From: Planctomycetota bacterium
Lineage (GTDB): Bacteria > Planctomycetota > Phycisphaerae > Phycisphaerales > Phycisphaeraceae
Reading direction: 5' to 3'
Assembly (NCBI GenBank): GCA_021413865.1
Contig: JAIOPN010000016.1
Coordinates: forward strand, 1 to 64,000
Length of the DNA: 64,000 bases
Each line of letters begins with the position of its first letter. Within the stretch, counting starts at the first letter, position 1. Positions 1 through 64,000 of the stretch are shown piece by piece. Under the pieces are notes generated by a model, which did not search any database, was not told the origin of the DNA, and saw only the letters and a program-made list of their open reading frames with translations. The translations under genes and the position numbers were made by a program.

Positions 1-93
1 GGAGAGGGAAAGCCGCATCCTTACAAAACGTTCGCGTTCCATCGCTGACCTCCAGAGGTAAAGGGTTGGAGACCAGTGTGGACGCGAACTGCG

Positions 94-117
94 CCGTGCG
101 CAAGTACTTACGCACGG
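94..117. promoter_or_regulatory. 24-bp near-perfect palindrome upstream of ileS
   Basis: Arms CCGTGCG (94-100) and CGCACGG (111-117) flank CAAGTACTTA, whose core AAGTACTT is itself palindromic; one pair of positions breaks the symmetry. It lies about 80 nt before the ileS start. It could be an operator for a dimeric regulator or an RNA hairpin. No T-tract follows, so it is not a classical terminator. The rest of 1-198 holds no gene that I can see. Confidence 0.4.
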
Positions 118-185
118 TGATCAATCCGGTGATGAATAATGTTGCGAGCCGGGGGCTATGGGGCGGAGTGTTTTCTGTTTTCCGC

Positions 186-191
186 TAGAAT
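186..191 (+). promoter_or_regulatory. -10-like TAGAAT abutting the ileS start
   Basis: TAGAAT ends 7 nt before the ATG at 199. If it is a -10 element, transcription would begin at or very near the start codon and give a leaderless mRNA. There is no Shine-Dalgarno sequence before this ATG and no clear -35. The same arrangement precedes metG, the GH57 gene, moeA and others in this window. Confidence 0.4.
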
Positions 192-198
192 CCCGCCC

Positions 199-3156
199 AT
201 GTCCGAGCAGCCCCAGAAAAAATCGTACAAGGACACGATCAACAAGCCCCAGACCGCCTTCGCGATGAAGGCGAACCTGGTGCAGAACGAGCCGGCGTCG
301 ATGAAGCGCTGGGCGGAGGCGGGGCTGTACCAGAAGGTGCGGCAGGCCCGCGCCGGCGCGCCGCGCTACGTCTTCCACGACGGCCCGCCCTACGCCAACG
401 GCTCGATCCACCTGGGCCACCTGCTCAACAAGGTGCTCAAGGACATCGTCGTCCGCTCGCGCACGATGATGGGTTTCGATTGCCCCTACATCCCCGGGTG
501 GGACTGCCACGGCCTGCCGATCGAGCACAAGGTCGTCGCGGAGCTCGGGCCCAAGGCACGCGAGATGGAGCCGTACCAGATCCGCAGGAAATGCCAGGCG
601 TACGCGGAGAAGTTCGTGAAGCTGCAGTCGGGGCAGATGCAGCGGCTGCTCACGCTGGCGGACTACGAGCACCCCTACCTCACGATGGACCCGGCCTACG
701 AGGGGGCGTCGCTGGAGGTCTTCGCGCAGATGGTGGAGAAGGGGTTGGTGTACCGCGCGCTCAAGCCGGTGCATTGGTCGATCGCGAACCAGACGGCTCT
801 CGCGGACGCCGAGTTGGAATATGAGGACCGGGTCGACACCTCGATCTACGTTTTGTTCGAGGTGGTGACCGCTTCCCCCCTCCACGCCGCTTGCGGCTTA
901 GCGTCCGGTGTCCGCGTGGACCTGATGATCTGGACCACCACGCCCTGGACGCTCCCCGCCAACCTCGCCGTCGCCGCCGCCCCGCGCGCGTTGTACGGTT
1001 TGTTCTCCTACCAACTCGACGGCAAGACCCATCACGCCATCCTCGCTGACGACCTGGCCGACCGGGTGCTCGCCCTTCGCGGCGCGGCGGACATCAAACG
1101 TCTCGCGGTCTGCACCGGGCAGGAATTGGTCAGCGCCGGCCTGCGCTACCGCCACCCGTTCATCGACCGCACCTCGCCGATCGTCACCGCCGAGTACGTT
1201 ACGCTCGAGGACGGCACCGGTCTCGTCCACACCGCGCCGGGCCACGGCGTGGAGGACTACCAGACCGGTCTGAAGGATTGCATCCGCTTCTCGCCCGACC
1301 GCAGGGAAGTGCTCGCGGGCAAGCCTTCCGATCCGAGCGTGCGGGCCGACACGTACTGCCCCGTGCGCGGGGACGGCACGTTCGACGAGACCGCGCCGGA
1401 TTGGCTCCGCGCCCCGGGCGTGGACGTGTGGAAGGCCAATGATCTGGTCATCGTCAGATTGCGCGAGAGCGGGCATCTTTTCTACGACCTGAAATTTACG
1501 CACAGCTACCCGCATGACTGGCGCGGCAGGACGCCGGTGATTTTTCGCGCGACGGAGCAATGGTTCGTTGGCGTGGATTGGCCTATCGGCTTCTCGTTCT
1601 TCGACGGACAAGGACATGGCAATGCCGACGCGCCTTCGATTCGCAAACTGGCGATTGAAGCGGTGGAAAAGAAGATCACGTTCTACCCCGACTGGGGTAA
1701 AAACCGCCTGCGCGGCATGCTCGAATCGCGCCCCGATTGGTGCATCTCGCGGCAGCGCGCCTGGGGATTGCCGATCCCGGCGTTTTTCGGCGAGGGGGAC
1801 CAGGTGCTGCTGACCGCCGCGGCTGTGCGCGCGGTGGCGAAGGTGGTGGAGAAGCAAGGCTCGGACGCGTGGTTCAAGTTGAGCGCGGCGGAATTGCTCG
1901 CGGGGTATGAGCCGGAGAAAGATGCCTATGCGCCGGCGTGGGTGAAAGAGGGGAGACTAAGCCGCGAGCGGCTGAAGAAGTCGACGGATATTTTCGACGT
2001 TTGGTTCGATTCGGGCACGTCGTGGGCTTCGGTGATCCGCCAGCGATTTGGGGCCGATTGGCTGCCGACGGACCTATATCTTGAGGGTTCCGACCAGCAC
2101 CGCGGCTGGTTCCAAGCATCGCTGCTTCCGGCCGTGGCGACCACGGGAGAGCCGCCGTACCACACAGGCCAACCGCCGTTCAAGGCGCTGCTCACGCACG
2201 GGTTCATGGTCGACAAAGACGGCAAGAAGATGTCCAAGGCCCTCGGCAACACTTTGGAGGTCGAGACGCTGCTCAAGGACCACGGCGCGGACGTCTGCCG
2301 CTGGTGGGTCAGCTCGATCAACGCCGACAACGACATCAAGGTCGATCCCGAGTTCTTCAAGCTTGCAGGCGAGGAGTACCGCAAGGTCCGCAACACGCTG
2401 CGGTATCTGCTGTCAAACCTCTACGACTTCGACATCAAGGCCCACCGTCACGCGTGGGTTCCCGCCGACGCAACGAGCCTCGACGCGTGGGTGATCGGCG
2501 AGCTGAACCTCGTCATCGCGGCCGTGCGCGCGGGGTACGAAAAATTCGACTTCCGCGCCCTGCACGAGACGGTGTTCGACTTCTGCAACGAGACCCTGTC
2601 GGCGGTTTACCTGGCGGCGACGAAGGACCGCATGTACTGCGACAAGGCGGACAGCCCCCGCCGCCGCCGCTCGCAGACGGCGATGCACACCATCGCCGAC
2701 GCCCTGATCCGCCTCACCGCGCCGATCCTGCCGCACACCGTCGAGGAGGCGTGGAAGTCGTTGCACGGCGAGTCGGCGTCGAGCGTGCAGCTCGAAACCT
2801 TTCCTAATCCCGTGGAACTGAGTGTGAGCGGCGAGTGGGCGGGCGTGATCGCGTCGCGCAACGACTGGCTCAAGGCGGTGGAGGAGGCGCGGCAGGGGCG
2901 GGGCATCGAGAACCCGTTGGATTGCGCGATCGTCGTGCCGCGCACGCAGGTTCCCGCAGGGTTCAGCGTCATCGACCTGGCGGATTTGTGCAACGTCAGC
3001 CGGATCGAATTGACGGACGGCGCGGAGATCTCGGTGAAGGATCTGCGCGAGGAGCCGCGCTGCGACCGCTCGTGGAAGCGCGACGGCACGGTGAAATTGC
3101 GCGGCGACGGCGGGATGCTCAGCGACCGCGACGCGGCGGCGCTGGGGGTTGTTTAG
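199..3156 (+). CDS. ileS: Isoleucyl-tRNA synthetase
   Basis: Charges tRNA-Ile with isoleucine in the cytoplasm. The 985-residue protein has the class I signatures HLGH (residues 71-74, after PYANGSI) and KMSKA (677-681; the usual last Ser is Ala), the editing-domain WTTTPWTLPAN segment and the FDVWFDSG motif. The C-terminus keeps CDRSW near residue 955 but lacks the paired CxxC of the zinc finger seen in E. coli IleRS; similar zinc-less tails are known in alphaproteobacterial enzymes. I chose ATG 199 because homology begins at MSEQPQKKSYKDTIN; an in-frame ATG at 139 would add 20 unconserved residues. It is a monocistronic gene, convergent with the acyltransferase downstream. Confidence 0.97.
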   Translation: MSEQPQKKSYKDTINKPQTAFAMKANLVQNEPASMKRWAEAGLYQKVRQARAGAPRYVFHDGPPYANGSIHLGHLLNKVLKDIVVRSRTMMGFDCPYIPGWDCHGLPIEHKVVAELGPKAREMEPYQIRRKCQAYAEKFVKLQSGQMQRLLTLADYEHPYLTMDPAYEGASLEVFAQMVEKGLVYRALKPVHWSIANQTALADAELEYEDRVDTSIYVLFEVVTASPLHAACGLASGVRVDLMIWTTTPWTLPANLAVAAAPRALYGLFSYQLDGKTHHAILADDLADRVLALRGAADIKRLAVCTGQELVSAGLRYRHPFIDRTSPIVTAEYVTLEDGTGLVHTAPGHGVEDYQTGLKDCIRFSPDRREVLAGKPSDPSVRADTYCPVRGDGTFDETAPDWLRAPGVDVWKANDLVIVRLRESGHLFYDLKFTHSYPHDWRGRTPVIFRATEQWFVGVDWPIGFSFFDGQGHGNADAPSIRKLAIEAVEKKITFYPDWGKNRLRGMLESRPDWCISRQRAWGLPIPAFFGEGDQVLLTAAAVRAVAKVVEKQGSDAWFKLSAAELLAGYEPEKDAYAPAWVKEGRLSRERLKKSTDIFDVWFDSGTSWASVIRQRFGADWLPTDLYLEGSDQHRGWFQASLLPAVATTGEPPYHTGQPPFKALLTHGFMVDKDGKKMSKALGNTLEVETLLKDHGADVCRWWVSSINADNDIKVDPEFFKLAGEEYRKVRNTLRYLLSNLYDFDIKAHRHAWVPADATSLDAWVIGELNLVIAAVRAGYEKFDFRALHETVFDFCNETLSAVYLAATKDRMYCDKADSPRRRRSQTAMHTIADALIRLTAPILPHTVEEAWKSLHGESASSVQLETFPNPVELSVSGEWAGVIASRNDWLKAVEEARQGRGIENPLDCAIVVPRTQVPAGFSVIDLADLCNVSRIELTDGAEISVKDLREEPRCDRSWKRDGTVKLRGDGGMLSDRDAAALGVV

Positions 3157-3163
3157 GTTTGGC

Positions 3164-3186
3164 CCCCACTCCCTCCGGGAGAGGGG
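3164..3186. repeat. CCCTCTCCC-type palindrome
   Basis: CCCCACTCCC and GGGAGAGGGG pair around a short loop, followed by TTT. It sits between the convergent ends of ileS and the acyltransferase gene and may work as a bidirectional terminator. It is one of at least seven copies of the same palindrome in the window. Confidence 0.6.
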
Positions 3187-3206
3187 TTTGCGACACACGC
3201 GGGTTT

Positions 3207-4340
3207 CTACTTCACCGCCGCCACGGTCCCGTGCGTTGACCGGCTGGCGCCGAATTTCTCGCGGGCCTGCATGAACGGCTTCTCGACGCAGCGGTAGAGC
3301 ACCTCCGCGGCGAGGAGGCTCACGGCCCACACCCCTACGAGGTAGAGGATCAGCGGGAGCCTGTGGCCGCCCTCGTGCCCGCCCTCGAGCCAGCCGTCGA
3401 GGCGGGCGACGACCGCGATGCCCTCGACGTGTAATAGATAAATGGAATAGGCGCGGTCCGCCAGGTACCGCGTCCCGGGCACGCGGAAGCGGGTGCGCCA
3501 GAAGTCGTTGGAGTTGGCCAGCACGATCAGCATGCAGAAGATGAAAGACCAGACCGGCAGGCTCCAGTCGGAGATGTCCGGGCGGGCGTACCTCCAGTAA
3601 AAATTCAGGGCGATGAGGATCACCCCGATCGGGGCGAGGACCGTCGCGGCCTTGCACAACCAGCCCCACGCTTTGGGGGCGAAGACCGCCACCACCGCCA
3701 GCAGCACGCCCGCGGCGCACTGGTCGTAGCGCAGGTGCGTCATCTGCAGGTTCCACCGCCAGCCCCAGTGCTGCTCGACCCACGGCGCGCCCAGCCTGGA
3801 CGCCAGCGGCACGAGCAGCAGGAGCGGCGCGGCCACGGTGAACCAGCGGTTGCGCAGGAAGAGGAGCAGGAGCGGCGCGACCATGAGGTAGAAGTGCTCC
3901 TCGACGCAGAGCGACCAGCTCACGCCGAAGAACGCCATCGGGCTTGGGCCGACGTAGTTCTGAAGGAAGACGAAGTACTGCCAGCAGACGGGGGTTTTGT
4001 GCTGAACCGCGGACTGGGCGATGGTGAAGAGGAGGACGGCGTAGTAGGCGGGCAGGGTGCGGAGCCAGCGGCGGAACCAGAAGCGGCGCAGCTCGATGGT
4101 GCCGGTTTTCTTGAACTCCTCGCAGAGCTGCTTGCCCAGCAGCCAGCCGCTGAGGCAGAAGAAGAGGTCAACGCCCACGCCGCCGAGCTGCATGAAGCTC
4201 AGGCCGTTGGGCAACCCGTATTCGGTCGTGACGTGGCAGAAGACGACCAGGACGATCGCCGCGGCGCGCAGGAAGTCCAGCGTCGGGTTGCGGCGGGTGG
4301 ATACGCCGTTGGCTATCGGGCGTGCGGGAACCATTGGCAT
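3207..4340 (-). CDS. Membrane acyltransferase (OafA/YrhL, acyltransferase-3 family)
   Basis: Predicted to O-acylate (usually O-acetylate) a surface glycan at the inner membrane. The 377-residue protein opens with the family hallmark NPTLDFLRAAAIVLVVFCHV, contains the conserved CLSGWLLG region near residue 60 and about ten hydrophobic segments. It ends in YRCVEKPFMQAREKF, a typical acyltransferase-3 C-terminal motif. It is the last gene of the left arm of the polysaccharide locus, 47 nt after the O-antigen-ligase-like gene on the same strand. The acyl donor and target sugar cannot be read from sequence. Confidence 0.9.
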   Translation of the reverse strand: MPMVPARPIANGVSTRRNPTLDFLRAAAIVLVVFCHVTTEYGLPNGLSFMQLGGVGVDLFFCLSGWLLGKQLCEEFKKTGTIELRRFWFRRWLRTLPAYYAVLLFTIAQSAVQHKTPVCWQYFVFLQNYVGPSPMAFFGVSWSLCVEEHFYLMVAPLLLLFLRNRWFTVAAPLLLLVPLASRLGAPWVEQHWGWRWNLQMTHLRYDQCAAGVLLAVVAVFAPKAWGWLCKAATVLAPIGVILIALNFYWRYARPDISDWSLPVWSFIFCMLIVLANSNDFWRTRFRVPGTRYLADRAYSIYLLHVEGIAVVARLDGWLEGGHEGGHRLPLILYLVGVWAVSLLAAEVLYRCVEKPFMQAREKFGASRSTHGTVAAVK

Positions 4341-4387
4341 CTACATCGGCTATTTGGGGCGCGGTGATTCCCGGATCGCCGGCGGGG

Positions 4388-5746
4388 TCAGGTGGAGAGG
4401 CCGGGGTTGAGCGCGTCCGGCGGCAGGCCGAAGCCCGGCACCTGTTCGAGCTCGGGCAGGACCGCCGCCTTTACATCCTCGTCGGCGGCGGACTGGCGCT
4501 CGACGAAGGCGACGGTGCAGAGGCCCAGCACGGCGATGAGGTAGGAGAGCTCGACGGCCTCGGCGCTGAGGAAGAAGCCGCACCAGATGAAACCCGCGAT
4601 GGAGATGCAGACGGTGTTGCACAGGTAGGCCGGCCACTGCAGCCGCTTGGCGAAAGGCCTGCGTGCGGCCCGGAAGGTTTGCCACATCGTGCCGACGTAA
4701 AAGAGGGCAAGCCCCAGGGCGCCGGCAATGCCGTGGTCGGCGCCGACCTGGAGGAAGAGGCCGTGGACGCTCTTACCGTCGGTCAGGCCGTACTTGTGTG
4801 CTACGAGGTTGAAGTTGCGCGGCCCGACGCCCCAGGGGTGGTCCTTGATGCACGCCCAAGCGGCGGCCCAGGTGTCGAAGCGGCTGGCGGCGGAGGCGTC
4901 GCGTTCGCTGGCGTCGGCGAAGATGGTCATGAACCGGGCGCGCACCGCGGGGCCTGCCAGGTAGAGCGTGGCCCAGACGAAGAGGCAGGCGACGGTGATG
5001 GTCAGCATCTTGTTGGGTAGGCGGAAGAGGGCGATGATGAAAATGGTGGCGCCGATGAGGATCAGGCCGAGCTGCCCGCCGCGGGAATAGCTGAAGAGGA
5101 TGACGTGGATCTCCAGCAGCACGGAGGCGAAGCAGAGGAGCTTGACCCACCAGCGGCGGTCATAGACGCCCATGAAGAAGGCCAGGGGGATGATGAGGAC
5201 CATCATGAGGGCGACGCCGTTGTTGTCGATGAGGGCGAAGCCCTCGTCGATGAACCGGCGGACGAAGCCGGCCTTGTACCAGCCGTTGAGGGTGTAGGCG
5301 AGGAAACCCATGGTGGCGACGATGATCCACGCCATGGTGCGGATGCGCCGGCCGTCGGTGACGATCAGGAGGGCGACGAAGGCCATGAGGCCGATCTTGA
5401 GCCGGGCGTCGAGCCACATCCAGGCGACCTCGTGGTCGATGGCGGTGAACTGAGCGGTGAGGACGCCGGTGAGTAGGAAGACGAACAGACCGAACAGGGT
5501 GATGCGGACGTGGCGCACGGGCGTCCAGTCGCCAAAGCCCTTGATGGCCAGGCCCAGGAGGGTGGAGAGGCCGACGTAGAGGCTGAAGCGCGGGTGATTG
5601 GTCTGGTCAAACGCCCAGAACCAGAGGAAGGGGGGCTTGAGAATGGCCAGCGCGAAGTAGGCCATCAGGCCGACATAGGGGTTGAACCACCCCATGCTCA
5701 CGCCGAGGGTGGCCAGAAAATACGAGAAGAGTTTGCCGAACTCCAT
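4388..5746 (-). CDS. O-antigen ligase / polymerase family membrane protein (Wzy_C)
   Basis: Predicted polymerase or ligase that joins lipid-linked oligosaccharides on the periplasmic face of the membrane. The 452-residue protein has about ten to twelve hydrophobic segments, the SYSRGG motif and a large soluble loop with RFDTWAAAWACIKDHPWGVG, which resembles the catalytic loop of O-antigen ligases and exosortase-associated O-glycosylation ligases. I chose ATG 5746 (MEFGKLFSYF) because AGGACC lies just upstream; a longer frame to 5818 adds an unlikely arginine-rich stretch. A ligase beside an ABC-type exporter fits either transfer of the finished glycan to an acceptor or a second glycan pathway. 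Confidence 0.85.
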   Translation of the reverse strand: MEFGKLFSYFLATLGVSMGWFNPYVGLMAYFALAILKPPFLWFWAFDQTNHPRFSLYVGLSTLLGLAIKGFGDWTPVRHVRITLFGLFVFLLTGVLTAQFTAIDHEVAWMWLDARLKIGLMAFVALLIVTDGRRIRTMAWIIVATMGFLAYTLNGWYKAGFVRRFIDEGFALIDNNGVALMMVLIIPLAFFMGVYDRRWWVKLLCFASVLLEIHVILFSYSRGGQLGLILIGATIFIIALFRLPNKMLTITVACLFVWATLYLAGPAVRARFMTIFADASERDASAASRFDTWAAAWACIKDHPWGVGPRNFNLVAHKYGLTDGKSVHGLFLQVGADHGIAGALGLALFYVGTMWQTFRAARRPFAKRLQWPAYLCNTVCISIAGFIWCGFFLSAEAVELSYLIAVLGLCTVAFVERQSAADEDVKAAVLPELEQVPGFGLPPDALNPGLST

Positions 5747-5910
5747 AAGGTCCTGCCCAGGTCGATGCGCATCCGCGCCGCAGCGGGATGATAGGCCGCC
5801 ACCGCTCCGACCCTCCATTTTCGACCAGATCGTCCCCGGCCTGAACCCAGCGTCCGCTAACCACCGCAGGCCGCCATTTCCCCCGGCCGCTCACGGCTTA
5901 GCGTCTTCTC

Positions 5911-7122
5911 TTATCGTCCCAACAACCCGTTATGAATCCCCGCCACCGCCTCCGCCGCGCGTGGCCAGGTGAATCGCTCAACCACCCGCTTCCGCCCCGC
6001 CTCCCCCATCCGGCGACGCAGACCTTCGTCCCCCGCGAGCTGCGCGATTGCCGTGGCAAGCTCATCCGCGTCCGTCCCGCCCACGAGCAGGCCGGTCTCG
6101 TTCTCGCCAACCGCCTCGGGCACGCCGCCGGAGCGCCCGCCGATCGTCGGTTTCCCGCACGCCGCCGCTTCGAGGAAGACGATGCCGAAGCCCTCGACGT
6201 CCGACCCCTCCCTGCGGTTGGGCATCACGAAGAGGTCGCACGCGGCGTAGAACCTCGGCAGGTCGGCCCCGCGCACCATGCCCGCGAAGGTGACCCGGTC
6301 GCGCAGGTTCAGCTCATCGACCAATCGTTCGAGGCGGGCGCGCTCGTCGCCCTCGCCGTCGCCGGCGATGACGTAGTGCAGCACAGGGCTGTGGTCGCGC
6401 AGCTTCGCCAAGGCGCGGAGCGTGGTGTCGTGTCCTTTGCGCGGCGGGAACCGGCCGACGGTGAGCACCATGAGCCGGCCGGGCGGGACGTATTTACGCC
6501 GCAGCTCCGAGCCATCGATGCCGGGGTTGAAGAGGTCGGTATCGACACCGGGGTGGACGACGTGGACGCGGCCGTCGGGCACGCCATAGGCCTTGACCAT
6601 AGCGGCGGTGTGCTCGCTGTTGGCGATGATGCCGGCGCAGGCGCGGTAAACGCGGGTCATCACGAATGTGTATTCCCGGGAGACGCGGGCGGTGGTGATC
6701 TCCTCGCCGTGCGCCCAGCAGAGCATGCGCGGGCCGAGCATCAGGCGGCGCGCGGTGAGCGCCGCGAGCGCTTCGGGCATCGCCCGGCCGCAGTGGGCGA
6801 TCACCGGCGTGCCGCCGCTGTCGCGCGACATCGTCCTGCTCAGCCGTTTGATGGTCCGCCCCAGCGCCCAGTGCTGCGAGCGGTCCTCGCGGGAGACGAT
6901 GCCGCGCCGCCACTTGCGGATTTCCGTGCGCTCGACGGCGATCCGGCCGCGCACCGCCTCGTCGCCCGTGCACTTGTCACGGTCGGTCAGCACGGTGATG
7001 TTGAAGCGGTCCTGCAGGCGTGAATAGATGCTTTCCAGCAGCACCGCCGACCCGCCCATGGCCGGGGGGTACATCTCGCTGACCAGCAGCAGCGGCGGGT
7101 TTTGCGGGGTCTTGTCGCTCAT
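5911..7122 (-). CDS. Glycosyltransferase family 4 (GT-B)
   Basis: Retaining glycosyltransferase using a nucleotide-sugar donor, probably acting on the growing glycan at the cytoplasmic membrane face. The 403 residues form the two Rossmann halves of a GT-B fold. The N-terminal domain opens with LLLVSEMYPPAMGGSAV (acceptor side), the linker carries VVHPGVDTDLFNPG, and the C-terminal domain carries LTVGRFPPRKGHD and the EGFGIVFLEAAACGKP motif that binds the donor. Its ATG overlaps the stop of the upstream lyase-like gene by 4 nt (ATGA), so the two are translationally coupled. Sugar specificity is unknown. Confidence 0.93.
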   Translation of the reverse strand: MSDKTPQNPPLLLVSEMYPPAMGGSAVLLESIYSRLQDRFNITVLTDRDKCTGDEAVRGRIAVERTEIRKWRRGIVSREDRSQHWALGRTIKRLSRTMSRDSGGTPVIAHCGRAMPEALAALTARRLMLGPRMLCWAHGEEITTARVSREYTFVMTRVYRACAGIIANSEHTAAMVKAYGVPDGRVHVVHPGVDTDLFNPGIDGSELRRKYVPPGRLMVLTVGRFPPRKGHDTTLRALAKLRDHSPVLHYVIAGDGEGDERARLERLVDELNLRDRVTFAGMVRGADLPRFYAACDLFVMPNRREGSDVEGFGIVFLEAAACGKPTIGGRSGGVPEAVGENETGLLVGGTDADELATAIAQLAGDEGLRRRMGEAGRKRVVERFTWPRAAEAVAGIHNGLLGR

Positions 7123-9785
7123 GGCCGCACCACCAGCAGGAAAACGACCGCCGCGGCGATCGCCACGAACAGCAGGCCCGACATGACGATGAGTCGTTTG
7201 AGTTTGCTCTTGGCGCGGTCCTTCTGCGGGACGAAGCGCGTGGGCGTGCCGAAATCGAACGTGCCGACGGGCGCGGGTGCGGGGGGCACGGCCCGCTTCT
7301 GGAAATAGCCCTGCGCGTTGCCGTAGGAGAGCAGCAACACGACGGGGCGGCAGAGCGTCCGCGTCGGCATGCTTGCAAGGGTTCGGACGGAGTAGCGGAA
7401 GAAAAACTCGGCGCGCTCGAGGAGCTTCGTGCGCTGCGCGTCGTCAACGTGGCGCGAGGCGAGCCTGAAGACCTCGCTCTTGCGCATGTCTTGCGCGGCC
7501 CATGTCTCGGTGGGGTATTCGAGCTCCTTGGGCTTGTCGAGGTAGGGGTATTCCTTTGCCGCCATCCAGTTTGCGTAATGCACCAGCACCGCCCGGCCGT
7601 AGGCGTACATCATGTCCAGCTCGCCCAGCTCCGCCTTGTGATCGAGGTACTTGCCCAGCGACTGGAGGAACATGGTGTAGAACCAGTGGTCCTCGGCCTT
7701 GAGCAGGTTCATGCGGTCGGGGTCGTCGGTGGGGTGAACGGCGCGGCGGATGATCTGCTCGGCTTTGTCGAGGAAGCGGCGTTCGCCGGTGAGCCGGTGG
7801 CCGTCGGTGAGCGCGTTGAGCGCGTTGGCGGCGGCGCGGCCCGGGCCGTGGAAGTTCCCGTAGCCCGAGAGCGTGATGTGCCCCGTGTCGCCGCGGTCGA
7901 GGAAGCGGAAGATGGTCTTGGAGCCGTCGTCGGCGTCGATGACGTATTGGGCCAGGCCGATCGCGGCCTCGCGCGAGAGCGGGTCGCCGGTGACCAGGTG
8001 GTGGAGCATGAAGCCGGTGGTGTAGAGGTGGCCGCCGGAGGGTCCGCCGCCGGGGACTTTTTTGCGTCCCGGGTAGGAGCGGTGGGTTCCGGTGTCGGCA
8101 TCGATGTAGTGGCAGGTGTGCCAGAACAGGCCGTGGTTGTAGGCGGACTTGTCGGCGTCGGTGTGGTAGAGGTCGATGTCGGCGACGTGGGAGGCGAGCT
8201 CGTTCATCGCGTGGAACCAGCGTGGGTCGGCGGAGCGGAGAAACTGGGTGGCGAGGCCGCGCACCGCGTCGTACTGGTTGTTGTAGTGCGAGACCAGCGG
8301 GCGCTCGCCCTTGTCGAAGACCGCCTCGTGGTCGCCGTAGATGTCGCCGAAGTGACGCCAGCCGTACTCGTCGATCACCTCACGCTTGCGCTCGAAGGTG
8401 TCGGGGCCTTCGACGGCGGCGTCGATGAGCGCGAGGTAGTCGGCGTTGGGGTCCTCGGCGCGGGGCAGGAGATAGGGCGCGGCCTGGGCCTGCGATGCCC
8501 ACGCGGGATCGACGGCGGGGACGAGCGGGCTGCGCGCCCAGTCGAGCGGGGTGTCGGTCACCGTGTCGGGGCCGTAGGCCAGGTGCAGCGTGTGCGTTTT
8601 CCGCTCCCCGCCCTGGATTTCGTGTACATCCGCCGATTGCCGGGGAAACAGGCCGACCGTCAGCACGTCGGAGGCGGCCTCGATGGCTTTGGGGAAGTTC
8701 TGCCAGAAGTATTGCGTGGCCGCGCCGAGCGCGCGCTCGCCGTGCTGGAGGAGAACGATCGGGGTGGCGCGTCGGCCCCGTGTTTCGTTCCCCGCACCGG
8801 CGCCCGCCTTGGCAACGACCAGCCGGTAGCCCTGAAAGCCCAGCGGCACCTCCTGCTTGCGGTTGAGGTGGTTGCTGCTCTTCCAGTTCTCGCCGCCGCT
8901 GGAGTCCTGATAGACCTCGACCCGGTCGCCGGCGGCGGTCGTCAGCGGCGCGCCGGGTTCACAGGAGTAGCGGATCGCGGCGTCATCGGGGGAAGAGGCT
9001 GTCTCGACCGGCATGGCGATGGAGAGCGCCGCGCGGCGGAGGTAGATCGAGCCTTCGTTGCCCAGGTCCCACTTGCCGTCCGGGTGGCCGGCGGCGCGCG
9101 GGTTGGTCAGCGTCAGCGTCAGCCGCACCGTCGTGGAGCCGGCGAAGCACTCGACCCGCGCGGTGAGGTCGCAGGTCGGCTTGGCGTCCGGCGAGGCCAA
9201 CCGGCCCCACATCCGCACCGACACACGCACCGGGCCGCGGTCCTCGATGACGACCCTGTCGATGGCGGGGTGATAGACGTGCCCCGCATCGTCCTCGATC
9301 ATCAATGTCGATCGGGCCGGGTTGATCGCCTGCCGGCCGTGGACTTTCGCGTCGGCGAAGGGGAAGGGGGTCTGGTTCGGGTTGCTCGTGGAGTTGATCG
9401 TGAAGAGCGCCGCGCCGGTGTCGATCTCGATGACCTTGCCGGTCTCGCGGATGGCCGCGCGGGGTGTGTCGGCGGGCGCCCGGCCGGGGGTGTCGCCGAT
9501 TTTGAGCAGGTAATCCGCCCCGCTGTCGGCGAGCCAATCGACGAGGGCCCAGCGGACCGAACCGTCAGACCAGCGGTCCAGGACGCGCGATTGCACGGGC
9601 ACAGCGCGCGCACCGCCGATAATAAGGTTGAGCGCGGCGCTGTCACGCAGCACGCCACGCGGCCAGGGGACGCCTACAGTGACCGGTTCGCCCCGACGCG
9701 GGGCGTCACCGCCGCCCGGCACGCGCAGCGGCGCCGCGCTGATCCCGCCGTCGGTCGCCTGCACGGGATTCGTCATGGTTGCCAT
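7119..9785 (-). CDS. RIFT-barrel lyase-like protein (PcRGLX/YetA-like) with C-terminal membrane anchor
   Basis: The 888-residue protein begins with a segment matching the N-terminal RIFT barrel of exo-rhamnogalacturonan-lyase-like proteins (PVTVGVPWPRGVLRDSAALN, then DRWSDGSVRWALVDWLA). A beta-rich middle and an alpha-toroid-like helical half follow. The last 25 or so residues form a single hydrophobic helix (RLIVMSGLLFVAIAAAVVFL) ending LVVRP. No signal peptide is visible, so the large domain should remain cytoplasmic and be tail-anchored, which is unusual for a polysaccharide-active enzyme. I chose ATG 9785 because a TATTGT hexamer lies 8 nt upstream; ATG 9776 is an alternative. It is first gene of the left arm of the glycan locus. 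Activity is inferred only from fold-level similarity. Confidence 0.72.
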   Translation of the reverse strand: MATMTNPVQATDGGISAAPLRVPGGGDAPRRGEPVTVGVPWPRGVLRDSAALNLIIGGARAVPVQSRVLDRWSDGSVRWALVDWLADSGADYLLKIGDTPGRAPADTPRAAIRETGKVIEIDTGAALFTINSTSNPNQTPFPFADAKVHGRQAINPARSTLMIEDDAGHVYHPAIDRVVIEDRGPVRVSVRMWGRLASPDAKPTCDLTARVECFAGSTTVRLTLTLTNPRAAGHPDGKWDLGNEGSIYLRRAALSIAMPVETASSPDDAAIRYSCEPGAPLTTAAGDRVEVYQDSSGGENWKSSNHLNRKQEVPLGFQGYRLVVAKAGAGAGNETRGRRATPIVLLQHGERALGAATQYFWQNFPKAIEAASDVLTVGLFPRQSADVHEIQGGERKTHTLHLAYGPDTVTDTPLDWARSPLVPAVDPAWASQAQAAPYLLPRAEDPNADYLALIDAAVEGPDTFERKREVIDEYGWRHFGDIYGDHEAVFDKGERPLVSHYNNQYDAVRGLATQFLRSADPRWFHAMNELASHVADIDLYHTDADKSAYNHGLFWHTCHYIDADTGTHRSYPGRKKVPGGGPSGGHLYTTGFMLHHLVTGDPLSREAAIGLAQYVIDADDGSKTIFRFLDRGDTGHITLSGYGNFHGPGRAAANALNALTDGHRLTGERRFLDKAEQIIRRAVHPTDDPDRMNLLKAEDHWFYTMFLQSLGKYLDHKAELGELDMMYAYGRAVLVHYANWMAAKEYPYLDKPKELEYPTETWAAQDMRKSEVFRLASRHVDDAQRTKLLERAEFFFRYSVRTLASMPTRTLCRPVVLLLSYGNAQGYFQKRAVPPAPAPVGTFDFGTPTRFVPQKDRAKSKLKRLIVMSGLLFVAIAAAVVFLLVVRP

Positions 9786-10087
9786 CGGGTTACACAATAG
9801 TCGGTGGAGAGATCGCCGGCGGTCCGGCGCGGTTGCCGCCGCGACGCGCCGTAAGAGGGGATATCGGCTGATCGACGGCCGGCGTTTGACGCGGCCTGTT
9901 TTTCCGGACGTGATCCGGGCCGATCTCTTATGCGAACGGCCCGTCGGTACGATATCCAAGGGTAGTTATTTCCGGTGCAGAGGCCCCCGAGCCGCCGCAC
10001 CGTGCTACGGAACGAGAAGGCCCGCGGGACGCGGGGAGCGCCGGTCGCCGCGATCGGGGCTGTGACACCGCCGGGCCGGTTTGGGAT
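9786..10087. promoter_or_regulatory. Divergent intergenic region of the polysaccharide locus
   Basis: About 300 nt separate the leftward lyase-like gene from the rightward ABC-exporter operon, so both arms of the locus must start here. On the minus strand TATTGT (9794-9799) lies 8 nt before the ATG at 9785. For the rightward operon I could not pick out a convincing -35/-10 pair. No small gene is evident. Confidence 0.5.
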
Positions 10088-11356
10088 ATGGGCATGGATT
10101 CAATCATCAGTGCGCAGGGCTTGTCCAAGCGGTACCGCCTGGGCGCTTCGGCGACCAATGACCGCACGCTGCGCGAGGTCATCGTTGACAAGACACGCTC
10201 GTGGTTCGGCTCCGACGCGCCGGCCAACGGCAACGGGGCGGACAAGCGGTTCTTCTGGGCGCTGCGCGACGTGAGCTTCGATATCCAGCGCGGCGACGTG
10301 GTGGGCATCATCGGCAAGAACGGCGCGGGCAAGAGCACGCTGCTCAAGCTGCTCTCGCGCATCACCGACCCGACGCAGGGCCGGGCCGAGATCGTCGGCC
10401 GGGTCGGCTCGCTCCTGGAAGTCGGCACCGGTTTCCACCCCGAGCTGACCGGGCGTGAAAACATCTTCCTCAACGGCACGCTGATGGGCATGAGCCGGCG
10501 CGAGGTAGCGACGAAATTCGATGCCATCGTGGAGTTCGCCGAGGTCGAGCGGTTCCTCGACACGCCGGTGAAGAGATACTCGTCGGGCATGTATGTGCGC
10601 CTGGCGTTCGCGGTGGCGGCGCACCTGGAGCCGGACGTGCTGATCGTTGACGAGGTGCTGGCGGTGGGCGACATGGCCTTCCAGCGCAAGTGCCTGGGCA
10701 AGGTGCAGGACGTCGCCACGCACGGCAACACGGTCCTCTTCGTCAGCCACAACATGGGCGCGGTCACCAGCCTCTGCACCCGCGCGATCCTGTTGGAGCG
10801 CGGGTCGGTCGTGCTCGACGGCACGGTGAACGAGGTCGTGGACCGCTACATGACCGGCACCGCCAACCAGGCGCAGACGCCCGGCCGCATCACCTACCAG
10901 CCGCTGCCCGCCGACGACCGCGACGGCCAGGTGTTGGCGATGACCTCGCTCGACCACGCCGGCCGCGCCTGCGAAAACACGCTGTTCACCGACGGCTTCT
11001 CGGTGGAGCTGGAATACGTGCTGCACCGCCGCGTGCCGGACCTGGAGGTGTCGATCGACGTCTTCGACCGCAACGGCGCCAAGGTTTTTTATTCGAGCAC
11101 GCGCAGGCCGCCGACCGGCGACACCTTCGAGCCGGGCAGGTACCGCTCGCGGGTGCGCATCCCCGGCAAGTTCCTCATCCCCAACCATTACTGGATCAGC
11201 GCCGCGATGCTGGTGCCCAACGTGCGTTTCGTGGACCAGCGCGAGCGCGCCGTCTCGGTGCAGATCGTGGACAACGGCTCGGACCTGCACCGCTTCGCCG
11301 GCACCGACGTCGGCTCGGTCTGGGTGGACCTGGAATGGGGCACCACGCGCGAGTAA
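10088..11356 (+). CDS. ABC transporter ATPase for polysaccharide export (Wzt/TagH-like, with C-terminal glycan-binding domain)
   Basis: Powers export of a completed polysaccharide across the inner membrane together with the permease that follows. The 422-residue protein has Walker A GKNGAGKS (residues 76-83), the signature YSSGMYVRLAFAVA, Walker B VLIVDEVLAVGD and an H-loop in FVSHNMG. After residue 260 or so comes an extra beta-rich domain resembling the Wzt C-terminal domain, which in O-antigen exporters recognises the modified glycan end. MGMD at 10088 or the ATG at 10094 could be the start. It is the first gene of a rightward operon; the permease begins 30 nt downstream. Confidence 0.93.
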   Translation: MGMDSIISAQGLSKRYRLGASATNDRTLREVIVDKTRSWFGSDAPANGNGADKRFFWALRDVSFDIQRGDVVGIIGKNGAGKSTLLKLLSRITDPTQGRAEIVGRVGSLLEVGTGFHPELTGRENIFLNGTLMGMSRREVATKFDAIVEFAEVERFLDTPVKRYSSGMYVRLAFAVAAHLEPDVLIVDEVLAVGDMAFQRKCLGKVQDVATHGNTVLFVSHNMGAVTSLCTRAILLERGSVVLDGTVNEVVDRYMTGTANQAQTPGRITYQPLPADDRDGQVLAMTSLDHAGRACENTLFTDGFSVELEYVLHRRVPDLEVSIDVFDRNGAKVFYSSTRRPPTGDTFEPGRYRSRVRIPGKFLIPNHYWISAAMLVPNVRFVDQRERAVSVQIVDNGSDLHRFAGTDVGSVWVDLEWGTTRE

Positions 11357-11386
11357 CCACGGATATCCGATCAGGACCGTTCGACC

Positions 11387-12277
11387 ATGAGCACCACCGC
11401 AACGAAGACCCTCGACACGCCGCAGCGCGTGCAGCCGCGCGCCTTCATCCGGCCGCGCAGCGGGTGGTCCACCCTCGACGTGTTCGAGCTGTGGCGCTAC
11501 CGCGACCTGTTGTTCATGCTCGCCAAGCGCGACGTGATGGTGCGCTACAAGCAGGCGACGCTGGGCGTGGCGTGGGCGATCATCGTGCCGCTGACGCAGA
11601 TGGCCGTCTTCGTACTCTTCTTCGGCAACCTGCTGGGCGCCGGCAACAAGGCCAACGAGGCCGCGAAGAGCGCCGTGATCTACCCCGTCTTCCTCCTGGC
11701 GGCGCAGACGCCGTGGAACTACTTCGCCTCCACCGTCGTCTCGGCGTGCAACAGCCTCGTGGGCGATTCGAACCTGATCCGCAAGGTCTATTTCCCCCGC
11801 CTGGTCGTCCCGCTCTCCTCGATCGGCGCGCCGTTCGTCGATTTCGTCATCGCGTTCATCGTGCTGCTGGGCCTCATGCTGTGGTACGGGATGTCGATCG
11901 TCCCCGCGCTGGTGGCGCTGCCGCTGCTGGCCATCGCGGTGACGCTGGCGGCGCTGGGCGTGGGGCTCCTGCTCTCGGCGCTGACGGTCTCCTACCGCGA
12001 CTTTAGGGCGGTGATCCCGGTGCTGATCCAGCTCTGGTTCTACGCCACGCCGGTGATCATCTCGCTGACGTGGCTGGGCGAGAAGTGGAACTGGCTGCTC
12101 ATGCTTCTGAAGCTCAACCCGATGGCCGGCCCGATCGAGGCCTTCCGCGCCGTGGTCCTTGGCCTGCCGATCGACTGGACGGGCCTGTGGTGCTCGCTCG
12201 GGTCCACGTTGCTGTTCATCATCATCGGGCTGGCGTATTTCTGCCGCGTCGAACGCCGCTTCGCCGACGTGGTCTGA
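11387..12277 (+). CDS. ABC-2 type polysaccharide export permease (Wzm-like)
   Basis: Inner-membrane channel partner of the preceding ATPase. The 296-residue protein carries the amphipathic N-terminal segment and the motif LFMLAKRDVMVRYKQATLG typical of Wzm/TagG/KpsM permeases, then six hydrophobic segments and SYRDFRAVIPVLIQLWFYATPV. The ATPase and permease together define an ABC-dependent export pathway, in contrast to a Wzx flippase, none of which is present here. Confidence 0.94.
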   Translation: MSTTATKTLDTPQRVQPRAFIRPRSGWSTLDVFELWRYRDLLFMLAKRDVMVRYKQATLGVAWAIIVPLTQMAVFVLFFGNLLGAGNKANEAAKSAVIYPVFLLAAQTPWNYFASTVVSACNSLVGDSNLIRKVYFPRLVVPLSSIGAPFVDFVIAFIVLLGLMLWYGMSIVPALVALPLLAIAVTLAALGVGLLLSALTVSYRDFRAVIPVLIQLWFYATPVIISLTWLGEKWNWLLMLLKLNPMAGPIEAFRAVVLGLPIDWTGLWCSLGSTLLFIIIGLAYFCRVERRFADVV

Positions 12278-12402
12278 CCGGGATCACCGTACCACCGACC
12301 CGACGGAGTGCTGGAATTCGAGCAATCAGCGTCACTCCGAACGGCATGATCGAATCCGCTTAGGCCCCTACACCCATACCTGAGCAAGGCCAGAACCATC
12401 CC

Positions 12403-13305
12403 ATGAATCCAACACTACGGATCAGCGTCGTTATCCCCGCGTATAACCAGGGCGCTTACCTAGCCGAATCTCTCGACGGTGTCCTTCGACAAACGTATCC
12501 GGTCCACGAAATCATCGTCGTCGATGATGGCAGCACCGACGACACATCGGCGGTCCTCGATCGATATCGAGATCGGGTGACGACGATACGGCAGTCCAAT
12601 GCGGGGGTCTCGGCCGCCCGCAACACAGCTCTCGATCGGGCGAGCGGGAACTGGGTCGCCTTCCTCGATAGTGACGACGTATGGGAGCCGCGTAAACTCG
12701 AACGGCAAGCGGCATTGACGGTTGGCGAAGGTGTCGTTTGTGTTCACACGGGCTACCGTGTCTTCGGCAGTGTACAGCGGATTCACGAGACACCGCGGGA
12801 GGTTCTCCAGGGTCGCTACGACACCATATCGTTGCTGTCCCGGGTCATGGTGCTGCCCTCGACCGCGTTGGTTCGCCATGATGCGGGGGTTCGCTTCCGA
12901 CCCTGGGCCGCGGTGTGCGAGGATGAGATCTATTTCGCGGAACTTGGCAGACTTGGGCATTTCTCGTTCATCCCCGAACCTTTGGTGCGGTATCGCAAGC
13001 CGGCGTGCGGGAGGCGCGACAGGACGGTCGAGGGGTGGCAATACCGATTCCGCTGGGTGGCTGAGTACTCAGGGCTAGAAGGCCAGAACCGCGACCGCTT
13101 TGAGAAATCGATGGCCTGTGTCGTTGCCGAGGAAGCCGAACTGGCACGGTGGGTCCGCGATTGGCGCCGGTATTGGGCGCTGCGTAAGTACCTGACCGAG
13201 ATATGGTGCTGGCCTGATCCGCCAGCGGTCGTGAGCGAGCGGGTTTATCCTCGCTTGGTGTATTTCCTCAAGGATTTTCTGGACCGCCGGCGCCAAGCCC
13301 GGTAG
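12403..13305 (+). CDS. Glycosyltransferase family 2 (GT-A)
   Basis: Inverting glycosyltransferase of the GT-A fold. The 300-residue protein begins ISVVIPAYNQGAYLAESL and shows VVDDGSTDDT and the metal-binding acidic motif FLDSDDVWEP, with AVCEDEIYF as the likely catalytic-base region. It has no membrane segment. Hand counts on two sequence lines give about 57% G+C against about 70% in the next gene, and it uses TAT, CGA and GTT codons that the neighbours avoid. This suggests a later acquisition into the locus. A 125-nt gap separates it from the permease gene; no hairpin stands out in it. Confidence 0.9.
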   Translation: MNPTLRISVVIPAYNQGAYLAESLDGVLRQTYPVHEIIVVDDGSTDDTSAVLDRYRDRVTTIRQSNAGVSAARNTALDRASGNWVAFLDSDDVWEPRKLERQAALTVGEGVVCVHTGYRVFGSVQRIHETPREVLQGRYDTISLLSRVMVLPSTALVRHDAGVRFRPWAAVCEDEIYFAELGRLGHFSFIPEPLVRYRKPACGRRDRTVEGWQYRFRWVAEYSGLEGQNRDRFEKSMACVVAEEAELARWVRDWRRYWALRKYLTEIWCWPDPPAVVSERVYPRLVYFLKDFLDRRRQAR

Positions 13306-13394
13306 CGGTGGCGTCGAACCCGATGGATTTGCAGGGCATGGCGAACTACCCGAGCCTGAAAACAGGTCCACGGATGCTGACGAGTAAGCGGAAC

Positions 13395-14531
13395 ATGAAC
13401 CTGCGCGTCCTCTACCTGACGATGAACCCCAACACCATCAGCACCACCGCGCCGATGATGGGCTGGCTCACGCACCTGCGCGCCCAGGGGCTTGAGCCCG
13501 TCGTCGCGCACAACACGCTGGGCGACTTCCACCGCTGGCTCTGCGACCGCGACATCCCCTCGCACCACGTCCCCATGCCCGTGCCCGACAAGCTCAGGCC
13601 CTGGCCCTTCATCAAATCCATCCTCGCCCTCCGCCGCATCATCAGGCAGCACCACATCGACCTGGTCCACTGCAACGAGCAGAACATCTACCTGCACGGC
13701 AACGCGGCGGCGCGCTGGACGCGACGCCCCGTCGTCGTGAGCATCCACGCGGCGATGGAGCGCGGCTACTGCAAGTGGGTCTTCGGCGGGAAACGCAGGC
13801 CCCTCCGCATGTACTTCGTCAGCAAGGCGTGCAGGGAGTTCAACCGGCCCAGCCTTGAGGGCGTCGTCCCCGAGGAACGCTGGAACGTGCTGAGCAACGG
13901 CCTGGAGCCCGACGAGTTCAAGCCCGACCCCACGCTGCGCACGGCATTCCGCGCCGCCCACAAGCTCGACGGCAAAATCGCCCTGGGCGTCGCCTGCGCG
14001 ATCCGCCCCGGCAAGCAGATCGAGCACCTGATCGACGCCGGCACGCGGGTGACCGACCCGCGCGTCCGCATCGTGCTCGCCGGTTCCGCGATTGCCGGGG
14101 AGGAGTCTTACGGCGAAACGATCCTCGCCGCGGCGCGGAAAAAACTCGGCGACCGGTTTGTCTATGTGGGCCACCTCAAGGACGTCAAGCCCTTTTTCGC
14201 GGGTCTGGACCTCTTCGTGAACACGAGCAAGCAGGAGGCGGGCAGCATCAGCGTCCTCCAATCCCTCGCCAGCGGGTGCCCCGTGGTGGGCTATTCCAGC
14301 AAGTCCGTCGAGGAGCAGATTCTTCCCGGCGGCGGTGAGATCGTGGAGCAGGACAGCGTCGAACAACTCGCCGCGGCGCTGGGGCGGTGGCTCGCCGACC
14401 CGGCCGCGCTGGGCAAGGCGCGCGAGTCGGCGCGGCGGCGTTTCATGGAGGCCTACGACATCCGCGCCCTCTCGATGCACCTCTGGAACGAATACCTCCG
14501 GATCGTCCCCGAAGCGAAGGACCGGCCTTGA
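13395..14531 (+). CDS. Glycosyltransferase family 4 (GT-B)
   Basis: Predicted retaining glycosyltransferase of the glycan locus. The 378 residues start NLRVLYLTMNPNTISTTAPM (glycan-acceptor half). They contain LVHCNEQNIYLHGNAAARW, the hinge sequence VLSNGLEPDEFKPD and the donor-binding motif KQEAGSISVLQSLASGCPVV with the E-x7-x motif in a variant form. ATG 13395 is the preferred start since homology begins there; in-frame ATGs at 13374 and 13308 are possible. The next glycosyltransferase starts 1 nt after this stop, so they are co-transcribed. Sugar specificity cannot be told. Confidence 0.9.
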   Translation: MNLRVLYLTMNPNTISTTAPMMGWLTHLRAQGLEPVVAHNTLGDFHRWLCDRDIPSHHVPMPVPDKLRPWPFIKSILALRRIIRQHHIDLVHCNEQNIYLHGNAAARWTRRPVVVSIHAAMERGYCKWVFGGKRRPLRMYFVSKACREFNRPSLEGVVPEERWNVLSNGLEPDEFKPDPTLRTAFRAAHKLDGKIALGVACAIRPGKQIEHLIDAGTRVTDPRVRIVLAGSAIAGEESYGETILAAARKKLGDRFVYVGHLKDVKPFFAGLDLFVNTSKQEAGSISVLQSLASGCPVVGYSSKSVEEQILPGGGEIVEQDSVEQLAAALGRWLADPAALGKARESARRRFMEAYDIRALSMHLWNEYLRIVPEAKDRP

Positions 14532-14532
14532 G

Positions 14533-15774
14533 ATGAGCGACTCCGCCCCTTCATCCTCGATCCAAGCCCAGGGACGAGTCCCCGAGTCCCCAGGGTCCGC
14601 CTCCGCAGCGCAACGGCTCAAGGTCTGCATCGTCAGCCGCGCCCCCTTCGTCGGTGGAGCGGAGCTCGCCGCCGAGCGATTAGGTGTCGGGCTGACGCAG
14701 GCGGGCCACGACGTGCTCATGGTGCTGGGCGTGAACGGCGAGGTCATGGAGCGCATGCAGCGCGCCGGCCTGCGCTGCGTCCACCTCGCCACGCCGCTGG
14801 CCGACCGCAAACGCTTCTGGGTCTATCTCATCGCCCGCGCCCGGCTGCGCGGCCTCTTCCGCCGTGAGAAGCCCGACGTCATCCACAGCAACGACCTGCC
14901 CACGCACCAGATCGTCTCCGACGCCGCCCGCCCGCTGGTCGTCCCGGTCATCTGCCACCACCGCTTCACCTACCCCGGCGAGGGCATCGACTGGTTCAAC
15001 CGCCACGGCGCGGCACGCCACGTCTTCGTCTCCCGCGGATTGATGGACCCGCTCTGCGAGGCCTCGAAAAGGCTCGCCGCCTCGCCGCGTTCCGTGGTGT
15101 ACGACGGCCTCGAACTCCCGCCGCTGCCCAACGGCGACGACCGCGCCGCCGCGCGGCGCGAGCTGGGCCTGCCCGCGGACAAGGTCATCGTGCTCTACGC
15201 CGGGCAGATCATCGAGCGCAAGGGGGTCGCCGACCTGATGCACGCCTGGTCGCGCGGCGAGTCCGACCCCGCCCGCGCGGCGTTCCTCGTGGTTGTCGGC
15301 GACGACTCGGCGGGCAACGGCGCCTACCGCCGCGCCATGGAGAAGCTCGCCGGGGATTTGTCGCTGGGGGAGGACCGGCTGCGTTTCGTCGGCTTCCAGA
15401 AAAACGTGCCGCGCTGGCTGGCGGCGGCCGACATCGCCGTGGTGCCCTCGCACGTCGAGCCGCTCGGCAATGCAACACTCGAGGCGATGGCGTTCGCGCT
15501 GCCGGTGATCGGCGGCAATGTCGGCGGCATCCCGGAGATGGTCGTCGAGGGTCAGACGGGCCTGCTCGTGCCGCCGCGCGACCCGCCGGCGCTGGCGGCG
15601 GCGCTGGGGCGGTTGATCGGTGATGCAACGCTGCGCCGCAAGATGGGCGTCGCCGGCCGGGAGCGGTGCGAGACGATGTTCAGCCTCGCCGCGCACACCC
15701 GCGCGGTGCTGGGCGAATATGATGCCGTCCTGACCGGGTCGAGGGGTCGGGGCGGGCACGGGGACAGGCCATGA
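14533..15774 (+). CDS. Glycosyltransferase family 4 (GT-B)
   Basis: Second consecutive GT4 enzyme, 413 residues. A short Ser/Pro-rich leader (MSDSAPSSSIQAQGR) precedes the Rossmann start LKVCIVSRAPFVGGAELAAE. VIHSNDLPTHQ and FVSRGLMDPL follow, and the C-terminal half has VLYAGQIIERKGV and the canonical donor motif EPLGNATLEAMAFALPVIGG. The start at 14533 is only 1 nt after the previous stop, and its own stop overlaps the next start (ATGA at 15771), giving tight coupling through to the oxidoreductase. Confidence 0.92.
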   Translation: MSDSAPSSSIQAQGRVPESPGSASAAQRLKVCIVSRAPFVGGAELAAERLGVGLTQAGHDVLMVLGVNGEVMERMQRAGLRCVHLATPLADRKRFWVYLIARARLRGLFRREKPDVIHSNDLPTHQIVSDAARPLVVPVICHHRFTYPGEGIDWFNRHGAARHVFVSRGLMDPLCEASKRLAASPRSVVYDGLELPPLPNGDDRAAARRELGLPADKVIVLYAGQIIERKGVADLMHAWSRGESDPARAAFLVVVGDDSAGNGAYRRAMEKLAGDLSLGEDRLRFVGFQKNVPRWLAAADIAVVPSHVEPLGNATLEAMAFALPVIGGNVGGIPEMVVEGQTGLLVPPRDPPALAAALGRLIGDATLRRKMGVAGRERCETMFSLAAHTRAVLGEYDAVLTGSRGRGGHGDRP

Positions 15775-17363
15775 TCTATGTGATCGGCTCGGGACCGGCG
15801 GGCGTGGCGGCCTCACAGGCCCTGCTTAGGCAGGGGCTCGAGGTCACCATGCTCGACGCCGGTCTCGAACTGGAGCCCGATCACGAAGCCGCCGTCAAGG
15901 CGATGCGCTCCGTGTCGCCCACCGACTGGCACGGGGCGCACATGCGCCTGATGACCGGCCGCAACGACGCGACGCACAAGGGCATCCCGAAAAAACTCGT
16001 GTACGGCTCGGACTACCCGTACCGCGACGTCGGCCGTTTCATCAAGACCACCAGCAACAACGCCGACATGTCCGCCTCCCTGGCGCTGGGCGGCCTGAGC
16101 AACGTCTGGGGCTCGGCCGTCGCCCCCTACACGGCGCAGGACATCGCCGCCTGGCCCATCGGCGTCGAGGCGCTGGCGCCGCACTACCGCGCCCTCTTCG
16201 AGTGGATGCCCCTCTCCGCCTGGGAGGACGACCTCAAGCCCCTCCTCCCGCTCTACACCGACCGCCACCGCCCGCTCCGCATGAGCCGGCAGGCGACCGG
16301 CCTGCTGCACGACCTGAACACCTCCCGCGCGCGGCTGAACTCCGACGGCATCCAGTTCGGCGCCGCCCGCATCGCTGTCCGCGCCAATGAGCAGGGGGGC
16401 CAGCCCGGCTGCGCCTACTGCCGCCTCTGCCTGCACGGCTGCCCGTATGGACTGATCTACTCCAGCGCCTTCACCGTCCGCGAGATGGTGAAGAACCCGC
16501 TCTTCCACTACCACCCCAACGTGGTCGTGAACCGCCTGCGCGAAGAGGGCGGCACGGTCCGCATCGACGCGGTGTCTTTCGATAAGAGCGAGCCCGTCTC
16601 GTTCACCGCCGAGCGCGTCTATCTGGCCGCGGGGACGCTCTCCTCCACGAAGATCATCCTCGACTCGCTCGACGCGCACGAAAAGCCGGTGCGGTTCCTC
16701 GACAGCCAGTATTTCCTGCTCCCCCTGATCCGCTTCGCCCGCACCGCGGGGGTGACGCACGAGAAGCTGCACACGCTCGTCCAGCTCTTCATGGAGATCA
16801 ACGACCCGACCGTGAGCGCGAATCTCGTGCACCTGCAGATATACAGCTACAACGAGCTCTTCCTCCGCGCCATGCAGAACATGTTCGGGCCCTTCCGCTC
16901 GCTGATGTCGATCCCGGTCAACCAGATGGTGGGGAGGATGCTGCTCTGCCAGGGCTTCCTGCACTCGGACTGCTCCAAGCGTGTCCGCGCGACGCTCTCC
17001 AAACCCGGGCCGGACGGCAGGACGACGCTGCACCTGGAGGGCGAGGCGGGCATCTATGACCCACAGGCGACGGTCGATAAGGTGATCCGCAAGCTGCGGC
17101 GTCACATGTGGGCGATGAAGATGGTGCCCGCGTCGCCGATGCTGCACATGGCCTCGCCGGGTCGGAGTTTCCACGTCGGCGGATCGCTGCCCATGTCCGC
17201 CGAGCCGAAGGAGTTTCAGTCCGACGTGCTGGGCCGGCCCAAAGGGTTCGGCAGGGTGCACGTGGTTGACGCGAGCGTGCTGCCGAGCATCGCGGCGACG
17301 ACCATCACGCTGACCGTGATGGCCAACGCGCACCGCATCGCCAGCGCGCACGCGCAGGTGTGA
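15771..17363 (+). CDS. GMC-family FAD oxidoreductase with ferredoxin-like cysteine cluster
   Basis: Predicted FAD-dependent dehydrogenase acting on a sugar or alcohol. The 530-residue protein starts with the dinucleotide-binding motif GSGPAG (residues 6-11) followed by a conserved acidic strand end. It ends with the GMC C-terminal signature DASVLPSIAATTITLTVMAN. In the middle lies C214-x2-C217-x2-C220-x3-C224-P, a pattern suited to an iron-sulfur cluster. FAD-dependent glucose dehydrogenases of the GMC family hold a 3Fe-4S cluster at about this position, so electrons may leave to a membrane carrier instead of oxygen. No signal peptide precedes the FAD domain. Coupled by 4-nt overlaps to the GT4 before and the SDR gene after, it probably modifies a sugar of this glycan. 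Confidence 0.82.
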   Translation: MIYVIGSGPAGVAASQALLRQGLEVTMLDAGLELEPDHEAAVKAMRSVSPTDWHGAHMRLMTGRNDATHKGIPKKLVYGSDYPYRDVGRFIKTTSNNADMSASLALGGLSNVWGSAVAPYTAQDIAAWPIGVEALAPHYRALFEWMPLSAWEDDLKPLLPLYTDRHRPLRMSRQATGLLHDLNTSRARLNSDGIQFGAARIAVRANEQGGQPGCAYCRLCLHGCPYGLIYSSAFTVREMVKNPLFHYHPNVVVNRLREEGGTVRIDAVSFDKSEPVSFTAERVYLAAGTLSSTKIILDSLDAHEKPVRFLDSQYFLLPLIRFARTAGVTHEKLHTLVQLFMEINDPTVSANLVHLQIYSYNELFLRAMQNMFGPFRSLMSIPVNQMVGRMLLCQGFLHSDCSKRVRATLSKPGPDGRTTLHLEGEAGIYDPQATVDKVIRKLRRHMWAMKMVPASPMLHMASPGRSFHVGGSLPMSAEPKEFQSDVLGRPKGFGRVHVVDASVLPSIAATTITLTVMANAHRIASAHAQV

Positions 17364-17371
17364 GGAGTCCC

Positions 17372-18253
17372 GTGAGCCAGCAGCCCACGCCCCAGCCCCT
17401 CTGTGCGGTCACCGGCGCCAACGGCTACGTCGGCGGCGTAATCGTCAACGCCCTGCGTACCGCGGGGCGCCGCGTGCTTGCGCTGCAACGCCTGCGCGGC
17501 ACGGCGGCGGATGCCGACGCGCGCCGCTACTCGCTCACCGAGCCGATCGGGCCCGGGCTGCTCAGAGGCGTCGATGTGCTGGTGCACTGTGCATACGATT
17601 TCTCGTGCGTGGATCGGCCGGGGATCCGGTCATCAAATGTTGACGGGACGCTGCGGCTGTTCGAGGCGGCGCGGGCGGCGGGGGTGCGGCGGATCATCTT
17701 CATCTCATCGGTGAGCAGCTACGAGGGGTGCCGGTCGCTCTACGGCCGGGCGAAGCTGGAGGTGGAGCGCCGCTGCGGCGGGTTCGGCGCGGTGATCGTC
17801 CGGCCGGGCGTGGTCTATGGCCCCGGGGCGAGGGGCATGATGGGGTCGCTGTTGAAGGTGGTGGAGAAGCCGGTTGTGCCGATGGTGGGCTCGGGGCGTC
17901 AGCCGATGCTGATGGTTCACGAGGAGGACCTGGGCCGGGCGGTGGTGGCATTGGTGGAACGCGGGGAGGTGCCGGCGGGAAAGCCGATCTTCATGGCGGG
18001 GCGGCGGCGGTGGACGCTGCGTGAGCTGATGGAGATGGCGGCCGCGGCGCGCGGGCGGCGTGTGGTGTTCGTGCCGGTGCCGTGGCGGCTGATCTGGCTG
18101 GCGTTGAAGGCCGCCGAGGCCGTGGGCCTGCGCCCGCGCACGCGGAGTGACAGCCTTGTGGGGTTGGTGTTCCCCGATCCTTCGCCCGATTTTTCGACGA
18201 CGGACACGCTGGGGCTTTCCTTCCGCGAGTTGGATGCGTCGGCGCTGAGGTGA
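17372..18253 (+). CDS. NAD-dependent epimerase/dehydratase (extended SDR)
   Basis: Nucleotide-sugar or sugar-modifying short-chain dehydrogenase. The 293-residue protein has the NAD(P)-binding TGANGYVG motif near the N-terminus, VHCAYDFS, the catalytic series ISSVSS then YGRAK (Tyr and Lys of YxxxK) and the VRPGVVYGPGARGMM region. I prefer GTG 17372 because AGGAG (17363-17367) lies just upstream; GTG 17360 overlaps the oxidoreductase stop. It follows the GMC oxidoreductase directly, so oxidation and re-reduction of the same sugar (an epimerisation in two steps) is an attractive but untested idea. A dispersed repeat begins 6 nt after its stop. Confidence 0.85.
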   Translation: MSQQPTPQPLCAVTGANGYVGGVIVNALRTAGRRVLALQRLRGTAADADARRYSLTEPIGPGLLRGVDVLVHCAYDFSCVDRPGIRSSNVDGTLRLFEAARAAGVRRIIFISSVSSYEGCRSLYGRAKLEVERRCGGFGAVIVRPGVVYGPGARGMMGSLLKVVEKPVVPMVGSGRQPMLMVHEEDLGRAVVALVERGEVPAGKPIFMAGRRRWTLRELMEMAAAARGRRVVFVPVPWRLIWLALKAAEAVGLRPRTRSDSLVGLVFPDPSPDFSTTDTLGLSFRELDASALR

Positions 18254-18258
18254 AGCGG

Positions 18259-18348
18259 GGTGCCACTGGTCGATGTGCTCATCGACCAGTGCGTTCAAAC
18301 GTGTCCCCGGAGGCACTGGTCAAGCGAGTACGCCTGACCAGTGGCACC
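18259..18348. repeat. Dispersed palindromic repeat, GTGCCACTGGTC family, copy 1
   Basis: GGTGCCACTGGTC (18259-18271) is repeated inverted at 18336-18348. Inside are two further inverted CACTGGTC units, so the element can fold as two adjoining hairpins or one long one. Its reverse complement matches 36270-36359 over about 90 nt at roughly 80% by eye. It lies between the SDR gene and the GT-C-like gene, followed by GCCACCCTACGCG. Confidence 0.8.
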
Positions 18349-18400
18349 CATGCCACCCTACGCGTTTCCCGCTCCGGCACGCACGCCGATTCTGACGATA

Positions 18401-19819
18401 ATGACCCCCATGCACACGGTCCCACCCCCGCCCAAGGACCACAGAAAAAACGACAGCCACCGGCGTTATTTCTGGTTCGCCCTGGCGGCGGTCGCGGTGG
18501 TCACGCTGGCGTTCTGGGCCTTCTCCTTCAGGTTCCTCGGCACGTTCATCCACGGGTCCGACGGCCAGCTCTACTACGCCCAGGTCCGCTCGCTGGTCAT
18601 CGACCACGACCTGGATTTCAACAACGAGATGACCGAGCTGTCGCCGCATCTGGAAAACTACAAGGAGGGCGTGCCCCGCGCCGCCAACGGGCGCGTCGCC
18701 AACCGGCACACATTCGGCTGGGCGCTGGTGATGCTCCTCCCCTTCGAGATGATCCACCTGCTGGTCAAGCTGGCGGGCGGCAACGCCAGCGGCTACTCAT
18801 GGCCGTACGAGGTGGTCTTCTCACTCTGGCAGGCATCGCTCTGCGTCTTCGGCATGGCGATGGCCGCCCGGGCGACGATCCGGCTCACCGGGCGCACCGC
18901 CGCGGCGCTGGCGTTTGTCACGACGTTCCTCGCCTCCAACGTCCTCTATTACGCCGCCGTCATGCCGATCATGACGCACGGCTCGAGCTGCGCGGTGGTC
19001 GGCCTGCTGCTCTATTGCGGCGTGCGGCTCTACGAAGACGTGCGGCGCTGGCTCTTCTGGGGGCTTTCGGCGGGGCTGGTCTTCCTGCTTGTGCTCCTGA
19101 GGCCGACCAACATCGTGCTCGCCGGCGTGCTCATGCCCGCGGTCTGGACGCTCTGGAACGGCGACCCGGCGAAGCTGGGCATCCCCGCGGGCAAGTCCAC
19201 CGGGTGGGGGCTGCGCTGGGTGGTCCCGCGCTTCGGTCTCGTGGTGCTCGCGGTGGGGCTGGCGGTCGGGCTGCAAATCCTTGTCTGGCGCGCGAGCATG
19301 GGCTACTGGACCATGAACCCCTACGCCGAGCACGGCGAGACGATGGACCTGCTCTCGCCGGCGCTGCCGCAGGTGCTCATCTCGACCAACAACGGGGCGT
19401 GGTACTTCCACCCGTTCTACATGATTGGTTTCGCCGGGTTGATCTGGGGCACGGTCAAGGGGTTCAGGCCCGGGCGCGTCTTCTGGTCCTGGCTGCTGAC
19501 GGGCTATGTGCTCCACATCTACATCCATTCCTGCTGGTTCGCGCCGACCTTCGGCGATGCGTTCGGCCACCGGCTCTTCGCGGACTCCAGCCCCTTGATG
19601 CTCGCCGGCTCGGCGCTGCTGTATTACCGCGTTCGCTCCACGGTCGGCCGTGGCGTGATCGCCGGCACGTTCGCCGTGCTCGTCGCGTGGAACCTGCTGC
19701 TGACGCTCTCGGCGGCGACGTTCAACCTCAGCACCACCGACATCCCGCGCCCACCGTCGGTGGTCATCGACGCGCAGATCAAGACGATCAAGTATTTCGT
19801 CCACAAGATCGGATTATGA
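18401..19819 (+). CDS. Polytopic membrane protein, GT-C glycosyltransferase-like
   Basis: The 472-residue protein has a short basic cytoplasmic start (KDHRKNDSHRR), one hydrophobic helix, then an extracytoplasmic loop with FIHGSDGQLYYAQVRSLVID, the acidic first-loop arrangement typical of GT-C enzymes that use polyprenyl-phosphate sugars. About ten more hydrophobic segments follow. I did not recognise a closer family. The start at ATG 18401 is chosen because the upstream in-frame ATG at 18341 lies inside the dispersed repeat; ATG 18410 is also possible. It could add a decorating sugar on the periplasmic side. The family call is an inference from topology. Confidence 0.7.
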   Translation: MTPMHTVPPPPKDHRKNDSHRRYFWFALAAVAVVTLAFWAFSFRFLGTFIHGSDGQLYYAQVRSLVIDHDLDFNNEMTELSPHLENYKEGVPRAANGRVANRHTFGWALVMLLPFEMIHLLVKLAGGNASGYSWPYEVVFSLWQASLCVFGMAMAARATIRLTGRTAAALAFVTTFLASNVLYYAAVMPIMTHGSSCAVVGLLLYCGVRLYEDVRRWLFWGLSAGLVFLLVLLRPTNIVLAGVLMPAVWTLWNGDPAKLGIPAGKSTGWGLRWVVPRFGLVVLAVGLAVGLQILVWRASMGYWTMNPYAEHGETMDLLSPALPQVLISTNNGAWYFHPFYMIGFAGLIWGTVKGFRPGRVFWSWLLTGYVLHIYIHSCWFAPTFGDAFGHRLFADSSPLMLAGSALLYYRVRSTVGRGVIAGTFAVLVAWNLLLTLSAATFNLSTTDIPRPPSVVIDAQIKTIKYFVHKIGL

Positions 19820-19828
19820 GCGCCGCCG

Positions 19829-19852
19829 CTCCCTTTCCCGGGGGAGAGGGGG
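19829..19852. repeat. CCCTCTCCC-type palindrome
   Basis: CTCCCTTTCCC and GGGGGAGAGGG form a hairpin between the convergent ends of the GT-C-like gene and the CLC gene, where it may also terminate transcription. Confidence 0.55.
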
Positions 19853-19862
19853 TCGCAACCTC

Positions 19863-21248
19863 TCACTTGCGGGGTTTCCCGCGCAGGAGCGACGTGATCC
19901 AGGGCCTCTGCTCGCGCGCCGAGTGCAGCGTCGCCTCCGGGCCGGGCGTGGGGGTTTCGGGCTTGGGGGTGCCGATGCGCTGCGAGAGATAGACGCCCGA
20001 GTGGCCGCTGAAGAGGTAGGCCACGAACGAGGCGACTGCGAAATAGACCGCGTTCTGCGGCCCGAACAGCTCGACGGCCATGATCGTGCTGGCCAGCGGG
20101 GTGTTGGTCGCCCCGGCGAAGACGGCCGTGAACCCCAGTGCCGCGAAGAGATCGACCGGGGCGTGGAACAGCCACGCGAGCGTGTTGCCCAGCGTCGCGC
20201 CGATGAAAAAGAGCGGCGTGACCTCGCCCCCCTTGAAGCCGGCGCCCAGTGTGATCGCGGTGAAGAGCAGCTTCCACCACCAACTCCAAGGGTACGCGCC
20301 GCCCTCGATGAACGCGGAGCTGATGGAGACGCCGCCCAGCTCGGGGGAGACGTTTCCCAGGCCCAGGTAGTCGCGCGTGCCCAGCAGGTGGACCAGGGCG
20401 ATGATGAAGAGGCCGCCGACCACGGGGTGGAGGATGGCCGGGCGGATGAGGCGGGTGAAGAGCCGGTGGAGCGAGTGCGTGAGCTCGGAGAAGAGCAGGC
20501 TCACCAGGCCGAACAGCGCCGCGGCGAGCACGACCTTGAGCATGAGTGGCCAGTGCAGGTGGGCGAGCGTGCCGACCTGGGTCGGGTCGGTGACGAGGGC
20601 GAGGTGGAAGGTGTCGTGCTGGATGCGCCAGATGGAACAGGTCCAGTCGGCGAGGATGGCGGCGATGAGGCAAGGGATGACCGCGGCGTAGCTCATCTGG
20701 CCGATGGCCAAGACCTCCATGGCGAAGATCGCGCCGGCCAGGGGCGTGCCGAACACACCGGCGAACCCCGCGGCCACGCCGGTCATCAGCAGCGTGCGGG
20801 TATCGACCTTGCCCATCCACTTGAAGAAGCGATGGAGCAGGCGGGCGTAACCCCCGGCGATGCTCCCGCCCATCTGCACGGCCGTGCCCTCACGGCCGGC
20901 GGAGCCGCCGAAGAGGTGCGTCACCAGCGTGGCGATCAGGATGAGCGGGGCCATGCGCACGGGCACCCCGCCGCCGGGCTGGTGGATCTCATCGACGATC
21001 AGGTTGTTGCCCCGGTCCATCCCCTTGCCCAGCCGGTGGTAGAGCCACACGACCGGCACCCCCGCGATCGGCAGGAGGTAGAGCAGCCAGGGGTACGACA
21101 GGCGTGTGTTGGTGACCTTGTCGAGCGACCAGATGAAGATCGCGCAGGCCGACCCGACGGCTAGGCCGACGGGCGTGGAGATCAGGGCCCACTTCAGGAC
21201 GTACCCGCTGTGGGAGATGTGTTCACGCGGGTTCCAGCGGAAAGGCAT
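19863..21248 (-). CDS. CLC-family ion channel/antiporter, possibly fluoride-type (CLC-F)
   Basis: Integral membrane halide transporter of 461 residues with the CLC fold pattern of about 16 to 18 hydrophobic helices. The conserved GREGP motif appears as GGSAGREGTAVQMGG, the second as GAGFKGGEVTPLFFIGATLG. The N-terminal GSGIP selectivity motif is absent; RGNNLIVDEIH stands in its place. From memory, RGNN and GREGT are features of the fluoride/proton antiporter clade, so fluoride export is a better guess than chloride transport. No fluoride riboswitch is visible in the 155-nt upstream gap, which holds a palindromic repeat instead. GGAG lies about 8 nt before the start. Confidence 0.85.
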   Translation of the reverse strand: MPFRWNPREHISHSGYVLKWALISTPVGLAVGSACAIFIWSLDKVTNTRLSYPWLLYLLPIAGVPVVWLYHRLGKGMDRGNNLIVDEIHQPGGGVPVRMAPLILIATLVTHLFGGSAGREGTAVQMGGSIAGGYARLLHRFFKWMGKVDTRTLLMTGVAAGFAGVFGTPLAGAIFAMEVLAIGQMSYAAVIPCLIAAILADWTCSIWRIQHDTFHLALVTDPTQVGTLAHLHWPLMLKVVLAAALFGLVSLLFSELTHSLHRLFTRLIRPAILHPVVGGLFIIALVHLLGTRDYLGLGNVSPELGGVSISSAFIEGGAYPWSWWWKLLFTAITLGAGFKGGEVTPLFFIGATLGNTLAWLFHAPVDLFAALGFTAVFAGATNTPLASTIMAVELFGPQNAVYFAVASFVAYLFSGHSGVYLSQRIGTPKPETPTPGPEATLHSAREQRPWITSLLRGKPRK

Positions 21249-21280
21249 CGCATCGTCTCCAGTTTCTTGACTCCCTTTGC

Positions 21281-21368
21281 GTAGGGTGGTGCTGAGTCTT
21301 CGAAGCCCACCACTCTTTGGCGCACACAGATGCAGATGGTGGGCTTCGAAGACTCAGCACCACCCTAC
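21281..21368. repeat. Perfect 32-bp inverted repeat with 24-nt spacer
   Basis: The arm 21281-21312 (starting GTAGGGTGGTGCTGAG) is exactly inverted at 21337-21368. The element is 88 bp, lies between two same-strand genes and would form a very stable hairpin in RNA. The segment GAGTCTTCGAAGCCC resembles GAGTCTTCGATGCCCC in the repeats at 38715 and 51191, so it is probably a diverged member of that family. Confidence 0.85.
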
Positions 21369-21403
21369 CTGCCGCCCGCTCCGCCTCTCCCGGCGAAAGC
21401 GGC

Positions 21404-22255
21404 TCACCCGTACGGCCCCGTGGGGTGCTTGCCCAGCACACGCAGCAGCCGCTCGCTCGCCCCCTCGAGCAGGTAGTCCGGGATGTGGTAGTTGAGGAAC
21501 GGGTAAAACCGGCTCGACACCCAGCGCCGGCAGTAGGCGTTCTGGAGCAGGTAGCGGCGCGAGTCGTTCTTGATCGGCGTGCCGCGGTGCCAGCACTGGC
21601 CGTTGTGCAGGTAGATGTCGCCCGCCTTGCAGAGGATCGTGTCCGGCCCGCGCCCCTCGAAGGTGGGGTTGTACTTGTCGTTGGGGTTGCGGCCCGAGTA
21701 GTGGCTGCCGCGCACGAACTGCGTCGGGCCGTCGTCCAGCGTGTTCAGGTCCGTCAGCGGCATCTGCACCGTCATCCGCATCACGGGCAGCCTGTACCGC
21801 GGGTCGTGCCGCTCCATCCCCTCGGGGCAGGGCACCTCGGGCAGCGGGTCGGCGTCGTCCACGTGGAAGGTGTCGATCGACTCCCCCTTGACGTTCCGCA
21901 CCGCGTTCTGCGCCATGAGGTGGCACTGCGCGCCCAGGATCGCCTCCGCCAGGCCGATGATCGGCTCACGCACGAGCAGGTCGCGGAAGACCTTGTCAGT
22001 CTCGAACAGCCGGGTGGTGATCCACGAGCCGTACTGGTTCCGCGTGTCGATGTAATAAGGATTGTCGGACACGAAGTCGATGCCGCGCTTCAGGGCGTCC
22101 GTCTCGGTGGGCGTGAGGATGTCGGGGATCACCACGTAACCGTCGCGCAGGAAGTCGTCGATGATGCGCTGCGTCTCTTCCTTGCCGAAGGGCTCGGCGG
22201 GGCGGAACTGTCGCTTCGCGGCGGCGGGCGCGGCGGGCGTGCGGGTCGCGGTCAT
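21404..22255 (-). CDS. Phytanoyl-CoA dioxygenase (PhyH) family protein
   Basis: Predicted Fe(II)/2-oxoglutarate-dependent oxygenase of 283 residues. The iron ligands are likely HVD (in SIDTFHVDDADPLPEV) and the distal His of QCWHRGTPIKNDSRR, whose Arg would bind 2-oxoglutarate. LRDGYVVIPDILTPTE is the usual opening. The ATG at 22255 has GGAG 7 nt upstream and a TACAAT hexamer at 22285-22290, giving a leader of roughly 22-25 nt. Planctomycetes carry many such genes with mostly unknown substrates, so no substrate is offered. Confidence 0.88.
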   Translation of the reverse strand: MTATRTPAAPAAAKRQFRPAEPFGKEETQRIIDDFLRDGYVVIPDILTPTETDALKRGIDFVSDNPYYIDTRNQYGSWITTRLFETDKVFRDLLVREPIIGLAEAILGAQCHLMAQNAVRNVKGESIDTFHVDDADPLPEVPCPEGMERHDPRYRLPVMRMTVQMPLTDLNTLDDGPTQFVRGSHYSGRNPNDKYNPTFEGRGPDTILCKAGDIYLHNGQCWHRGTPIKNDSRRYLLQNAYCRRWVSSRFYPFLNYHIPDYLLEGASERLLRVLGKHPTGPYG

Positions 22256-22323
22256 GGCGTGGCTCCGGGCGGGTGCGGGAGCGGATTGTACCCGCGCCAA
22301 AACCGGCGGGAGAGCCGCCGTTA

Positions 22324-23760
22324 TTACTTGCCCTTCGGCCTTCGCCGCGGCTTCTTCTCCGCACGGCTCGGCCGCCTGGTGCTCTTGTCGTCGTCCTTGC
22401 CCGGGGTCTTCTCCCGGCCGCGGATGATCAGCTTGATCGGCACCTCGGGGTAGGGCAGCTCCTCGCGGAAGCGGTTGATGAGGAACCGCTGGTAGCCGTT
22501 GTCGAACATGCTCGGGTCGTTGACGAAGAGGCCGACCGTGGGCGGGAAGACGCCCAGCTGCGTCGTGTAATAAATCTTGGGCCTGCGGCCGATGCCCGAG
22601 ACCGGCGCCTTCTCCGCGAGGATCGCCTCCATCACGCGGTTCAACTCGCCGGTGGTGACGCGCTGGCCCGCCTGGTCGTAGAGGGTCAGCGCGGTCTGGA
22701 TCAGCTCGATCACGCCCTCACCCTTGGAGGCGCTGATGAACGCCACCGGGGCGAAGTCCAGCCCGCGCATCTGCTTGTCGAGGTACTCGATGTATTCCTC
22801 TTGGGTGGTCTTCTGCTCGGCCAGGTCCCACTTGTTCACCACCAGCACCACGGGCTTGAAGTGCCGCTGCACCTCCATCGCCAGTTGGTGATCGACCTGG
22901 CTCACGGGCACGGTCGCGTCGAGCATGAAGATCACCACGTCCGCCCGGCGGACGGAGCGCAGGGCGCGGTGGTGGCTGTAGTACTCGATGTCGCCGTCCA
23001 GGCTCTTGGTCTTGCGGACGCCGGCGGTGTCGATGGCGGTGAAGAGCTTGCCGTCCATCTCGAAGCGGACGTCCACCGAGTCGCGCGTCGTGCCCTCGAG
23101 CTCGTTCACGATGACGCGCGGCTCGCCCGCCAGGGAGTTGACCAGCGAGCTCTTGCCGGCGTTGCGCTTGCCGACGATCGCCAGCAGCATGCCGGTCGGC
23201 TCGGGCTCGGCGGAGGGGGGCAGCCGGTCCCAGTCGATCGCGGCGCGGATGCGGTCCATCAGCTCGATCTTGTTGTGCCCCGTAGTCGCCGAGATCAGCA
23301 CCGGGTCGCCGAAGCCCAGCTCGGCGGCCTCGTAGGCGCCCGACTCGTGTGACGAGCCGTCCACCTTGTTGGCGACGAGGATGACGGGGACTTTTTTCCG
23401 CTTGCCCGTGCTGGTGCGGAGCATGGTCGCCGTGCGCCGGTCCAGCGAGACGATGCCGGACTGCGCGTCGATGACGAAGAGGATGGCGTCCGCCTGGGCG
23501 ATGGCGTAGGCGATCTGCTGCTCGACGTCCTCGGTGAGGTTCTGCGTGTCCTCGATGCCGTACCCGCCGGTGTCGATCACCTCGATGACGCGGATCGGGT
23601 CGCCGCGCGTCTCGGGCGGCAGCTCGACCGTGGTGGCCACGCGGTCGCGCGTCACCCCGGCGGTGGGGTCAACGATGCTGATCAGCCGACCGGCCAGGAG
23701 GTTAAGAAGGCTGGACTTGCCGACGTTGGGTCGGCCGACAATGACAACTTTGGGGATCAT
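22324..23760 (-). CDS. der: Ribosome-assembly GTPase Der (EngA)
   Basis: Essential double GTPase needed for maturation of the 50S subunit. The 478-residue protein has two tandem G domains, the first with GRPNVGKSS (from residue 9), DPTAGVTRD and DTGGYG, the second with GKRNAGKSS, ELEGTTRDSVD and DTAG followed by NKWD. A KH-like domain (PPTVGLFVNDPSMFDNGYQR) and a basic tail of Lys/Arg-rich residues end it. A TACACT hexamer lies 10 nt before the start. It follows tsaB by 58 nt on the same strand. Confidence 0.97.
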   Translation of the reverse strand: MIPKVVIVGRPNVGKSSLLNLLAGRLISIVDPTAGVTRDRVATTVELPPETRGDPIRVIEVIDTGGYGIEDTQNLTEDVEQQIAYAIAQADAILFVIDAQSGIVSLDRRTATMLRTSTGKRKKVPVILVANKVDGSSHESGAYEAAELGFGDPVLISATTGHNKIELMDRIRAAIDWDRLPPSAEPEPTGMLLAIVGKRNAGKSSLVNSLAGEPRVIVNELEGTTRDSVDVRFEMDGKLFTAIDTAGVRKTKSLDGDIEYYSHHRALRSVRRADVVIFMLDATVPVSQVDHQLAMEVQRHFKPVVLVVNKWDLAEQKTTQEEYIEYLDKQMRGLDFAPVAFISASKGEGVIELIQTALTLYDQAGQRVTTGELNRVMEAILAEKAPVSGIGRRPKIYYTTQLGVFPPTVGLFVNDPSMFDNGYQRFLINRFREELPYPEVPIKLIIRGREKTPGKDDDKSTRRPSRAEKKPRRRPKGK

Positions 23761-23818
23761 GGATACCCAGAGTGTAGGCGATCCGCGTGTTTGATGGGTT
23801 TTCGGCGGTAAGAGGGCG

Positions 23819-24553
23819 TTACGCGCGGTTCGATTTCTCGTTCTCTTTTTTCTCTTTCAGGTCCCACAGTTCCACCGCTTCCGGCGGCCGGACATAGAGC
23901 GGGACGAGCGTCGCGGGGTCGGTGAAGGCGTTCTGCTTCGCCATGCGGCGGCCCAGTTCCCAGACCACGTCGCTGCGCGGCACGGCCAAATCTGTCGGCA
24001 GCACGGTCACATCGCGCAGTAATTTTTCATCGGTTGGCAGCGGGGGTAACGGCGTACCGAGGATCGCCACCGGCCGCGCCGACGCCGCGAGCAGTTCCTC
24101 CATCGTCACCAGCGCGGGCGGCGTTTCAACGACCCAGTCACCGCTGGCTTCACGGAACACCGCCGCATAGACACGCTCGTTTTTGAGCGACAAACACGGG
24201 GCGATCCGCGTCACCCCGGCCGGCGCGTTGCGGGCAAGGACATCCAATGTCGGCACGGCCGCGACGCGCACCCCCAGCGTGAGCGCGAGCATGCGCGCCG
24301 TCGCCACGCCGATGCGCAGCCCGGTGAACGAGCCGGGCCCGATCGAGAGGTAGAGCTCGGCCAGGTCGCGCGGGGTGACGCCATGTTTTTTCAGCAGGGC
24401 ATCGACGGTGGGCATGAGCTCGACGGTGTGCCGCTGCTGCTCGGGGATCGGCGCGGAGTCGAGGCGCGTGTCGCCCCGGCCCAGGGTGACCGAGCCGAGC
24501 CGGCCCGAGCATTCGATGGCGAGGTTGTGTTCCGCGGTGGGCATGGGTGGCAT
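23819..24553 (-). CDS. tsaB: tRNA threonylcarbamoyladenosine biosynthesis protein TsaB
   Basis: Partner of TsaD in forming t6A37 on ANN-decoding tRNAs. The 244-residue protein has the ASKHA-fold features of the family: N-terminal LAIECSGRLGSVTLGRG, the hallmark SIGPGSFTGLRIGVATARMLA near residues 90-110 and VPTLDVLARN. The C-terminal 15 residues are a charged Lys/Glu-rich tail. It starts 3 nt after the stop of the FtsX-type permease gene; ATG 24544 is an alternative start. An operon with the ABC genes is likely by spacing. Confidence 0.94.
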   Translation of the reverse strand: MPPMPTAEHNLAIECSGRLGSVTLGRGDTRLDSAPIPEQQRHTVELMPTVDALLKKHGVTPRDLAELYLSIGPGSFTGLRIGVATARMLALTLGVRVAAVPTLDVLARNAPAGVTRIAPCLSLKNERVYAAVFREASGDWVVETPPALVTMEELLAASARPVAILGTPLPPLPTDEKLLRDVTVLPTDLAVPRSDVVWELGRRMAKQNAFTDPATLVPLYVRPPEAVELWDLKEKKENEKSNRA

Positions 24554-27176
24554 GGGTTACTCGGAGGCCAGCAGAACCCGCGGAGGGGTGAAGACAAGCC
24601 GGGCGATCGGCGCCGCCGCCGCGAGCAGCGCCACGGCGATCACCACGCCAGCGCCGCCGGCGATGACGCCCCACGGCGCGTGCAGGCCGTACACCAGCCC
24701 CAGCACCCGGCCGTGCAGCTCCCGCGCGACCAGCGCGAGTTGGAGCCCCAGCAGCACGCCGGTGACGCAGGCGACCAGCGCCATGGCCGTCGTCTCGGCG
24801 AGGATGAGCCTGCCGAGCATCCACCGGGGTGAGCCCACGGCCCGCAGCACACCGTACTCGAAACGGCGCGACGCGATGTTGGCGACGATCAGGTTGCCCA
24901 CGCCGAAGCAGGCGATGAGCAGCGTCGCCCCCGCGAGCAACGAGGCGATGGAGAGGAACCGCTGCGACATGGCGCGGATGGTGTCCAGGATCTCCCGCGC
25001 CGAGGTGGCGGTGATGCCGGGCACGGCGGCGAGCACGGCGTCGATCGCCGGCTGCGGCCGGACGCCCGGCTTGAAGGTCAGCAGGATGAGGTTCATCTGG
25101 TCGTTGCCGAAGTAGCGCGCCGCGTCCGTCCGGGAGCCGAACACGGAGCTGACCGAGGCCTGGGCGTAGTAGCGGTTGATGCCGAAATACTGCACGGCGA
25201 TGTCCAACCCCGGCGAGGAGATAACGCCGGCGACGTCGAAATCGACCGGGCCTTCGACGGTCCGGAGCGTGAGCTTCGACCCCAGCCCCAGGCCGTGCGC
25301 CTTGAGGTATTCACGGCTGACGAGCACGGCCTTGCCGCGCGAGAGCATACGCTTGGCGGATTCGGGGTCGCCCTGCACCCAGGTGAGCGAGGTCATGTTG
25401 AAGAAACTGCCGGGGTCGAAGGAGACGTAGAGCGTGAGGTTGGGCGTGGAATCCGCCGGGTCGAACTGGGCGTTGAGCGCGGCGACGGGGAAGGCGGCGG
25501 TGGGGCAGGCGGTGGCGATCCCCGGCGTGCTTTTCAGCGCCGCGTACTCGGCGGGGGTCAGCGGCACCAGGCCGAACGAGCCCATGCGGCAGGCGAAGCC
25601 GTCGGGCATGCGGATGTTGTCGAACCAGTCGGTCATGAGCGAGCGGCCGTTGGTCCAGATCACGATGAGCATGGCCAGGCCGACCATCAGCGACCCGGCG
25701 GTGAACCCGTGGCGGTAGGGCGTGGCGGCGAGCGACTGCCGCAGCACGTCGCGCGGCACGCGGAAGAGCGCCGCCAGCGTGGGGACCACGGCCCCGACGA
25801 GGATGAACAGCACCGGCACGGCCAAGAGGAAATAACCGGTGAACGTGAGCGGCAGCCCGAGCGCCAGGAAGAGCCAGAGCACCTTGTCGGTGGGGATCGG
25901 CAGCGCCATGAGGAGCGGCGGCAGCGCGGCGAAGAGCACGCCCAGCGAGAGGCAGAGGATCACGCCCCGGGTGGTCGGCTTGACCGCGCGTGAGGCCAGC
26001 GCCCTGAGCGGCCGGACCCGCGCCGCCCGCACCGCCGGGTAGAGCGCCCCGAGCAGGCCCGCGAGGATCGATCCGCCGATCACCAGCCCGATGCCGAACG
26101 CGCTGGGGCGGAACCCGGCGATGAGCACCTCGCTGTGCCGGCGGTAGAGCGTGTACGCCAGCGCCAGGCCCAGGGGCAGCCCCAGCAGGCCGCCCGCCGT
26201 GGAGATGGCGACGCCGGCGAGCAACTGGCTGGCGGCGATCACCCCGCGCTCCGCGCCGATGCAGCGCAGGATCGCCAGCTCGCGCGTGCGCTCGGTGACG
26301 GCCGTGGTCAGCCCCGTGGTGATGATGAAGCCGGCGGAGAGGAAGACGATCATGGTGATGAGCGAGAGCGCCACGCGCATGCCGGTGAGGGCCTTGTGCA
26401 TGTTCGCCGCCGCCGCGGCCGCGCCGCGGAAGCGGGCATCAGGCGGCAGGTCGGCGGCGCGGCTCTTCTCGACCGCCTCCGCGTCGTAGTGGTCGCGCAG
26501 CACGAGGTCCACGGTGTCGATCCGCCCCGGCGCGCCGGCGAGCTGCTGCGCCTGCGGCAGCGCGACCATGCCGAACGGCCGCTGGAGGATTTTCAGTTTG
26601 GGCCGATCCAGGATGCCCACCACGCGGAGCGTGAGTTTCACGCCGCCGGATTTCGCGTTCCCCCTGAACCAGCCCGAGACGCTCTTGCCCAGCATCCTGT
26701 CGGCGACGCCGGCGAACAGCCCCTGGTCAACCTCGTTGGAGGGCGTGACCTCGACCTCTCCGCCCACCGTCACCCCCAGCGCGCGGGAGACAGGCCCGTC
26801 GAGCACGATCTCGCCCTCGGCCAGCACCGCGCGGCCCGATTCCAGCCGCGTCGCCTCCACGCGCTCGTGCAGCGCCGGCTCGACCCCCTGCACCATCACC
26901 GCCTCGCCCCGCCCGCCGGAGACGCGCCGCACCGTCGCACCGGTCTCGATCGAGCCGGCCGCCAGCTTCACCTCCGGCCATTTCGCCAGCACACCGACCA
27001 ACGGCTCGGCGAGCCGGCCGTTGTACCGGTGCTTGACGCGCAGGTCCGCCAGCCCCGCCGTGCGCGAGAGCAATTTCTCCGCCGATGCCGCGATCGTGCC
27101 CGACGCGCCGGCCACCGCCGCCACCAGCGTCGCCGCCAGCGCCACCGCGATCACCAGCAACAGGCTCCGGCCTTTT

Positions 27177-27905
<729 letters not shown>

Positions 27906-27983
27906 CGGGGTTGCACCGTCGGCGAGGGGGAATCCGTGATGCAGATAGTACGCCGGGGGATGGAGTAGCGGTTCATTTTAAAA

Positions 27984-28007
27984 CCCCTCTCCCCTTGGGG
28001 AGGGGGG
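27984..28007. repeat. CCCTCTCCC-type palindrome
   Basis: CCCCTCTCCCC and GGGGAGGGGGG pair in the divergent spacer between the LolD-like ATPase and the PH-domain gene. Because both genes are transcribed away from it, this copy cannot be a terminator for either. Confidence 0.55.
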
Positions 28008-28093
28008 AAGCCGGGGATCGCGAAAGGTTGCGTCATTGCGGCCCCCGGCACAGACTATCCGATGATTTTCCTACACCCCGCGTGAAAGCCCGC

Positions 28094-28615
28094 ATGCCCG
28101 CCAACACGACCAACCCCGCCCCCGCGAGCCCCGAAGAGATCGTCTGGCAGGGTGGGCCGTCGCAGGTGACGAACCTCGTGCGCTTCCTGATCGACCTGGT
28201 CATCGCCGCCGTGCTGCTGGCGATCCCGTTCGTGTTCCGCTCCGCACCGGGCTGGGTCGCGGCGTTGGCCGTCGTCCCGCTGGCCGTCGCGGGGTTCCAC
28301 TGGCTGCGCGTCAGGTCGCTCCGCTTCACGCTCACCACCGAGCGCCTCCGCATCGAGACCGGCATCCTCACCCGCCGCACGGACGACATGGAACTCTACC
28401 GCGTGAAGGACTTCACGCTGACCAAACCGATCGCGCTGCGACTCTTCGGCCTGGGCGACATCACGATCAACACCTCCGACCACACCACCCCGCGCGTCAC
28501 GCTCCACGCCGTCTCAAACCCGTCGCACGTCCACGACCTCATCCGCGCCAACGTCGAACGCCAGCGCGACCGCAAACGCGTGCGCGAGGTGGATTTCGCG
28601 CCGGAGTCAACCTGA
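28094..28615 (+). CDS. Membrane protein with bacterial PH domain (YdbS-like)
   Basis: A 173-residue protein with a short N-terminus containing EEIVWQGGPSQ, the usual opening of this family. Two hydrophobic helices follow (about residues 30-70), then a PH domain with FTLTTERLRIETGILTRRTD, ELYRVKDFTLTKPIALRLFG and GDITINTSD. Such proteins sit in the membrane with the PH domain in the cytoplasm; their role is not well defined. I took ATG 28094 (MPANTT), since a longer frame upstream is Arg/His-rich and unlike the family. Confidence 0.85.
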   Translation: MPANTTNPAPASPEEIVWQGGPSQVTNLVRFLIDLVIAAVLLAIPFVFRSAPGWVAALAVVPLAVAGFHWLRVRSLRFTLTTERLRIETGILTRRTDDMELYRVKDFTLTKPIALRLFGLGDITINTSDHTTPRVTLHAVSNPSHVHDLIRANVERQRDRKRVREVDFAPEST

Positions 28616-28664
28616 GATATTTTTCTTGCTACCTTCTTTCGTTTTTTTTCTGAAATGGCGACCG

Positions 28665-29138
28665 ATGTTCTGCAAGAAATGTCATTACGGCTTACGTGGT
28701 CTTGTGCGGGATGCTTGTCCGGAATGTGGGGAAGCATTCGATCGTGATGATCCGCGCACATTTCTCTCGTCGTTAAAGGTGGACTGGCGGCGATCATGGA
28801 AAAGCGCCCTGGTTGGTTCTATATTTATTTTGATACTTTATTTTATTATTTTAGTCGGTAGCCGGAATGGCTACGTATTAATGGGGATGTTAATTGTCGG
28901 CCTTGGCCTTCCGATTATCCCAATGTTTATGTTTTTTGCGGGCATATTCGGCTTGGCCGCTCATAGGATACTGCCTGGGCGCGGCATGCAAATTGTAGCG
29001 CGAATATTTTCTTGTGTATTATTATTATCATCATTATGTATTACATTTTATATAACTCTGCCTGAATTTGACGGTGTCTCTATTTTATCATCAATACCAT
29101 TTGTGGTGGCTCTATCGTATGAGATGAAATATCGATAA
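28665..29138 (+). CDS. Small membrane protein with CxxC zinc ribbon, in AT-rich DNA
   Basis: The 157-residue protein starts MFCKKCHYGLRGL and continues to DACPECGEAFDRDDPRTF, giving CxxC...CxxC for one zinc ion. Proteins with this CxxC-Y-LRGL-CPECG ribbon are, to my knowledge, characteristic of Planctomycetes. Three or four strongly hydrophobic helices follow from about residue 45 to 140. Function is unknown. The gene is very AT-rich (hand-counted lines 28-32% G+C) against about 67% around it, and uses TTA, ATA and TAT freely. It may be a recent arrival. ATG 28665 is chosen because the ribbon begins there. Confidence 0.7.
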   Translation: MFCKKCHYGLRGLVRDACPECGEAFDRDDPRTFLSSLKVDWRRSWKSALVGSIFILILYFIILVGSRNGYVLMGMLIVGLGLPIIPMFMFFAGIFGLAAHRILPGRGMQIVARIFSCVLLLSSLCITFYITLPEFDGVSILSSIPFVVALSYEMKYR

Positions 29139-29484
29139 TAAAGATAGAAAAGCAAGGTGGGCGCATGGAGCGGAGCGCAACGCACTGTTCCCATCGCCGG
29201 GCACTCAAAAATCATCCGGCCACATGTTATCCAGGCGTCTTCAGCGTGAGTGAGGCGTTAATGGTGCGTTGCGCTCCGCTCCTACGATTTCGCATGGAGG
29301 CGTGTAGTGTCGAACTTAATCTCATACTCGCGCGCCGTTTACAGCAGAACAGGTCGTGTCACGATGCCGCGCGTTAAAGATCGTCGTAACGCGCACTCAT
29401 CAAACTACTTGCAACGTATTTTTGTGCCGTGGCGCGCAATCGTACTCCACGCACCCTACGCTTCGTATCGATGAGCGACCGGGG
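29139..29484. other. Gene-free stretch of mixed composition
   Basis: Besides the inverted repeat at 29167-29282, this 346-nt stretch shows no convincing gene. Its right half (29288-29460) is of intermediate composition and contains CACGCACCCTACGC, resembling the edge sequence (CCACCCTACGC) found next to other repeats in the window, so it may be repeat debris. Short open frames here have no recognisable protein features. Confidence 0.5.
29167..29282. repeat. Inverted repeat with perfect 19-bp ends
   Basis: GGAGCGGAGCGCAACGCAC (29167-29185) is perfectly inverted at 29264-29282, with 78 nt between. It lies just after the AT-rich gene. The shape, short terminal inverted repeats around a non-coding core, is MITE-like, but no target-site duplication is obvious. 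Confidence 0.7.
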
Positions 29485-30549
29485 TTACGCCCAATCCGCC
29501 TTGAGATGTTTGCGGAAGAACGGCCGGGACTTGTTCCCGCCCCACGCGTGCTCGCCGGGGAACAGGTCCAACTCCAGTTTGTCCTTCACGCCCGCGGCGC
29601 GGTAGATGCGTTCCACCTGCTTGTAATTCGCCTGCGTGTAGTCGGACTCGAAGCACGAATCGTGCAGGCCGACCTCGACCAGCAGCGGACGGGGGGCGAT
29701 CAGGCCCTGCAGGTCCGCCACGTCCGCCAGCGCGTAAACGCCCGGCGTGACCTGCGAGCCGCAGACGTTGTAGGTGCGGTAGGCGATCTCGTGGTACGAC
29801 CCGGCGTAGCAGACGATGTCCACCGCCTTGAACCGGCTGTCGTAGAGCGCGGACCAGGTGGTCATCGTCCCGCCCAGCGAGAGGCCGATCACGCCGAGGC
29901 GCGAGCCGTCCACATAAGACTGCGAGCAGACGAAGTCCGTCGCCCGGGCGGCGTCGTGCAGGTTCATCGCCATGAGCGAGGTGCCGAGCATGGTGGCGCA
30001 GAGGTAGTGGACGTTGCACGGGTCGCGGCCCTCGAGGCCTTTGTAATAGAAGGGCTTGTTGCGGCTGTCGCGTTCGCCGAAACCGAGCCAGTCGATCGCA
30101 TAGGTGACGAACCCCGCCTTGGCCATCTGGAGGCCGTAGGCGTAGTTGTGGAAGCTGATGTTGGCCTTGCCCTCGCTGGAGTAGCAGTTGCCCATGGGCC
30201 CGTCTTTGCCCAGCGGGCCGTGGCCGTGGCAGGCCATGATCGCTGGCCGTTTCTCGCCGCGCTTGAGGTTGTCCGGCCGGTAGAGCAGCAGCGTCGCCGA
30301 GAGGCCGACCTGCACGTCGATCACCCAGCGCTGCTTGATGAGCCCGTCCTCGCGCCACTCGGCGAGCAGCTCCGGGTTCGCCGGGACGCTCTTGGGTTTC
30401 GCGCCCAGCGTGGCGAGGGCCTCGGGCAGCAGCGCCTTCTTCCACGCCGAGAACTGCGCCGGGGTCTTCCCCTTGAACGCGAAGCGTGGCTTGTGGTTGA
30501 GGGAGAGCTGGTCGAAAAACGCCTTGGGGCTGAGGTTTCGTTGGGTCAT
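29485..30549 (-). CDS. Alpha/beta hydrolase (dienelactone hydrolase / acetyl-xylan-esterase-like)
   Basis: Predicted cytoplasmic esterase of 354 residues. The nucleophile elbow is GLSLGG; the oxyanion region is MACHGHGPLGKDGPMGN; a likely acid is in EVGLHDSCFESD and the catalytic His is in GEHAWGGNK. ADVADLQGLIAPRPLLVE before the acid strand is typical of the family found in Planctomycetes and Verrucomicrobia. No signal peptide is seen. I chose ATG 30549 (MTQRNLSPK), preceded at 7 nt by TATCCT; an in-frame extension to 30645 is encoded by the repeat upstream. Substrate unknown, perhaps acetylated sugars. Confidence 0.85.
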   Translation of the reverse strand: MTQRNLSPKAFFDQLSLNHKPRFAFKGKTPAQFSAWKKALLPEALATLGAKPKSVPANPELLAEWREDGLIKQRWVIDVQVGLSATLLLYRPDNLKRGEKRPAIMACHGHGPLGKDGPMGNCYSSEGKANISFHNYAYGLQMAKAGFVTYAIDWLGFGERDSRNKPFYYKGLEGRDPCNVHYLCATMLGTSLMAMNLHDAARATDFVCSQSYVDGSRLGVIGLSLGGTMTTWSALYDSRFKAVDIVCYAGSYHEIAYRTYNVCGSQVTPGVYALADVADLQGLIAPRPLLVEVGLHDSCFESDYTQANYKQVERIYRAAGVKDKLELDLFPGEHAWGGNKSRPFFRKHLKADWA

Positions 30550-30584
30550 GAGCGAGAGGATAGCAAAGCGAAAGGGAGAATGTG

Positions 30585-30657
30585 GGATGGTGCATAGTGC
30601 GTAGTGCGTGGTACGTGGTGCGGGAATGCATTCCCCACTCGCCACGCACTATGCACT
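30585..30657. repeat. Imperfect palindrome centred on GGGAATGCATTCCC
   Basis: The 14-bp perfect core is at 30622-30635. The left arm (TGGTGCATAGTGCGTAGTGC) and right arm (GCCACGCACTATGCACTAC) pair imperfectly on both sides. It is followed at 30694-30704 by CCCACCCTACG, the edge sequence also seen beside the repeats at 18259 and 36270. It lies between two minus-strand genes. Confidence 0.65.
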
Positions 30658-30705
30658 ACGTACTCTTCAAAGCATGGCGTCGCAGACCCAGCCCACCCTA
30701 CGCAA

Positions 30706-30999
30706 TCACTTGTGCCCCTTGGGTGCGTCGCCCGAGAGGTACTTGCGGCGCAACGCCTGGGCCATGTCCACGTCGTTGATGTTCGCCAGCGTGCAGAGCC
30801 AGGCGAAGACGTCGGCGAACTCCTCCTCGATGTTGGCCGGGTCGCGCTTGTCGCCGGTGGTGTTGAGCGCGGTCGCCAGCTCGCCGACCTCCTCGACGAA
30901 CCACATGAACGTGGCGGGCGTGCCCCGGGCGTGGTCGGTCTTGTAGTAGCGGTCCCTGATGTGCTGCTGGAAGGTTTCGATGGCAAGCGGCTCGGGCAT
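30706..30999 (-). CDS. MazG-like nucleotide pyrophosphohydrolase
   Basis: A compact all-alpha NTP pyrophosphatase of 97 residues, expected to hydrolyse a nucleoside triphosphate to the monophosphate and pyrophosphate, as in housecleaning of abnormal nucleotides. The metal-binding pattern is visible: E36-E37-x2-E40 in WFVEEVGELA and E60-x2-D63 in IEEEFADVFAWL. The length fits single-domain MazG-like enzymes. It is upstream of the hydrolase on the same strand, separated by the palindrome, and divergent from copA. Confidence 0.88.
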   Translation of the reverse strand: MPEPLAIETFQQHIRDRYYKTDHARGTPATFMWFVEEVGELATALNTTGDKRDPANIEEEFADVFAWLCTLANINDVDMAQALRRKYLSGDAPKGHK

Positions 31000-31114
31000 G
31001 GGTGCTCTCCGTGGATTTTTAGGCGAGGCGTGCGTGCGAATCGTGTTATCCGTCGCACCGCGGTCGAATGCAACCGGCGGAGACGGCTACGATGAGAGAC
31101 GAGAGATCGCCCGT

Positions 31115-33307
31115 ATGACCACGACGAACCTGAAAATCCGCGGGATGCACTGCGCGAGCTGCGTGAGCCACGTCGAGAAGAGCCTGCGCGCGGTCCCGGG
31201 CGTGAGCGCGGCCACGGTGAACCTGGCGACCGAGCGCGCGAGCGTGAGCTATGACGCGCCGGCCGGGGTGGATGAACTGGTCACGGCGGTGAAGCGCGCG
31301 GGCTATGAGGCCGAGCCGGCGGACCAACCCGTTGCACCGACGGGCGATGCTCATACTCATGCACCTGCGCACGTCCACGCCCACCACCACGGCGGTGACG
31401 AAGCCCCCGCATCGATGCTATGGCTCATCCCCGCCGTCGCGCTGGCCGCACCGATCATGGTGCTTCACATGGCCTTCCACGACTGGCCCCCCGGTGCGTG
31501 GGTCCAGTTCGCACTGGCGACGCCGATCCAAATATGGCTCGGCTGGCCGTTCTACAAGGGCGCCGCCCGCGCCGCGATGCACGGCCGGACGGACATGGAC
31601 ACCCTCGTCGCCCTGGGCACCACCGTTGCCTTCGCCTACAGCGTCCGGCTGCTTTTCTCGGGGGGGCACGAGGTCTATTTCGACACCTCCGCCGTCATCC
31701 TCGTCCTGATCGGATTGGGCAAACACCTCGAGGCCCGCGCCCGCTCCAGCGCCGCCTCGGCCATCCGCGGCCTCATGCAGCTCCAGCCCGCGCACGCAAC
31801 CGTCGTGCGAAGCGGGGTCGAATCCGAAATCCCCGTCGATGACCTGCGCAAGGGCGACCTGCTCCTCGTCCGTCCCGGCCAGCGCATCCCGGTGGATGGT
31901 GAACTGACCGACGGCGCGTCGGCGGTGGATGCGTCGCTCATCACCGGCGAATCGGTGCCCGTCGAGGTGACGGCCGGCAGCCGCGTGATCGGCGGCACGC
32001 TCAACCATACCGGCGCCTTCCACATGAAGGCCACCGCCACCGGCCGCGATACGACGCTGGCGCACATCGTCGCGCTGGTTGAGTCCGCGCAGACCTCGAA
32101 GGCGGCGGTGCAGCGGGTCGCCGACGCGGTGGCGGGCGTCTTCGTGCCGGTGGTGCTGGTGATCGCCGCGGCCACGTTCGTCGCGTGGGGCCTGCATTCG
32201 GGCTGGCCCGCGGCGGTGCGGCCGATGATCGCGGTGCTGATCGTCGCCTGCCCCTGCGCCCTGGGCCTGGCGACGCCGGCGGCCATCATGGTCGGCACCG
32301 GGATCGGCGCGCGGCGTGGCATCCTTATTAAAGACGCCGCCGCCTTCGAGCGTGCCGGCAGGCTCACGCACGTCATCCTCGACAAGACCGGGACGCTGAC
32401 GCTCGGCCGGCCGGGCGTGACCGATGTGGCGGTCGATGGCGACAACGCCGCGGCCGACCGCACGCTCTCACTCGCGGCCTCGGTCGAGCGCATGAGCGAG
32501 CACCCGCTCGCCCGCGCAATCGTGGAGCACGCGATTTCGCGCCGGCTGACGCAGGGGCAGGTCGCCGATTTCACCAGCACCCCCGGCGGCGGCGTGCATG
32601 GCCGGGTGGGTGGTGTATCGGTGTCGGTCGGTCGGCCCGATGTGCTGCGCGACACGGGCGTGACAGGTTTGGATGAATGGAAGGAGCGCATCGCCGCGTT
32701 GGAGAGCGCAGGGAAGACGGTGGTGGCCGTGGCGGTGGGGGGGCGTGTGTCGGGCGTCATCGCGATGGCGGACGAGCCCAGGCCCGGCGCGGCGAAGGCG
32801 GTCGAGGAGCTGCGCGGCCTGGGGCTGACGGTGGTGATGATGTCGGGCGATAACGCGGCGGCAGCGCGGGCCGTGGCGGCGAGCGTGGGGATCGATCAGG
32901 TGCTGGCCCCCGTGCTGCCCGGCGAGAAGGCGGCGAAGGTCCAGGAGTTACGGAAAGCGGGCCACGTCGTGGCGATGGTCGGCGACGGCATTAATGACGC
33001 GCCGGCGCTGGCGGCGGCGGACGTGGGCGTGGCGATGGGCGGCGGGGCGGACATCGCGGCCGACGCGGGGCACATCGTGCTGGTGGGCGGAGAGCCGCTG
33101 GCGTTGCCGCGCGCGATCCGGCTGAGCCGGGCCACGCTGCGCCGCATTCACGCCGGGCTCTTCTGGGCGTTCATCTACAACCTCGTGCTCATCCCCGTCG
33201 CGGCACTGGGCTGGCTGCACCCGATGCTGGCGGCTGGAGCGATGGCGTTCAGCTCCGTCAGCGTCGTGGGCAACGCGCTCTGGCTGCGGCGGGCGTGGCG
33301 TGATTGA
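31115..33307 (+). CDS. copA: Copper-exporting P1B-type ATPase
   Basis: Pumps Cu(I) out of the cytoplasm. The 730-residue protein has one N-terminal metal-binding domain with GMHCASC (Cys13, Cys16), then a His-rich linker (seven His within residues 80-92). The TGES actuator loop, the transmembrane C379-P-C381 metal site, the phosphorylation motif DKTGT (Asp423) and the hinge GDGINDAPAL follow. The start at ATG 31115 puts the metal-binding domain at the usual distance from the N-terminus. No copper regulator or chaperone gene lies next to it. The His-rich linker might bind additional Cu or Zn. Confidence 0.95.
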   Translation: MTTTNLKIRGMHCASCVSHVEKSLRAVPGVSAATVNLATERASVSYDAPAGVDELVTAVKRAGYEAEPADQPVAPTGDAHTHAPAHVHAHHHGGDEAPASMLWLIPAVALAAPIMVLHMAFHDWPPGAWVQFALATPIQIWLGWPFYKGAARAAMHGRTDMDTLVALGTTVAFAYSVRLLFSGGHEVYFDTSAVILVLIGLGKHLEARARSSAASAIRGLMQLQPAHATVVRSGVESEIPVDDLRKGDLLLVRPGQRIPVDGELTDGASAVDASLITGESVPVEVTAGSRVIGGTLNHTGAFHMKATATGRDTTLAHIVALVESAQTSKAAVQRVADAVAGVFVPVVLVIAAATFVAWGLHSGWPAAVRPMIAVLIVACPCALGLATPAAIMVGTGIGARRGILIKDAAAFERAGRLTHVILDKTGTLTLGRPGVTDVAVDGDNAAADRTLSLAASVERMSEHPLARAIVEHAISRRLTQGQVADFTSTPGGGVHGRVGGVSVSVGRPDVLRDTGVTGLDEWKERIAALESAGKTVVAVAVGGRVSGVIAMADEPRPGAAKAVEELRGLGLTVVMMSGDNAAAARAVAASVGIDQVLAPVLPGEKAAKVQELRKAGHVVAMVGDGINDAPALAAADVGVAMGGGADIAADAGHIVLVGGEPLALPRAIRLSRATLRRIHAGLFWAFIYNLVLIPVAALGWLHPMLAAGAMAFSSVSVVGNALWLRRAWRD

Positions 33308-33358
33308 CACGCTTGCGTCCGTGGATGACGATTAATGATCCGAAACAGGAACCCCGCC

Positions 33359-34201
33359 ATGCCCGACGTAAAACTCACCGCCCAGCAGCTCGCGTTTTTC
33401 GACACGTTTGGTTTCCTCGTCCTGCCCGGCCTGATCAAGGACCGGATCGAAGAGGTCATCACGGAGTTCGAGGCCGTCTTCGCCAAACACGGCGGGGGCC
33501 ACGAGGGCAAACCGCACGACGGCAAGCAGCGCTCCTGCATCGTCCCCTTCCCCGATAAGTCACCGCTGCTCTCGGGCCTGCTCGACGACCCGCGCATCCA
33601 CGGCCTGGCGACCTCGATCCTGGGCGACGACTTCAACTACATGCCCAGCGACGGCAACTACTACGCCGGCGACACCGGCTGGCACTCCGACGGCTGGCAC
33701 CAGACCGACATCATGCACATCAAGGTCGCCTACTACCTCGACCCGCTCACGCGCGACACGGGCTGCCTGCGCGTCATCCCGGGCAGCCACAAGGCGGGCG
33801 AGCCTTACGCCGAGAAACTGCAGCGCGAGGTCTCGCGCAGCCAAGAGCTCTGGGGCATCGCCGGCAAGGACGTCCCCTGCATGGCGCTGGAGACCAAGCC
33901 CGGCGACATCGCCGTGTTCAACCACAACACCAAGCACTCGGCGTTCGGCGGCAGCGGGTGGCGGCGGATGTTCACCATGAACCTCTGCAAGCGCTACCCC
34001 GCCGGTCGTGAGCAGGAGCTGCGCGACTACCTCAACGGCATCGCCCGTTTCTGGGTGGACCGCGCCTACGGCGAGATCATGATGAAGACCGCCACGCCGC
34101 AGCGCATGAGGCACCTCGAACAGGTGATGGCGAACGACGGCCACATCGCGGCGCTCTCGGCGAAGGCGAAGAAGGAAATGGCCGAGCCGTCACGCGGGTG
34201 A
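33359..34201 (+). CDS. Phytanoyl-CoA dioxygenase (PhyH) family protein
   Basis: Second Fe(II)/2-oxoglutarate oxygenase in the window, 280 residues. The ligands are the HxD of DTGWHSDGWHQTD and the distal His of NHNTKHSAFGGSGWRR, with Arg for 2-oxoglutarate. LRVIPGSHKAGEPYAEKLQ is the conserved pre-ligand segment. I chose ATG 33359 because AGGA lies about 8 nt upstream and the family begins at LTAQQLAFFDTFGFLVLPG. It is only distantly similar to the copy at 21.4-22.3 kb. Substrate unknown. Confidence 0.9.
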   Translation: MPDVKLTAQQLAFFDTFGFLVLPGLIKDRIEEVITEFEAVFAKHGGGHEGKPHDGKQRSCIVPFPDKSPLLSGLLDDPRIHGLATSILGDDFNYMPSDGNYYAGDTGWHSDGWHQTDIMHIKVAYYLDPLTRDTGCLRVIPGSHKAGEPYAEKLQREVSRSQELWGIAGKDVPCMALETKPGDIAVFNHNTKHSAFGGSGWRRMFTMNLCKRYPAGREQELRDYLNGIARFWVDRAYGEIMMKTATPQRMRHLEQVMANDGHIAALSAKAKKEMAEPSRG

Positions 34202-34219
34202 TGAAATCCCGCGGGAGAC

Positions 34220-35074
34220 TCAGGCGTTTTTCTTGCCGTCTTTCGGCAGCAATTCCAGCCACGCCTCGGGCAGCACCTCCAGCCAGTACCGCCCGTGCAG
34301 CTTTTTCACGAAGACCTTGCAGCCGAACGTGGCGGTGAGGGATTCGGGGGTGATGATTTCCTGTGGTTTGCCTTTGGCGATGATGCGGCCGCCGCGCATG
34401 AGCATCACGGTGCCGGTGCGCGGAGACATCTCTTCGACGTGGTGCGTGATCATCAATACCGCCGGCGGGTTGGGCCGGGCGAGCAGCCGCTCGACGGTGG
34501 CCAGCACTTGTTCACGCCCCGCGATGTCCATGCCGGCGGTCGGTTCGTCGAGGATCAGCAGCTCGGGGCTGGTGGTCAGGGCGCGGGCGATCATGCAGCG
34601 GCGTTGCTCGCCGGTGGAGAGCAGGGCGAAGCGCAGGTCGCGCCGATGGCCCAGGCCGACCTGTTGCAGGTGGTGGTCCGCCAGCGCGACCTGCTCGGCG
34701 GTGGGGCGTTCGTAGAGCCCGATCGTGCCGAAGATGCCGGTGAGGACGACCTCGACGGAAGTCAGCTCGGCATCGACGACGGCGCCGGAGTTGGCGGCGT
34801 GGCTGTCGCCGGCGGTGGGGTTCACCACGCCGATCCGGCGGCGCAGGGCGCGCACGTCCGTCTCGCCGATCTCCTCGCCCAGCACCAGCGCCCGGCCCGC
34901 CGTGATGAAGGATTGCCCGGTGATCACGCGGGTGAGCGTCGTCTTGCCGCAGCCGTTGGGGCCTAGCAGCACGGTGCACTCGCCGTAGGGGATGATGCAG
35001 GAGACGTCGCTGAGGATCGTGGTCTGCCCGCGCACGACGGTCAGGTGCTCGATCTCGACGGCGGGGCGGTTCAT
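34220..35074 (-). CDS. ABC transporter ATPase, stand-alone (YlmA/ModF-like)
   Basis: A single-domain ABC ATPase of 284 residues with Walker A GPNGCGKTT, a signature altered to LLSTGEQRRCMIARAL (Thr for the second residue of LSGGQ), Walker B LLILDEPTAGMD and H-loop MITHHVEE. No permease is next to it, as with ATPases of the YlmA/ModF type whose roles are poorly known. The insert NPTAGDSHAANSGAVVDAEL matches a region typical of that group. It ends convergently with the PhyH gene and is divergent from the M42 peptidase. Confidence 0.88.
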   Translation of the reverse strand: MNRPAVEIEHLTVVRGQTTILSDVSCIIPYGECTVLLGPNGCGKTTLTRVITGQSFITAGRALVLGEEIGETDVRALRRRIGVVNPTAGDSHAANSGAVVDAELTSVEVVLTGIFGTIGLYERPTAEQVALADHHLQQVGLGHRRDLRFALLSTGEQRRCMIARALTTSPELLILDEPTAGMDIAGREQVLATVERLLARPNPPAVLMITHHVEEMSPRTGTVMLMRGGRIIAKGKPQEIITPESLTATFGCKVFVKKLHGRYWLEVLPEAWLELLPKDGKKNA

Positions 35075-35126
35075 GCGGGGCTCCGGGGGCCGATCATGAT
35101 ACGGCCTCGCGTATCATCGTGGCGCC

Positions 35127-36260
35127 ATGACACGCACGCACAAAGCCGACCATCAACGCTGGCTCCTGGAACTGACCGCGCTGCCCACCGCCTCGGGGCG
35201 CGAGGACCGGGTGATCGAATGGGTCCGGCGCTGGGTGAACGCGCCGTCACGGCGGCGGGTGCTGACGCTCGGCGCCGACCCGCACGGCAACCTCACCATC
35301 CGCCGGCGCGGGGCGCGCTCGCGCAAGCCGATCTATTTCACCGCCCACATGGATCACCCGGCGTTCGTGGTCACGGGCGTCGATGACGACGGGCGCGTCA
35401 CCGCCGAGTTCCGCGGCGGCGTGGGGGAGGCTTATTTCGCCGGTTCACCCGTCCTGTTGCACCGTGCCCGCGGCGCACCCGTGCGCGGCCGTGTGATCGG
35501 TCTTATAAAGGATGGCGCACCGCCCGCCGGACGGTTGAAACGGTACCGCATCTCGCTCGACGCCAAAACAACCGCACAGCCCGGCGACATATTGACGTGG
35601 GAGACCGGCAAACCGCGGATCGACGGTGACCGCCTGCACGTTCCCGCGTGCGACGACCTGGCGGGCGTCGCGGCGGCGCTGGCGGCATTGGACGAACTGG
35701 TGGTGCGCCGCCGCTCACGCGCCGACGTGCGGGTGCTGCTCACCCGGGCGGAGGAGATCGGCTTCATCGGCGCGATCGCCGCCGCGCGTGGCGGGACGAT
35801 CGCGCGCGGGGCGCGGTTAGTCGCGTTGGAGGCCTCCAAGAGCTTCGCCGAGTCGCCGCTGGGCGCGGGGCCGATCGTGCGCGTCGGCGACCTGACCAGC
35901 ACCTTTGACCCGGGGCTGACCTACCTCGTGGGCCGCGTCGCCACCCGGCTGGCGCAGGAAGACCCGTCGTTCAGGTGGCAGCGCAAGCTCATGCCCGGCG
36001 GGACGTGCGAGGCGACGGCCTATCAGACCTACGGCCTGACCGCGACGTGCGTCTGCCTCGCCCTGGGCAACTACCACAACATGAACGAGGCGACGCAGCG
36101 CATCGACGCCGAGTTGATCGCGCTCTCTGATTTCCATCATCTCGTCCGTTTGCTCGTGGCCGTGGGTGCGTCGCTGGATGATCCCAAGCTCGCCCCGCCG
36201 CTGCGGGAGCGGATGGAGTCGCTCTTCGCGCAGGGCCGGGGCGTGCTGGCGGGGCAATGA
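35127..36260 (+). CDS. M42-family metallo-aminopeptidase / M20-like peptidase
   Basis: Predicted cytoplasmic dizinc peptidase of 377 residues. Metal-ligand and catalytic motifs are H74-M-D76 (HMDHPAF), D176 in ACDDLAGVAA, E209-E210 in RAEEIGFIGA, an acidic residue in VALEASKSF and a C-terminal His in LGNYHNMNE. The layout matches M42 enzymes, which trim short peptides, though the sequence is divergent. A TATCAT hexamer lies 9 nt before the ATG and no Shine-Dalgarno sequence is present. A dispersed repeat starts about 10 nt after the stop. Confidence 0.85.
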   Translation: MTRTHKADHQRWLLELTALPTASGREDRVIEWVRRWVNAPSRRRVLTLGADPHGNLTIRRRGARSRKPIYFTAHMDHPAFVVTGVDDDGRVTAEFRGGVGEAYFAGSPVLLHRARGAPVRGRVIGLIKDGAPPAGRLKRYRISLDAKTTAQPGDILTWETGKPRIDGDRLHVPACDDLAGVAAALAALDELVVRRRSRADVRVLLTRAEEIGFIGAIAAARGGTIARGARLVALEASKSFAESPLGAGPIVRVGDLTSTFDPGLTYLVGRVATRLAQEDPSFRWQRKLMPGGTCEATAYQTYGLTATCVCLALGNYHNMNEATQRIDAELIALSDFHHLVRLLVAVGASLDDPKLAPPLRERMESLFAQGRGVLAGQ

Positions 36261-36269
36261 CCTCGTTGG

Positions 36270-36359
36270 GTGCCACTGGTCGGGCGTACTCGCCGGACCA
36301 GTGTCTTGAGGGACACGTTCACTCGCACGGGTCGATGAGGACATCGACGAGTGCCACCC
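36270..36359. repeat. Dispersed palindromic repeat, GTGCCACTGGTC family, copy 2
   Basis: It starts GGTGCCACTGGTCGGGCG and ends GAGTGCCACCCA. It corresponds to the reverse complement of 18259-18348 over about 90 nt, with roughly 80% identity by eye, including the central GGGACACGTT. It is followed by GCCCACCCTAC. The two copies therefore lie in opposite orientation at the two ends of the 18-kb interval between them. Confidence 0.8.
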
Positions 36360-36611
36360 AGCCCACCCTACAAGAAGTGACGCGCACGGCCTGCGCCGGG
36401 TCGGCAACGATTGCGCGGCGCGGGAGTCGGCGTCGGTTGTTGCGCGGGTGCGCCATCTTTGCTCCGTGACGGATCGGCGTTCAGCGGTGATGGAGCAGGG
36501 CCGGCGGATGGGGTCGCGGTGAGCCCGCATGTCGAGAGAGGCCGACCGCGGGGCGGTTTGAAAAAACGGGGATTCATCCTGAAAAACAGGGGTATTGCGG
36601 TTGTAGGTATT

Positions 36612-36662
36612 ACCCCTCACCCGGCTCGCGGACCCGCCACCCTCTCCCACAAGGGGCGAGGG
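36612..36662. repeat. Composite CCCTCTCCC palindrome
   Basis: CCCCTCACCCGG, CCACCCTCTCCC and GGGCGAGGGG form the composite version of this element, which is also present in inverse order at 53588-53637. It lies 50 nt before the sigma-54 promoter. Confidence 0.5.
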
Positions 36663-36712
36663 GGCGGTGATTTCCCGTACCCCCGGCGTGGCGGGCTCTG
36701 GCTCATTGCGTC

Positions 36713-36728
36713 TGGCACGGGGGTTGCG
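36713..36728 (+). promoter_or_regulatory. Sigma-54 (RpoN) promoter of the flagellar block
   Basis: TGGCACGGGGGTTGCG matches the sigma-54 consensus TGGCACG-N4-TTGCW at every core position, with GG at 36714-36715 and GC at 36726-36727, 12 nt apart as required. Transcription would start near 36738-36740. It stands just before the first small gene of the flagellar run, as expected for middle or late flagellar operons under RpoN and an activator. No activator site could be assigned. Confidence 0.8.
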
Positions 36729-36784
36729 TGAAGCGCTCCGGCGGCGGTGCGTCCGTGGTGGACCCGTTGCCGGAGGCCTCGAGC

Positions 36785-37042
36785 GTGAGTCAGCGTATCC
36801 TCGACCTGTTCCGCAAGAGCGGCGACGCCAGCCTGGGTCAGACCCTGATCCGATTGGCGGCGCTGGCGGAGGCTGCGCACCGGCACGAGGCGGCGGTGGG
36901 GCGGTGGTCTGCGGTACGGGAAGATGCACCCTTGGCCGGGAACGGCGCGGGGGCGCCCGGGTTCAACCCGACGGATCGGGTCGGCGACGGTTCCCGCCGG
37001 AGCGCGGGGCCGGCCGGGTCGCACACGGAGGTGCGCCCATGA
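36785..37042 (+). CDS. Small protein of unknown function, first gene of the flagellar operon
   Basis: I do not recognise this 85-residue product. It begins MSQRILDLFRKSGDASLGQT, is helical and Ala/Arg-rich to about residue 40, then Gly/Pro-rich. Support for its reality: a GGAGG (36772-36776) lies 8 nt before GTG 36785, the stop overlaps the flgF start (ATGA at 37039), and it lies just after the sigma-54 promoter. A GTG at 36728 in the same frame would lie upstream of the expected transcript start. It could instead be a translated leader that couples to flgF. Confidence 0.5.
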   Translation: MSQRILDLFRKSGDASLGQTLIRLAALAEAAHRHEAAVGRWSAVREDAPLAGNGAGAPGFNPTDRVGDGSRRSAGPAGSHTEVRP

Positions 37043-37824
37043 ACTACGGCCTGTATCTTTCCGCTTCGGGCGTCCTGACGAATCTGTACCGGCAGGACGT
37101 CCTCACGAACAACCTGGCGAACGTGGCGACGGACGGCTTCAAGAGCGACGTGCCCACGATACGCCAGCGCGACCCGCAATCGATCGAGAGCGGCACGCCG
37201 CCGGAGGCGAGCCAGCGTCTGCTCGACAGGCTCGGCGGCGGGGCGTTGGCGGGCCCGCAGAGCATCAGCTTTGAGCCCGGCGTGCTGAAGGAAACCGGCG
37301 GGCCGCTGGATGCAGCGCTGGAGGGGGACAACGCGTTTTTCGCGATCGCCGACACGGACGCCAAGACCGGCAAGCAGGCCGTCCGGCTGTCGCGCAACGG
37401 GCGGTTCAGCCGTAATTCCGAGGGTTATCTGGTGCAGACGTCGAGCGGCAACCGCGTGCTCGACACGCAGGACCAGCCCATCCGCATCCAGGACGGCGCG
37501 GCGGTGACGATCGACCCGTCCGGCCGCGTGCAGCAGGCCGGGTCGGTGGTCGCGCAGATCCAGGTGGCGTCCGTGAGCGACACCCGGCTGCTCTTCAAGC
37601 GGGGGAAGAACCTGTTTGCCTGGTCGGGGAGCGACCCGCGCAAGCCCGTCGCGGGATCGGTGTCGGTGAAGCAGGGGTATATCGAGCAGAGCGCCGTCGA
37701 TCCGATCCGCGCCCTGATGGCGCTGACGGACGCGCAGCGGGCCGTGTCTGACAACGCCCGCATGATCAGTCTGCACGACCGCCTGATGGATCAGGCCGTC
37801 AACACGCTGGGCAGGGTCGCGTGA
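37039..37824 (+). CDS. flgF: Flagellar basal-body rod protein FlgF
   Basis: Proximal rod component, 261 residues. It has the rod/hook N-terminal motif LYLSASGVLTNLYRQDVLTN then NLANVATDGFKSD, a central domain and the C-terminal coiled coil VDPIRALMALTDAQRAVSDNARMI. It is shorter in the middle than FlgG, which follows, so FlgF is the natural assignment; it is divergent and could be called FlgF/FlgG-like. GGAGG precedes the ATG by 7 nt. Confidence 0.85.
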   Translation: MNYGLYLSASGVLTNLYRQDVLTNNLANVATDGFKSDVPTIRQRDPQSIESGTPPEASQRLLDRLGGGALAGPQSISFEPGVLKETGGPLDAALEGDNAFFAIADTDAKTGKQAVRLSRNGRFSRNSEGYLVQTSSGNRVLDTQDQPIRIQDGAAVTIDPSGRVQQAGSVVAQIQVASVSDTRLLFKRGKNLFAWSGSDPRKPVAGSVSVKQGYIEQSAVDPIRALMALTDAQRAVSDNARMISLHDRLMDQAVNTLGRVA

Positions 37825-37856
37825 AACCCGCCTCTGAACGGGGCATGAGATAAAGC

Positions 37857-38663
37857 ATGGCAATCGTCGCACTCCACTCCGCGTCCACGGGCCTGTCGGC
37901 GCTGTCCACGAACATCGACGTCATCGCCAACAACCTGGCGAACGTGAACACCGCTGGTTTCAAGGCCAGCCGCGCCAACTTCGAGGACCTGCTCTACCAG
38001 ATGAAGCAGCAGCCGGGCGTGGAGACGGCCAGCGGCGACCAGCGCCCCGCGGGCCTGCAGGTCGGCATGGGGACGCGGATCAGCAACACGCAGTACGACT
38101 TCACCAAAGGCTCGCCGCAGATCACCGGCCGTCCCCTAGACCTGATGATCGACGGCAACGGCCTCTTCCGCGTCAGCATCCCGCCCGACCGCGGCAACGG
38201 TGTGGGCTACTCCCGCGCGGGCAATTTCTTCCTCAACTCCGACGGCGAGGTTGTCCTGGGCAACACCACCGGCTCCAAGCTCGACCCGCCCATCACCGTC
38301 CCGCAGGACGCGACGAACCTCACCGTCTCGGCCGACGGCATCGTCTCGGCGCAGCTCCCTGGGCAGACCACTTACTCGCAGCTCGGCCAGCTTCAGCTCG
38401 CCACGTTCGTCAACCCCAACGGCCTGCAATCCATTGGCGGCAACCTCTACATCGAGAGCGCCGCCTCCGGCCCGCCCATCGAGGGCACGCCGGCACAGGG
38501 CAGCTTCGGCAGCATCATCCAGAACGCCTTGGAATCCTCCAACGTCGATCCGGTCCACGAACTGGTGGACCTCATCAAGGCCCAGCGGGCGTTTGAGATG
38601 AACAGCCAGAGCATCCAGGTCGCCGACCAGACCCTGCAAGTGATCAGCAACCTTCGGAGGTAA
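37857..38663 (+). CDS. flgG: Flagellar distal rod protein FlgG
   Basis: Distal rod subunit, 268 residues, secreted through the flagellar export apparatus. It shows VIANNLANVNTAGFKASRANFEDLLYQ at the N-terminus, the FlgG-specific sequence RISNTQYDFTKGSPQITGRPLD, and the C-terminal motif LVDLIKAQRAFEMNSQSIQVADQTLQ. It follows flgF by 32 nt and ends 3 nt before flgA. Confidence 0.96.
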   Translation: MAIVALHSASTGLSALSTNIDVIANNLANVNTAGFKASRANFEDLLYQMKQQPGVETASGDQRPAGLQVGMGTRISNTQYDFTKGSPQITGRPLDLMIDGNGLFRVSIPPDRGNGVGYSRAGNFFLNSDGEVVLGNTTGSKLDPPITVPQDATNLTVSADGIVSAQLPGQTTYSQLGQLQLATFVNPNGLQSIGGNLYIESAASGPPIEGTPAQGSFGSIIQNALESSNVDPVHELVDLIKAQRAFEMNSQSIQVADQTLQVISNLRR

Positions 38664-38666
38664 CGC

Positions 38667-39869
38667 TTGAGCCTTAGGTTCACGAAAAAAAGTTGGTGGC
38701 GCGCCGCTCTGAAATGGGTGGCTGGGGCTGAGGCTTTGCGAAGCCCCGGTTCAGCGCACACGCAGACCGGGGCATCGAAGACTCTGCCCCAGCCACTCAT
38801 TGTTGCGGCCGCCTGGCTGCTGGCGGCGGTCTGTGCGACGGCGCACGCGGCGGAGATACGCCTGCGTGCGAGCGTGATCGCGGCCGGGCCGGAGGTGCGG
38901 CTGGGCGAGGTCGCGGACATCCAGGGCGCCGCCGCTGAGTCTCTCAGGGATGTGGTGGTCGGGAAGTTCGGCGGGGACGACCCGCAGGTGACGCTGACGC
39001 TGGCATCGGTGCGCGAGGCGCTCAAAGGCGAGGGCGTGAACTGGGGCCGTGTCTCGCTGGCGGGTTACGCCCAGTGCCGCGTCGAGCGTCTGCGGGAAAC
39101 AAAGGTTGAAGCGCCGGCCACGCAGCCCTCGGGCGACGCGGCGGCGGTGACCAACGCGACGGACGAGGTGGACCTGTCCACCCGCCTGACGCTGCGCGAC
39201 CGGGTGATCGACCGGTTGGCGCTGATGGTGGGTGCGGAGCGCACGGAGCTGCGCGTGGTCTTCGGCGCCGGGGACGAGAAGGCGCTGGCCACGCCGGCGG
39301 TGGGCGAGCGGTTCGAGATCGAGCCGCAGTCGTCGTCGGGGTTGGGCAGAGTGCCGATCGTGGTGCGTAAATGGACGGGCGACAGCCTGACGGAGGCGGC
39401 GCGGGTGACGGCGGTGGTGTCGCGGCGGGCGCTGGCGGTGGTGGCGGTCAAGCCGCTGCTGCGCGGCAAGCCGATCCCGGCGGACGCCGTCGAGGTGCGT
39501 GAGGTCTTCCTGGACCGCTCGGGGATGGACCCGATGACGCGGCTGTCGCTGGTGGTGGGGCAGGAGACGGTGTACCCGCTGCGCGAGGGGCAGGTGGTGC
39601 AGGCGTCGCACCTGAAGTCGCCGGTGGTGGTGGAGCGGGGGGACGTGATCGCCGTGCGCTGCGTGACCGGGACGCTGGTGGTCCGCACGTCGATGCGGGC
39701 GGCCGAGCCCGGCGCGGTGGGGCAGGTCATCACGGCCAAGGGTGAGAAGGCGCGGTCGGCGTCGGTGCGGGTCCGCGTCACCGGGCCGCAGGAAGGCGTG
39801 CTGGTCTCGTCGGGAGATTCGGACGCGCCGAGCACCGCGAAGCGGGGCGATGAAGGAGCCGGTTCATGA
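38667..39869 (+). CDS. flgA: Flagellar P-ring assembly chaperone FlgA, signal peptide interrupted by a repeat
   Basis: Periplasmic chaperone for P-ring (FlgI) assembly, 400 residues, longer than usual. A TTG start at 38667 has GGAGG 6 nt upstream. The first 16 residues are basic (MSLRFTKKSWWRAAL), the next 28 or so are encoded by an 84-bp dispersed repeat (38715-38798), and the hydrophobic core LIVAAAWLLAAVCATAHA with cleavage after AHA follows. The mature part contains SAF-like repeats, with KPLLRGKPIPADAVEVREVF and GQVVQASHLKSPVVV, and the end GPQEGVLVSS. No good start codon lies between the repeat and the hydrophobic core, so the repeat must be translated. The stop overlaps flgH (ATGA). 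Confidence 0.85.
   Translation: MSLRFTKKSWWRAALKWVAGAEALRSPGSAHTQTGASKTLPQPLIVAAAWLLAAVCATAHAAEIRLRASVIAAGPEVRLGEVADIQGAAAESLRDVVVGKFGGDDPQVTLTLASVREALKGEGVNWGRVSLAGYAQCRVERLRETKVEAPATQPSGDAAAVTNATDEVDLSTRLTLRDRVIDRLALMVGAERTELRVVFGAGDEKALATPAVGERFEIEPQSSSGLGRVPIVVRKWTGDSLTEAARVTAVVSRRALAVVAVKPLLRGKPIPADAVEVREVFLDRSGMDPMTRLSLVVGQETVYPLREGQVVQASHLKSPVVVERGDVIAVRCVTGTLVVRTSMRAAEPGAVGQVITAKGEKARSASVRVRVTGPQEGVLVSSGDSDAPSTAKRGDEGAGS
38715..38798. repeat. GGGTGGCTGGGGC dispersed repeat inside flgA
   Basis: The 84-bp element has ends GGGTGGCTGGGGC (38716-38728) and GCCCCAGCCACTC (38786-38798), and an inner pair AAGCCCCGG/CCGGGGC. It is nearly identical to 51191-51275 in the metG upstream region, including about 40 identical nt at the left end. 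Its length is a multiple of three and it has no stop in the flgA frame. Confidence 0.9.
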
Positions 39870-40588
39870 GGCGAAACACGACATTCATGGCGGCGATGGT
39901 GTTGATGATGCTGACGGCCGCGCCGCTGGAGGCGCAGAGCTCGTCGCTGTACGTCAACCCCGACGCAGCCCCCGCGCCGCGCCGCCGCCCCGGGCACGAC
40001 CCCGAGGAGCGGCTCTCGCCCTCCGTCGCCAGCACCAGCCTTGTCGCGGTGGGCATCCCGGAGCCGCACGAGTTCGAGCTGCACGACCTGATCACCATCA
40101 TCATCCGCGAGTCCACCGAGTCCTCCTCGGATGCCACGCTCGACACCACCAAGGAGTCGAAGTTCAACGGCAAGATCAACGCCTTCCCCAAGCTCCGGCT
40201 GCAGGACCTGCTCGAGGGCCAGCTTAATCCCGGGGACACGAGCAACGGCGGACCGACGGTCGGCGTGAACATGAAGAACGAGTTCAAGGGCGACGGCACC
40301 GCCAAGCGCTCCGACACCATGACCAGCCGCATCACCGCGACCATCATCGACATCAAGCCCAACGGCACGCTCACGCTCGAGGCCCGCAAGCACGTCAAGA
40401 GCGACAAGGAGGGCGTGGACCTCGTCCTCACCGGCACCTGCCGCAAGCAGGACATCACCGCCGACAACTCCGTGCTCTCCACGCAGCTGGCGGACCTCCG
40501 CATCGACAAGCAGGCCAGCGGCGAGCTGCGCGGGGCGTCGAAAAAGGGCTGGCTGACCAAGCTGTTTGACGGAATCTTCGGGATATGA
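39866..40588 (+). CDS. flgH: Flagellar L-ring protein FlgH, without lipobox
   Basis: Forms the outer-membrane L ring around the rod. The 240-residue protein has a signal peptide (MRRNTTFMAAMVLMMLTAAPLEA), the family segments FELHDLITIIIRESTESSSDA, MTSRITATIIDIKPNGTLTLEA and GTCRKQDITADNSVLSTQLADLRI. Usual FlgH is a lipoprotein with a Cys after the signal; here no Cys occurs near the cleavage site, so the ring may be held without a lipid anchor. Its ATG overlaps the flgA stop. Confidence 0.94.
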   Translation: MRRNTTFMAAMVLMMLTAAPLEAQSSSLYVNPDAAPAPRRRPGHDPEERLSPSVASTSLVAVGIPEPHEFELHDLITIIIRESTESSSDATLDTTKESKFNGKINAFPKLRLQDLLEGQLNPGDTSNGGPTVGVNMKNEFKGDGTAKRSDTMTSRITATIIDIKPNGTLTLEARKHVKSDKEGVDLVLTGTCRKQDITADNSVLSTQLADLRIDKQASGELRGASKKGWLTKLFDGIFGI

Positions 40589-40607
40589 CCCGACACACGG
40601 GAACACC

Positions 40608-41705
40608 ATGACCCCACGCACGATGAAAACCCGATCACCCCTTGCCGCGCTCGCCGCCCTCCTCGCGGCGCTGCTCACGGCAACGCCCGCGCTGGCGGTG
40701 CAGGTGCAGGACCTGGTCCGCATCAAGGGCGCGGAGACCAACAAGCTCGTGGGCATGGGGCTGGTGGTCGGCCTGCCGGGCACGGGCGACGGGGGCAAGT
40801 TCCTCCCCGCCATGCGCCCGCTCGCCAACGCCGTCTCGCGCCTCGTGGACGGCTCGGTCATCGCCAACGACCTGCGCGACGCCAAGAACGTCGCCCTCGT
40901 CGCCATCACCTGCACGCTCCCCGCCACGGGCGTGCGCGAGGGCGACCACGTTGATGTTTACGTCAGCTCGATCGGCCCGGCCAAGAGCCTCAGCGGCGGG
41001 CGGCTCTTCCTTGTGCCCTTGACCGGCCCGCTGCCCAACTCGCCCGCCTACGCCTTCGCCGAGGGTGCGGTCGTCGTCGAGAGCCCGACCAGCCCGACCA
41101 CCGGCGTGGTGCGCGGCGGGGCGCAGCTCACCCGCGACGTGATGTCCCAGGCCATCGACCCGAGCGGGAAACTCACCCTTGTCCTCAACGACTCGGTCGC
41201 CTCCTGGCCCATGGCCAGCAACCTGGCGGCGCTGATCAACGGCGTGATCGCCCCCGACGGCCCGAACATCGCCCGCGCCATCGACGCCAAGAACGTCGTC
41301 ATCCAGGTCCCCGATTACGAACGGACCGACCCCGCCGCCTTCATCAGCAACATCCTCATCGCCTACGTCGATCCCTCGCAGATCGGCGACGGGGCGAAGG
41401 TCGTCATCAACGAGCGGACGGGCACGATCATCGTCTCGGGCGACGTGCAGATCTCCCCGGTGATCATCTCGCACCGCGGGCTGACCATCACCACCATCAC
41501 GCCCCCGGTCGAGCCCTCGATCAACAGCCCGCAGCTCCGCACCGACAACTTCGTGACCGTGGACCCGGAGAAGCGCGGCGGGGCGAAGCTCGCGGACCTG
41601 CTCCAGGCGTTCAACCAGCTCAAGGTCGATTCCGCCGACCGTATCTCGATCCTCAAGGAAATCCACCGCAGCGGGAAGCTGCACGCACAGCTCGTGCTCG
41701 AGTAA
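40608..41705 (+). CDS. flgI: Flagellar P-ring protein FlgI
   Basis: Periplasmic P-ring subunit of 365 residues with a signal peptide ending ATPALA, then VQVQDLVRIKGAETNKLVGM and GLVVGLPGTGDGGKFLPAM. The signatures VALVAITCTLPATGVREGDHVDV and VVINERTGTIIVSGDVQISP, and the end SADRISILKEIHRSGKLHAQ, are typical. I use ATG 40608; ATG 40623 is also possible. It lies 19 nt after flgH. Confidence 0.96.
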   Translation: MTPRTMKTRSPLAALAALLAALLTATPALAVQVQDLVRIKGAETNKLVGMGLVVGLPGTGDGGKFLPAMRPLANAVSRLVDGSVIANDLRDAKNVALVAITCTLPATGVREGDHVDVYVSSIGPAKSLSGGRLFLVPLTGPLPNSPAYAFAEGAVVVESPTSPTTGVVRGGAQLTRDVMSQAIDPSGKLTLVLNDSVASWPMASNLAALINGVIAPDGPNIARAIDAKNVVIQVPDYERTDPAAFISNILIAYVDPSQIGDGAKVVINERTGTIIVSGDVQISPVIISHRGLTITTITPPVEPSINSPQLRTDNFVTVDPEKRGGAKLADLLQAFNQLKVDSADRISILKEIHRSGKLHAQLVLE

Positions 41706-41709
41706 GACC

Positions 41710-42126
41710 ATGCAACCGACCACGCCGAACATCACGCAGACGCGGACCGCCGACAACCCGGCGCTGCTCGCCGCCGCGCGGCGGTTGCCGGTGTCGGCCG
41801 CGGATCAGCCCGCGTTCCAGGTGCGCGACGCCGCCACCGATCGCAGGCAGGCCGGCCGCGCCGATGAGGCCCACCGGGCCGCGCAGCAGCTCGTCTCCTC
41901 CACGCTCGTTCTGCCCATCCTCCAGCAGGCGCGGAAGGACCCGTTCAAGTCGGAGCTCTTCCACGGCGGCAAGGGCGAGGACCTTTTCGGGGCGAACATG
42001 GACCAGATTTTCGCGGACCGCATCACATCGGCGTCGAACTTCCCGCTGGTGGACGCGGTGTACCGCGCGATCACGAAGACCGGAAAGCCCGGGGCCGCCC
42101 CGGCGGGAGTGGACCTGCGTGGATAA
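41710..42126 (+). CDS. flgJ: FlgJ-type rod-binding protein, no muramidase domain
   Basis: A 138-residue protein matching the N-terminal rod-binding half of FlgJ: AAQQLVSSTLVLPILQQARK, then GGKGEDLFGANMDQIFADRI and NFPLVDAVYRAI. The C-terminal peptidoglycan hydrolase domain of enterobacterial FlgJ is absent, as in many other phyla, so another enzyme must open the wall. The end overlaps flgN by 8 nt in a different frame. Confidence 0.88.
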   Translation: MQPTTPNITQTRTADNPALLAAARRLPVSAADQPAFQVRDAATDRRQAGRADEAHRAAQQLVSSTLVLPILQQARKDPFKSELFHGGKGEDLFGANMDQIFADRITSASNFPLVDAVYRAITKTGKPGAAPAGVDLRG

Positions 42127-42634
42127 GACCGCAGAAATCGCGCTGGCGAAAGTCGAGGAGACGCTGCACGCCCAGCTCGAGCGCCACGCCGCGCTCCTCG
42201 TGCTCCTGGAGCGTAAGCGCAGGTCGCTCAGCCTGGCGAACTACCGCGACGTCACCGAGTGCTGCCGCCTGGAGAACGAGCACATCCAGGCGCTGGGCGA
42301 GCTGGAGAAACGCCGGATGGAGCAATCCGCCGCCCTGACCCTGGCGCTGGACCCGTCGGCGAAGGAGCCGCTGCGGCTGCGGGAGCTGGCGATGCGGGTG
42401 GACGAGCCGGCACGCTCGCGGCTGCTGGCGCTGCGGGGGCAGCTGCGCGAGCGCATGGAGGCCGTGCGCCGCGAGGTCTCGGTCGCGCGCCGCGCCACCG
42501 AGTCGCTCGCGCGGCACATGCACGGCGTGCTGCAGGTCATCGGCAGCGCCGTCACCGGCATTGGGACCTACACCCGCGCGGGCGCCATGCCCCAGGGCGT
42601 GACCTCCATCAGCACCTTCAACACCACGGCCTGA
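42119..42634 (+). CDS. flgN: FlgN-like flagellar export chaperone
   Basis: A 171-residue, mainly helical protein with the FlgN-type heptad pattern (LLVLLERKRRSLSLANYRDV then CCRLENEHIQALGELEKRRM). In other bacteria FlgN is the export chaperone for FlgK and FlgL, and here it stands directly before both. The GTG start at 42119 has GGGAG 9 nt upstream and overlaps the flgJ end by 8 nt. FlgN is weakly conserved in sequence, so the call rests on size, helicity and position. Confidence 0.78.
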   Translation: MDKTAEIALAKVEETLHAQLERHAALLVLLERKRRSLSLANYRDVTECCRLENEHIQALGELEKRRMEQSAALTLALDPSAKEPLRLRELAMRVDEPARSRLLALRGQLRERMEAVRREVSVARRATESLARHMHGVLQVIGSAVTGIGTYTRAGAMPQGVTSISTFNTTA

Positions 42635-42659
42635 GCGGAATTTTTAGACACGGAACCTT

Positions 42660-44366
42660 ATGACCATCGGCGGCGCACTACAGATCGGGCGGTCCGGCCT
42701 CCTGGCCAACCAGGCGGCGATCGACGTCACGGGCAACAACCTCGCCAACGTCGCCACCGCCGGCTACCACCGCCAGTCCGTCGTCCTTACGCCCGTCCGT
42801 GACAGCGAGGTCCAGACCGGCATCTTCATCGGCCGGGGCGTGCAGGTCACCGCCATCCAGCGCCAGGTCGATACCGCCCTCGAAACACGCCTCCGCGGCA
42901 GCATCTCCGACCAGTCCGCCTCCAACGTGACGCAGGACGTGCTGACGCAGATCCAGTCCATCGAGAACGAGCTGAGTGACAGCAGCCTCTCTTCTTACCT
43001 GGGCAATTTCTTCAACGCCTTCAGCGAGCTGGCCAACAGCCCGCGCGACAACTCCATCCGCACCGTCGTGGTCCAGCAGGCGCAGACCGTCGCCGGCTTC
43101 CTCCAGACCATGCGCAGCGACCTGGGCACCCTGCGCACGCAGGTGGACAGCGACATCGGCGCCAGCGTCGGCGCCTCGAACGATCTTCTCAAGCAGATCG
43201 AGCAGCTCAACAGCCAGATCGCCCAGCAGGACCAGGGCACCGGGGGCGCCAGCGCCCTGCGCGACCAGCGCGACGGCGTGCTGGCTCAGCTCTCGCAGTA
43301 CATGAACATCTCGACCATCGAGCAGCCCTCGGGTTCGGTGGACGTGTTCGTCGGGTCGATCCCCGTGATCCTCAACGGCCGCAGCCAGGGGCTGGAGGTC
43401 CGGCGTCAGAGCGTTGACGGCGAACTACAGATCGACGTCACCCTCGCCAGCGACGGCACCGTGCTGGTGCCCGGCAGCGGCAGGATGGGCGCCCTGATCG
43501 CGGCGCGGACCGGCGACGTGAACCAGGCGCTGGAGAAGGTTGACGAGTTCGCCTCCCAGTTGATCTACCAGGTCAACCGCGTCCACGCCCAGGGCCAGGG
43601 CCTGAACGGGTTCACCACCCTGACGGGCACGTCCAAGGTCGTCGACACCAGCGCGGCCCTGAACAGCGCGGCCGGCGGGCTCCAGTTCCCTCCCACGCAC
43701 GGCAGCTTCGAGGTGAACATCACCCAGAAGTCCACCGGCGCTCAGGTCACGCGCACCATCCAGGTTGACCTGGACGGCATCAACCCCGCTTCCGACACCA
43801 CGCTGGCGAGCCTCGTCGCGTCGCTCAACACGGTCCCCAACCTCACCGCGTCGATCACGCCCGACGGCAGGCTCAAGCTCGACACGGCGTCGAGCGATTT
43901 CGAGCTGAGCTTCGGCGACGACAGCAGCGGGGCGTTGGCGGCGCTGGGGGTCAACACGTTCTTCAGCGGTTCGGACGCCACGAACATCGCCGTGAACGCG
44001 GCGATCGTTTCCAACCCGTCGAAGATCGCCGCCGGCCTGGGGCACGTGGATGGCGACAACCGCAACGCGCTGGCGATCGCCGCGCTGCGGGACAAGCCGC
44101 AGACGGACCTGAACGGGCAGAGCATCACGGAACTCTGGAACCAGCACGTGGGCGACTACGCCGTGCGCCTGGGCCAGGCCACGCAGGCCAACAAGGCCGA
44201 CGCCGTCATCCAGCAGAGCCTCCAGCAGCAGCAACAGCAGGTCTCGGGGGTCAACTCCGACGAGGAGGCGATCAACCTGCTGGCCTACCAGCGCGCCTAC
44301 CAGGGCAGCGCCAAGTTCCTGACCGTCGTGGACCAGATGCTCCAGACCCTGCTGGGCATTCTTTGA
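42660..44366 (+). CDS. flgK: Flagellar hook-filament junction protein FlgK (HAP1)
   Basis: Joins hook to filament. The 568-residue protein has the axial N-terminal motif QAAIDVTGNNLANVATAGYHRQ, the FlgK stretches NAFSELANSPRDNSIRTVVV, DLLKQIEQLNSQIAQQD and GALRD-like DQRDGVLAQLSQ. The C-terminal end is GVNSDEEAINLLAYQRAYQ with ASAKFLTVV-like residues. It starts 25 nt after flgN. Confidence 0.96.
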   Translation: MTIGGALQIGRSGLLANQAAIDVTGNNLANVATAGYHRQSVVLTPVRDSEVQTGIFIGRGVQVTAIQRQVDTALETRLRGSISDQSASNVTQDVLTQIQSIENELSDSSLSSYLGNFFNAFSELANSPRDNSIRTVVVQQAQTVAGFLQTMRSDLGTLRTQVDSDIGASVGASNDLLKQIEQLNSQIAQQDQGTGGASALRDQRDGVLAQLSQYMNISTIEQPSGSVDVFVGSIPVILNGRSQGLEVRRQSVDGELQIDVTLASDGTVLVPGSGRMGALIAARTGDVNQALEKVDEFASQLIYQVNRVHAQGQGLNGFTTLTGTSKVVDTSAALNSAAGGLQFPPTHGSFEVNITQKSTGAQVTRTIQVDLDGINPASDTTLASLVASLNTVPNLTASITPDGRLKLDTASSDFELSFGDDSSGALAALGVNTFFSGSDATNIAVNAAIVSNPSKIAAGLGHVDGDNRNALAIAALRDKPQTDLNGQSITELWNQHVGDYAVRLGQATQANKADAVIQQSLQQQQQQVSGVNSDEEAINLLAYQRAYQGSAKFLTVVDQMLQTLLGIL

Positions 44367-44381
44367 GCTGAGGCATTCGCT

Positions 44382-46352
44382 ATGTCGAGCATAGGACCCC
44401 TTGGATCGCGGACCACACTGCTGATGGGCAGCAACAACCTGCTGTCGTCCATCCGCAGGACGCAGGCCGAGATGCTCAAGGCCCAAGAGCAGTTGTCCAC
44501 CGGCAAGATGGTCAACCGCCCGTCCGACAGCCCGTCGAGCACGTCGGCGATCCTGCTCCTGCAGAAAATCCTCCTGGCGCGCGAGCAGACGGACCGCAAC
44601 CTCGAGAACGCCTCGGGCCTGCTGGACAACGTCGATCAGGCCCTGAGCGACGCGTCCGACCTGACCATCCAGGCCACCACCGTGGCGTCGAGCCAGGTGG
44701 GCGTGGGCTCCAGCGCCGAGACGCGCAAGAACCAGGCGGGCGTCATCGACGCCCAGATCCAGGCGCTGATCGACATCGCCAACCGTCAATACCAGGGCGT
44801 TTCCCTCTTCGGCGGGTCCACGAATCCCGGTGATTCCAAGCCGGTGTTCGTCGCCGCGCTGGGTGGCGTCCGCTACATCGGGACCAACGCGAACCTGTCG
44901 GCCGACGTCGGCCTGGGCAGCCCGCTGGAGGTCAACTCCAACGGCGCGGATGCCTTCAACGCCTTCTCCTCCCGCGTCCAGAGCACGATCGACCTCAACC
45001 CCCAGGCCGCCCCCGACACACGGCTGGCGGACATCAACGGCGTCACGGGGGAGGGTTTCACCGCCGGGTCGGTCAAGGTGACGATCGACGGCACGATCGT
45101 CGTGGTCGATCTAGCCAACGCCGAGACCCTGGACGACGTGACCACGCGGATCAACAACGCCATCAACGGTGTGGACGGCAGCGCCGGATCGCTCACCCTC
45201 TCGAGCACGGGCTACTCGCTCACCGCCGCCGCGGGCCACGCCATCCGGATCGAAGAGATCGGCACGGGCGTCACCGCGACCGGCCTGGGTCTGGCCCTTA
45301 CCGCCAACGGTTCGACCGTCGCCGGCGGCGACCTGGACCCGAAACTGACCAGCGCCACCTCGATCGCCGCCCTGGGCGGCACGCTCGACCTGACCAGCGG
45401 GCTGAAGATCACCCAGGGGCTGACCACGAAAATCGCGTCGTTCGGCTCGGCGACCACCATCCAGGACATGATGAACACCGTCTCAGGCCTGAACCTGGGC
45501 CTCCGCCTGGAGGTCAACGCCAAGGGCACCGGGCTGAACCTCATCAGCGACGTCAGCGGCGTGGAATTGTCCATCGGCGAGAACGGCGGCGGCACCACCG
45601 CCACCGACCTGGGCCTGCGCACCTTCGGCCTGGACACCGAGCTTTCCACCTTCCGCGGCGGCCTGGGCGTGGCCAACCAGTCCGGCGAGGACGACTTCCA
45701 GGTCCGCCTCCACAACGGATCGAACTTCTCGGTCAACATCGACGGCCTGACCACCGTTCGCCAGGTCATCACCGCGATCCAGACCGCCGCGACCACCGCC
45801 GGATTGAACGTCGGCGACCCGGGACAGGCGGGGACCGACTTCAACATCGGTCTTGCCAGCGACGGCAACGGCTTCGTGCTCGAGGACGGCACGGCGGGCG
45901 GCAATGATTTCCGCGTGATGCAGCTCAAGGAGAGCCTGGCCGCGGACAACCTTGGCATTTACAAGAATGCCGGCAGCGCCGGGAGCATCCGCGGCGACGA
46001 CAACGCGAAGGTGCGGGTGGAGAGCGTGTTCACCCACCTGATGCAATTGCGCGACGCATTGGTCAATAACGATTCGTCTGGCATCACACTTGCTGGGTCT
46101 AAGGTCGAGGGCGACACGCAGGCCCTCGTGAAGGCAAGGGCGGACGTGGGCGTGCGGAGCCAGCGGGTGACGCAGCAACAAAGCCGCTCGGGATCGTTGA
46201 AGATCGCGGAGAGCTCGCTGCTCTCGAATCTACAGGACGCCGATGTGACGCAGGTTATTACGAACTTCACGCAGTTGCAGACGCAGTTGCAGGCCACGCT
46301 GCAGATCGGGGCGCAAAATATGCAGAGGAGCCTGCTGGACTATCTGACGTAG
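44382..46352 (+). CDS. flgL: Flagellar hook-filament junction protein FlgL (HAP3)
   Basis: Second junction protein, 656 residues, which is about twice the enterobacterial length because of a long variable central region with repeated beta-rich segments. The N-terminus (SSIRRTQAEMLKAQEQLSTG, NRPSDSPSSTSAILLLQ) and C-terminus (VTQVITNFTQLQTQLQATLQ) match flagellin-like D0/D1 helices. A sequence of the flagellin hook-IN2 type (GFTAGSVKVTIDGTIVVVDL) recurs in the centre. It starts 15 nt after flgK. It could be mistaken for a flagellin, but the position after flgK argues for FlgL. Confidence 0.93.
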   Translation: MSSIGPLGSRTTLLMGSNNLLSSIRRTQAEMLKAQEQLSTGKMVNRPSDSPSSTSAILLLQKILLAREQTDRNLENASGLLDNVDQALSDASDLTIQATTVASSQVGVGSSAETRKNQAGVIDAQIQALIDIANRQYQGVSLFGGSTNPGDSKPVFVAALGGVRYIGTNANLSADVGLGSPLEVNSNGADAFNAFSSRVQSTIDLNPQAAPDTRLADINGVTGEGFTAGSVKVTIDGTIVVVDLANAETLDDVTTRINNAINGVDGSAGSLTLSSTGYSLTAAAGHAIRIEEIGTGVTATGLGLALTANGSTVAGGDLDPKLTSATSIAALGGTLDLTSGLKITQGLTTKIASFGSATTIQDMMNTVSGLNLGLRLEVNAKGTGLNLISDVSGVELSIGENGGGTTATDLGLRTFGLDTELSTFRGGLGVANQSGEDDFQVRLHNGSNFSVNIDGLTTVRQVITAIQTAATTAGLNVGDPGQAGTDFNIGLASDGNGFVLEDGTAGGNDFRVMQLKESLAADNLGIYKNAGSAGSIRGDDNAKVRVESVFTHLMQLRDALVNNDSSGITLAGSKVEGDTQALVKARADVGVRSQRVTQQQSRSGSLKIAESSLLSNLQDADVTQVITNFTQLQTQLQATLQIGAQNMQRSLLDYLT

Positions 46353-46486
46353 GAGCGCAGGGATTGCGCGTCGTTGCGCGGCCGTCGGCCGGAGCGAGCG
46401 ACGCGGAGGATCGGCGGGACGCCGAGGTCTCGGGCCGTGTTGGCCCGGGGCGATCCAGGATGGACGGGCCGACGAGGAACGAAGTC

Positions 46487-46933
46487 ATGTTGATCCAGAC
46501 GTCACGCTTTGGTCAGGTGGAGGTGGATGATTCGCGGATCATCACTTTCTCCAAGGGGATACTGGGATTCCCCGCGTACAAGCGCTACGTGCTCATCGAG
46601 CCGGCGCAGGACGCGACGTTCTGGTGGCTGCAGTCGATCGAGACGCCGGACCTGGCGTTCGTGGTCACGGACCCGAGCCTGTTCGTCTCCAGCTACCGCG
46701 TGCCCATCCGCCCCGAGCAGATGGCGGACCTGGGGCTCGGGTCGATCGAGGAGGCGCAGGTCCTGGTGATCGTCAACAAGCGCGGCAACGTGCTGACGGG
46801 CAACCTGCAGGGCCCTCTTGTGGTGAACCTGAACACGCACACCGCAGAGCAGCTCGTGCTCTCGGAGCGTCGGTTCACCACGCGGGTGCCGCTGGTGGAG
46901 CTGCACCAGGGCGTCGAGGCGATGGCGGGCTGA
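46487..46933 (+). CDS. fliW: Flagellar assembly factor FliW, CsrA antagonist
   Basis: A 148-residue protein that in other bacteria binds either flagellin or CsrA, freeing flagellin mRNA from CsrA repression once filament protein has been exported. It carries the family motifs [39 protein letters not shown] and [23 protein letters not shown] 46487 has GAGGAA about 7 nt upstream. A hairpin with GGA in its loop (46411-46425) lies in the leader. It is directly followed by csrA and flagellin. Confidence 0.95.
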
Positions 46934-46971
46934 GCCCGCGGGACGGTCGGGCAGGGGTGACAGGCGGCGGG

Positions 46972-46991
46972 CCGGCGCACGGAGGCGCCGG
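46972..46991 (+). promoter_or_regulatory. Candidate CsrA-binding hairpin before csrA
   Basis: CCGGCGC (46972-46978) and GCGCCGG (46985-46991) form a perfect 7-bp stem with the six-nucleotide loop ACGGAG. A-N-GGA-N in a hexaloop is the best-known CsrA/RsmA recognition form. It lies 30 nt before the csrA ATG, suggesting that CsrA may control its own translation. This is sequence-based only. Confidence 0.55.
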
Positions 46992-47021
46992 TTGCAGGGT
47001 CCACGGAAGGAGCTTCACGCG

Positions 47022-47291
47022 ATGCTAGTGCTTTCCCGCCAGCGCGACGAGACGATCATGATCGGCGACGAGATCGAGATCACGATCGTTGACATCCGCG
47101 GCGACAAGGTCAGGTTGGGGATCAGCGCCCCGCGCACGGTACAGGTTCACCGCAAGGAGGTTTACGAGGCGATCCAGCGGGAGAACACCGAGGCGGCGCA
47201 GGTCCCGATCCACGACGTGAGCCTGGCGAATCGGAGCGTCAAACAACCCGGGCCCGCCCGACTCGGCGGGAACGGACAGGAAAAAGCCTGA
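47022..47291 (+). CDS. csrA: Carbon storage regulator CsrA
   Basis: Small dimeric RNA-binding protein of 89 residues that blocks translation by covering GGA sites. The core [20 protein letters not shown], then [12 protein letters not shown] and [14 protein letters not shown], is standard, including the Arg in VHRKE that contacts RNA. A 25- to 30-residue tail (Asn/Gly/Pro-rich) extends beyond the usual 60 or so residues. In FliW-containing bacteria an extended CsrA tail is where FliW binds non-competitively, so the tail fits the neighbour. AAGGAG is 9 nt before the ATG. Confidence 0.96.
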
Positions 47292-47335
47292 ACAGCAGGC
47301 GGCGGCCGCACAGGGCGGCGCAAGAGCGGAGCGAG

Positions 47336-47355
47336 GGGCCGGCGGACACCGGCCC
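47336..47355 (+). promoter_or_regulatory. Candidate CsrA-binding hairpin in the flagellin leader
   Basis: GGGCCGG (47336-47342) and CCGGCCC (47349-47355) enclose the hexaloop CGGACA. With the AAGGAGGA of the flagellin ribosome-binding site about 85 nt downstream it could give CsrA two GGA contacts, as in the Bacillus hag leader. The GGA is one place off the canonical ANGGAN position. Confidence 0.45.
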
Positions 47356-47450
47356 GGACATTACGGATCAGCCCCTGGGTGCGGCGCCGGTCAGGTTTCC
47401 GGCGGCACGCCCCAAGGCACAAGCGATCACGACAGTCAAGGAGGATTGTC

Positions 47451-48914
47451 ATGTCGAGGATTAACACAAACGTTTCTGCGATGGTCGCCCAGCACAACCT
47501 TGCCAACTCCAACGCCGACCTCCAGGTCCGGCTCCAGAGGCTGAGCACGGGGCTGCAGATCAACCGCGGCGCCGACAACCCGGCCGGGTTGATCGTCTCC
47601 GAGCGGCTGCGCAGCGAGATCGCCGGCGTGACCCAGGCGATCGACAACGTCAGCCGCGCCACCAACGTCATCGCCACCACCGAGGGCGCGCTGGGCGAGA
47701 TCTCCAATCTCCTCACCAGCATCAAGGGCCTGACCGTCGAGGCCGCCAACACCGGCGCCTTCAGCCCCGACGAGATCAAGGCCAACCAGCTCCAGATCGA
47801 CTCGGCCATCGAGTCCATCACCCGCATCTCCAACTCCGCCAGCTTCGCCGGCCTCAAGCTCCTCAACGGCTCGCTGGACTACACCCTCAGCGGGGTGAAC
47901 TCCGCGCAGATCCAGGACGCCAGGGTCACCAGCGCCAACTTCGGCACGCAGACCTACATCCCCGTCAACGTCGAGGTCCTCAACTCCGCCGAGACCGCCA
48001 GCCTCTTTATCTCCGGCAACACCACCGGCGCCGCGGGCGCCCTGCTCTCCAGCGTCACCTTCGAGGTCACGGGCAGCACCGGCGTGCAGGTCTTCTCCTT
48101 CACCTCGGGCACCGCGCTCTCCGCCGTCGCCTTCGCCATCAACCAGGTCAAGGACGCCACCGGCGTCTCCGCCTCCCTCGTCAGCGCCACCGACCAGACC
48201 TCCGGCCTGGTCCTCACCAGCGCCTCCTTCGGCTCCGACGCCTTCGTCAGCGTCCGCAAGCTCGACAGCTCCGGCGCCTTCTTCCAGACCTACACCGCCC
48301 AGAACGGCGCCAGCGCCAACCGCGACACCGGCGAGGACGTCCTGGCCCTCATCAACGGCAACCTCGCCCTGGGCGACGGCACCAAGCTCTCACTCCACTC
48401 CTCCACCCTCAACGTCGAGCTCAACCTCACCACCGCCGCCGCGCAGGCGCTGAGCACCTACTCCTTCAACGTCGTCGGCGGCGGCGCCAATTTCCAGATC
48501 GGCCAATCCGTTAACTCCAGCCAGCAGGTCGGCTTCGGCATCCAGTCCGTCGCCGCCAGCAACCTTGGCGACCAGACCGTCGGATTCCTCAGCTCCGTCG
48601 TCTCCGGCGGCGCCAACAGCCTCATCGCCGGCAACCAGGCCGGCGCATCCCAGGTCATCGACAAGGCCATCGACCAGGTCTCCTTCCTCCGCGGCCGCCT
48701 GGGCGCCTTCGAACGCAACACCCTCCAGACCGCCTCACAGAGCCAGCAGGTCGCACTTGAAAACCTGACCTCCTCGGAGAGCTCCATCCGCGACGCCGAC
48801 TTCGCCGCGGAAACCAGCAGGCTCACCCGTGCCCAGATCCTCGTCAGCGCCGGCACCTCCACCCTCGCCCTGGCGAACTCCACCTCGCAGAGCGTCCTGC
48901 GCCTGCTGCAATAA
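47451..48914 (+). CDS. Flagellin
   Basis: Filament subunit of 487 residues. The N-terminal D0/D1 region (MSRINTNVSAMVAQHNLANS, LSTGLQINRGADNPAGL) and the C-terminal helices (NLTSSESSIRDADFAAETSR, ending SVLRLLQ) are conserved. The middle is a Ser/Thr/Ala-rich variable domain. The strong Shine-Dalgarno AAGGAGG lies about 6 nt before the ATG and overlaps a likely CsrA GGA site. It is the last gene of the flagellar block, followed by a hairpin terminator. No sigma-28 promoter was recognised in the 159-nt leader. Confidence 0.96.
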   Translation: MSRINTNVSAMVAQHNLANSNADLQVRLQRLSTGLQINRGADNPAGLIVSERLRSEIAGVTQAIDNVSRATNVIATTEGALGEISNLLTSIKGLTVEAANTGAFSPDEIKANQLQIDSAIESITRISNSASFAGLKLLNGSLDYTLSGVNSAQIQDARVTSANFGTQTYIPVNVEVLNSAETASLFISGNTTGAAGALLSSVTFEVTGSTGVQVFSFTSGTALSAVAFAINQVKDATGVSASLVSATDQTSGLVLTSASFGSDAFVSVRKLDSSGAFFQTYTAQNGASANRDTGEDVLALINGNLALGDGTKLSLHSSTLNVELNLTTAAAQALSTYSFNVVGGGANFQIGQSVNSSQQVGFGIQSVAASNLGDQTVGFLSSVVSGGANSLIAGNQAGASQVIDKAIDQVSFLRGRLGAFERNTLQTASQSQQVALENLTSSESSIRDADFAAETSRLTRAQILVSAGTSTLALANSTSQSVLRLLQ

Positions 48915-48940
48915 GCCGCTCCCCAATCCGCAAGCCGCGC

Positions 48941-48978
48941 CCGATGACGAGTCCGCGAGTCGTCGGGGTCTTGCTTTA
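48941..48978 (+). terminator. Rho-independent-type terminator after flagellin
   Basis: CCCGATGAC (48941-48949) and GTCGTCGGG (48960-48968) form a 9-bp stem with one T-G pair and a 10-nt loop, followed by GTCTTGCTTT. It lies 27 nt after the flagellin stop and before the convergent lyase gene. Confidence 0.6.
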
Positions 48979-48984
48979 CCTTCC

Positions 48985-51120
48985 TCACCGCCCGCACACG
49001 CCCTCATCCATCGTGTGCCGCAGCGCGAGCAACTCATTCCCTTCGGGCGACTCGCGGTGGAACGCCAGGTGGCCCCACTCCTTCCACCGGCCATACCCCA
49101 TCTCCACATCGAAATCCTTGTGCGAGACGCAGAGCGTGTCGGTGCAGCCGGCGAAACGCACGCGCACGGCCGTCGCCGCGTGAGCGTCCGCCTCCGCGCC
49201 GTTGAGCCGCACGGGCAACCGCTCGACCGCGGGCATCGCCTCGCCCGCCACCATCGGCACGATCACCCACACGAAGCAGTCCGACGCCGCGCGGCGTGAA
49301 TAGACGAAGCAGGGGCATTGCGCCGCGTCGAGCTTTTTGTATTCGAGGTAGGCCGACAGACCCGGATCGCTGTCTCGCTCCAGGGCCAATCCTTCGCTCG
49401 CGGCCGGGATGATCGCCAGCCCCGGTGCGCCGGCCTCGCCGAGCACGACGGCCGCCCCCTTCACCGTGCCGGGCACGCAGCCGTGCCAGTAGATGCGGTA
49501 GTCGTTCTCCTGCGCCGCCTCGACCCAGTCCATGACGACCCAGTAGCTCCGCGTCAGGCCGTGGCCCGCCTTGGCGAAAAAGATTTTCCGCGCGTGGATC
49601 GTCTCCCGCCCGCTGCGGTGGGTGTAGAACCCCTCATGCACGCCGTGGAAAAAGTCGTGCGTCGGCCCGCTGATCCACCGCCGCACCGACGGGATCACCA
49701 GCCGGCTCCACCGCCACTCGTTGATGACCGGGTTCTGCTCCTGCCCCGCGATGGTGAGGCAGTTGTGCGCCCGGGTGGATTGGTCGTACATCCTCGCCGG
49801 GCCGCTGCCCTCGGGCCCCGGGCCCATCTCACCCAGGAAGCGCACGCCCATCGCGTGGACGTCCACCCCCAGCACCTCGTTGTGCCCGTGGCTCGTCACG
49901 ATCGGCCCGCGGTCGGCGGCCGCCACCGCCATGTAACCCGCGTCACGCTTGTCCGAGTCACGCAGCGCCGCGTACCCCGTCGGCCCAAGCAGCACCGACG
50001 CATGCCCCGGGTCCAGCGCCCGCGTCTGCTCGTACGTCCGCGCCCCCTCCAGCCCCGTGAGCCAGAACGCCGACTCCGGGATCACGCCCGGCGTCCCCTC
50101 CGCCCCCTCTCCGCTCACAACGCCCAGGTGTTCCGCGTACCACTTGCACGCCCGGTCGCCCGTCAGCGCCGCCGCCGTCGCCGCAATGGAGGTCAGCCCC
50201 ACGTCTCCGGGGTAGGTGTCGCCGAACGATGGCAGCGACCCGCTCGGCGTCGCCATCGACAGCACGAACCGCGTCGCCCTGACGAGCCGATCGGCGAACG
50301 CGGCCGACATCGGCTGGCCGTTGCGGTGCGCGATCAGGTAGAAATCCCAGAGCGCCCGCAGGTTTCCGCACTGGTAGCCCAGCGTCGTCTCCCGTGCGCC
50401 GCCGTCGCTCTTGTAATGCCCGCGCAGGTGCTCCTCGACCACGCTCCACCCCGCGCGCACAAAAAACGCCGAGCGGGAAAACTCCGGGAAGAGCAGGCCG
50501 AAGAAGGGCAGCGCGTGCATGCCGTGCAGGTACCAGTTGTGCCCCTCGGTCCCCAGCGAGAGCTGCGGCCAGGTCGAGGTGTGTGTGTCCCACGCGTCGC
50601 AGGTAATGGCATAAAGATGGTCGAGGAACGCGACACGCCCGGCCGTCGTGAAGCCGGGGCAGTCCAGCAGGAGGAAATAGGCGTTGAGTTCGAGCGAGCC
50701 CTGCGAGCCGTTGAAGCTGCCCCAGTTGAACATGCCCCCGGTGGCGGTGCGGAGGTAGAACCGCTCGAAGGTCGCGCCGTAGCGCTCGTCGCCCGTGGCC
50801 CACCATGCTTTCCCCAGCGCGGCGATCCCCGCCGTCGCACGCGGGCCGGTGGCTTCCTGGGCCGTCATTTTCTCAAACCGCGCCGCCGCCGCGGTGTCGA
50901 ACGAGCGCCACGCCCCGTAGTGCTCGCGGAGGAAAGCGAGGATTTCGCTCTTACGCTCGTATTCGAAACGGAACCGCCCGCGCGGCGGGCGTGCCAGTGC
51001 CGCCAGTAACGCCGTCGCCGGGTCCGGCGCGGTCCGGATCGCCGCCGTCTCCGGCCGGCCCGTATCCAGCGCGTCCAGCAGGTTCCTGAGTTTCTCGGGC
51101 TGGGCAGCGGCGTCGGCCAT
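48985..51120 (-). CDS. Heparinase II/III-like polysaccharide lyase
   Basis: The 711-residue protein has an alpha-toroid N-terminal half (LSLGTEGHNWYLHGMHALPF, GHYKSDGGARETTLGYQCGN) and a beta-sandwich C-terminal half with TSHGHNEVLGVDVHAMGVRF and QSTRAHNCLTIAGQEQNPV. This matches PL12/PL17-type heparinase II/III and alginate lyase folds, which cleave uronic acid-containing chains. No signal peptide precedes MADAAAQPEK, so an intracellular role is likely. I chose ATG 51120 because the upstream frame is encoded by the repeat next to it. The exact substrate cannot be told. Confidence 0.82.
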   Translation of the reverse strand: MADAAAQPEKLRNLLDALDTGRPETAAIRTAPDPATALLAALARPPRGRFRFEYERKSEILAFLREHYGAWRSFDTAAAARFEKMTAQEATGPRATAGIAALGKAWWATGDERYGATFERFYLRTATGGMFNWGSFNGSQGSLELNAYFLLLDCPGFTTAGRVAFLDHLYAITCDAWDTHTSTWPQLSLGTEGHNWYLHGMHALPFFGLLFPEFSRSAFFVRAGWSVVEEHLRGHYKSDGGARETTLGYQCGNLRALWDFYLIAHRNGQPMSAAFADRLVRATRFVLSMATPSGSLPSFGDTYPGDVGLTSIAATAAALTGDRACKWYAEHLGVVSGEGAEGTPGVIPESAFWLTGLEGARTYEQTRALDPGHASVLLGPTGYAALRDSDKRDAGYMAVAAADRGPIVTSHGHNEVLGVDVHAMGVRFLGEMGPGPEGSGPARMYDQSTRAHNCLTIAGQEQNPVINEWRWSRLVIPSVRRWISGPTHDFFHGVHEGFYTHRSGRETIHARKIFFAKAGHGLTRSYWVVMDWVEAAQENDYRIYWHGCVPGTVKGAAVVLGEAGAPGLAIIPAASEGLALERDSDPGLSAYLEYKKLDAAQCPCFVYSRRAASDCFVWVIVPMVAGEAMPAVERLPVRLNGAEADAHAATAVRVRFAGCTDTLCVSHKDFDVEMGYGRWKEWGHLAFHRESPEGNELLALRHTMDEGVCGR

Positions 51121-51190
51121 GGCGGGGCTCCGGTGGGGCGGACCATCAGGATAAGGTACTGCCCACGATCGGGTCGCGGCCTGTTTGAAA

Positions 51191-51275
51191 TGGGTGGCTG
51201 GGGCTGAGGCTTTGCGAAGCCCCGGCGCGGCGCCCGCAACAGACCGGGGCATCGAAGACTCTGCCCCAGCCACCC
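51191..51275. repeat. GGGTGGCTGGGGC dispersed repeat between heparinase-like gene and metG
   Basis: The 85-bp element has ends GGGTGGCTGGGGC (51192-51204) and GCCCCAGCCACCC (51263-51275) and inner pair AAGCCCCGG/CCGGGGC. It is nearly identical to the copy inside flgA at 38715-38798; the main differences lie in the central loop. It sits in the divergent spacer, 51 nt before metG. Confidence 0.9.
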
Positions 51276-51313
51276 GCTCCATTACCGCCCGCAACCCCGG
51301 GCCGTTTCTTCCG

Positions 51314-51319
51314 TACAAT
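51314..51319 (+). promoter_or_regulatory. -10-like TACAAT abutting the metG start
   Basis: TACAAT ends 6 nt before the metG ATG with only CCCGCC between, so a transcript from it would be leaderless. The context TACAATCCCGCCATG closely resembles TAGAATCCCGCCCATG at ileS. No -35 was recognised. Confidence 0.4.
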
Positions 51320-51325
51320 CCCGCC

Positions 51326-53008
51326 ATGCCCAACCGTTTCTACGTCACCACCCCGATCTACTACGTCAACGACCGGCCGCATATCGGCCACGTCTACACG
51401 ACCACCATCGCCGACGTGCTGGCGCGCTACCACCGCCTCGCCGGCGACGACGTCTTCTTCCTCACCGGCGTCGATGAGCACGCCGCCAAGGTCGTTGACG
51501 CCGCCAAGGAGCGCGGCCTCACGCCCCAGCAGTGGGCCGACCAGAACGCCGCCTCCTTCCGCGACACATTCGCCAAGCTCGCCATCACCAACGACGACTT
51601 CGTCCGCACCAGCGAGGACCGGCACAAGAAAAAGGTGCAGGAGTACGTCGCCGCGCTGATGAAGTCCGGCGACATCTACGCCGGGCAGTACGAGGGCTGG
51701 TACGACGCCGGGCAGGAGGAGTACGTCACCGATTCCAAGGCCCAGGAGTCCGGCTTCAAGTCCCCCATCAACGGCAAGCCCCTCGTCCGCAAGACGGAGA
51801 AGAACTACTTCTTCAAACTCAGCGCCTACCGCGAGCAGCTCCTCACGCTGCTCGAAAAGGGCGAGAAGATCAACGATCAAGGTTTTGATGTCCAGCCCGA
51901 GGCCCGCAAGAACGAGATCATCTCCCGCATCCGCGAGATGAACGACGTGCCCATCTCCCGCACCGGCTCGGGCGGCTGGGGCATCCCCGTCCCCGGCGAC
52001 GCGGAGCAGACGATCTATGTGTGGATCGATGCGCTCTTCAATTACCTCACCTACGTCGATACGCCCGAGCGGAGGCCCTACTGGCAGTCCGGCGCGGTCC
52101 ACCTGATCGCCAAGGACATCCTCTGGTTCCACGCGGCCATCTGGCCGGCGATGCTGCTGGCGCTGGCCAAGTGCGAGGGGTACGACTGGGTCAATCTCCC
52201 GAAGCTCGTCTATGCGCACTCCTTCTGGATCAGCGAGGGCCAGAAGATGAGCAAGTCACTGGGCAACTTCATCGACCTGGAAAAGATCGACCAGTACGTC
52301 GCGACGTTCGGCCTCGACGCGCTGCGCTACTTCCTCGCCACCCAGGGCCCGCTGGGCACCACCGACAGCGACTTCGCGGAGGCGAAGTTTATCGAGACGT
52401 ACAACACGGATTTGGCGAACGTCGTAGGCAACTGCGCGAGTCGCATTATCAACATGACAAGTCGGTATTGGGGAGGGAAAGTTCCTTCGTCGGCAAATGC
52501 TAGTACAGATTTCAACCTCGAAGATTTTGAAACATTTGTGGATGTCGCGTTATATGCAATTTTTGGTTCCAGAACTGGATGGGAGCCAAAAGGCAATGTG
52601 CATAAAATGGTTGGTCTACTAGCAGTATCTTCTCTATCCGATTCAAAAACTCCAAATCTCAATTGCGCACTACATTACGCTATTACTCTTGTAAGCATGA
52701 TTGACGAGTACATCGAAATTACTGCCCCTTTCAAGCTCGCCAAGGATCCCGCAAAACTGCCCGAGGTCGGCACTATCCTCTACAACTGCGCCGAGGCCAT
52801 TCGTGTCGCGTCCGCGCTACTATGGCCTGTGATGCCCGGGAAGATGGAAGAACTCTGGCGTCGGCTGGGATGCGATTACGCCCAGCAGATGCAGTCCAAC
52901 GGTGGGCGAGGAAATCTCGATGAGTGGACGAAATGGGGCCTTCTCCAGCCCGGCACGCCCATCCCCGCCGGCGACGCGCTCTTCCCGCGTTATCAGCCGC
53001 CCAAATAA
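51326..53008 (+). CDS. metG: Methionyl-tRNA synthetase, with AT-rich internal patch
   Basis: Charges tRNA-Met, needed for initiation and elongation. The 560-residue protein has HIGH (residues 19-22), KMSKS (307-311), FWISEGQKMSKSLGNFID and the anticodon-binding domain with YIEITAPFKLAKDP. It lacks the C-terminal dimerisation domain of E. coli MetG. Between about 52430 and 52740 (residues about 370-470, the start of the anticodon-binding domain) the DNA becomes strikingly AT-rich: 71 of 180 nt are G or C at 52501-52680 (39%) against 40 of 60 upstream. The frame stays open and the protein still looks homologous. Confidence 0.95.
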   Translation: MPNRFYVTTPIYYVNDRPHIGHVYTTTIADVLARYHRLAGDDVFFLTGVDEHAAKVVDAAKERGLTPQQWADQNAASFRDTFAKLAITNDDFVRTSEDRHKKKVQEYVAALMKSGDIYAGQYEGWYDAGQEEYVTDSKAQESGFKSPINGKPLVRKTEKNYFFKLSAYREQLLTLLEKGEKINDQGFDVQPEARKNEIISRIREMNDVPISRTGSGGWGIPVPGDAEQTIYVWIDALFNYLTYVDTPERRPYWQSGAVHLIAKDILWFHAAIWPAMLLALAKCEGYDWVNLPKLVYAHSFWISEGQKMSKSLGNFIDLEKIDQYVATFGLDALRYFLATQGPLGTTDSDFAEAKFIETYNTDLANVVGNCASRIINMTSRYWGGKVPSSANASTDFNLEDFETFVDVALYAIFGSRTGWEPKGNVHKMVGLLAVSSLSDSKTPNLNCALHYAITLVSMIDEYIEITAPFKLAKDPAKLPEVGTILYNCAEAIRVASALLWPVMPGKMEELWRRLGCDYAQQMQSNGGRGNLDEWTKWGLLQPGTPIPAGDALFPRYQPPK

Positions 53009-53011
53009 CCG

Positions 53012-53108
53012 GGTTAGCCGTCGGGTTCACCCGACGCGTCTTGGGTTTACGGCCATCGCGGGCCTCGCGTGGGTCGAAAACCGCGTCGGGCGAGCCCGAC
53101 GGCTAACC
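53012..53108. repeat. GTTAGCCGTCGGGTT dispersed inverted repeat, copy 1
   Basis: The 27-nt left arm (53012-53038, GGTTAGCCGTCGGGTTCACC...) and right arm (53082-53108) match at 25 of 27 positions as inverted repeats. The left arm shares 23 nt exactly with the copy at 61503. It lies between metG and the GNAT gene. Confidence 0.85.
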
Positions 53109-53174
53109 TTAACTCTCCCCCCGATTCCGCCGATAAATACAGCGGATTCACGTTGTCATTGGGGAGAGCAAGGC

Positions 53175-53582
53175 ATGTCGATCCAGATCAGTGAATTGCG
53201 CGCCCACGACGCCGAGGCGGCCGCCCCGCTCTGGTCGCAGATCAATGAACCGGCCGACAACGTGCCGGCCGCGATCGTCAAACACCTCGCCAAGAACTCC
53301 GGCCTGAGCCTCGTGGCCCGCGACGGCGACGCCGTCGTCGGCCTGATCGTCTGCAGCCGGCGCGGCGACCTGGGCTGCGTGAACCGCCTGAAGGTCGCCG
53401 ACTCGCACAAGGACCAGGGCGTCGCCAAGATGCTCGTCGATAAGGCGCTGCTCAAGATGGCGTCGCACGGCATCCACAAATGCGGGATCGACGTCGTGGA
53501 TGAGGCGGCGCGTCAGCCCTTCTGGGAGGCCGTCCGCTGGGCGGCGCAGACCGACAACCGGGTTTCCTCCGACGCCGCCTGA
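53175..53582 (+). CDS. GNAT-family N-acetyltransferase
   Basis: A 135-residue protein with the GNAT acetyl-CoA-binding segment as VNRLKVADSHKDQGVAKMLV (Q/RxxGxA variant) and strand SLVARDGDAVVGLIVCSRRG before it. IHKCGIDVVDEAARQPFWEA follows as the splayed strand and helix, ending in KR-poor residues. The acceptor is unknown. ATG 53175 has GGGGAGAGCAAGG upstream. It is free-standing between two repeat clusters. Confidence 0.85.
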   Translation: MSIQISELRAHDAEAAAPLWSQINEPADNVPAAIVKHLAKNSGLSLVARDGDAVVGLIVCSRRGDLGCVNRLKVADSHKDQGVAKMLVDKALLKMASHGIHKCGIDVVDEAARQPFWEAVRWAAQTDNRVSSDAA

Positions 53583-53587
53583 GCGTA

Positions 53588-53728
53588 CCCCTCTCCCCCC
53601 GGGAGAGGGTGGCAGCGTCTTCGCCGACGGGTGAGGGGACCCGCGGCCGGAAGGGTCTCGCGCGCTTGCATGATCCACGCGGCCGGTGATCCCCTCACCC
53701 TAAGCCTCTCCCGGAGGGAGAGGGGACC
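53588..53728. repeat. Double composite CCCTCTCCC palindrome cluster
   Basis: Two copies lie in tandem and inverse order: CCCCTCTCCCCCCGGGAGAG with GGTGAGGGG (53588-53637), and CCCCTCACCC with CCTCTCCCGGAGGGAGAGGG (53691-53726). Their outer parts also pair with each other. This fills most of the 244-nt gap between the GNAT and GH57 genes. Confidence 0.6.
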
Positions 53729-53812
53729 AGAGTTGTGCAACAATCTCTTAGCGCGTTCCTCACCCGATAACTGCGCTACACGAGCGACCACCCGACGCCC
53801 GCCGGATTGCAC

Positions 53813-53818
53813 TACAAT
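53813..53818 (+). promoter_or_regulatory. -10-like TACAAT abutting the GH57 start
   Basis: TACAAT ends 8 nt before the ATG at 53827 with CCGGCCAC between and no Shine-Dalgarno sequence. This is the same arrangement as at metG and ileS and suggests a leaderless transcript. Confidence 0.4.
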
Positions 53819-53826
53819 CCGGCCAC

Positions 53827-55536
53827 ATGTCAGAACCGCTGGGCGATTTTATTCTCGTGTTGCACGGGCACCTGCCCTATGTGCTCAACCACGGCACGTG
53901 GCCGCACGGCGAGGACTGGCTCTACGAGGCCGCCGCCGAGACCTACCTGCCCATCCTCAACGCCATCGCCGAGGTGCACCACCTGGGCGGCTGGCCCGGC
54001 TTCACCATCGGCCTGACGCCGGTCCTGCTCGAGCAGCTCGGCCACGAGCGGTTCAAGGAGGGCTTCGTCGAGTACCTCCACGACCGCGTCGAGCGCGCCC
54101 GCTCCGACCGGCGCGAGTTCGAGCGGAACAACGACGGCTACCACCAGCACATGTGCTACCTGGCCGACTGGTGGGCGGAGTTCTACACCGGGATCGCGCA
54201 GCAGTTCGACGCGATCGGGCGCGACATCCCCGGCGCTTACGGGAAATACGCCAGGGCCGGGTCGATCGAGGTGCTTACCTCCAGCGCCACGCACGCCTAC
54301 TTCCCGCTCATCCTTGAAGATTCGAGCATCCGCGCCCAGATGCGCGCGGGCGTCGATGCGTCGAAGCGCCATTTGGGTTTCGCGCCCACCGGCATGTGGT
54401 TGCCCGAGTGCGCCTACCGGCCCGCGTACCCGTGGACGCCGCAGGTGGTGTTCAACAACACGCGCAACCGCATCGGGGTCGAGCACCTCATCGCCGACGA
54501 GGGGGTGAACCACTTCTTCGTCGAGAACCACCTGGTCGAGCAGGGCCGCTCCGAGGGCGTGATCGAGAACGGCCAGTGGCAGAAGGTCGGTTGGGACGAG
54601 GGGCTGAAATACCCGGGGCGAGGCTGGTACAGCGTGCACGAGCCGGTGATGGTGAACAGCGACGGCGGACCCGGGCGCGTGGCGGTCATGGCGCGCGACC
54701 CGCGCACCTGCGAGCAGGTCTGGTCGGGGTCGATCGGCTACCCGGCGGACGGGCTCTTCCTGGAGTTCCACAAAAAACAGGGGGAGCGCCGCGGGCTGCG
54801 GTATTGGAAGATCACCGGCAAGGGGGTGGACCTGGGGCAGAAGGCGCTCTACCACCCGCCGGACACCACCGCGCGGGTGCACGAGGACGCGCAGCACTTC
54901 TGCAACCTGGTGAAGGCGCGCCTCGCCGAGCACCGCAACCGCACCGGGCGGCGCGGCGCGGTGGTGGCCTGCTTCGACGCGGAGCTGTTCGGCCACTGGT
55001 GGTTCGAGGGCCCGCGCTTCCTGCGCGACGTGCTGCTGACGATGCACCACGACCCGCAGGTGAACCTCTGCACGTCGAAGGACCGGCTCGAGAAGACCCC
55101 GCCGGACAAGGTCATCGCCATGCCCGAGGGCTCGTGGGGCGAGGGGGGCGACCACCGTGTGTGGTTCAACGAGCAGACGCGCTGGATCTGGGAGGTCGAG
55201 TACCGCGCCGAGGCGTCGTTCGGGAAGCTGACGTACAACCTGCCGTGGCGCAAGCCGGGCGGCGAGGCGATCCGCAGCCTGCTGGAGCGCGCCGGGCGTG
55301 AGCTTCTGCTCATGCAGGCGAGCGATTGGCCGTTCGTCATCACGCGCGGGCAGGCGATCGACTACGGCATCAAGCGGTTCACGCTGCACTCGCACCGCTT
55401 CGACACGTTCTGCGACATGGCGGAGAAGGTCGCGGCGGGGGGCACGCCTACCGCGGTGGAGCAGGAGCGGATGCGCGAGGCGGACGTGCACGATTCGGTG
55501 TTCACGAAGGTGGACCTGAATTGGTGGAATATGTGA
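53827..55536 (+). CDS. GH57 glycoside hydrolase, probable 1,4-alpha-glucan branching enzyme
   Basis: Cytoplasmic enzyme of glycogen metabolism, 569 residues. The (beta/alpha)7 barrel shows [12 protein letters not shown] at the start. The nucleophile Glu194 lies in [10 protein letters not shown] and the acid/base Asp384 in [15 protein letters not shown]. The C-terminal helical domain includes [19 protein letters not shown]. The layout is like archaeal and bacterial GH57 branching enzymes, which transfer alpha-1,4 chains to alpha-1,6 branches. Alpha-amylase is possible, but the conserved ECAYRP favours branching activity. No signal peptide. Confidence 0.88.
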
Positions 55537-55541
55537 TCGCT

Positions 55542-55642
55542 GATCCGGGTGGGGCAGGCGTCCCGCCTGCCGCTTCTTTATTTGGAATCAGCCCCGGCCT
55601 CGGAAGGCCGGCGGCAGGCGAGACGCCTGCCCCACCGGGATC
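55542..55642. repeat. GGTGGGGCAGGCG dispersed inverted repeat
   Basis: Arms 55542-55573 and 55611-55642 pair at 30 of 32 positions; an inner hairpin CCGGCCT/AGGCCGG lies in the spacer. It fills the gap between the GH57 and GH95 genes, and its right edge is next to the GGAG that serves the GH95 start. Only one copy is in this window; I recall GTGGGGCAGGCG repeats as common in planctomycete genomes, to be checked. Confidence 0.8.
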
Positions 55643-55652
55643 GGAGAAACCC

Positions 55653-57941
55653 ATGCAAACCCTCTGGTACACCGCCCCCGCGGCGAGCTGGGTCGAGGCC
55701 CTGCCGATCGGCAACGGGCGGATCGGCGCGATGGTCTTCGGCGGGGCGGAGCGCGAACGCCTCCAGATCAACGAGGACTCGATCTGGTCCGGTGGCCCGC
55801 GCGACACCGTCAATCCCCTGGCAAGGCCGAACCTTGATGCCGTCCGCCGCCTGCTGTTCGACGGCAAGCCCGTCGCGGCGACGGAGCTCGCCGAGCGCAC
55901 GATGATGGGCGTGCCCAAGACGCTCAGGCCCTACGAGCCGTTGGGCGATCTCTGGCTCTCGTTCCCCGGCCACGCCGACGCTCACGTTCAAAATTACAGA
56001 CGAGAACTCGACCTCGACGCCGGTATCGCTACAACGGCGTACACGGTGGAGGGCGTCGCCTTCCGCCGCGAGGTCTTCGTCTCCGCCGTCGATCAGGTGC
56101 TCGTGGTGCGTGTCACGTGCGACCGACCCGGGGCGCTCTCGTTCGACGCGACCATGACACGGGAGAAGGACGCGGCGCTCTCCGTCATGTCGAGCAACCG
56201 CCTGGTGCTGCACGGCCGGTGTGACGCCGGCGCGGGGCTCGCCTTCCGCGGCGAGCTGGCGATCGAGCACGACGGCGGCTCGCTCACCTATGTCGGCCCC
56301 AACGCGCTGGTGCGCGGGGCGTCCTCCGCCGTGATCTACCTCGCCGCCGCCACGTCGTTCCGCCACCGCGACCCCGTGCAGACCTGCGGCCAGCACCTCC
56401 GCGATGCCCAGCGCAAGGGTCTGCACGCCCTCCGGACAGACCACCTACGCGACCACCGTGGCCTGATGCGGCGCGTCGAGCTCATGCTGCCCGCCGACCC
56501 CGCGCTCGAAGCGATGCCGACGGATCAGCGGTTGGCGCGCGTAAAAACCGGCCAGGAAGACGCGGGCCTCTCCGTCCTCTATTTCCAGTTCGGCCGCTAC
56601 CTGCTCATCGCCTCCAGCCGTCCCGGCACGCTCCCCGCGAACCTGCAGGGCGTCTGGAGCGACAGCATGTCCCCGCCGTGGAACAGCGACTTTCACCTGA
56701 ACATCAACATCCAGATGAACTACTGGCTCGTCGAGACGTGCAACCTCGCCGAGTGCGCCCTCCCGCTCTTCGACCTGCTCGACCTGCTGCGTGAGTCCGG
56801 CCGGCGCACCGCGCGGGAGCACTACGGCTGCCGGGGCTTCGTCGCGCACCACATCACCGACCCGTGGGGTTTCACCACGCCCGGCGACGGGGCGCACTGG
56901 GGCCTCTGGCCGATGGGTGTCGCGTGGACCTGCTCGCACCTGTGGGAGCACTTCGCCTTTTCGGGCGACCGCGATTTCCTCGCGGCCCGCGCGTATCCGC
57001 TGATGAAGGAGGCAGCCGAGTTCTTCGCGGATTACCTGGTCGAGGATTCATCGGGCAGGCTCGTCACCGGGCCCTCGATGTCGCCGGAGAACAGCTACAA
57101 ACTCCCCAACGGCAACGTCGGCGTGCTCTGCATGGGGCCGTCGATGGACACGCAGATCGTGCGCGAGCTGTTCACGCGCTGCGTTGCCGCGTCGGAGCTG
57201 CTCGGCGTTGACGCGGCCTTCCGCGCCGATCTCGAAAGCAAGCTCCGCCGGCTTCCCCAGCCGCGCATCGGCAAACACGGGCAGATCCAGGAGTGGTCCG
57301 AGGATTATGACGAGCCCGAGCCGGGCCACCGCCACATGTCGCACCTCTACGCCCTGCACCCGGGCGATCAGGTCACCGTCGCCACCACGCCCGACCTGGC
57401 GAAAGCCGCGCGGCGCGTGCTCGAGCGGCGGCTGGCGCACGGTGGGGGGCACACGGGGTGGAGCCGGGCGTGGATCACCTGCTTCTGGGCCAGGCTCCAC
57501 GACGGCAAACTCGCGCATGAGAACTTCATGGCGCTGCTCGCCAAATCGACTCACCCGAATCTGTTCGACGACCACCCGCCGTTCCAGATCGACGGCAACT
57601 TCGGCGGGACGGCCGCCGTCGCCGAGATGCTCGTCCAGAGCCACGCCGGCCGGGTCGAGCTGCTCCCCGCGCTGCCCCCGGCGTGGAAGCAGGGGCGCGT
57701 CCGCGGCCTGCGGGTGCGCGGCGGTATTGAGGTGGACGTGACTTGGCGCGACGGGAAGGCGACGACGGCCACGCTGCGCGCTTCGCTCGTGGGCAGACAC
57801 ATGGTTCAGCCCCCGGTGGGGCAGCGGGTCGTCACGGCGACGCGCGGCGACGGCACGGAGATCGCGCTGCGGCCGGCGGCGGATGGTGCGGTGGAACTGC
57901 CGTTCGCCGTCGGCAAGGAAGTTGTGCTCACGCTGGCGTGA
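55653..57941 (+). CDS. GH95 alpha-L-fucosidase family
   Basis: Predicted glycosidase of 762 residues releasing alpha-1,2-fucose or a related alpha-galactose. It begins [20 protein letters not shown] and [20 protein letters not shown] (N-terminal beta domain). It continues with [40 protein letters not shown] and the catalytic-barrel segment [20 protein letters not shown], ending with [20 protein letters not shown]. All are hallmarks of GH95. There is no signal peptide, so the fucoside must be imported before hydrolysis. The start at 55653 has GGAG 6 nt upstream. Confidence 0.93.
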
Positions 57942-58075
57942 ACCGTTCAACCCCTTTTACCCCGGTGTGGCGGGGGGGGCCGACTTGGACCTTACCCCCG
58001 GGTGTTGTAGATTGAAGCACCGTCCCCGCCTATGTTTGGTTGAGATGCGCTCGCGCGATCCCAAGGAGTTAGTGC

Positions 58076-58813
58076 ATGCGGATCTTGCTGGCAACGACCT
58101 CAGGTCACAAACTCGATGAAGTCCGGGCGATCTTCAAGTCATTGATGACCCCCGATGCCCCGAAGATTGAGCTGATCAGCCTGGAGAACCTGGGCCGGAA
58201 TATCCCCGCGCCCGACGAGAACGAGAAGACGTTCGAGGGCAACGCGGTGCTCAAGGCGCGGTACTACTCGAAGGCGACGGGCTACGCGACGCTGGCGGAC
58301 GATTCGGGGCTCGAGGTGGACGTGATCAACCACGAGCCGGGCGTCCGCTCCGCGCGTTACGCCAGCGCGACCGGGCCCAGCCGCGTGATCGACCTGGCGA
58401 ACAACAAACTGCTTCTCGAAAAGCTCAGCGACATCCCCGCCGACCACCGCAAGGCGCGGTTCATCTGCTGCATGGCGCTCTGCGCCGTGCCGGGTGCGAG
58501 CGATGCCGGGCTCCTGGGCCGTTTCCTGGGCAAGGGCGCCAAGCCCGGCAAGGACGACGAGAAGGGGCGCATCGTCGCCAAGGTGCGCGGGTCGATCGAG
58601 GGCCGGATCATCGGCCCGGATAACGTCACCCCACAGGGCCGCGGGCAATACGGTTTCGGCTACGATCCGCTCTTTCTCATCCCCTCTCAGAACAAAACCC
58701 TGGCCGAGATCCCGCCGCAGGACAAGAACGTGATCAGCCACCGCGGGCAGGCGGCGCGGCTGATGTGGGAAGAGATCAAGAAGGTCTCGCCGAAGCTGTT
58801 GGGCGCGCGGTGA
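58076..58813 (+). CDS. rdgB: XTP/dITP diphosphatase (HAM1/RdgB)
   Basis: Removes non-canonical purine nucleotides (XTP, dITP, ITP). The 245-residue protein has the family motifs LLATTSGHKLDEVRAIF, FEGNAVLKARYYSKATG, LADDSGLEVD and FGYDPLFLIPSQNKTLAEI, and SHRGQA. It is about 40 residues longer than the usual enzyme because of an insertion rich in Gly and Lys (after CMALCAVPGAS). AAGGAG lies 8 nt before the ATG. TTGGAC and TAGATT 17 nt apart upstream form a weak promoter candidate. Confidence 0.94.
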   Translation: MRILLATTSGHKLDEVRAIFKSLMTPDAPKIELISLENLGRNIPAPDENEKTFEGNAVLKARYYSKATGYATLADDSGLEVDVINHEPGVRSARYASATGPSRVIDLANNKLLLEKLSDIPADHRKARFICCMALCAVPGASDAGLLGRFLGKGAKPGKDDEKGRIVAKVRGSIEGRIIGPDNVTPQGRGQYGFGYDPLFLIPSQNKTLAEIPPQDKNVISHRGQAARLMWEEIKKVSPKLLGAR

Positions 58814-58816
58814 GCC

Positions 58817-58847
58817 TCCGCCCCCTCTCCCTCCGGGAGAGGGGGTA
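58817..58847. repeat. CCCTCTCCC-type palindrome
   Basis: CCCCCTCTCCCTCCGGGAGA followed by GGGGG and TAAAACTTT lies between the convergent rdgB and ettA genes. It could terminate both. Confidence 0.6.
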
Positions 58848-58869
58848 AAACTTTCCCGCGCACCAAACA

Positions 58870-60558
58870 TCACGCCTTGGTCAGTTTCCGGTACTTGATC
58901 CGGTGCGGCGTGTCCGCGTCGATGCCCAGCCGCGCCTTGCGGGCGCGCTCGTAGGAGGTGTAGTCCCCCTCGTGCCAGACTACCTCGCTGTCGCCCTCGA
59001 AGGCCAGGATGTGCGTCGCCACGCGGTCGAGGAACCAGCGGTCGTGGCTGATGATGACCGCGCAGCCGGCGAACGTCTCCAACGCCTCCTCCAGCGCCCG
59101 CATGATGTTCACGTCGATGTCGTTGGTCGGCTCGTCGAGCAGGATCACGTTGGCGCCCTGGCGGAGGATGCGCGCCAGGTGCACGCGGTTGCGCTCGCCG
59201 CCCGAGAGGTTGCCGACGATCTTCTGCTGGTCCTGCCCGCTGAAGCCGAACCGGGCGACGTAGGCGCGTGAGTTCATCGTCGCGTTGCCGACGATGATGG
59301 TTTCCCCACCGCCGGAGATGGACTGCCAGACGCTGTGCGTGGCGTCGAGCGTGTCGCGCGACTGCTCGACGTAGGCGAGCTTCACCGTGTCGCCGATGCG
59401 GATGGTGCCCGCGTCGGGTGTTTCCAGGCCGTTGATCATGCGGAACATGGTCGTCTTGCCCGCGCCGTTGGGGCCGATGACGCCCACGATGCCGCCCGGC
59501 GGCAGGCCGAAGGTCATCTTCTCGAAGAGCAACCGGTCGCCGTACGCCTTGGCGACGCCCTTGAACTCGATGACCAGGTCGCCCAGGCGGGGGCCGGGGG
59601 GGATGTAGATCTCGATCTCGTCCACCTTCTTGCGTGCGTCCTCGGCGAGCATCGTCTCGTACGCCTTAAGCCTGGCCTTGGATTTGGCCTGCCGCGCCTG
59701 TGGGCTTTTGCGCACCCACTCCAACTCCCGCGCCAGCGCCCGCTGCCGTGAGGATTCGGCTTTTTCTTCGACCTCGAGCCGGCCCTTCTTCTGCTCCAGC
59801 CACGACGTGTAGTTCCCCTTCCACGGGATCCCCGCGCCGCGGTCCAATTCCAAAATCCAGCCGGCGACGTTGTCCAGGAAGTAGCGGTCGTGCGTCACCG
59901 CGATGACCGTGCCCTCGTACCGCTGCAGGTGCTGCTCGAGCCAGCCGACGGATTCGGTGTCCAGGTGGTTGGTCGGCTCGTCCAGCAGCAGGACGTCGGG
60001 CTTCTGGAGGAGAAGCCGGCAGAGCGCCACGCGCCGCCGCTCGCCGCCCGAGAGCGTCTTGATCACCGCGTCCGCCGGCGGGCAGCGCAGCGCGTCCATC
60101 GCCATCTCGAGCTGCGAGTCCAGCTCCCAGGCATTGATCGTGTCGAGCTTCTCCTGCACCACGCCCTGGCGCGCGAGCAGTTTCTCCATCTCCTTGTCCG
60201 TCATCGTCTCGCCGAGTTTCTCGTTGAGCTGGTCGTATTCCTTGAGCAGGTCGGTGGTGGACTGCACGCCCTGCTCGACGGCCTGGCGCACGGTGAGGTT
60301 CTCGTCGAGCTTCGGCTCCTGTTCCAGCAGGCCGACGGTATAGCCGGGCTGGAGCGTGACCTTCCCCTCGAACTGCGTGTCGATGCCCGCCAGGATGCGG
60401 AGCAGCGTGCTCTTGCCCGCGCCGTTGAGGCCCAGCACGCCGATCTTCGCGCCGTAGAAATAGGAGAGGTAGATGTCCTTGAGGATGACCTTCTTCTCGA
60501 TGGTCTTGGTGACGCCGATCATCGAGTAGATGATCTTGTTGGGTTCGGTGGTTGCCAT
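58870..60558 (-). CDS. ettA: Energy-dependent translational throttle ABC-F protein EttA
   Basis: Cytoplasmic ABC-F ATPase that binds the ribosomal E site and gates the first elongation step according to ATP/ADP. The 562-residue protein carries two ABC cassettes with GLNGAGKST and GPNGAGKTT Walker A motifs, signatures LSGGERRRVALCRLL and LSGGERNRVHLARIL, and DEPTNHLD / DEPTNDID Walker B. The arm and linker segment lies between them, with IYIPPGPRLGDLVIEF before the second cassette. ATG 60558 has TACATT 9 nt upstream and no Shine-Dalgarno sequence. Confidence 0.95.
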   Translation of the reverse strand: MATTEPNKIIYSMIGVTKTIEKKVILKDIYLSYFYGAKIGVLGLNGAGKSTLLRILAGIDTQFEGKVTLQPGYTVGLLEQEPKLDENLTVRQAVEQGVQSTTDLLKEYDQLNEKLGETMTDKEMEKLLARQGVVQEKLDTINAWELDSQLEMAMDALRCPPADAVIKTLSGGERRRVALCRLLLQKPDVLLLDEPTNHLDTESVGWLEQHLQRYEGTVIAVTHDRYFLDNVAGWILELDRGAGIPWKGNYTSWLEQKKGRLEVEEKAESSRQRALARELEWVRKSPQARQAKSKARLKAYETMLAEDARKKVDEIEIYIPPGPRLGDLVIEFKGVAKAYGDRLLFEKMTFGLPPGGIVGVIGPNGAGKTTMFRMINGLETPDAGTIRIGDTVKLAYVEQSRDTLDATHSVWQSISGGGETIIVGNATMNSRAYVARFGFSGQDQQKIVGNLSGGERNRVHLARILRQGANVILLDEPTNDIDVNIMRALEEALETFAGCAVIISHDRWFLDRVATHILAFEGDSEVVWHEGDYTSYERARKARLGIDADTPHRIKYRKLTKA

Positions 60559-60605
60559 AGTCCGGCAAATGTAGCAGAGTCGCGTGCATTACACTCATGG
60601 CGATT

Positions 60606-60630
60606 TCCCTCTCCCCCCGGGAGAGGGGAA
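60606..60630. repeat. CCCTCTCCC-type palindrome
   Basis: CCCTCTCCCCCCGGGAGAGGGG lies in the divergent spacer between ettA and the VanX-like gene, so it is not acting as terminator for either. Confidence 0.6.
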
Positions 60631-60660
60631 TTCAGACGCACCCCCGCCCCGGAGCCTTCC

Positions 60661-61506
60661 ATGCCGACCGACGACGACGCCCGCCGCGCCTACTGGACCG
60701 CGCAGTTCGACGCCGCCTACCGCTTCATGTTCGACGACATCCTGCCCTACCCGGTCGTCGAGTGCGGCGAGAAGCTGGTCTCGCTGCCCGACGCGGCGTC
60801 GGTGGCGGGGGTCGAGGTGCTGTTCTCGATCCGCAAGCACGTGCGCGGCCTGGACCGGCTGTATTACCTGCGCGAGGGGCAGATCAAGGGCTTCCTGGGC
60901 GCCGCGAAAGAGATGAACGCCAAGGGCTGGGTGATGCGGGTGGAAGACGGCTTCCGCACCCGTGAGATGCAGAAATACCTGGGCCGGACGCCGCAGGTGT
61001 TTGACGCCGTGCTCAGGAGCGTGATCTGGGAGCTGGGGGGTAAGACGCCCACGCCCGAGTTCATGTTCCGCCGCTGCTCGGGCCTGGTCGCCACGGTGCC
61101 CAAGTTCGGCACGCACATGTCCGCCAGCGCGATCGACATCTCCGTGATGCACCGCGACAACCCGGAGAAAGAAGTGGACCGCGGCGCGCCGTACATCGAG
61201 ATGTCCGCCCTGACCCCGATGGATTCGCCTTATGTCTCGGCCGCGGCGCACAACAACCGCACCGAGATCACCCGCATCATGCGGGGCCACGGGTTTGTCG
61301 AATACCCCTACGAGTTCTGGCACTACTCCAGCGGCGATGCCTACGACCAGTTCCTGCGTAAGACGGGGAAACCCGCGATCTACGGCGCGGTGGACTGGGA
61401 CCCGAAGACCAACACCATCACGCCGATCCCCAACCCGAACGAGCCGTTGAACACCAACGACGAAGTGCGCGCGGAGATCGAGGCATCGCTGAAGCGGCTG
61501 CGTTAG
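60661..61506 (+). CDS. VanX-like D-Ala-D-Ala dipeptidase (peptidase M15D)
   Basis: Predicted zinc metallopeptidase of 281 residues. The zinc ligands match the M15 pattern: H152 and D159 in GTHMSASAIDISV and H221 in EFWHYSS, with E218 as catalytic base. The recognisable partial motif RVEDGFRTREMQKYLG supports the fold. Cytoplasmic VanX enzymes cleave D-Ala-D-Ala; here no vanH, vanA or sensor genes are nearby, so it more likely recycles peptidoglycan peptides or other dipeptides. The stop codon (TAG, 61504-61506) is part of the dispersed repeat that begins at 61503. Confidence 0.8.
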   Translation: MPTDDDARRAYWTAQFDAAYRFMFDDILPYPVVECGEKLVSLPDAASVAGVEVLFSIRKHVRGLDRLYYLREGQIKGFLGAAKEMNAKGWVMRVEDGFRTREMQKYLGRTPQVFDAVLRSVIWELGGKTPTPEFMFRRCSGLVATVPKFGTHMSASAIDISVMHRDNPEKEVDRGAPYIEMSALTPMDSPYVSAAAHNNRTEITRIMRGHGFVEYPYEFWHYSSGDAYDQFLRKTGKPAIYGAVDWDPKTNTITPIPNPNEPLNTNDEVRAEIEASLKRLR

Positions 61507-61562
61507 CCGTCGGGTTCACCCGACGTTTCCGCACGCCAGCGCCGGGCGAGCCCGGCGGCTGA
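61503..61562. repeat. GTTAGCCGTCGGGTT dispersed inverted repeat, copy 2
   Basis: The left arm TTAGCCGTCGGGTTCACCCG (61503-61525) is identical over 23 nt to the copy at 53013. The right arm 61541-61562 (GCCGGGCGAGCCCGGCGGCT) pairs with it. It provides the stop codon of the VanX-like gene and fills the space to the convergent moeA end. Confidence 0.85.
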
Positions 61563-61567
61563 TAATT

Positions 61568-62812
61568 TCACAACGAACCCAGCGCCAGGAACGGCACGCT
61601 TGTGCCCGCGGCGATCGGCGCATCCTGCTGGGGCAGGCGTACAAAACCATCCGCATCCGCGGTGTGGATCAGGTCGCCCGATCCCTGCCAGGGGATGACG
61701 GTCGCCGTGCCGTCGGCATGAAGCTGGACGGCGCGGAAGAGCAGCCGTTTGGCGTTGGACTTCGTGGCCTCGGCGAGGCGGACGTCGCGCCAGGGCAGTG
61801 CGGCGGGGGCGACGCCGAGCATCAGGCGGAGCACGGGGCGGGCGAAGAGGTGCGCGGTGCAGAGGACGCTCACCGGGTTGCCCGGCAGGCCGAGCACGAG
61901 CTTGCAGTCGTCGCGCGTGACGAGCACGGGCCTGCCCGGCTGGATGTTCACGTTGTGCAGGACGGTCTGGAGGCCCAGGTGTTGCCACGCCGCCGGGATG
62001 AAGTCGCGTTCGCCGACGCTGACCCCGCCGTTGGTGATGACCAGGTGCGAGGCGGCCAGCGCCTCGCGGGCCGCGGCGCGGGTGGCCTCGGGGTCGTCGG
62101 GAAGGTGGAGGTGTTGCAGCGCGGGCGTGCCCCAGTTGGCGAGGATCGCGGTGAGCATCGGGCCGTTGGAGTTGCGGATCTGATTGATCGCCAGGTTGGC
62201 GGTCGTGGTGGCGGCGGGCAGCACCTCGTCGCCCGTGGTCAGCAGCGTGATGCGCGGCCGTTCCGTGACGGCCAGTTCGACCGCGCCGACCGAGGCGGCG
62301 ATGCCGATGTGCCGGGGCATCAGCACCGTGCCGGCGCGGAGCACGACCTTGCCCGCGGCGGCGTCGGCTGCGCGGCGGTGGACGTTCTGCCACGGCTTGG
62401 CCCCATCCAGCATGAACCGCACCAGGTCGCCCTCGACGGTGGAGAGCTCGACTTGGATCACGGCGTCCGCGCCGATCGGCAGCGCCGCGCCGGTGGCGAT
62501 CCGCCGCGCCGTCCCGGGGGCCAGGGGCCTGGTGACCATCTCGGTGGCGCCGCCGGCGGAGACGGTGCCGGTGATGTTGAGCGCGGAATCGGGCCGGATA
62601 TCGACGCTGCGCACCGCGAATCCGTCCATCGCGGAGCGGTTGAAGGGGGGCTGGTCCCGATCGGCGGCGACGTCTTCGCGGAGCACCCGGCCCAGCGCGC
62701 CGCTCAGCGGCACGCGCTCGACCCGCAACGCCGGCACATGCTCCAGCACACGCGCCAACGCCTCGTCATAAGAGGGAAGCCCGCTCTTGGCTGGTGGCGT
62801 GGGCTGGGTCAT
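61568..62812 (-). CDS. moeA: Molybdopterin molybdenumtransferase MoeA
   Basis: Inserts molybdate into adenylylated molybdopterin to make molybdenum cofactor. The 414-residue protein has all four domains: SLNP-like GALGRVLREDVAADRDQPPF and NRSAMDGFAVRS (domain I), a beta-barrel (domain II), the MPT-binding TTGDEV and ITNGGVSVGERDFIPAA (domain III), and a C-terminal beta domain. GLPGNPVSVLCTAHLFARP is highly conserved. ATG 62812 is preceded at 8 nt by TACAAT on the minus strand. No other moa/mob gene is next to it. Confidence 0.96.
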   Translation of the reverse strand: MTQPTPPAKSGLPSYDEALARVLEHVPALRVERVPLSGALGRVLREDVAADRDQPPFNRSAMDGFAVRSVDIRPDSALNITGTVSAGGATEMVTRPLAPGTARRIATGAALPIGADAVIQVELSTVEGDLVRFMLDGAKPWQNVHRRAADAAAGKVVLRAGTVLMPRHIGIAASVGAVELAVTERPRITLLTTGDEVLPAATTTANLAINQIRNSNGPMLTAILANWGTPALQHLHLPDDPEATRAAAREALAASHLVITNGGVSVGERDFIPAAWQHLGLQTVLHNVNIQPGRPVLVTRDDCKLVLGLPGNPVSVLCTAHLFARPVLRLMLGVAPAALPWRDVRLAEATKSNAKRLLFRAVQLHADGTATVIPWQGSGDLIHTADADGFVRLPQQDAPIAAGTSVPFLALGSL

Positions 62813-62900
62813 GGCGGTTGATTGTAATCCATGCACGCCCGCTTCAGCGGGCCGTGTCCGTTGCCCGCAGAACCGTTCCGTGATCGGCTACACTTCCGCC

Positions 62901-63587
62901 ATGCTCAAAGCGATCGTTTTCGATTTCGACGGCGTGATCGTGGACTCCGAGCCGCTGCACTTCCGCTCGTTCCTGCGCATCGCGCAGGGTCTCGGTGTCA
63001 CGTTCAGTTACGAGGAATACCTGGAGAAATACATCGGCTACGACGACCGAGACGCGTTCCGGTCGATGCTCGGCCTGCCCACGGGGGTGGAGGGCAGGGA
63101 GGCGGACCGGCGGCGTGTGGCGGAGCTGGTCGAGAAGAAGGCCGACGCCTTCGAGGCGGTGGTGGCCGAGGGGATCGAGCCGATCCCCGGCGTGGTGGAG
63201 TTCGTGAAGCGGGCCGCCGCGTGCGGGCCGATCGCCATCGCCAGCGGCGCGACCCGGCGGGACATCGACCTGATCCTGCGGCGGCTGGACCTGTCGCACA
63301 TGTTCGGGACCATGGTCACGGCCGACATGGTCGCGCGCTCCAAGCCCGACCCGGCGAGCTACGCGATGGCGGTGACGCTGCTGGGCGCGCAGTCGCCCGG
63401 GCTGGCGCCGGCGGACTGCCTGGCGATCGAGGACACGGCCGCGGGCATCGAGTCGGCGCGCGGCGCGGGGCTGTTCACCATCGGCGTCACGACCACGGGC
63501 CCGGCGTCAAAACTGCACCGGGCGCACCGCGTGATCGAGGGGTTCCGAGGGCTGACGATGGATCAGGTTCGGCAGTGGGTGGGGTGA
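62901..63587 (+). CDS. HAD-superfamily hydrolase (beta-phosphoglucomutase / phosphatase-like)
   Basis: Cytoplasmic phosphotransferase of 228 residues. Motif I VFDFDGVIVDSEP puts the nucleophile at Asp8, with Asp10 as acid/base. The cap domain follows, then motif II in IASGATRRDI, motif III Lys in ARSKPDP and motif IV CLAIEDTAAGIESARGAGLF. The subgroup includes beta-phosphoglucomutase, 2-deoxyglucose-6-phosphatase and phosphoglycolate phosphatase; specificity is not clear. The ATG has TACACT 6 nt upstream and no Shine-Dalgarno sequence. It diverges from moeA. Confidence 0.9.
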   Translation: MLKAIVFDFDGVIVDSEPLHFRSFLRIAQGLGVTFSYEEYLEKYIGYDDRDAFRSMLGLPTGVEGREADRRRVAELVEKKADAFEAVVAEGIEPIPGVVEFVKRAAACGPIAIASGATRRDIDLILRRLDLSHMFGTMVTADMVARSKPDPASYAMAVTLLGAQSPGLAPADCLAIEDTAAGIESARGAGLFTIGVTTTGPASKLHRAHRVIEGFRGLTMDQVRQWVG

Positions 63588-63637
63588 GCGACGGGCGCGG
63601 AACCGCGAGTGAAGCAAGCCGAGAACTAAAATGAAAG

Positions 63638-63665
63638 AGGCCCGGCGTTTGCCGGGCCTTCTTTA
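63638..63665. terminator. Rho-independent terminator between convergent genes
   Basis: AGGCCCGGC (63638-63646) and GCCGGGCCT (63651-63659) form a 9-bp GC-rich stem with the loop GTTT, followed by TCTTTAT on the plus strand and preceded by CTTTCAT on the minus strand. It lies between the HAD gene and the convergent partial gene and can serve both. Confidence 0.9.
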
Positions 63666-63691
63666 TGTTGTGATGGCTTGCCGTTGCTTCC

Positions 63692-64000
63692 TCACCCCTT
63701 CGGGCCGCTCAGCGGCCGGGCGACGGTGAGTTCCTGCTTGGGCACCTCGGCCAGGTCGATGATGTTCGTTGTGGGCGTGCCCTCGGCGCTGAGGAGCTGG
63801 ACGGTCGGGCGGTCGAGCAGCACGGGGTTGGTCGCGATGACGTGGGCGTTGACGCCGCTGGAGAGCTTGACGTAGGAGCCGACGGGGAAGAGGCCCGCCG
63901 CCTGAAGCAGGGCGCGGACCGCCGGTTTCCAGAGCGAGTTGGCGCTGGTGGACCTGATGGTCTCCTCCATGGCGATGTAGGGGAGCTTGGGCTTGCGGTA
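63692..64000 (-). CDS. C-terminal part of an HD-GYP/HD-domain phosphohydrolase-like protein (runs off the window)
   Basis: Only the last 102 residues are present; the frame continues past 64000. The segment reads LLQAAGLFPVGSYVKLSSGV, then VIATNPVLLDRPTVQLLSAE, which resembles the end of planctomycete HD-GYP or HD-domain proteins (a helix then a small beta domain with FPVGS-V-L-G). HD-GYP enzymes degrade cyclic di-GMP. Without the catalytic domain the call is tentative. The end is next to the terminator hairpin. Confidence 0.5.
   Translation of the reverse strand, partial: YRKPKLPYIAMEETIRSTSANSLWKPAVRALLQAAGLFPVGSYVKLSSGVNAHVIATNPVLLDRPTVQLLSAEGTPTTNIIDLAEVPKQELTVARPLSGPKG

Follow-up and report, generated by a model that had tools for sequence, protein, structure and literature searches.

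We consider it likely that a dispersed, non-autonomous hairpin element inserted, net in frame, into the codons of the signal-peptide n-region of the flagellar gene flgA, and that it survived there in a gene translated from the TTG codon at position 38667. The DNA analyzed, referred to below as the window, is a stretch of 64,000 nucleotides (G000:C13:1-64000) of the planctomycete genome G000; other G numbers denote relatives and L numbers denote loci. The genome (4.37 Mb in 67 contigs, 95.16% complete) looks like a metagenome assembly, and the closest relatives recovered with FlgG reach identities of 75% at most. A sequence-only reading of the window had noted the repeat within the open frame of flgA and a near-identical copy around 51 kb, both of which we confirm in the sequence. 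Its broader proposal, that a mobile palindrome became coding sequence for the FlgA signal peptide, very probably holds, judging from the test of start codons and the n-region lengths described below.

The open reading frame of flgA (38667..39869, plus strand; 400 aa from a TTG start) directly follows that of flgG (37857..38663, plus strand). The C-terminal ..NLRR of FlgG is encoded by codons, CGG AGG, that hold the Shine-Dalgarno sequence of flgA (GGAGG, 38655..38659, plus strand), and this motif, or one like it, closes flgG ahead of flgA in most relatives. Both the operon position after flgG and the Pfam domains of the product (PF13144 ChapFlgA, 61.1 bits, residues 257-375; PF08666 SAF, 24 bits) identify it as FlgA, the P-ring chaperone. 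A FlgA search of the genome itself gave one match, and the best FlgA of a relative is only 43% identical. As translated from TTG 38667, the predicted n-region, from which the peptide SPGSAHTQTGASK is taken, starts outside the recognizable element (MSLRFTKKS.., 38667..38694, plus strand, the left limit coming from terminus scoring). It continues through a probable eroded left terminus, an IS1-type terminal inverted repeat of the carrier, for which the terminus score is only suggestive (38695..38709, plus strand), and through the palindromic repeat (38710..38798, plus strand, with the core at 38716-38798), delimited by alignment, fold and covariance model and predicted to encode ..KWVAGAEALRSPGSAHTQTGASKTLPQP.. 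of the n-region. The hydrophobic core of the signal peptide, located by hydropathy, and the c-region follow in the translation (LIVAAAWLLAAVCATAHA, before AEIRL; 38796..38849, plus strand). The arms of the outer stem lie at 38713..38736 and 38778..38801 (both plus strand) and form an inverted repeat with 88% complementarity. The repeat had originally been confined to 38715-38798; similarity to other copies begins further left, at TGAAATGGG (38710), and the probable remnant of the left terminus extends to 38695.

The second copy in the window lies between a minus-strand gene and a plus-strand gene, 67 nt from the gene call on the left and 53 nt from that on the right. The copy had been placed at 51191-51275, and its presence there stands; its extent is 51187..51275 (plus strand). 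The two window copies share an identical stretch of 34 nt on the right side and are 89% identical over 55 nt in the left part, the 51-kb copy being one base longer in the loop (direct-repeat spacings of 12476 and 12477). A search of the window with the right-arm 21-mer, allowing up to three mismatches, produced four matches versus 0.00 expected, two of them representing the opposite arm on the other strand. Single-strand folding of both copies is far better than that of shuffled sequences on both strands; for the hairpin of the flgA copy the z values are -9.85 and -7.66.

The window gives the impression of a two-copy repeat. The second copy is real, but genome-wide there are 34 full copies: a search of the own genome returned 35 long matches and shorter fragments, one of the long matches lacks the left arm, and the remaining 34 are distinct sites with the full core. 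The core alignment has 35 rows for these 34 sites, with the symmetrical copy L027 entered on both strands. Across the G000 copies the arms are nearly invariant, while the loop varies in both sequence and length. The core is 82 nt long in 21 of the 35 rows and 81 nt in 6, including the flgA copy; in the others it ranges from 79 to 89 nt. The arms of the flgA copy are identical or nearly so to those of other copies, and its loop sequence is unique to it. A covariance model, which includes this copy, matches it at 38716-38798 with 96.4 bits.

Copies in G000 show a strong bias toward the space between genes, because just one of the 34 distinct copies overlaps a gene call (L030, with a doubtful gene start) although genes predicted by a codon model trained on the window cover 83% of it; the flgA copy was judged separately. 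Many copies are found 10-40 nt from the end of a neighboring gene. REPs have been described near stop codons.

Whether the flgA copy is translated depends on where translation of flgA begins. The frame offers three standard starts, TTG 38667, GTG 38718 and TTG 38736, the latter two inside the repeat, and any of them makes at least 20 codons of the repeat coding. As first claimed, no usable start lies between the repeat and the hydrophobic core, ATG, GTG and TTG being absent there. The ideal Shine-Dalgarno sequence claimed for TTG 38667 is also borne out: its duplex with the anti-SD reaches -10.8 kcal/mol and unfolding takes 13.4 kcal/mol, which makes this by far the best start. The Shine-Dalgarno sequence is not independent evidence for it, since the same bases are codons of the conserved end of flgG. 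Initiation within the repeat, whereby the element would supply the start and most of the n-region, seems distinctly improbable to us. Both GTG 38718 and TTG 38736 are in frame, and TTG 38736 would leave an n-region of 21 residues, which is within the range of relatives; yet their duplexes reach only -1.5 and -5.4 kcal/mol, and unfolding would cost 45.5 and 46.0 kcal/mol, respectively.

Another reading takes the repeat as an untranslated leader, with flgA starting after it and the hairpin serving in post-transcriptional control between flgG and flgA. It would agree with the location of nearly all other copies between genes, with the codon model, which begins flgA downstream of the repeat at GTG 38874 and does not call its first part coding, and with the suggestion, in the portions of PMC3733652 available to us, that many N-terminal REPs are possibly extragenic, with translation beginning downstream. 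However, GTG 38874 drops the signal peptide, which would be kept only with a start at ATT 38799 or at a CTG, the first of them being 38817; the duplexes are 0.5 kcal/mol for this ATT (with an unfolding cost of 35.9 kcal/mol) and -1.7 kcal/mol for this CTG. Relatives speak against a late start as well: in 23 of the 28 with the flgG stop located, the earliest candidate flgA start is 3-45 nt past that stop, as is TTG 38667, at 3 nt. We therefore regard an untranslated leader as unlikely.

N-region length points in the same direction as the start codons. The distance from the earliest start to the hydrophobic core is 44 residues in G000 versus 3-25 in 29 relatives, and 44 minus 28-29 residues falls within that range; thus, about 28-29 residues of the FlgA n-region look extra. 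Leaving out 87 nt (38710-38796) joins ..SWWRAAL to IVAAAWLLAAVCATAHA in frame and yields an ordinary signal peptide. The suggested comparison with relatives, which were expected to have a FlgA shorter by about 28 residues, thus came out as anticipated for n-region length, but with distant relatives (43% identity at most). The exact limits of the insert are not readable from the alignment because the nearest FlgA is only 43% identical, and neither the FlgA nor the covariance-model searches found another genome of the same genus (g1) that could provide an flgA without the insert. By eye, no such palindrome is seen in 12 planctomycete loci after flgG (L164-L175 of 80, about 167 nt each), and none of the relatives examined is a second species with the flgA insertion. 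The codon model gives no support for coding at the repeat, since it calls the start at GTG 38874. Start-codon logic together with the relatives indicates that flgA is very probably coding through the repeat.

The length of the flgA repeat, a multiple of three, had been seen as fitting selection for frame retention. We find no support for this: neither limit of the element is certain, most cores measure 82 nt, only 7 rows out of 35 have a length divisible by three, and five of its six frames lack a stop in the majority of copies (35 rows). Since so many frames are open and copies inserted out of frame would be lost, survivorship alone explains an in-frame survivor, and because the 51-kb copy is one base longer, the multiple of three is a property of the flgA copy and of the chosen limits. 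An adaptive insertion, with selection on the frame and with FlgA synthesis or targeting adjusted through the added residues or through the hairpin in the mRNA, is in our judgment quite unlikely. It could draw on the very stable hairpin (-64.5 kcal/mol), which begins about 46 nt past the start codon, and on the near-identity of the flgA arms to those of other copies. The latter, being shared with copies between genes, points instead to a recent insertion or a conserved element rather than to selection acting on the peptide; survivorship already predicts a retained frame, and the insertion is confined to one species among the relatives examined. A role of the hairpin in the flgFGA mRNA, such as ribosome slowing or stability, is possible as a conjecture. 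We conclude that the flgA insertion is probably tolerated rather than adaptive.

We also considered that a repeat copy might have been misplaced into flgA during metagenome assembly. A fragmented assembly (67 contigs) with many repeat copies is prone to raise this suspicion, but the flgG and flgA flanks are conserved operon neighbors, whereas a wrong join at a repeat would usually bring together flanks that do not belong to each other. In addition, no stop interrupts the frame at the junctions and the loop is peculiar to this copy, so that an artefact is highly improbable.

If the element was indeed inserted and is translated, the most likely course of events would be as follows. Transposition or a REPIN-type event would have spread copies to many sites, and one of them would have entered the n-region codons of the flgA signal peptide. 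With that copy open and net in frame, FlgA would still be translated from TTG 38667 and would keep its hydrophobic core and cleavage region while gaining about 28-29 residues before the hydrophobic core. Sec signal peptides accept additional residues in their n-region; tolerance of the added length would let the insertion survive, and the protein may be presumed to be made and exported, with the effect of the insertion close to neutral. More generally, gene-breaking copies would mostly be purged, leaving copies between genes and rare in-frame survivors where a protein can take them, for example in the n-region of a signal peptide, in a loop, in a linker or in a tail.

As for the means of dispersal, many G000 copies are extended outward by inverted termini, GGTAGTGNNNNNNTTTGAAAT and its complement, whose middle bases change jointly on both sides. 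The pattern of these termini, with up to two mismatches, occurs 53 times in the genome versus twice for a reversed control pattern. The same ends, GGTAGTG...CACTACC, are common to core-bearing copies and to a transposase-bearing, IS1-like element of 1,835 bp (L114:1173-3007, G000:C61) flanked by a perfect 8-bp duplication, TCAATGGT. Its transposase seems to be split over two overlapping minus-strand ORFs: one matches PF03400 DDE_Tnp_IS1 (E = 8e-5; 23.4 bits, just below the cut-off of 24.1), and a Pfam search with the other gave no match. Flanking 8-bp duplications with at most one mismatch accompany 10 of 25 end pairs, which include some cross-pairings of neighboring elements (e.g. 667 nt in L002), versus 4 of 600 cross-paired controls. 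Because of the shared termini and the 8-bp duplications, the core in G000 moves, in some cases at least, as an IS1-type miniature element. Target duplications were sought at core-only copies too; the matches were short, with inconsistent offsets, and were judged to be due to chance. The same ends also enclose seemingly unrelated palindromic cores (L095, L097, L098, L106, L111, L113, L118 and others), and the hairpin inserts of the GGTAGTG..CACTACC carrier look exchangeable.

Shared ends and an 8-bp duplication, the marks of an IS1-family MITE, thus characterize the family of copies but not the flgA copy itself. The latter keeps TGAAAT beside the core, and the outer 14 nt of its left flank match the terminus at the exact expected offset (p = 0.0016) with a profile that excluded this copy; the scoring was run on all 35 rows, and several copies lack such a trace. 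A search for the right terminus at the flgA copy found none (best p 0.15), nor did a search for a flanking direct repeat or target duplication there. The simplest reading, for which these traces are suggestive, is that the flgA copy came in on a carrier whose right end has since been lost.

The core is not restricted to G000. A covariance model built from G000 and G009 detects it at E <= 1e-3 in 14 of the 51 family genomes, 12 of the 14 being independent of the model. It is mostly 81-82 nt long in G000 and about 100 nt in most relatives. Among the genome contigs searched, none outside the own genome contains the exact right-arm 28-mer. In G009, which belongs to another genus, the arms are the same, the loop is longer and the IS1-type termini are missing, suggesting that the core predates the carrier or at any rate does not depend on it. 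Three G009 copies (L271-L273) are single arms, and G010 has arm-like matches at the DNA level but none with the covariance model. Single arms (GGGTGGCTGGGGCTGCGTC...) are also closely clustered, as in REP clusters, in G022 (L146:397-580, G022:C458).

A joint alignment of 12 G000 and 9 G009 copies folds into one long stem. Paired cells make up 94.7% and the covariation score is 0.166; none of the 500 shuffles and no slid control reaches either value. Cells with changes on both sides likewise outnumber those in 500 of 500 shuffles. Two other counts are not above shuffles, namely pairs with changes on both sides (4 of 25 versus a shuffled mean of 3.7) and further pair types (14 versus a shuffled mean of 14.1). 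The clearest exchange, U-A (11 sequences) versus C-G (9), follows the division between the genera and perhaps happened only once. Support for the hairpin from compensatory changes is modest.

Among the features that define REPINs, we find two conserved inverted ends with a less conserved spacer, a hairpin and an extragenic distribution. A RAYT gene with this REP at its sides was not found among 20 PF01797 loci (5 in G000 and 15 in five relatives) in flanks of about 1.5 kb each, shorter at contig ends. The 12-nt start of the arm occurs loosely once each in L079-L083 (up to two errors) and once in L150 (up to one error), and at these loci the rest of the arm never follows. Since the PF01797 genes are not flanked by the doublet in the flanks examined, we rejected a RAYT as a shown driver of the element, though one may still be involved. 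One of these genes (L079, G000:C56:3956-4300; Y1 transposase, PF01797, 100.9 bits) has a different palindrome, CCACGGGTGGAGCGGCGGCGTC.. and its complement, on its flanks and is possibly a RAYT with a repeat of its own.

To see how often copies are read as protein elsewhere, 80 copies from 13 relatives' genomes were examined for reading frames that cross the repeat without a stop; this set leaves out G065:C26:23-123, G015:C27:52220-52302, the second G009 copy in L269 and some further G009 matches. The test flagged 11 open frames in 10 copies, and coding signal on both sides of the repeat is present in one of the 80 (L291). We took L291, L295 and L285 as coding. Six others (L262, L267, L286, L290, L344 and L345) were rejected because their coding signal is confined to the DNA beyond the repeat, the probable start of the gene, and so was a second frame of L291, which is antisense. 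In L313:1001-1100 (G064:C197:42117-42216), one frame is coding before the repeat and ends 14 nt after it, another stops inside the repeat, and the copy is possibly a further C-terminal tail. In-frame cases are accordingly rare, 4 taken as coding among 114 copies (34 in G000 and 80 in relatives).

In G064, the palindrome interrupts the central part of a TatD-family DNase without shifting the frame (L291:1001-1103; G064:C149:59232-59334), and the Pfam match of this protein falls into two stretches. Six TatD orthologues align on both sides of the site without the repeat, and G064 has an extra block at the element. The protein is 295 aa long in G064, versus 260 in G063, 267 in G019 and G066, 283 in G065, 266 in G009 and 257 in G000; G063, G065, G066 and G019, all repeat-free, belong to the same genus as G064. 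At the same loop, the TatD of G065 (L297, G065:C167:2192-3037) carries additional residues of another sequence, about SEKSEKGDKYLFLDQPDDKKGTYPLFPKA, perhaps another repeat. Because this different insert occupies the same place, the insertion site is a tolerant loop. The left arm is read in the same frame (V-A-G..) in the G064 TatD and in FlgA. The other two coding readings rest on their own sequences, the orthologue comparison covering TatD only. In G024, a copy read in another frame lies between a probable signal peptide and WD40 repeats (L295:1001-1128; G024:C107:193663-193790), so that the protein is probably secreted and the copy probably forms a linker after the signal peptide. In G065, a metallophosphoesterase ends in a C-terminal tail that is read from a copy (L285:1001-1102; G065:C190:3163-3264). 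In-frame insertions in unrelated conserved genes, as known for the palindromes of Rickettsia, are thus seen in flgA and TatD, with the linker and the tail added from their own sequences.

In-frame palindromes as such are already known, from Rickettsia, from intragenic REPs and from a Yersinia MITE in a signal peptide. Rickettsia palindromic elements (RPE) are about 100-150 bp long, and some are in frame in genes for unrelated conserved proteins; in one tested enzyme with such an insertion, activity was kept and substrate affinity changed, according to the parts of these sources at hand (PMC2229807, PMC10969869). The present element is likened to RPE by description and not by sequence, in that palindromes lie in frame in unrelated conserved proteins. 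It differs in its planctomycete host and in that nearly all copies are between genes.

A REPIN, or REP doublet (BIME), consists of two conserved inverted arms and a less conserved spacer, forms a hairpin and has an extragenic bias, as described in the section of PMC3116915 consulted. Inverted arms, a variable spacer, a hairpin and an extragenic bias are all measured here. In contrast to REPINs that go with a RAYT, the doublet flanks none of the 20 PF01797 loci, and many G000 copies sit inside IS1-type ends with 8-bp duplications. We know of no REPINs that have such ends and duplications.

Bacterial MITEs have terminal inverted repeats, target duplications and a hairpin, and some give translated fusions; a Yersinia MITE is part of a predicted signal peptide at locus YPO1552 (PMC2229807, from the excerpt available). 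Like ERIC, YPAL, NEMIS and RUP, the present family has terminal inverted repeats, target duplications, a hairpin and some translated copies. Unlike them, it has an 8-bp duplication, IS1-type ends and a conserved inner core that also occurs without the ends in G009. Finally, GTAG/CGTC REPs are reported inside ORFs of various bacteria, including Verrucomicrobia, and relatively many are at N-termini (PMC3733652, in the portions seen). The flgA copy resembles them in lying inside an ORF and at its N-terminal end, but its arms begin GGGTGGC[T/C]GGGGC and have no GTAG or CGTC tag at the core end. N-terminal REPs are suspected in the same portions of PMC3733652 to be untranslated, whereas the flgA start codon argues for translation. 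These portions mention REPs of Planctomycetes, and a planctomycete in-gene case is not among them; at the level of titles and abstract openings, the literature yielded no description of in-frame palindromes in Planctomycetota. To the same depth of the literature, we found no precedent for the host lineage, for a REPIN-like core on IS1-type ends or for occupied and repeat-free TatD within one genus.

Taken together, these comparisons lead us to a tentative proposal, held with less than even confidence, that the family has a counterpart of RPE, in which a REPIN-like palindrome, spread in part with IS1-type ends, is repeatedly translated in frame, in FlgA, TatD, a WD40 protein and a phosphoesterase. 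If true, the gain of peptide segments from small palindromes would extend to one more lineage, distant from Rickettsia. For flgA itself, a mobile planctomycete palindrome is very probably read as protein, and its site in the n-region would explain why it is tolerated. Repeats at the N-terminal end of an ORF should accordingly not be assumed untranslated by default. The FlgA and TatD cases would also make it testable, by pairs of occupied and empty orthologues, whether palindrome-derived segments are useful or merely tolerated.
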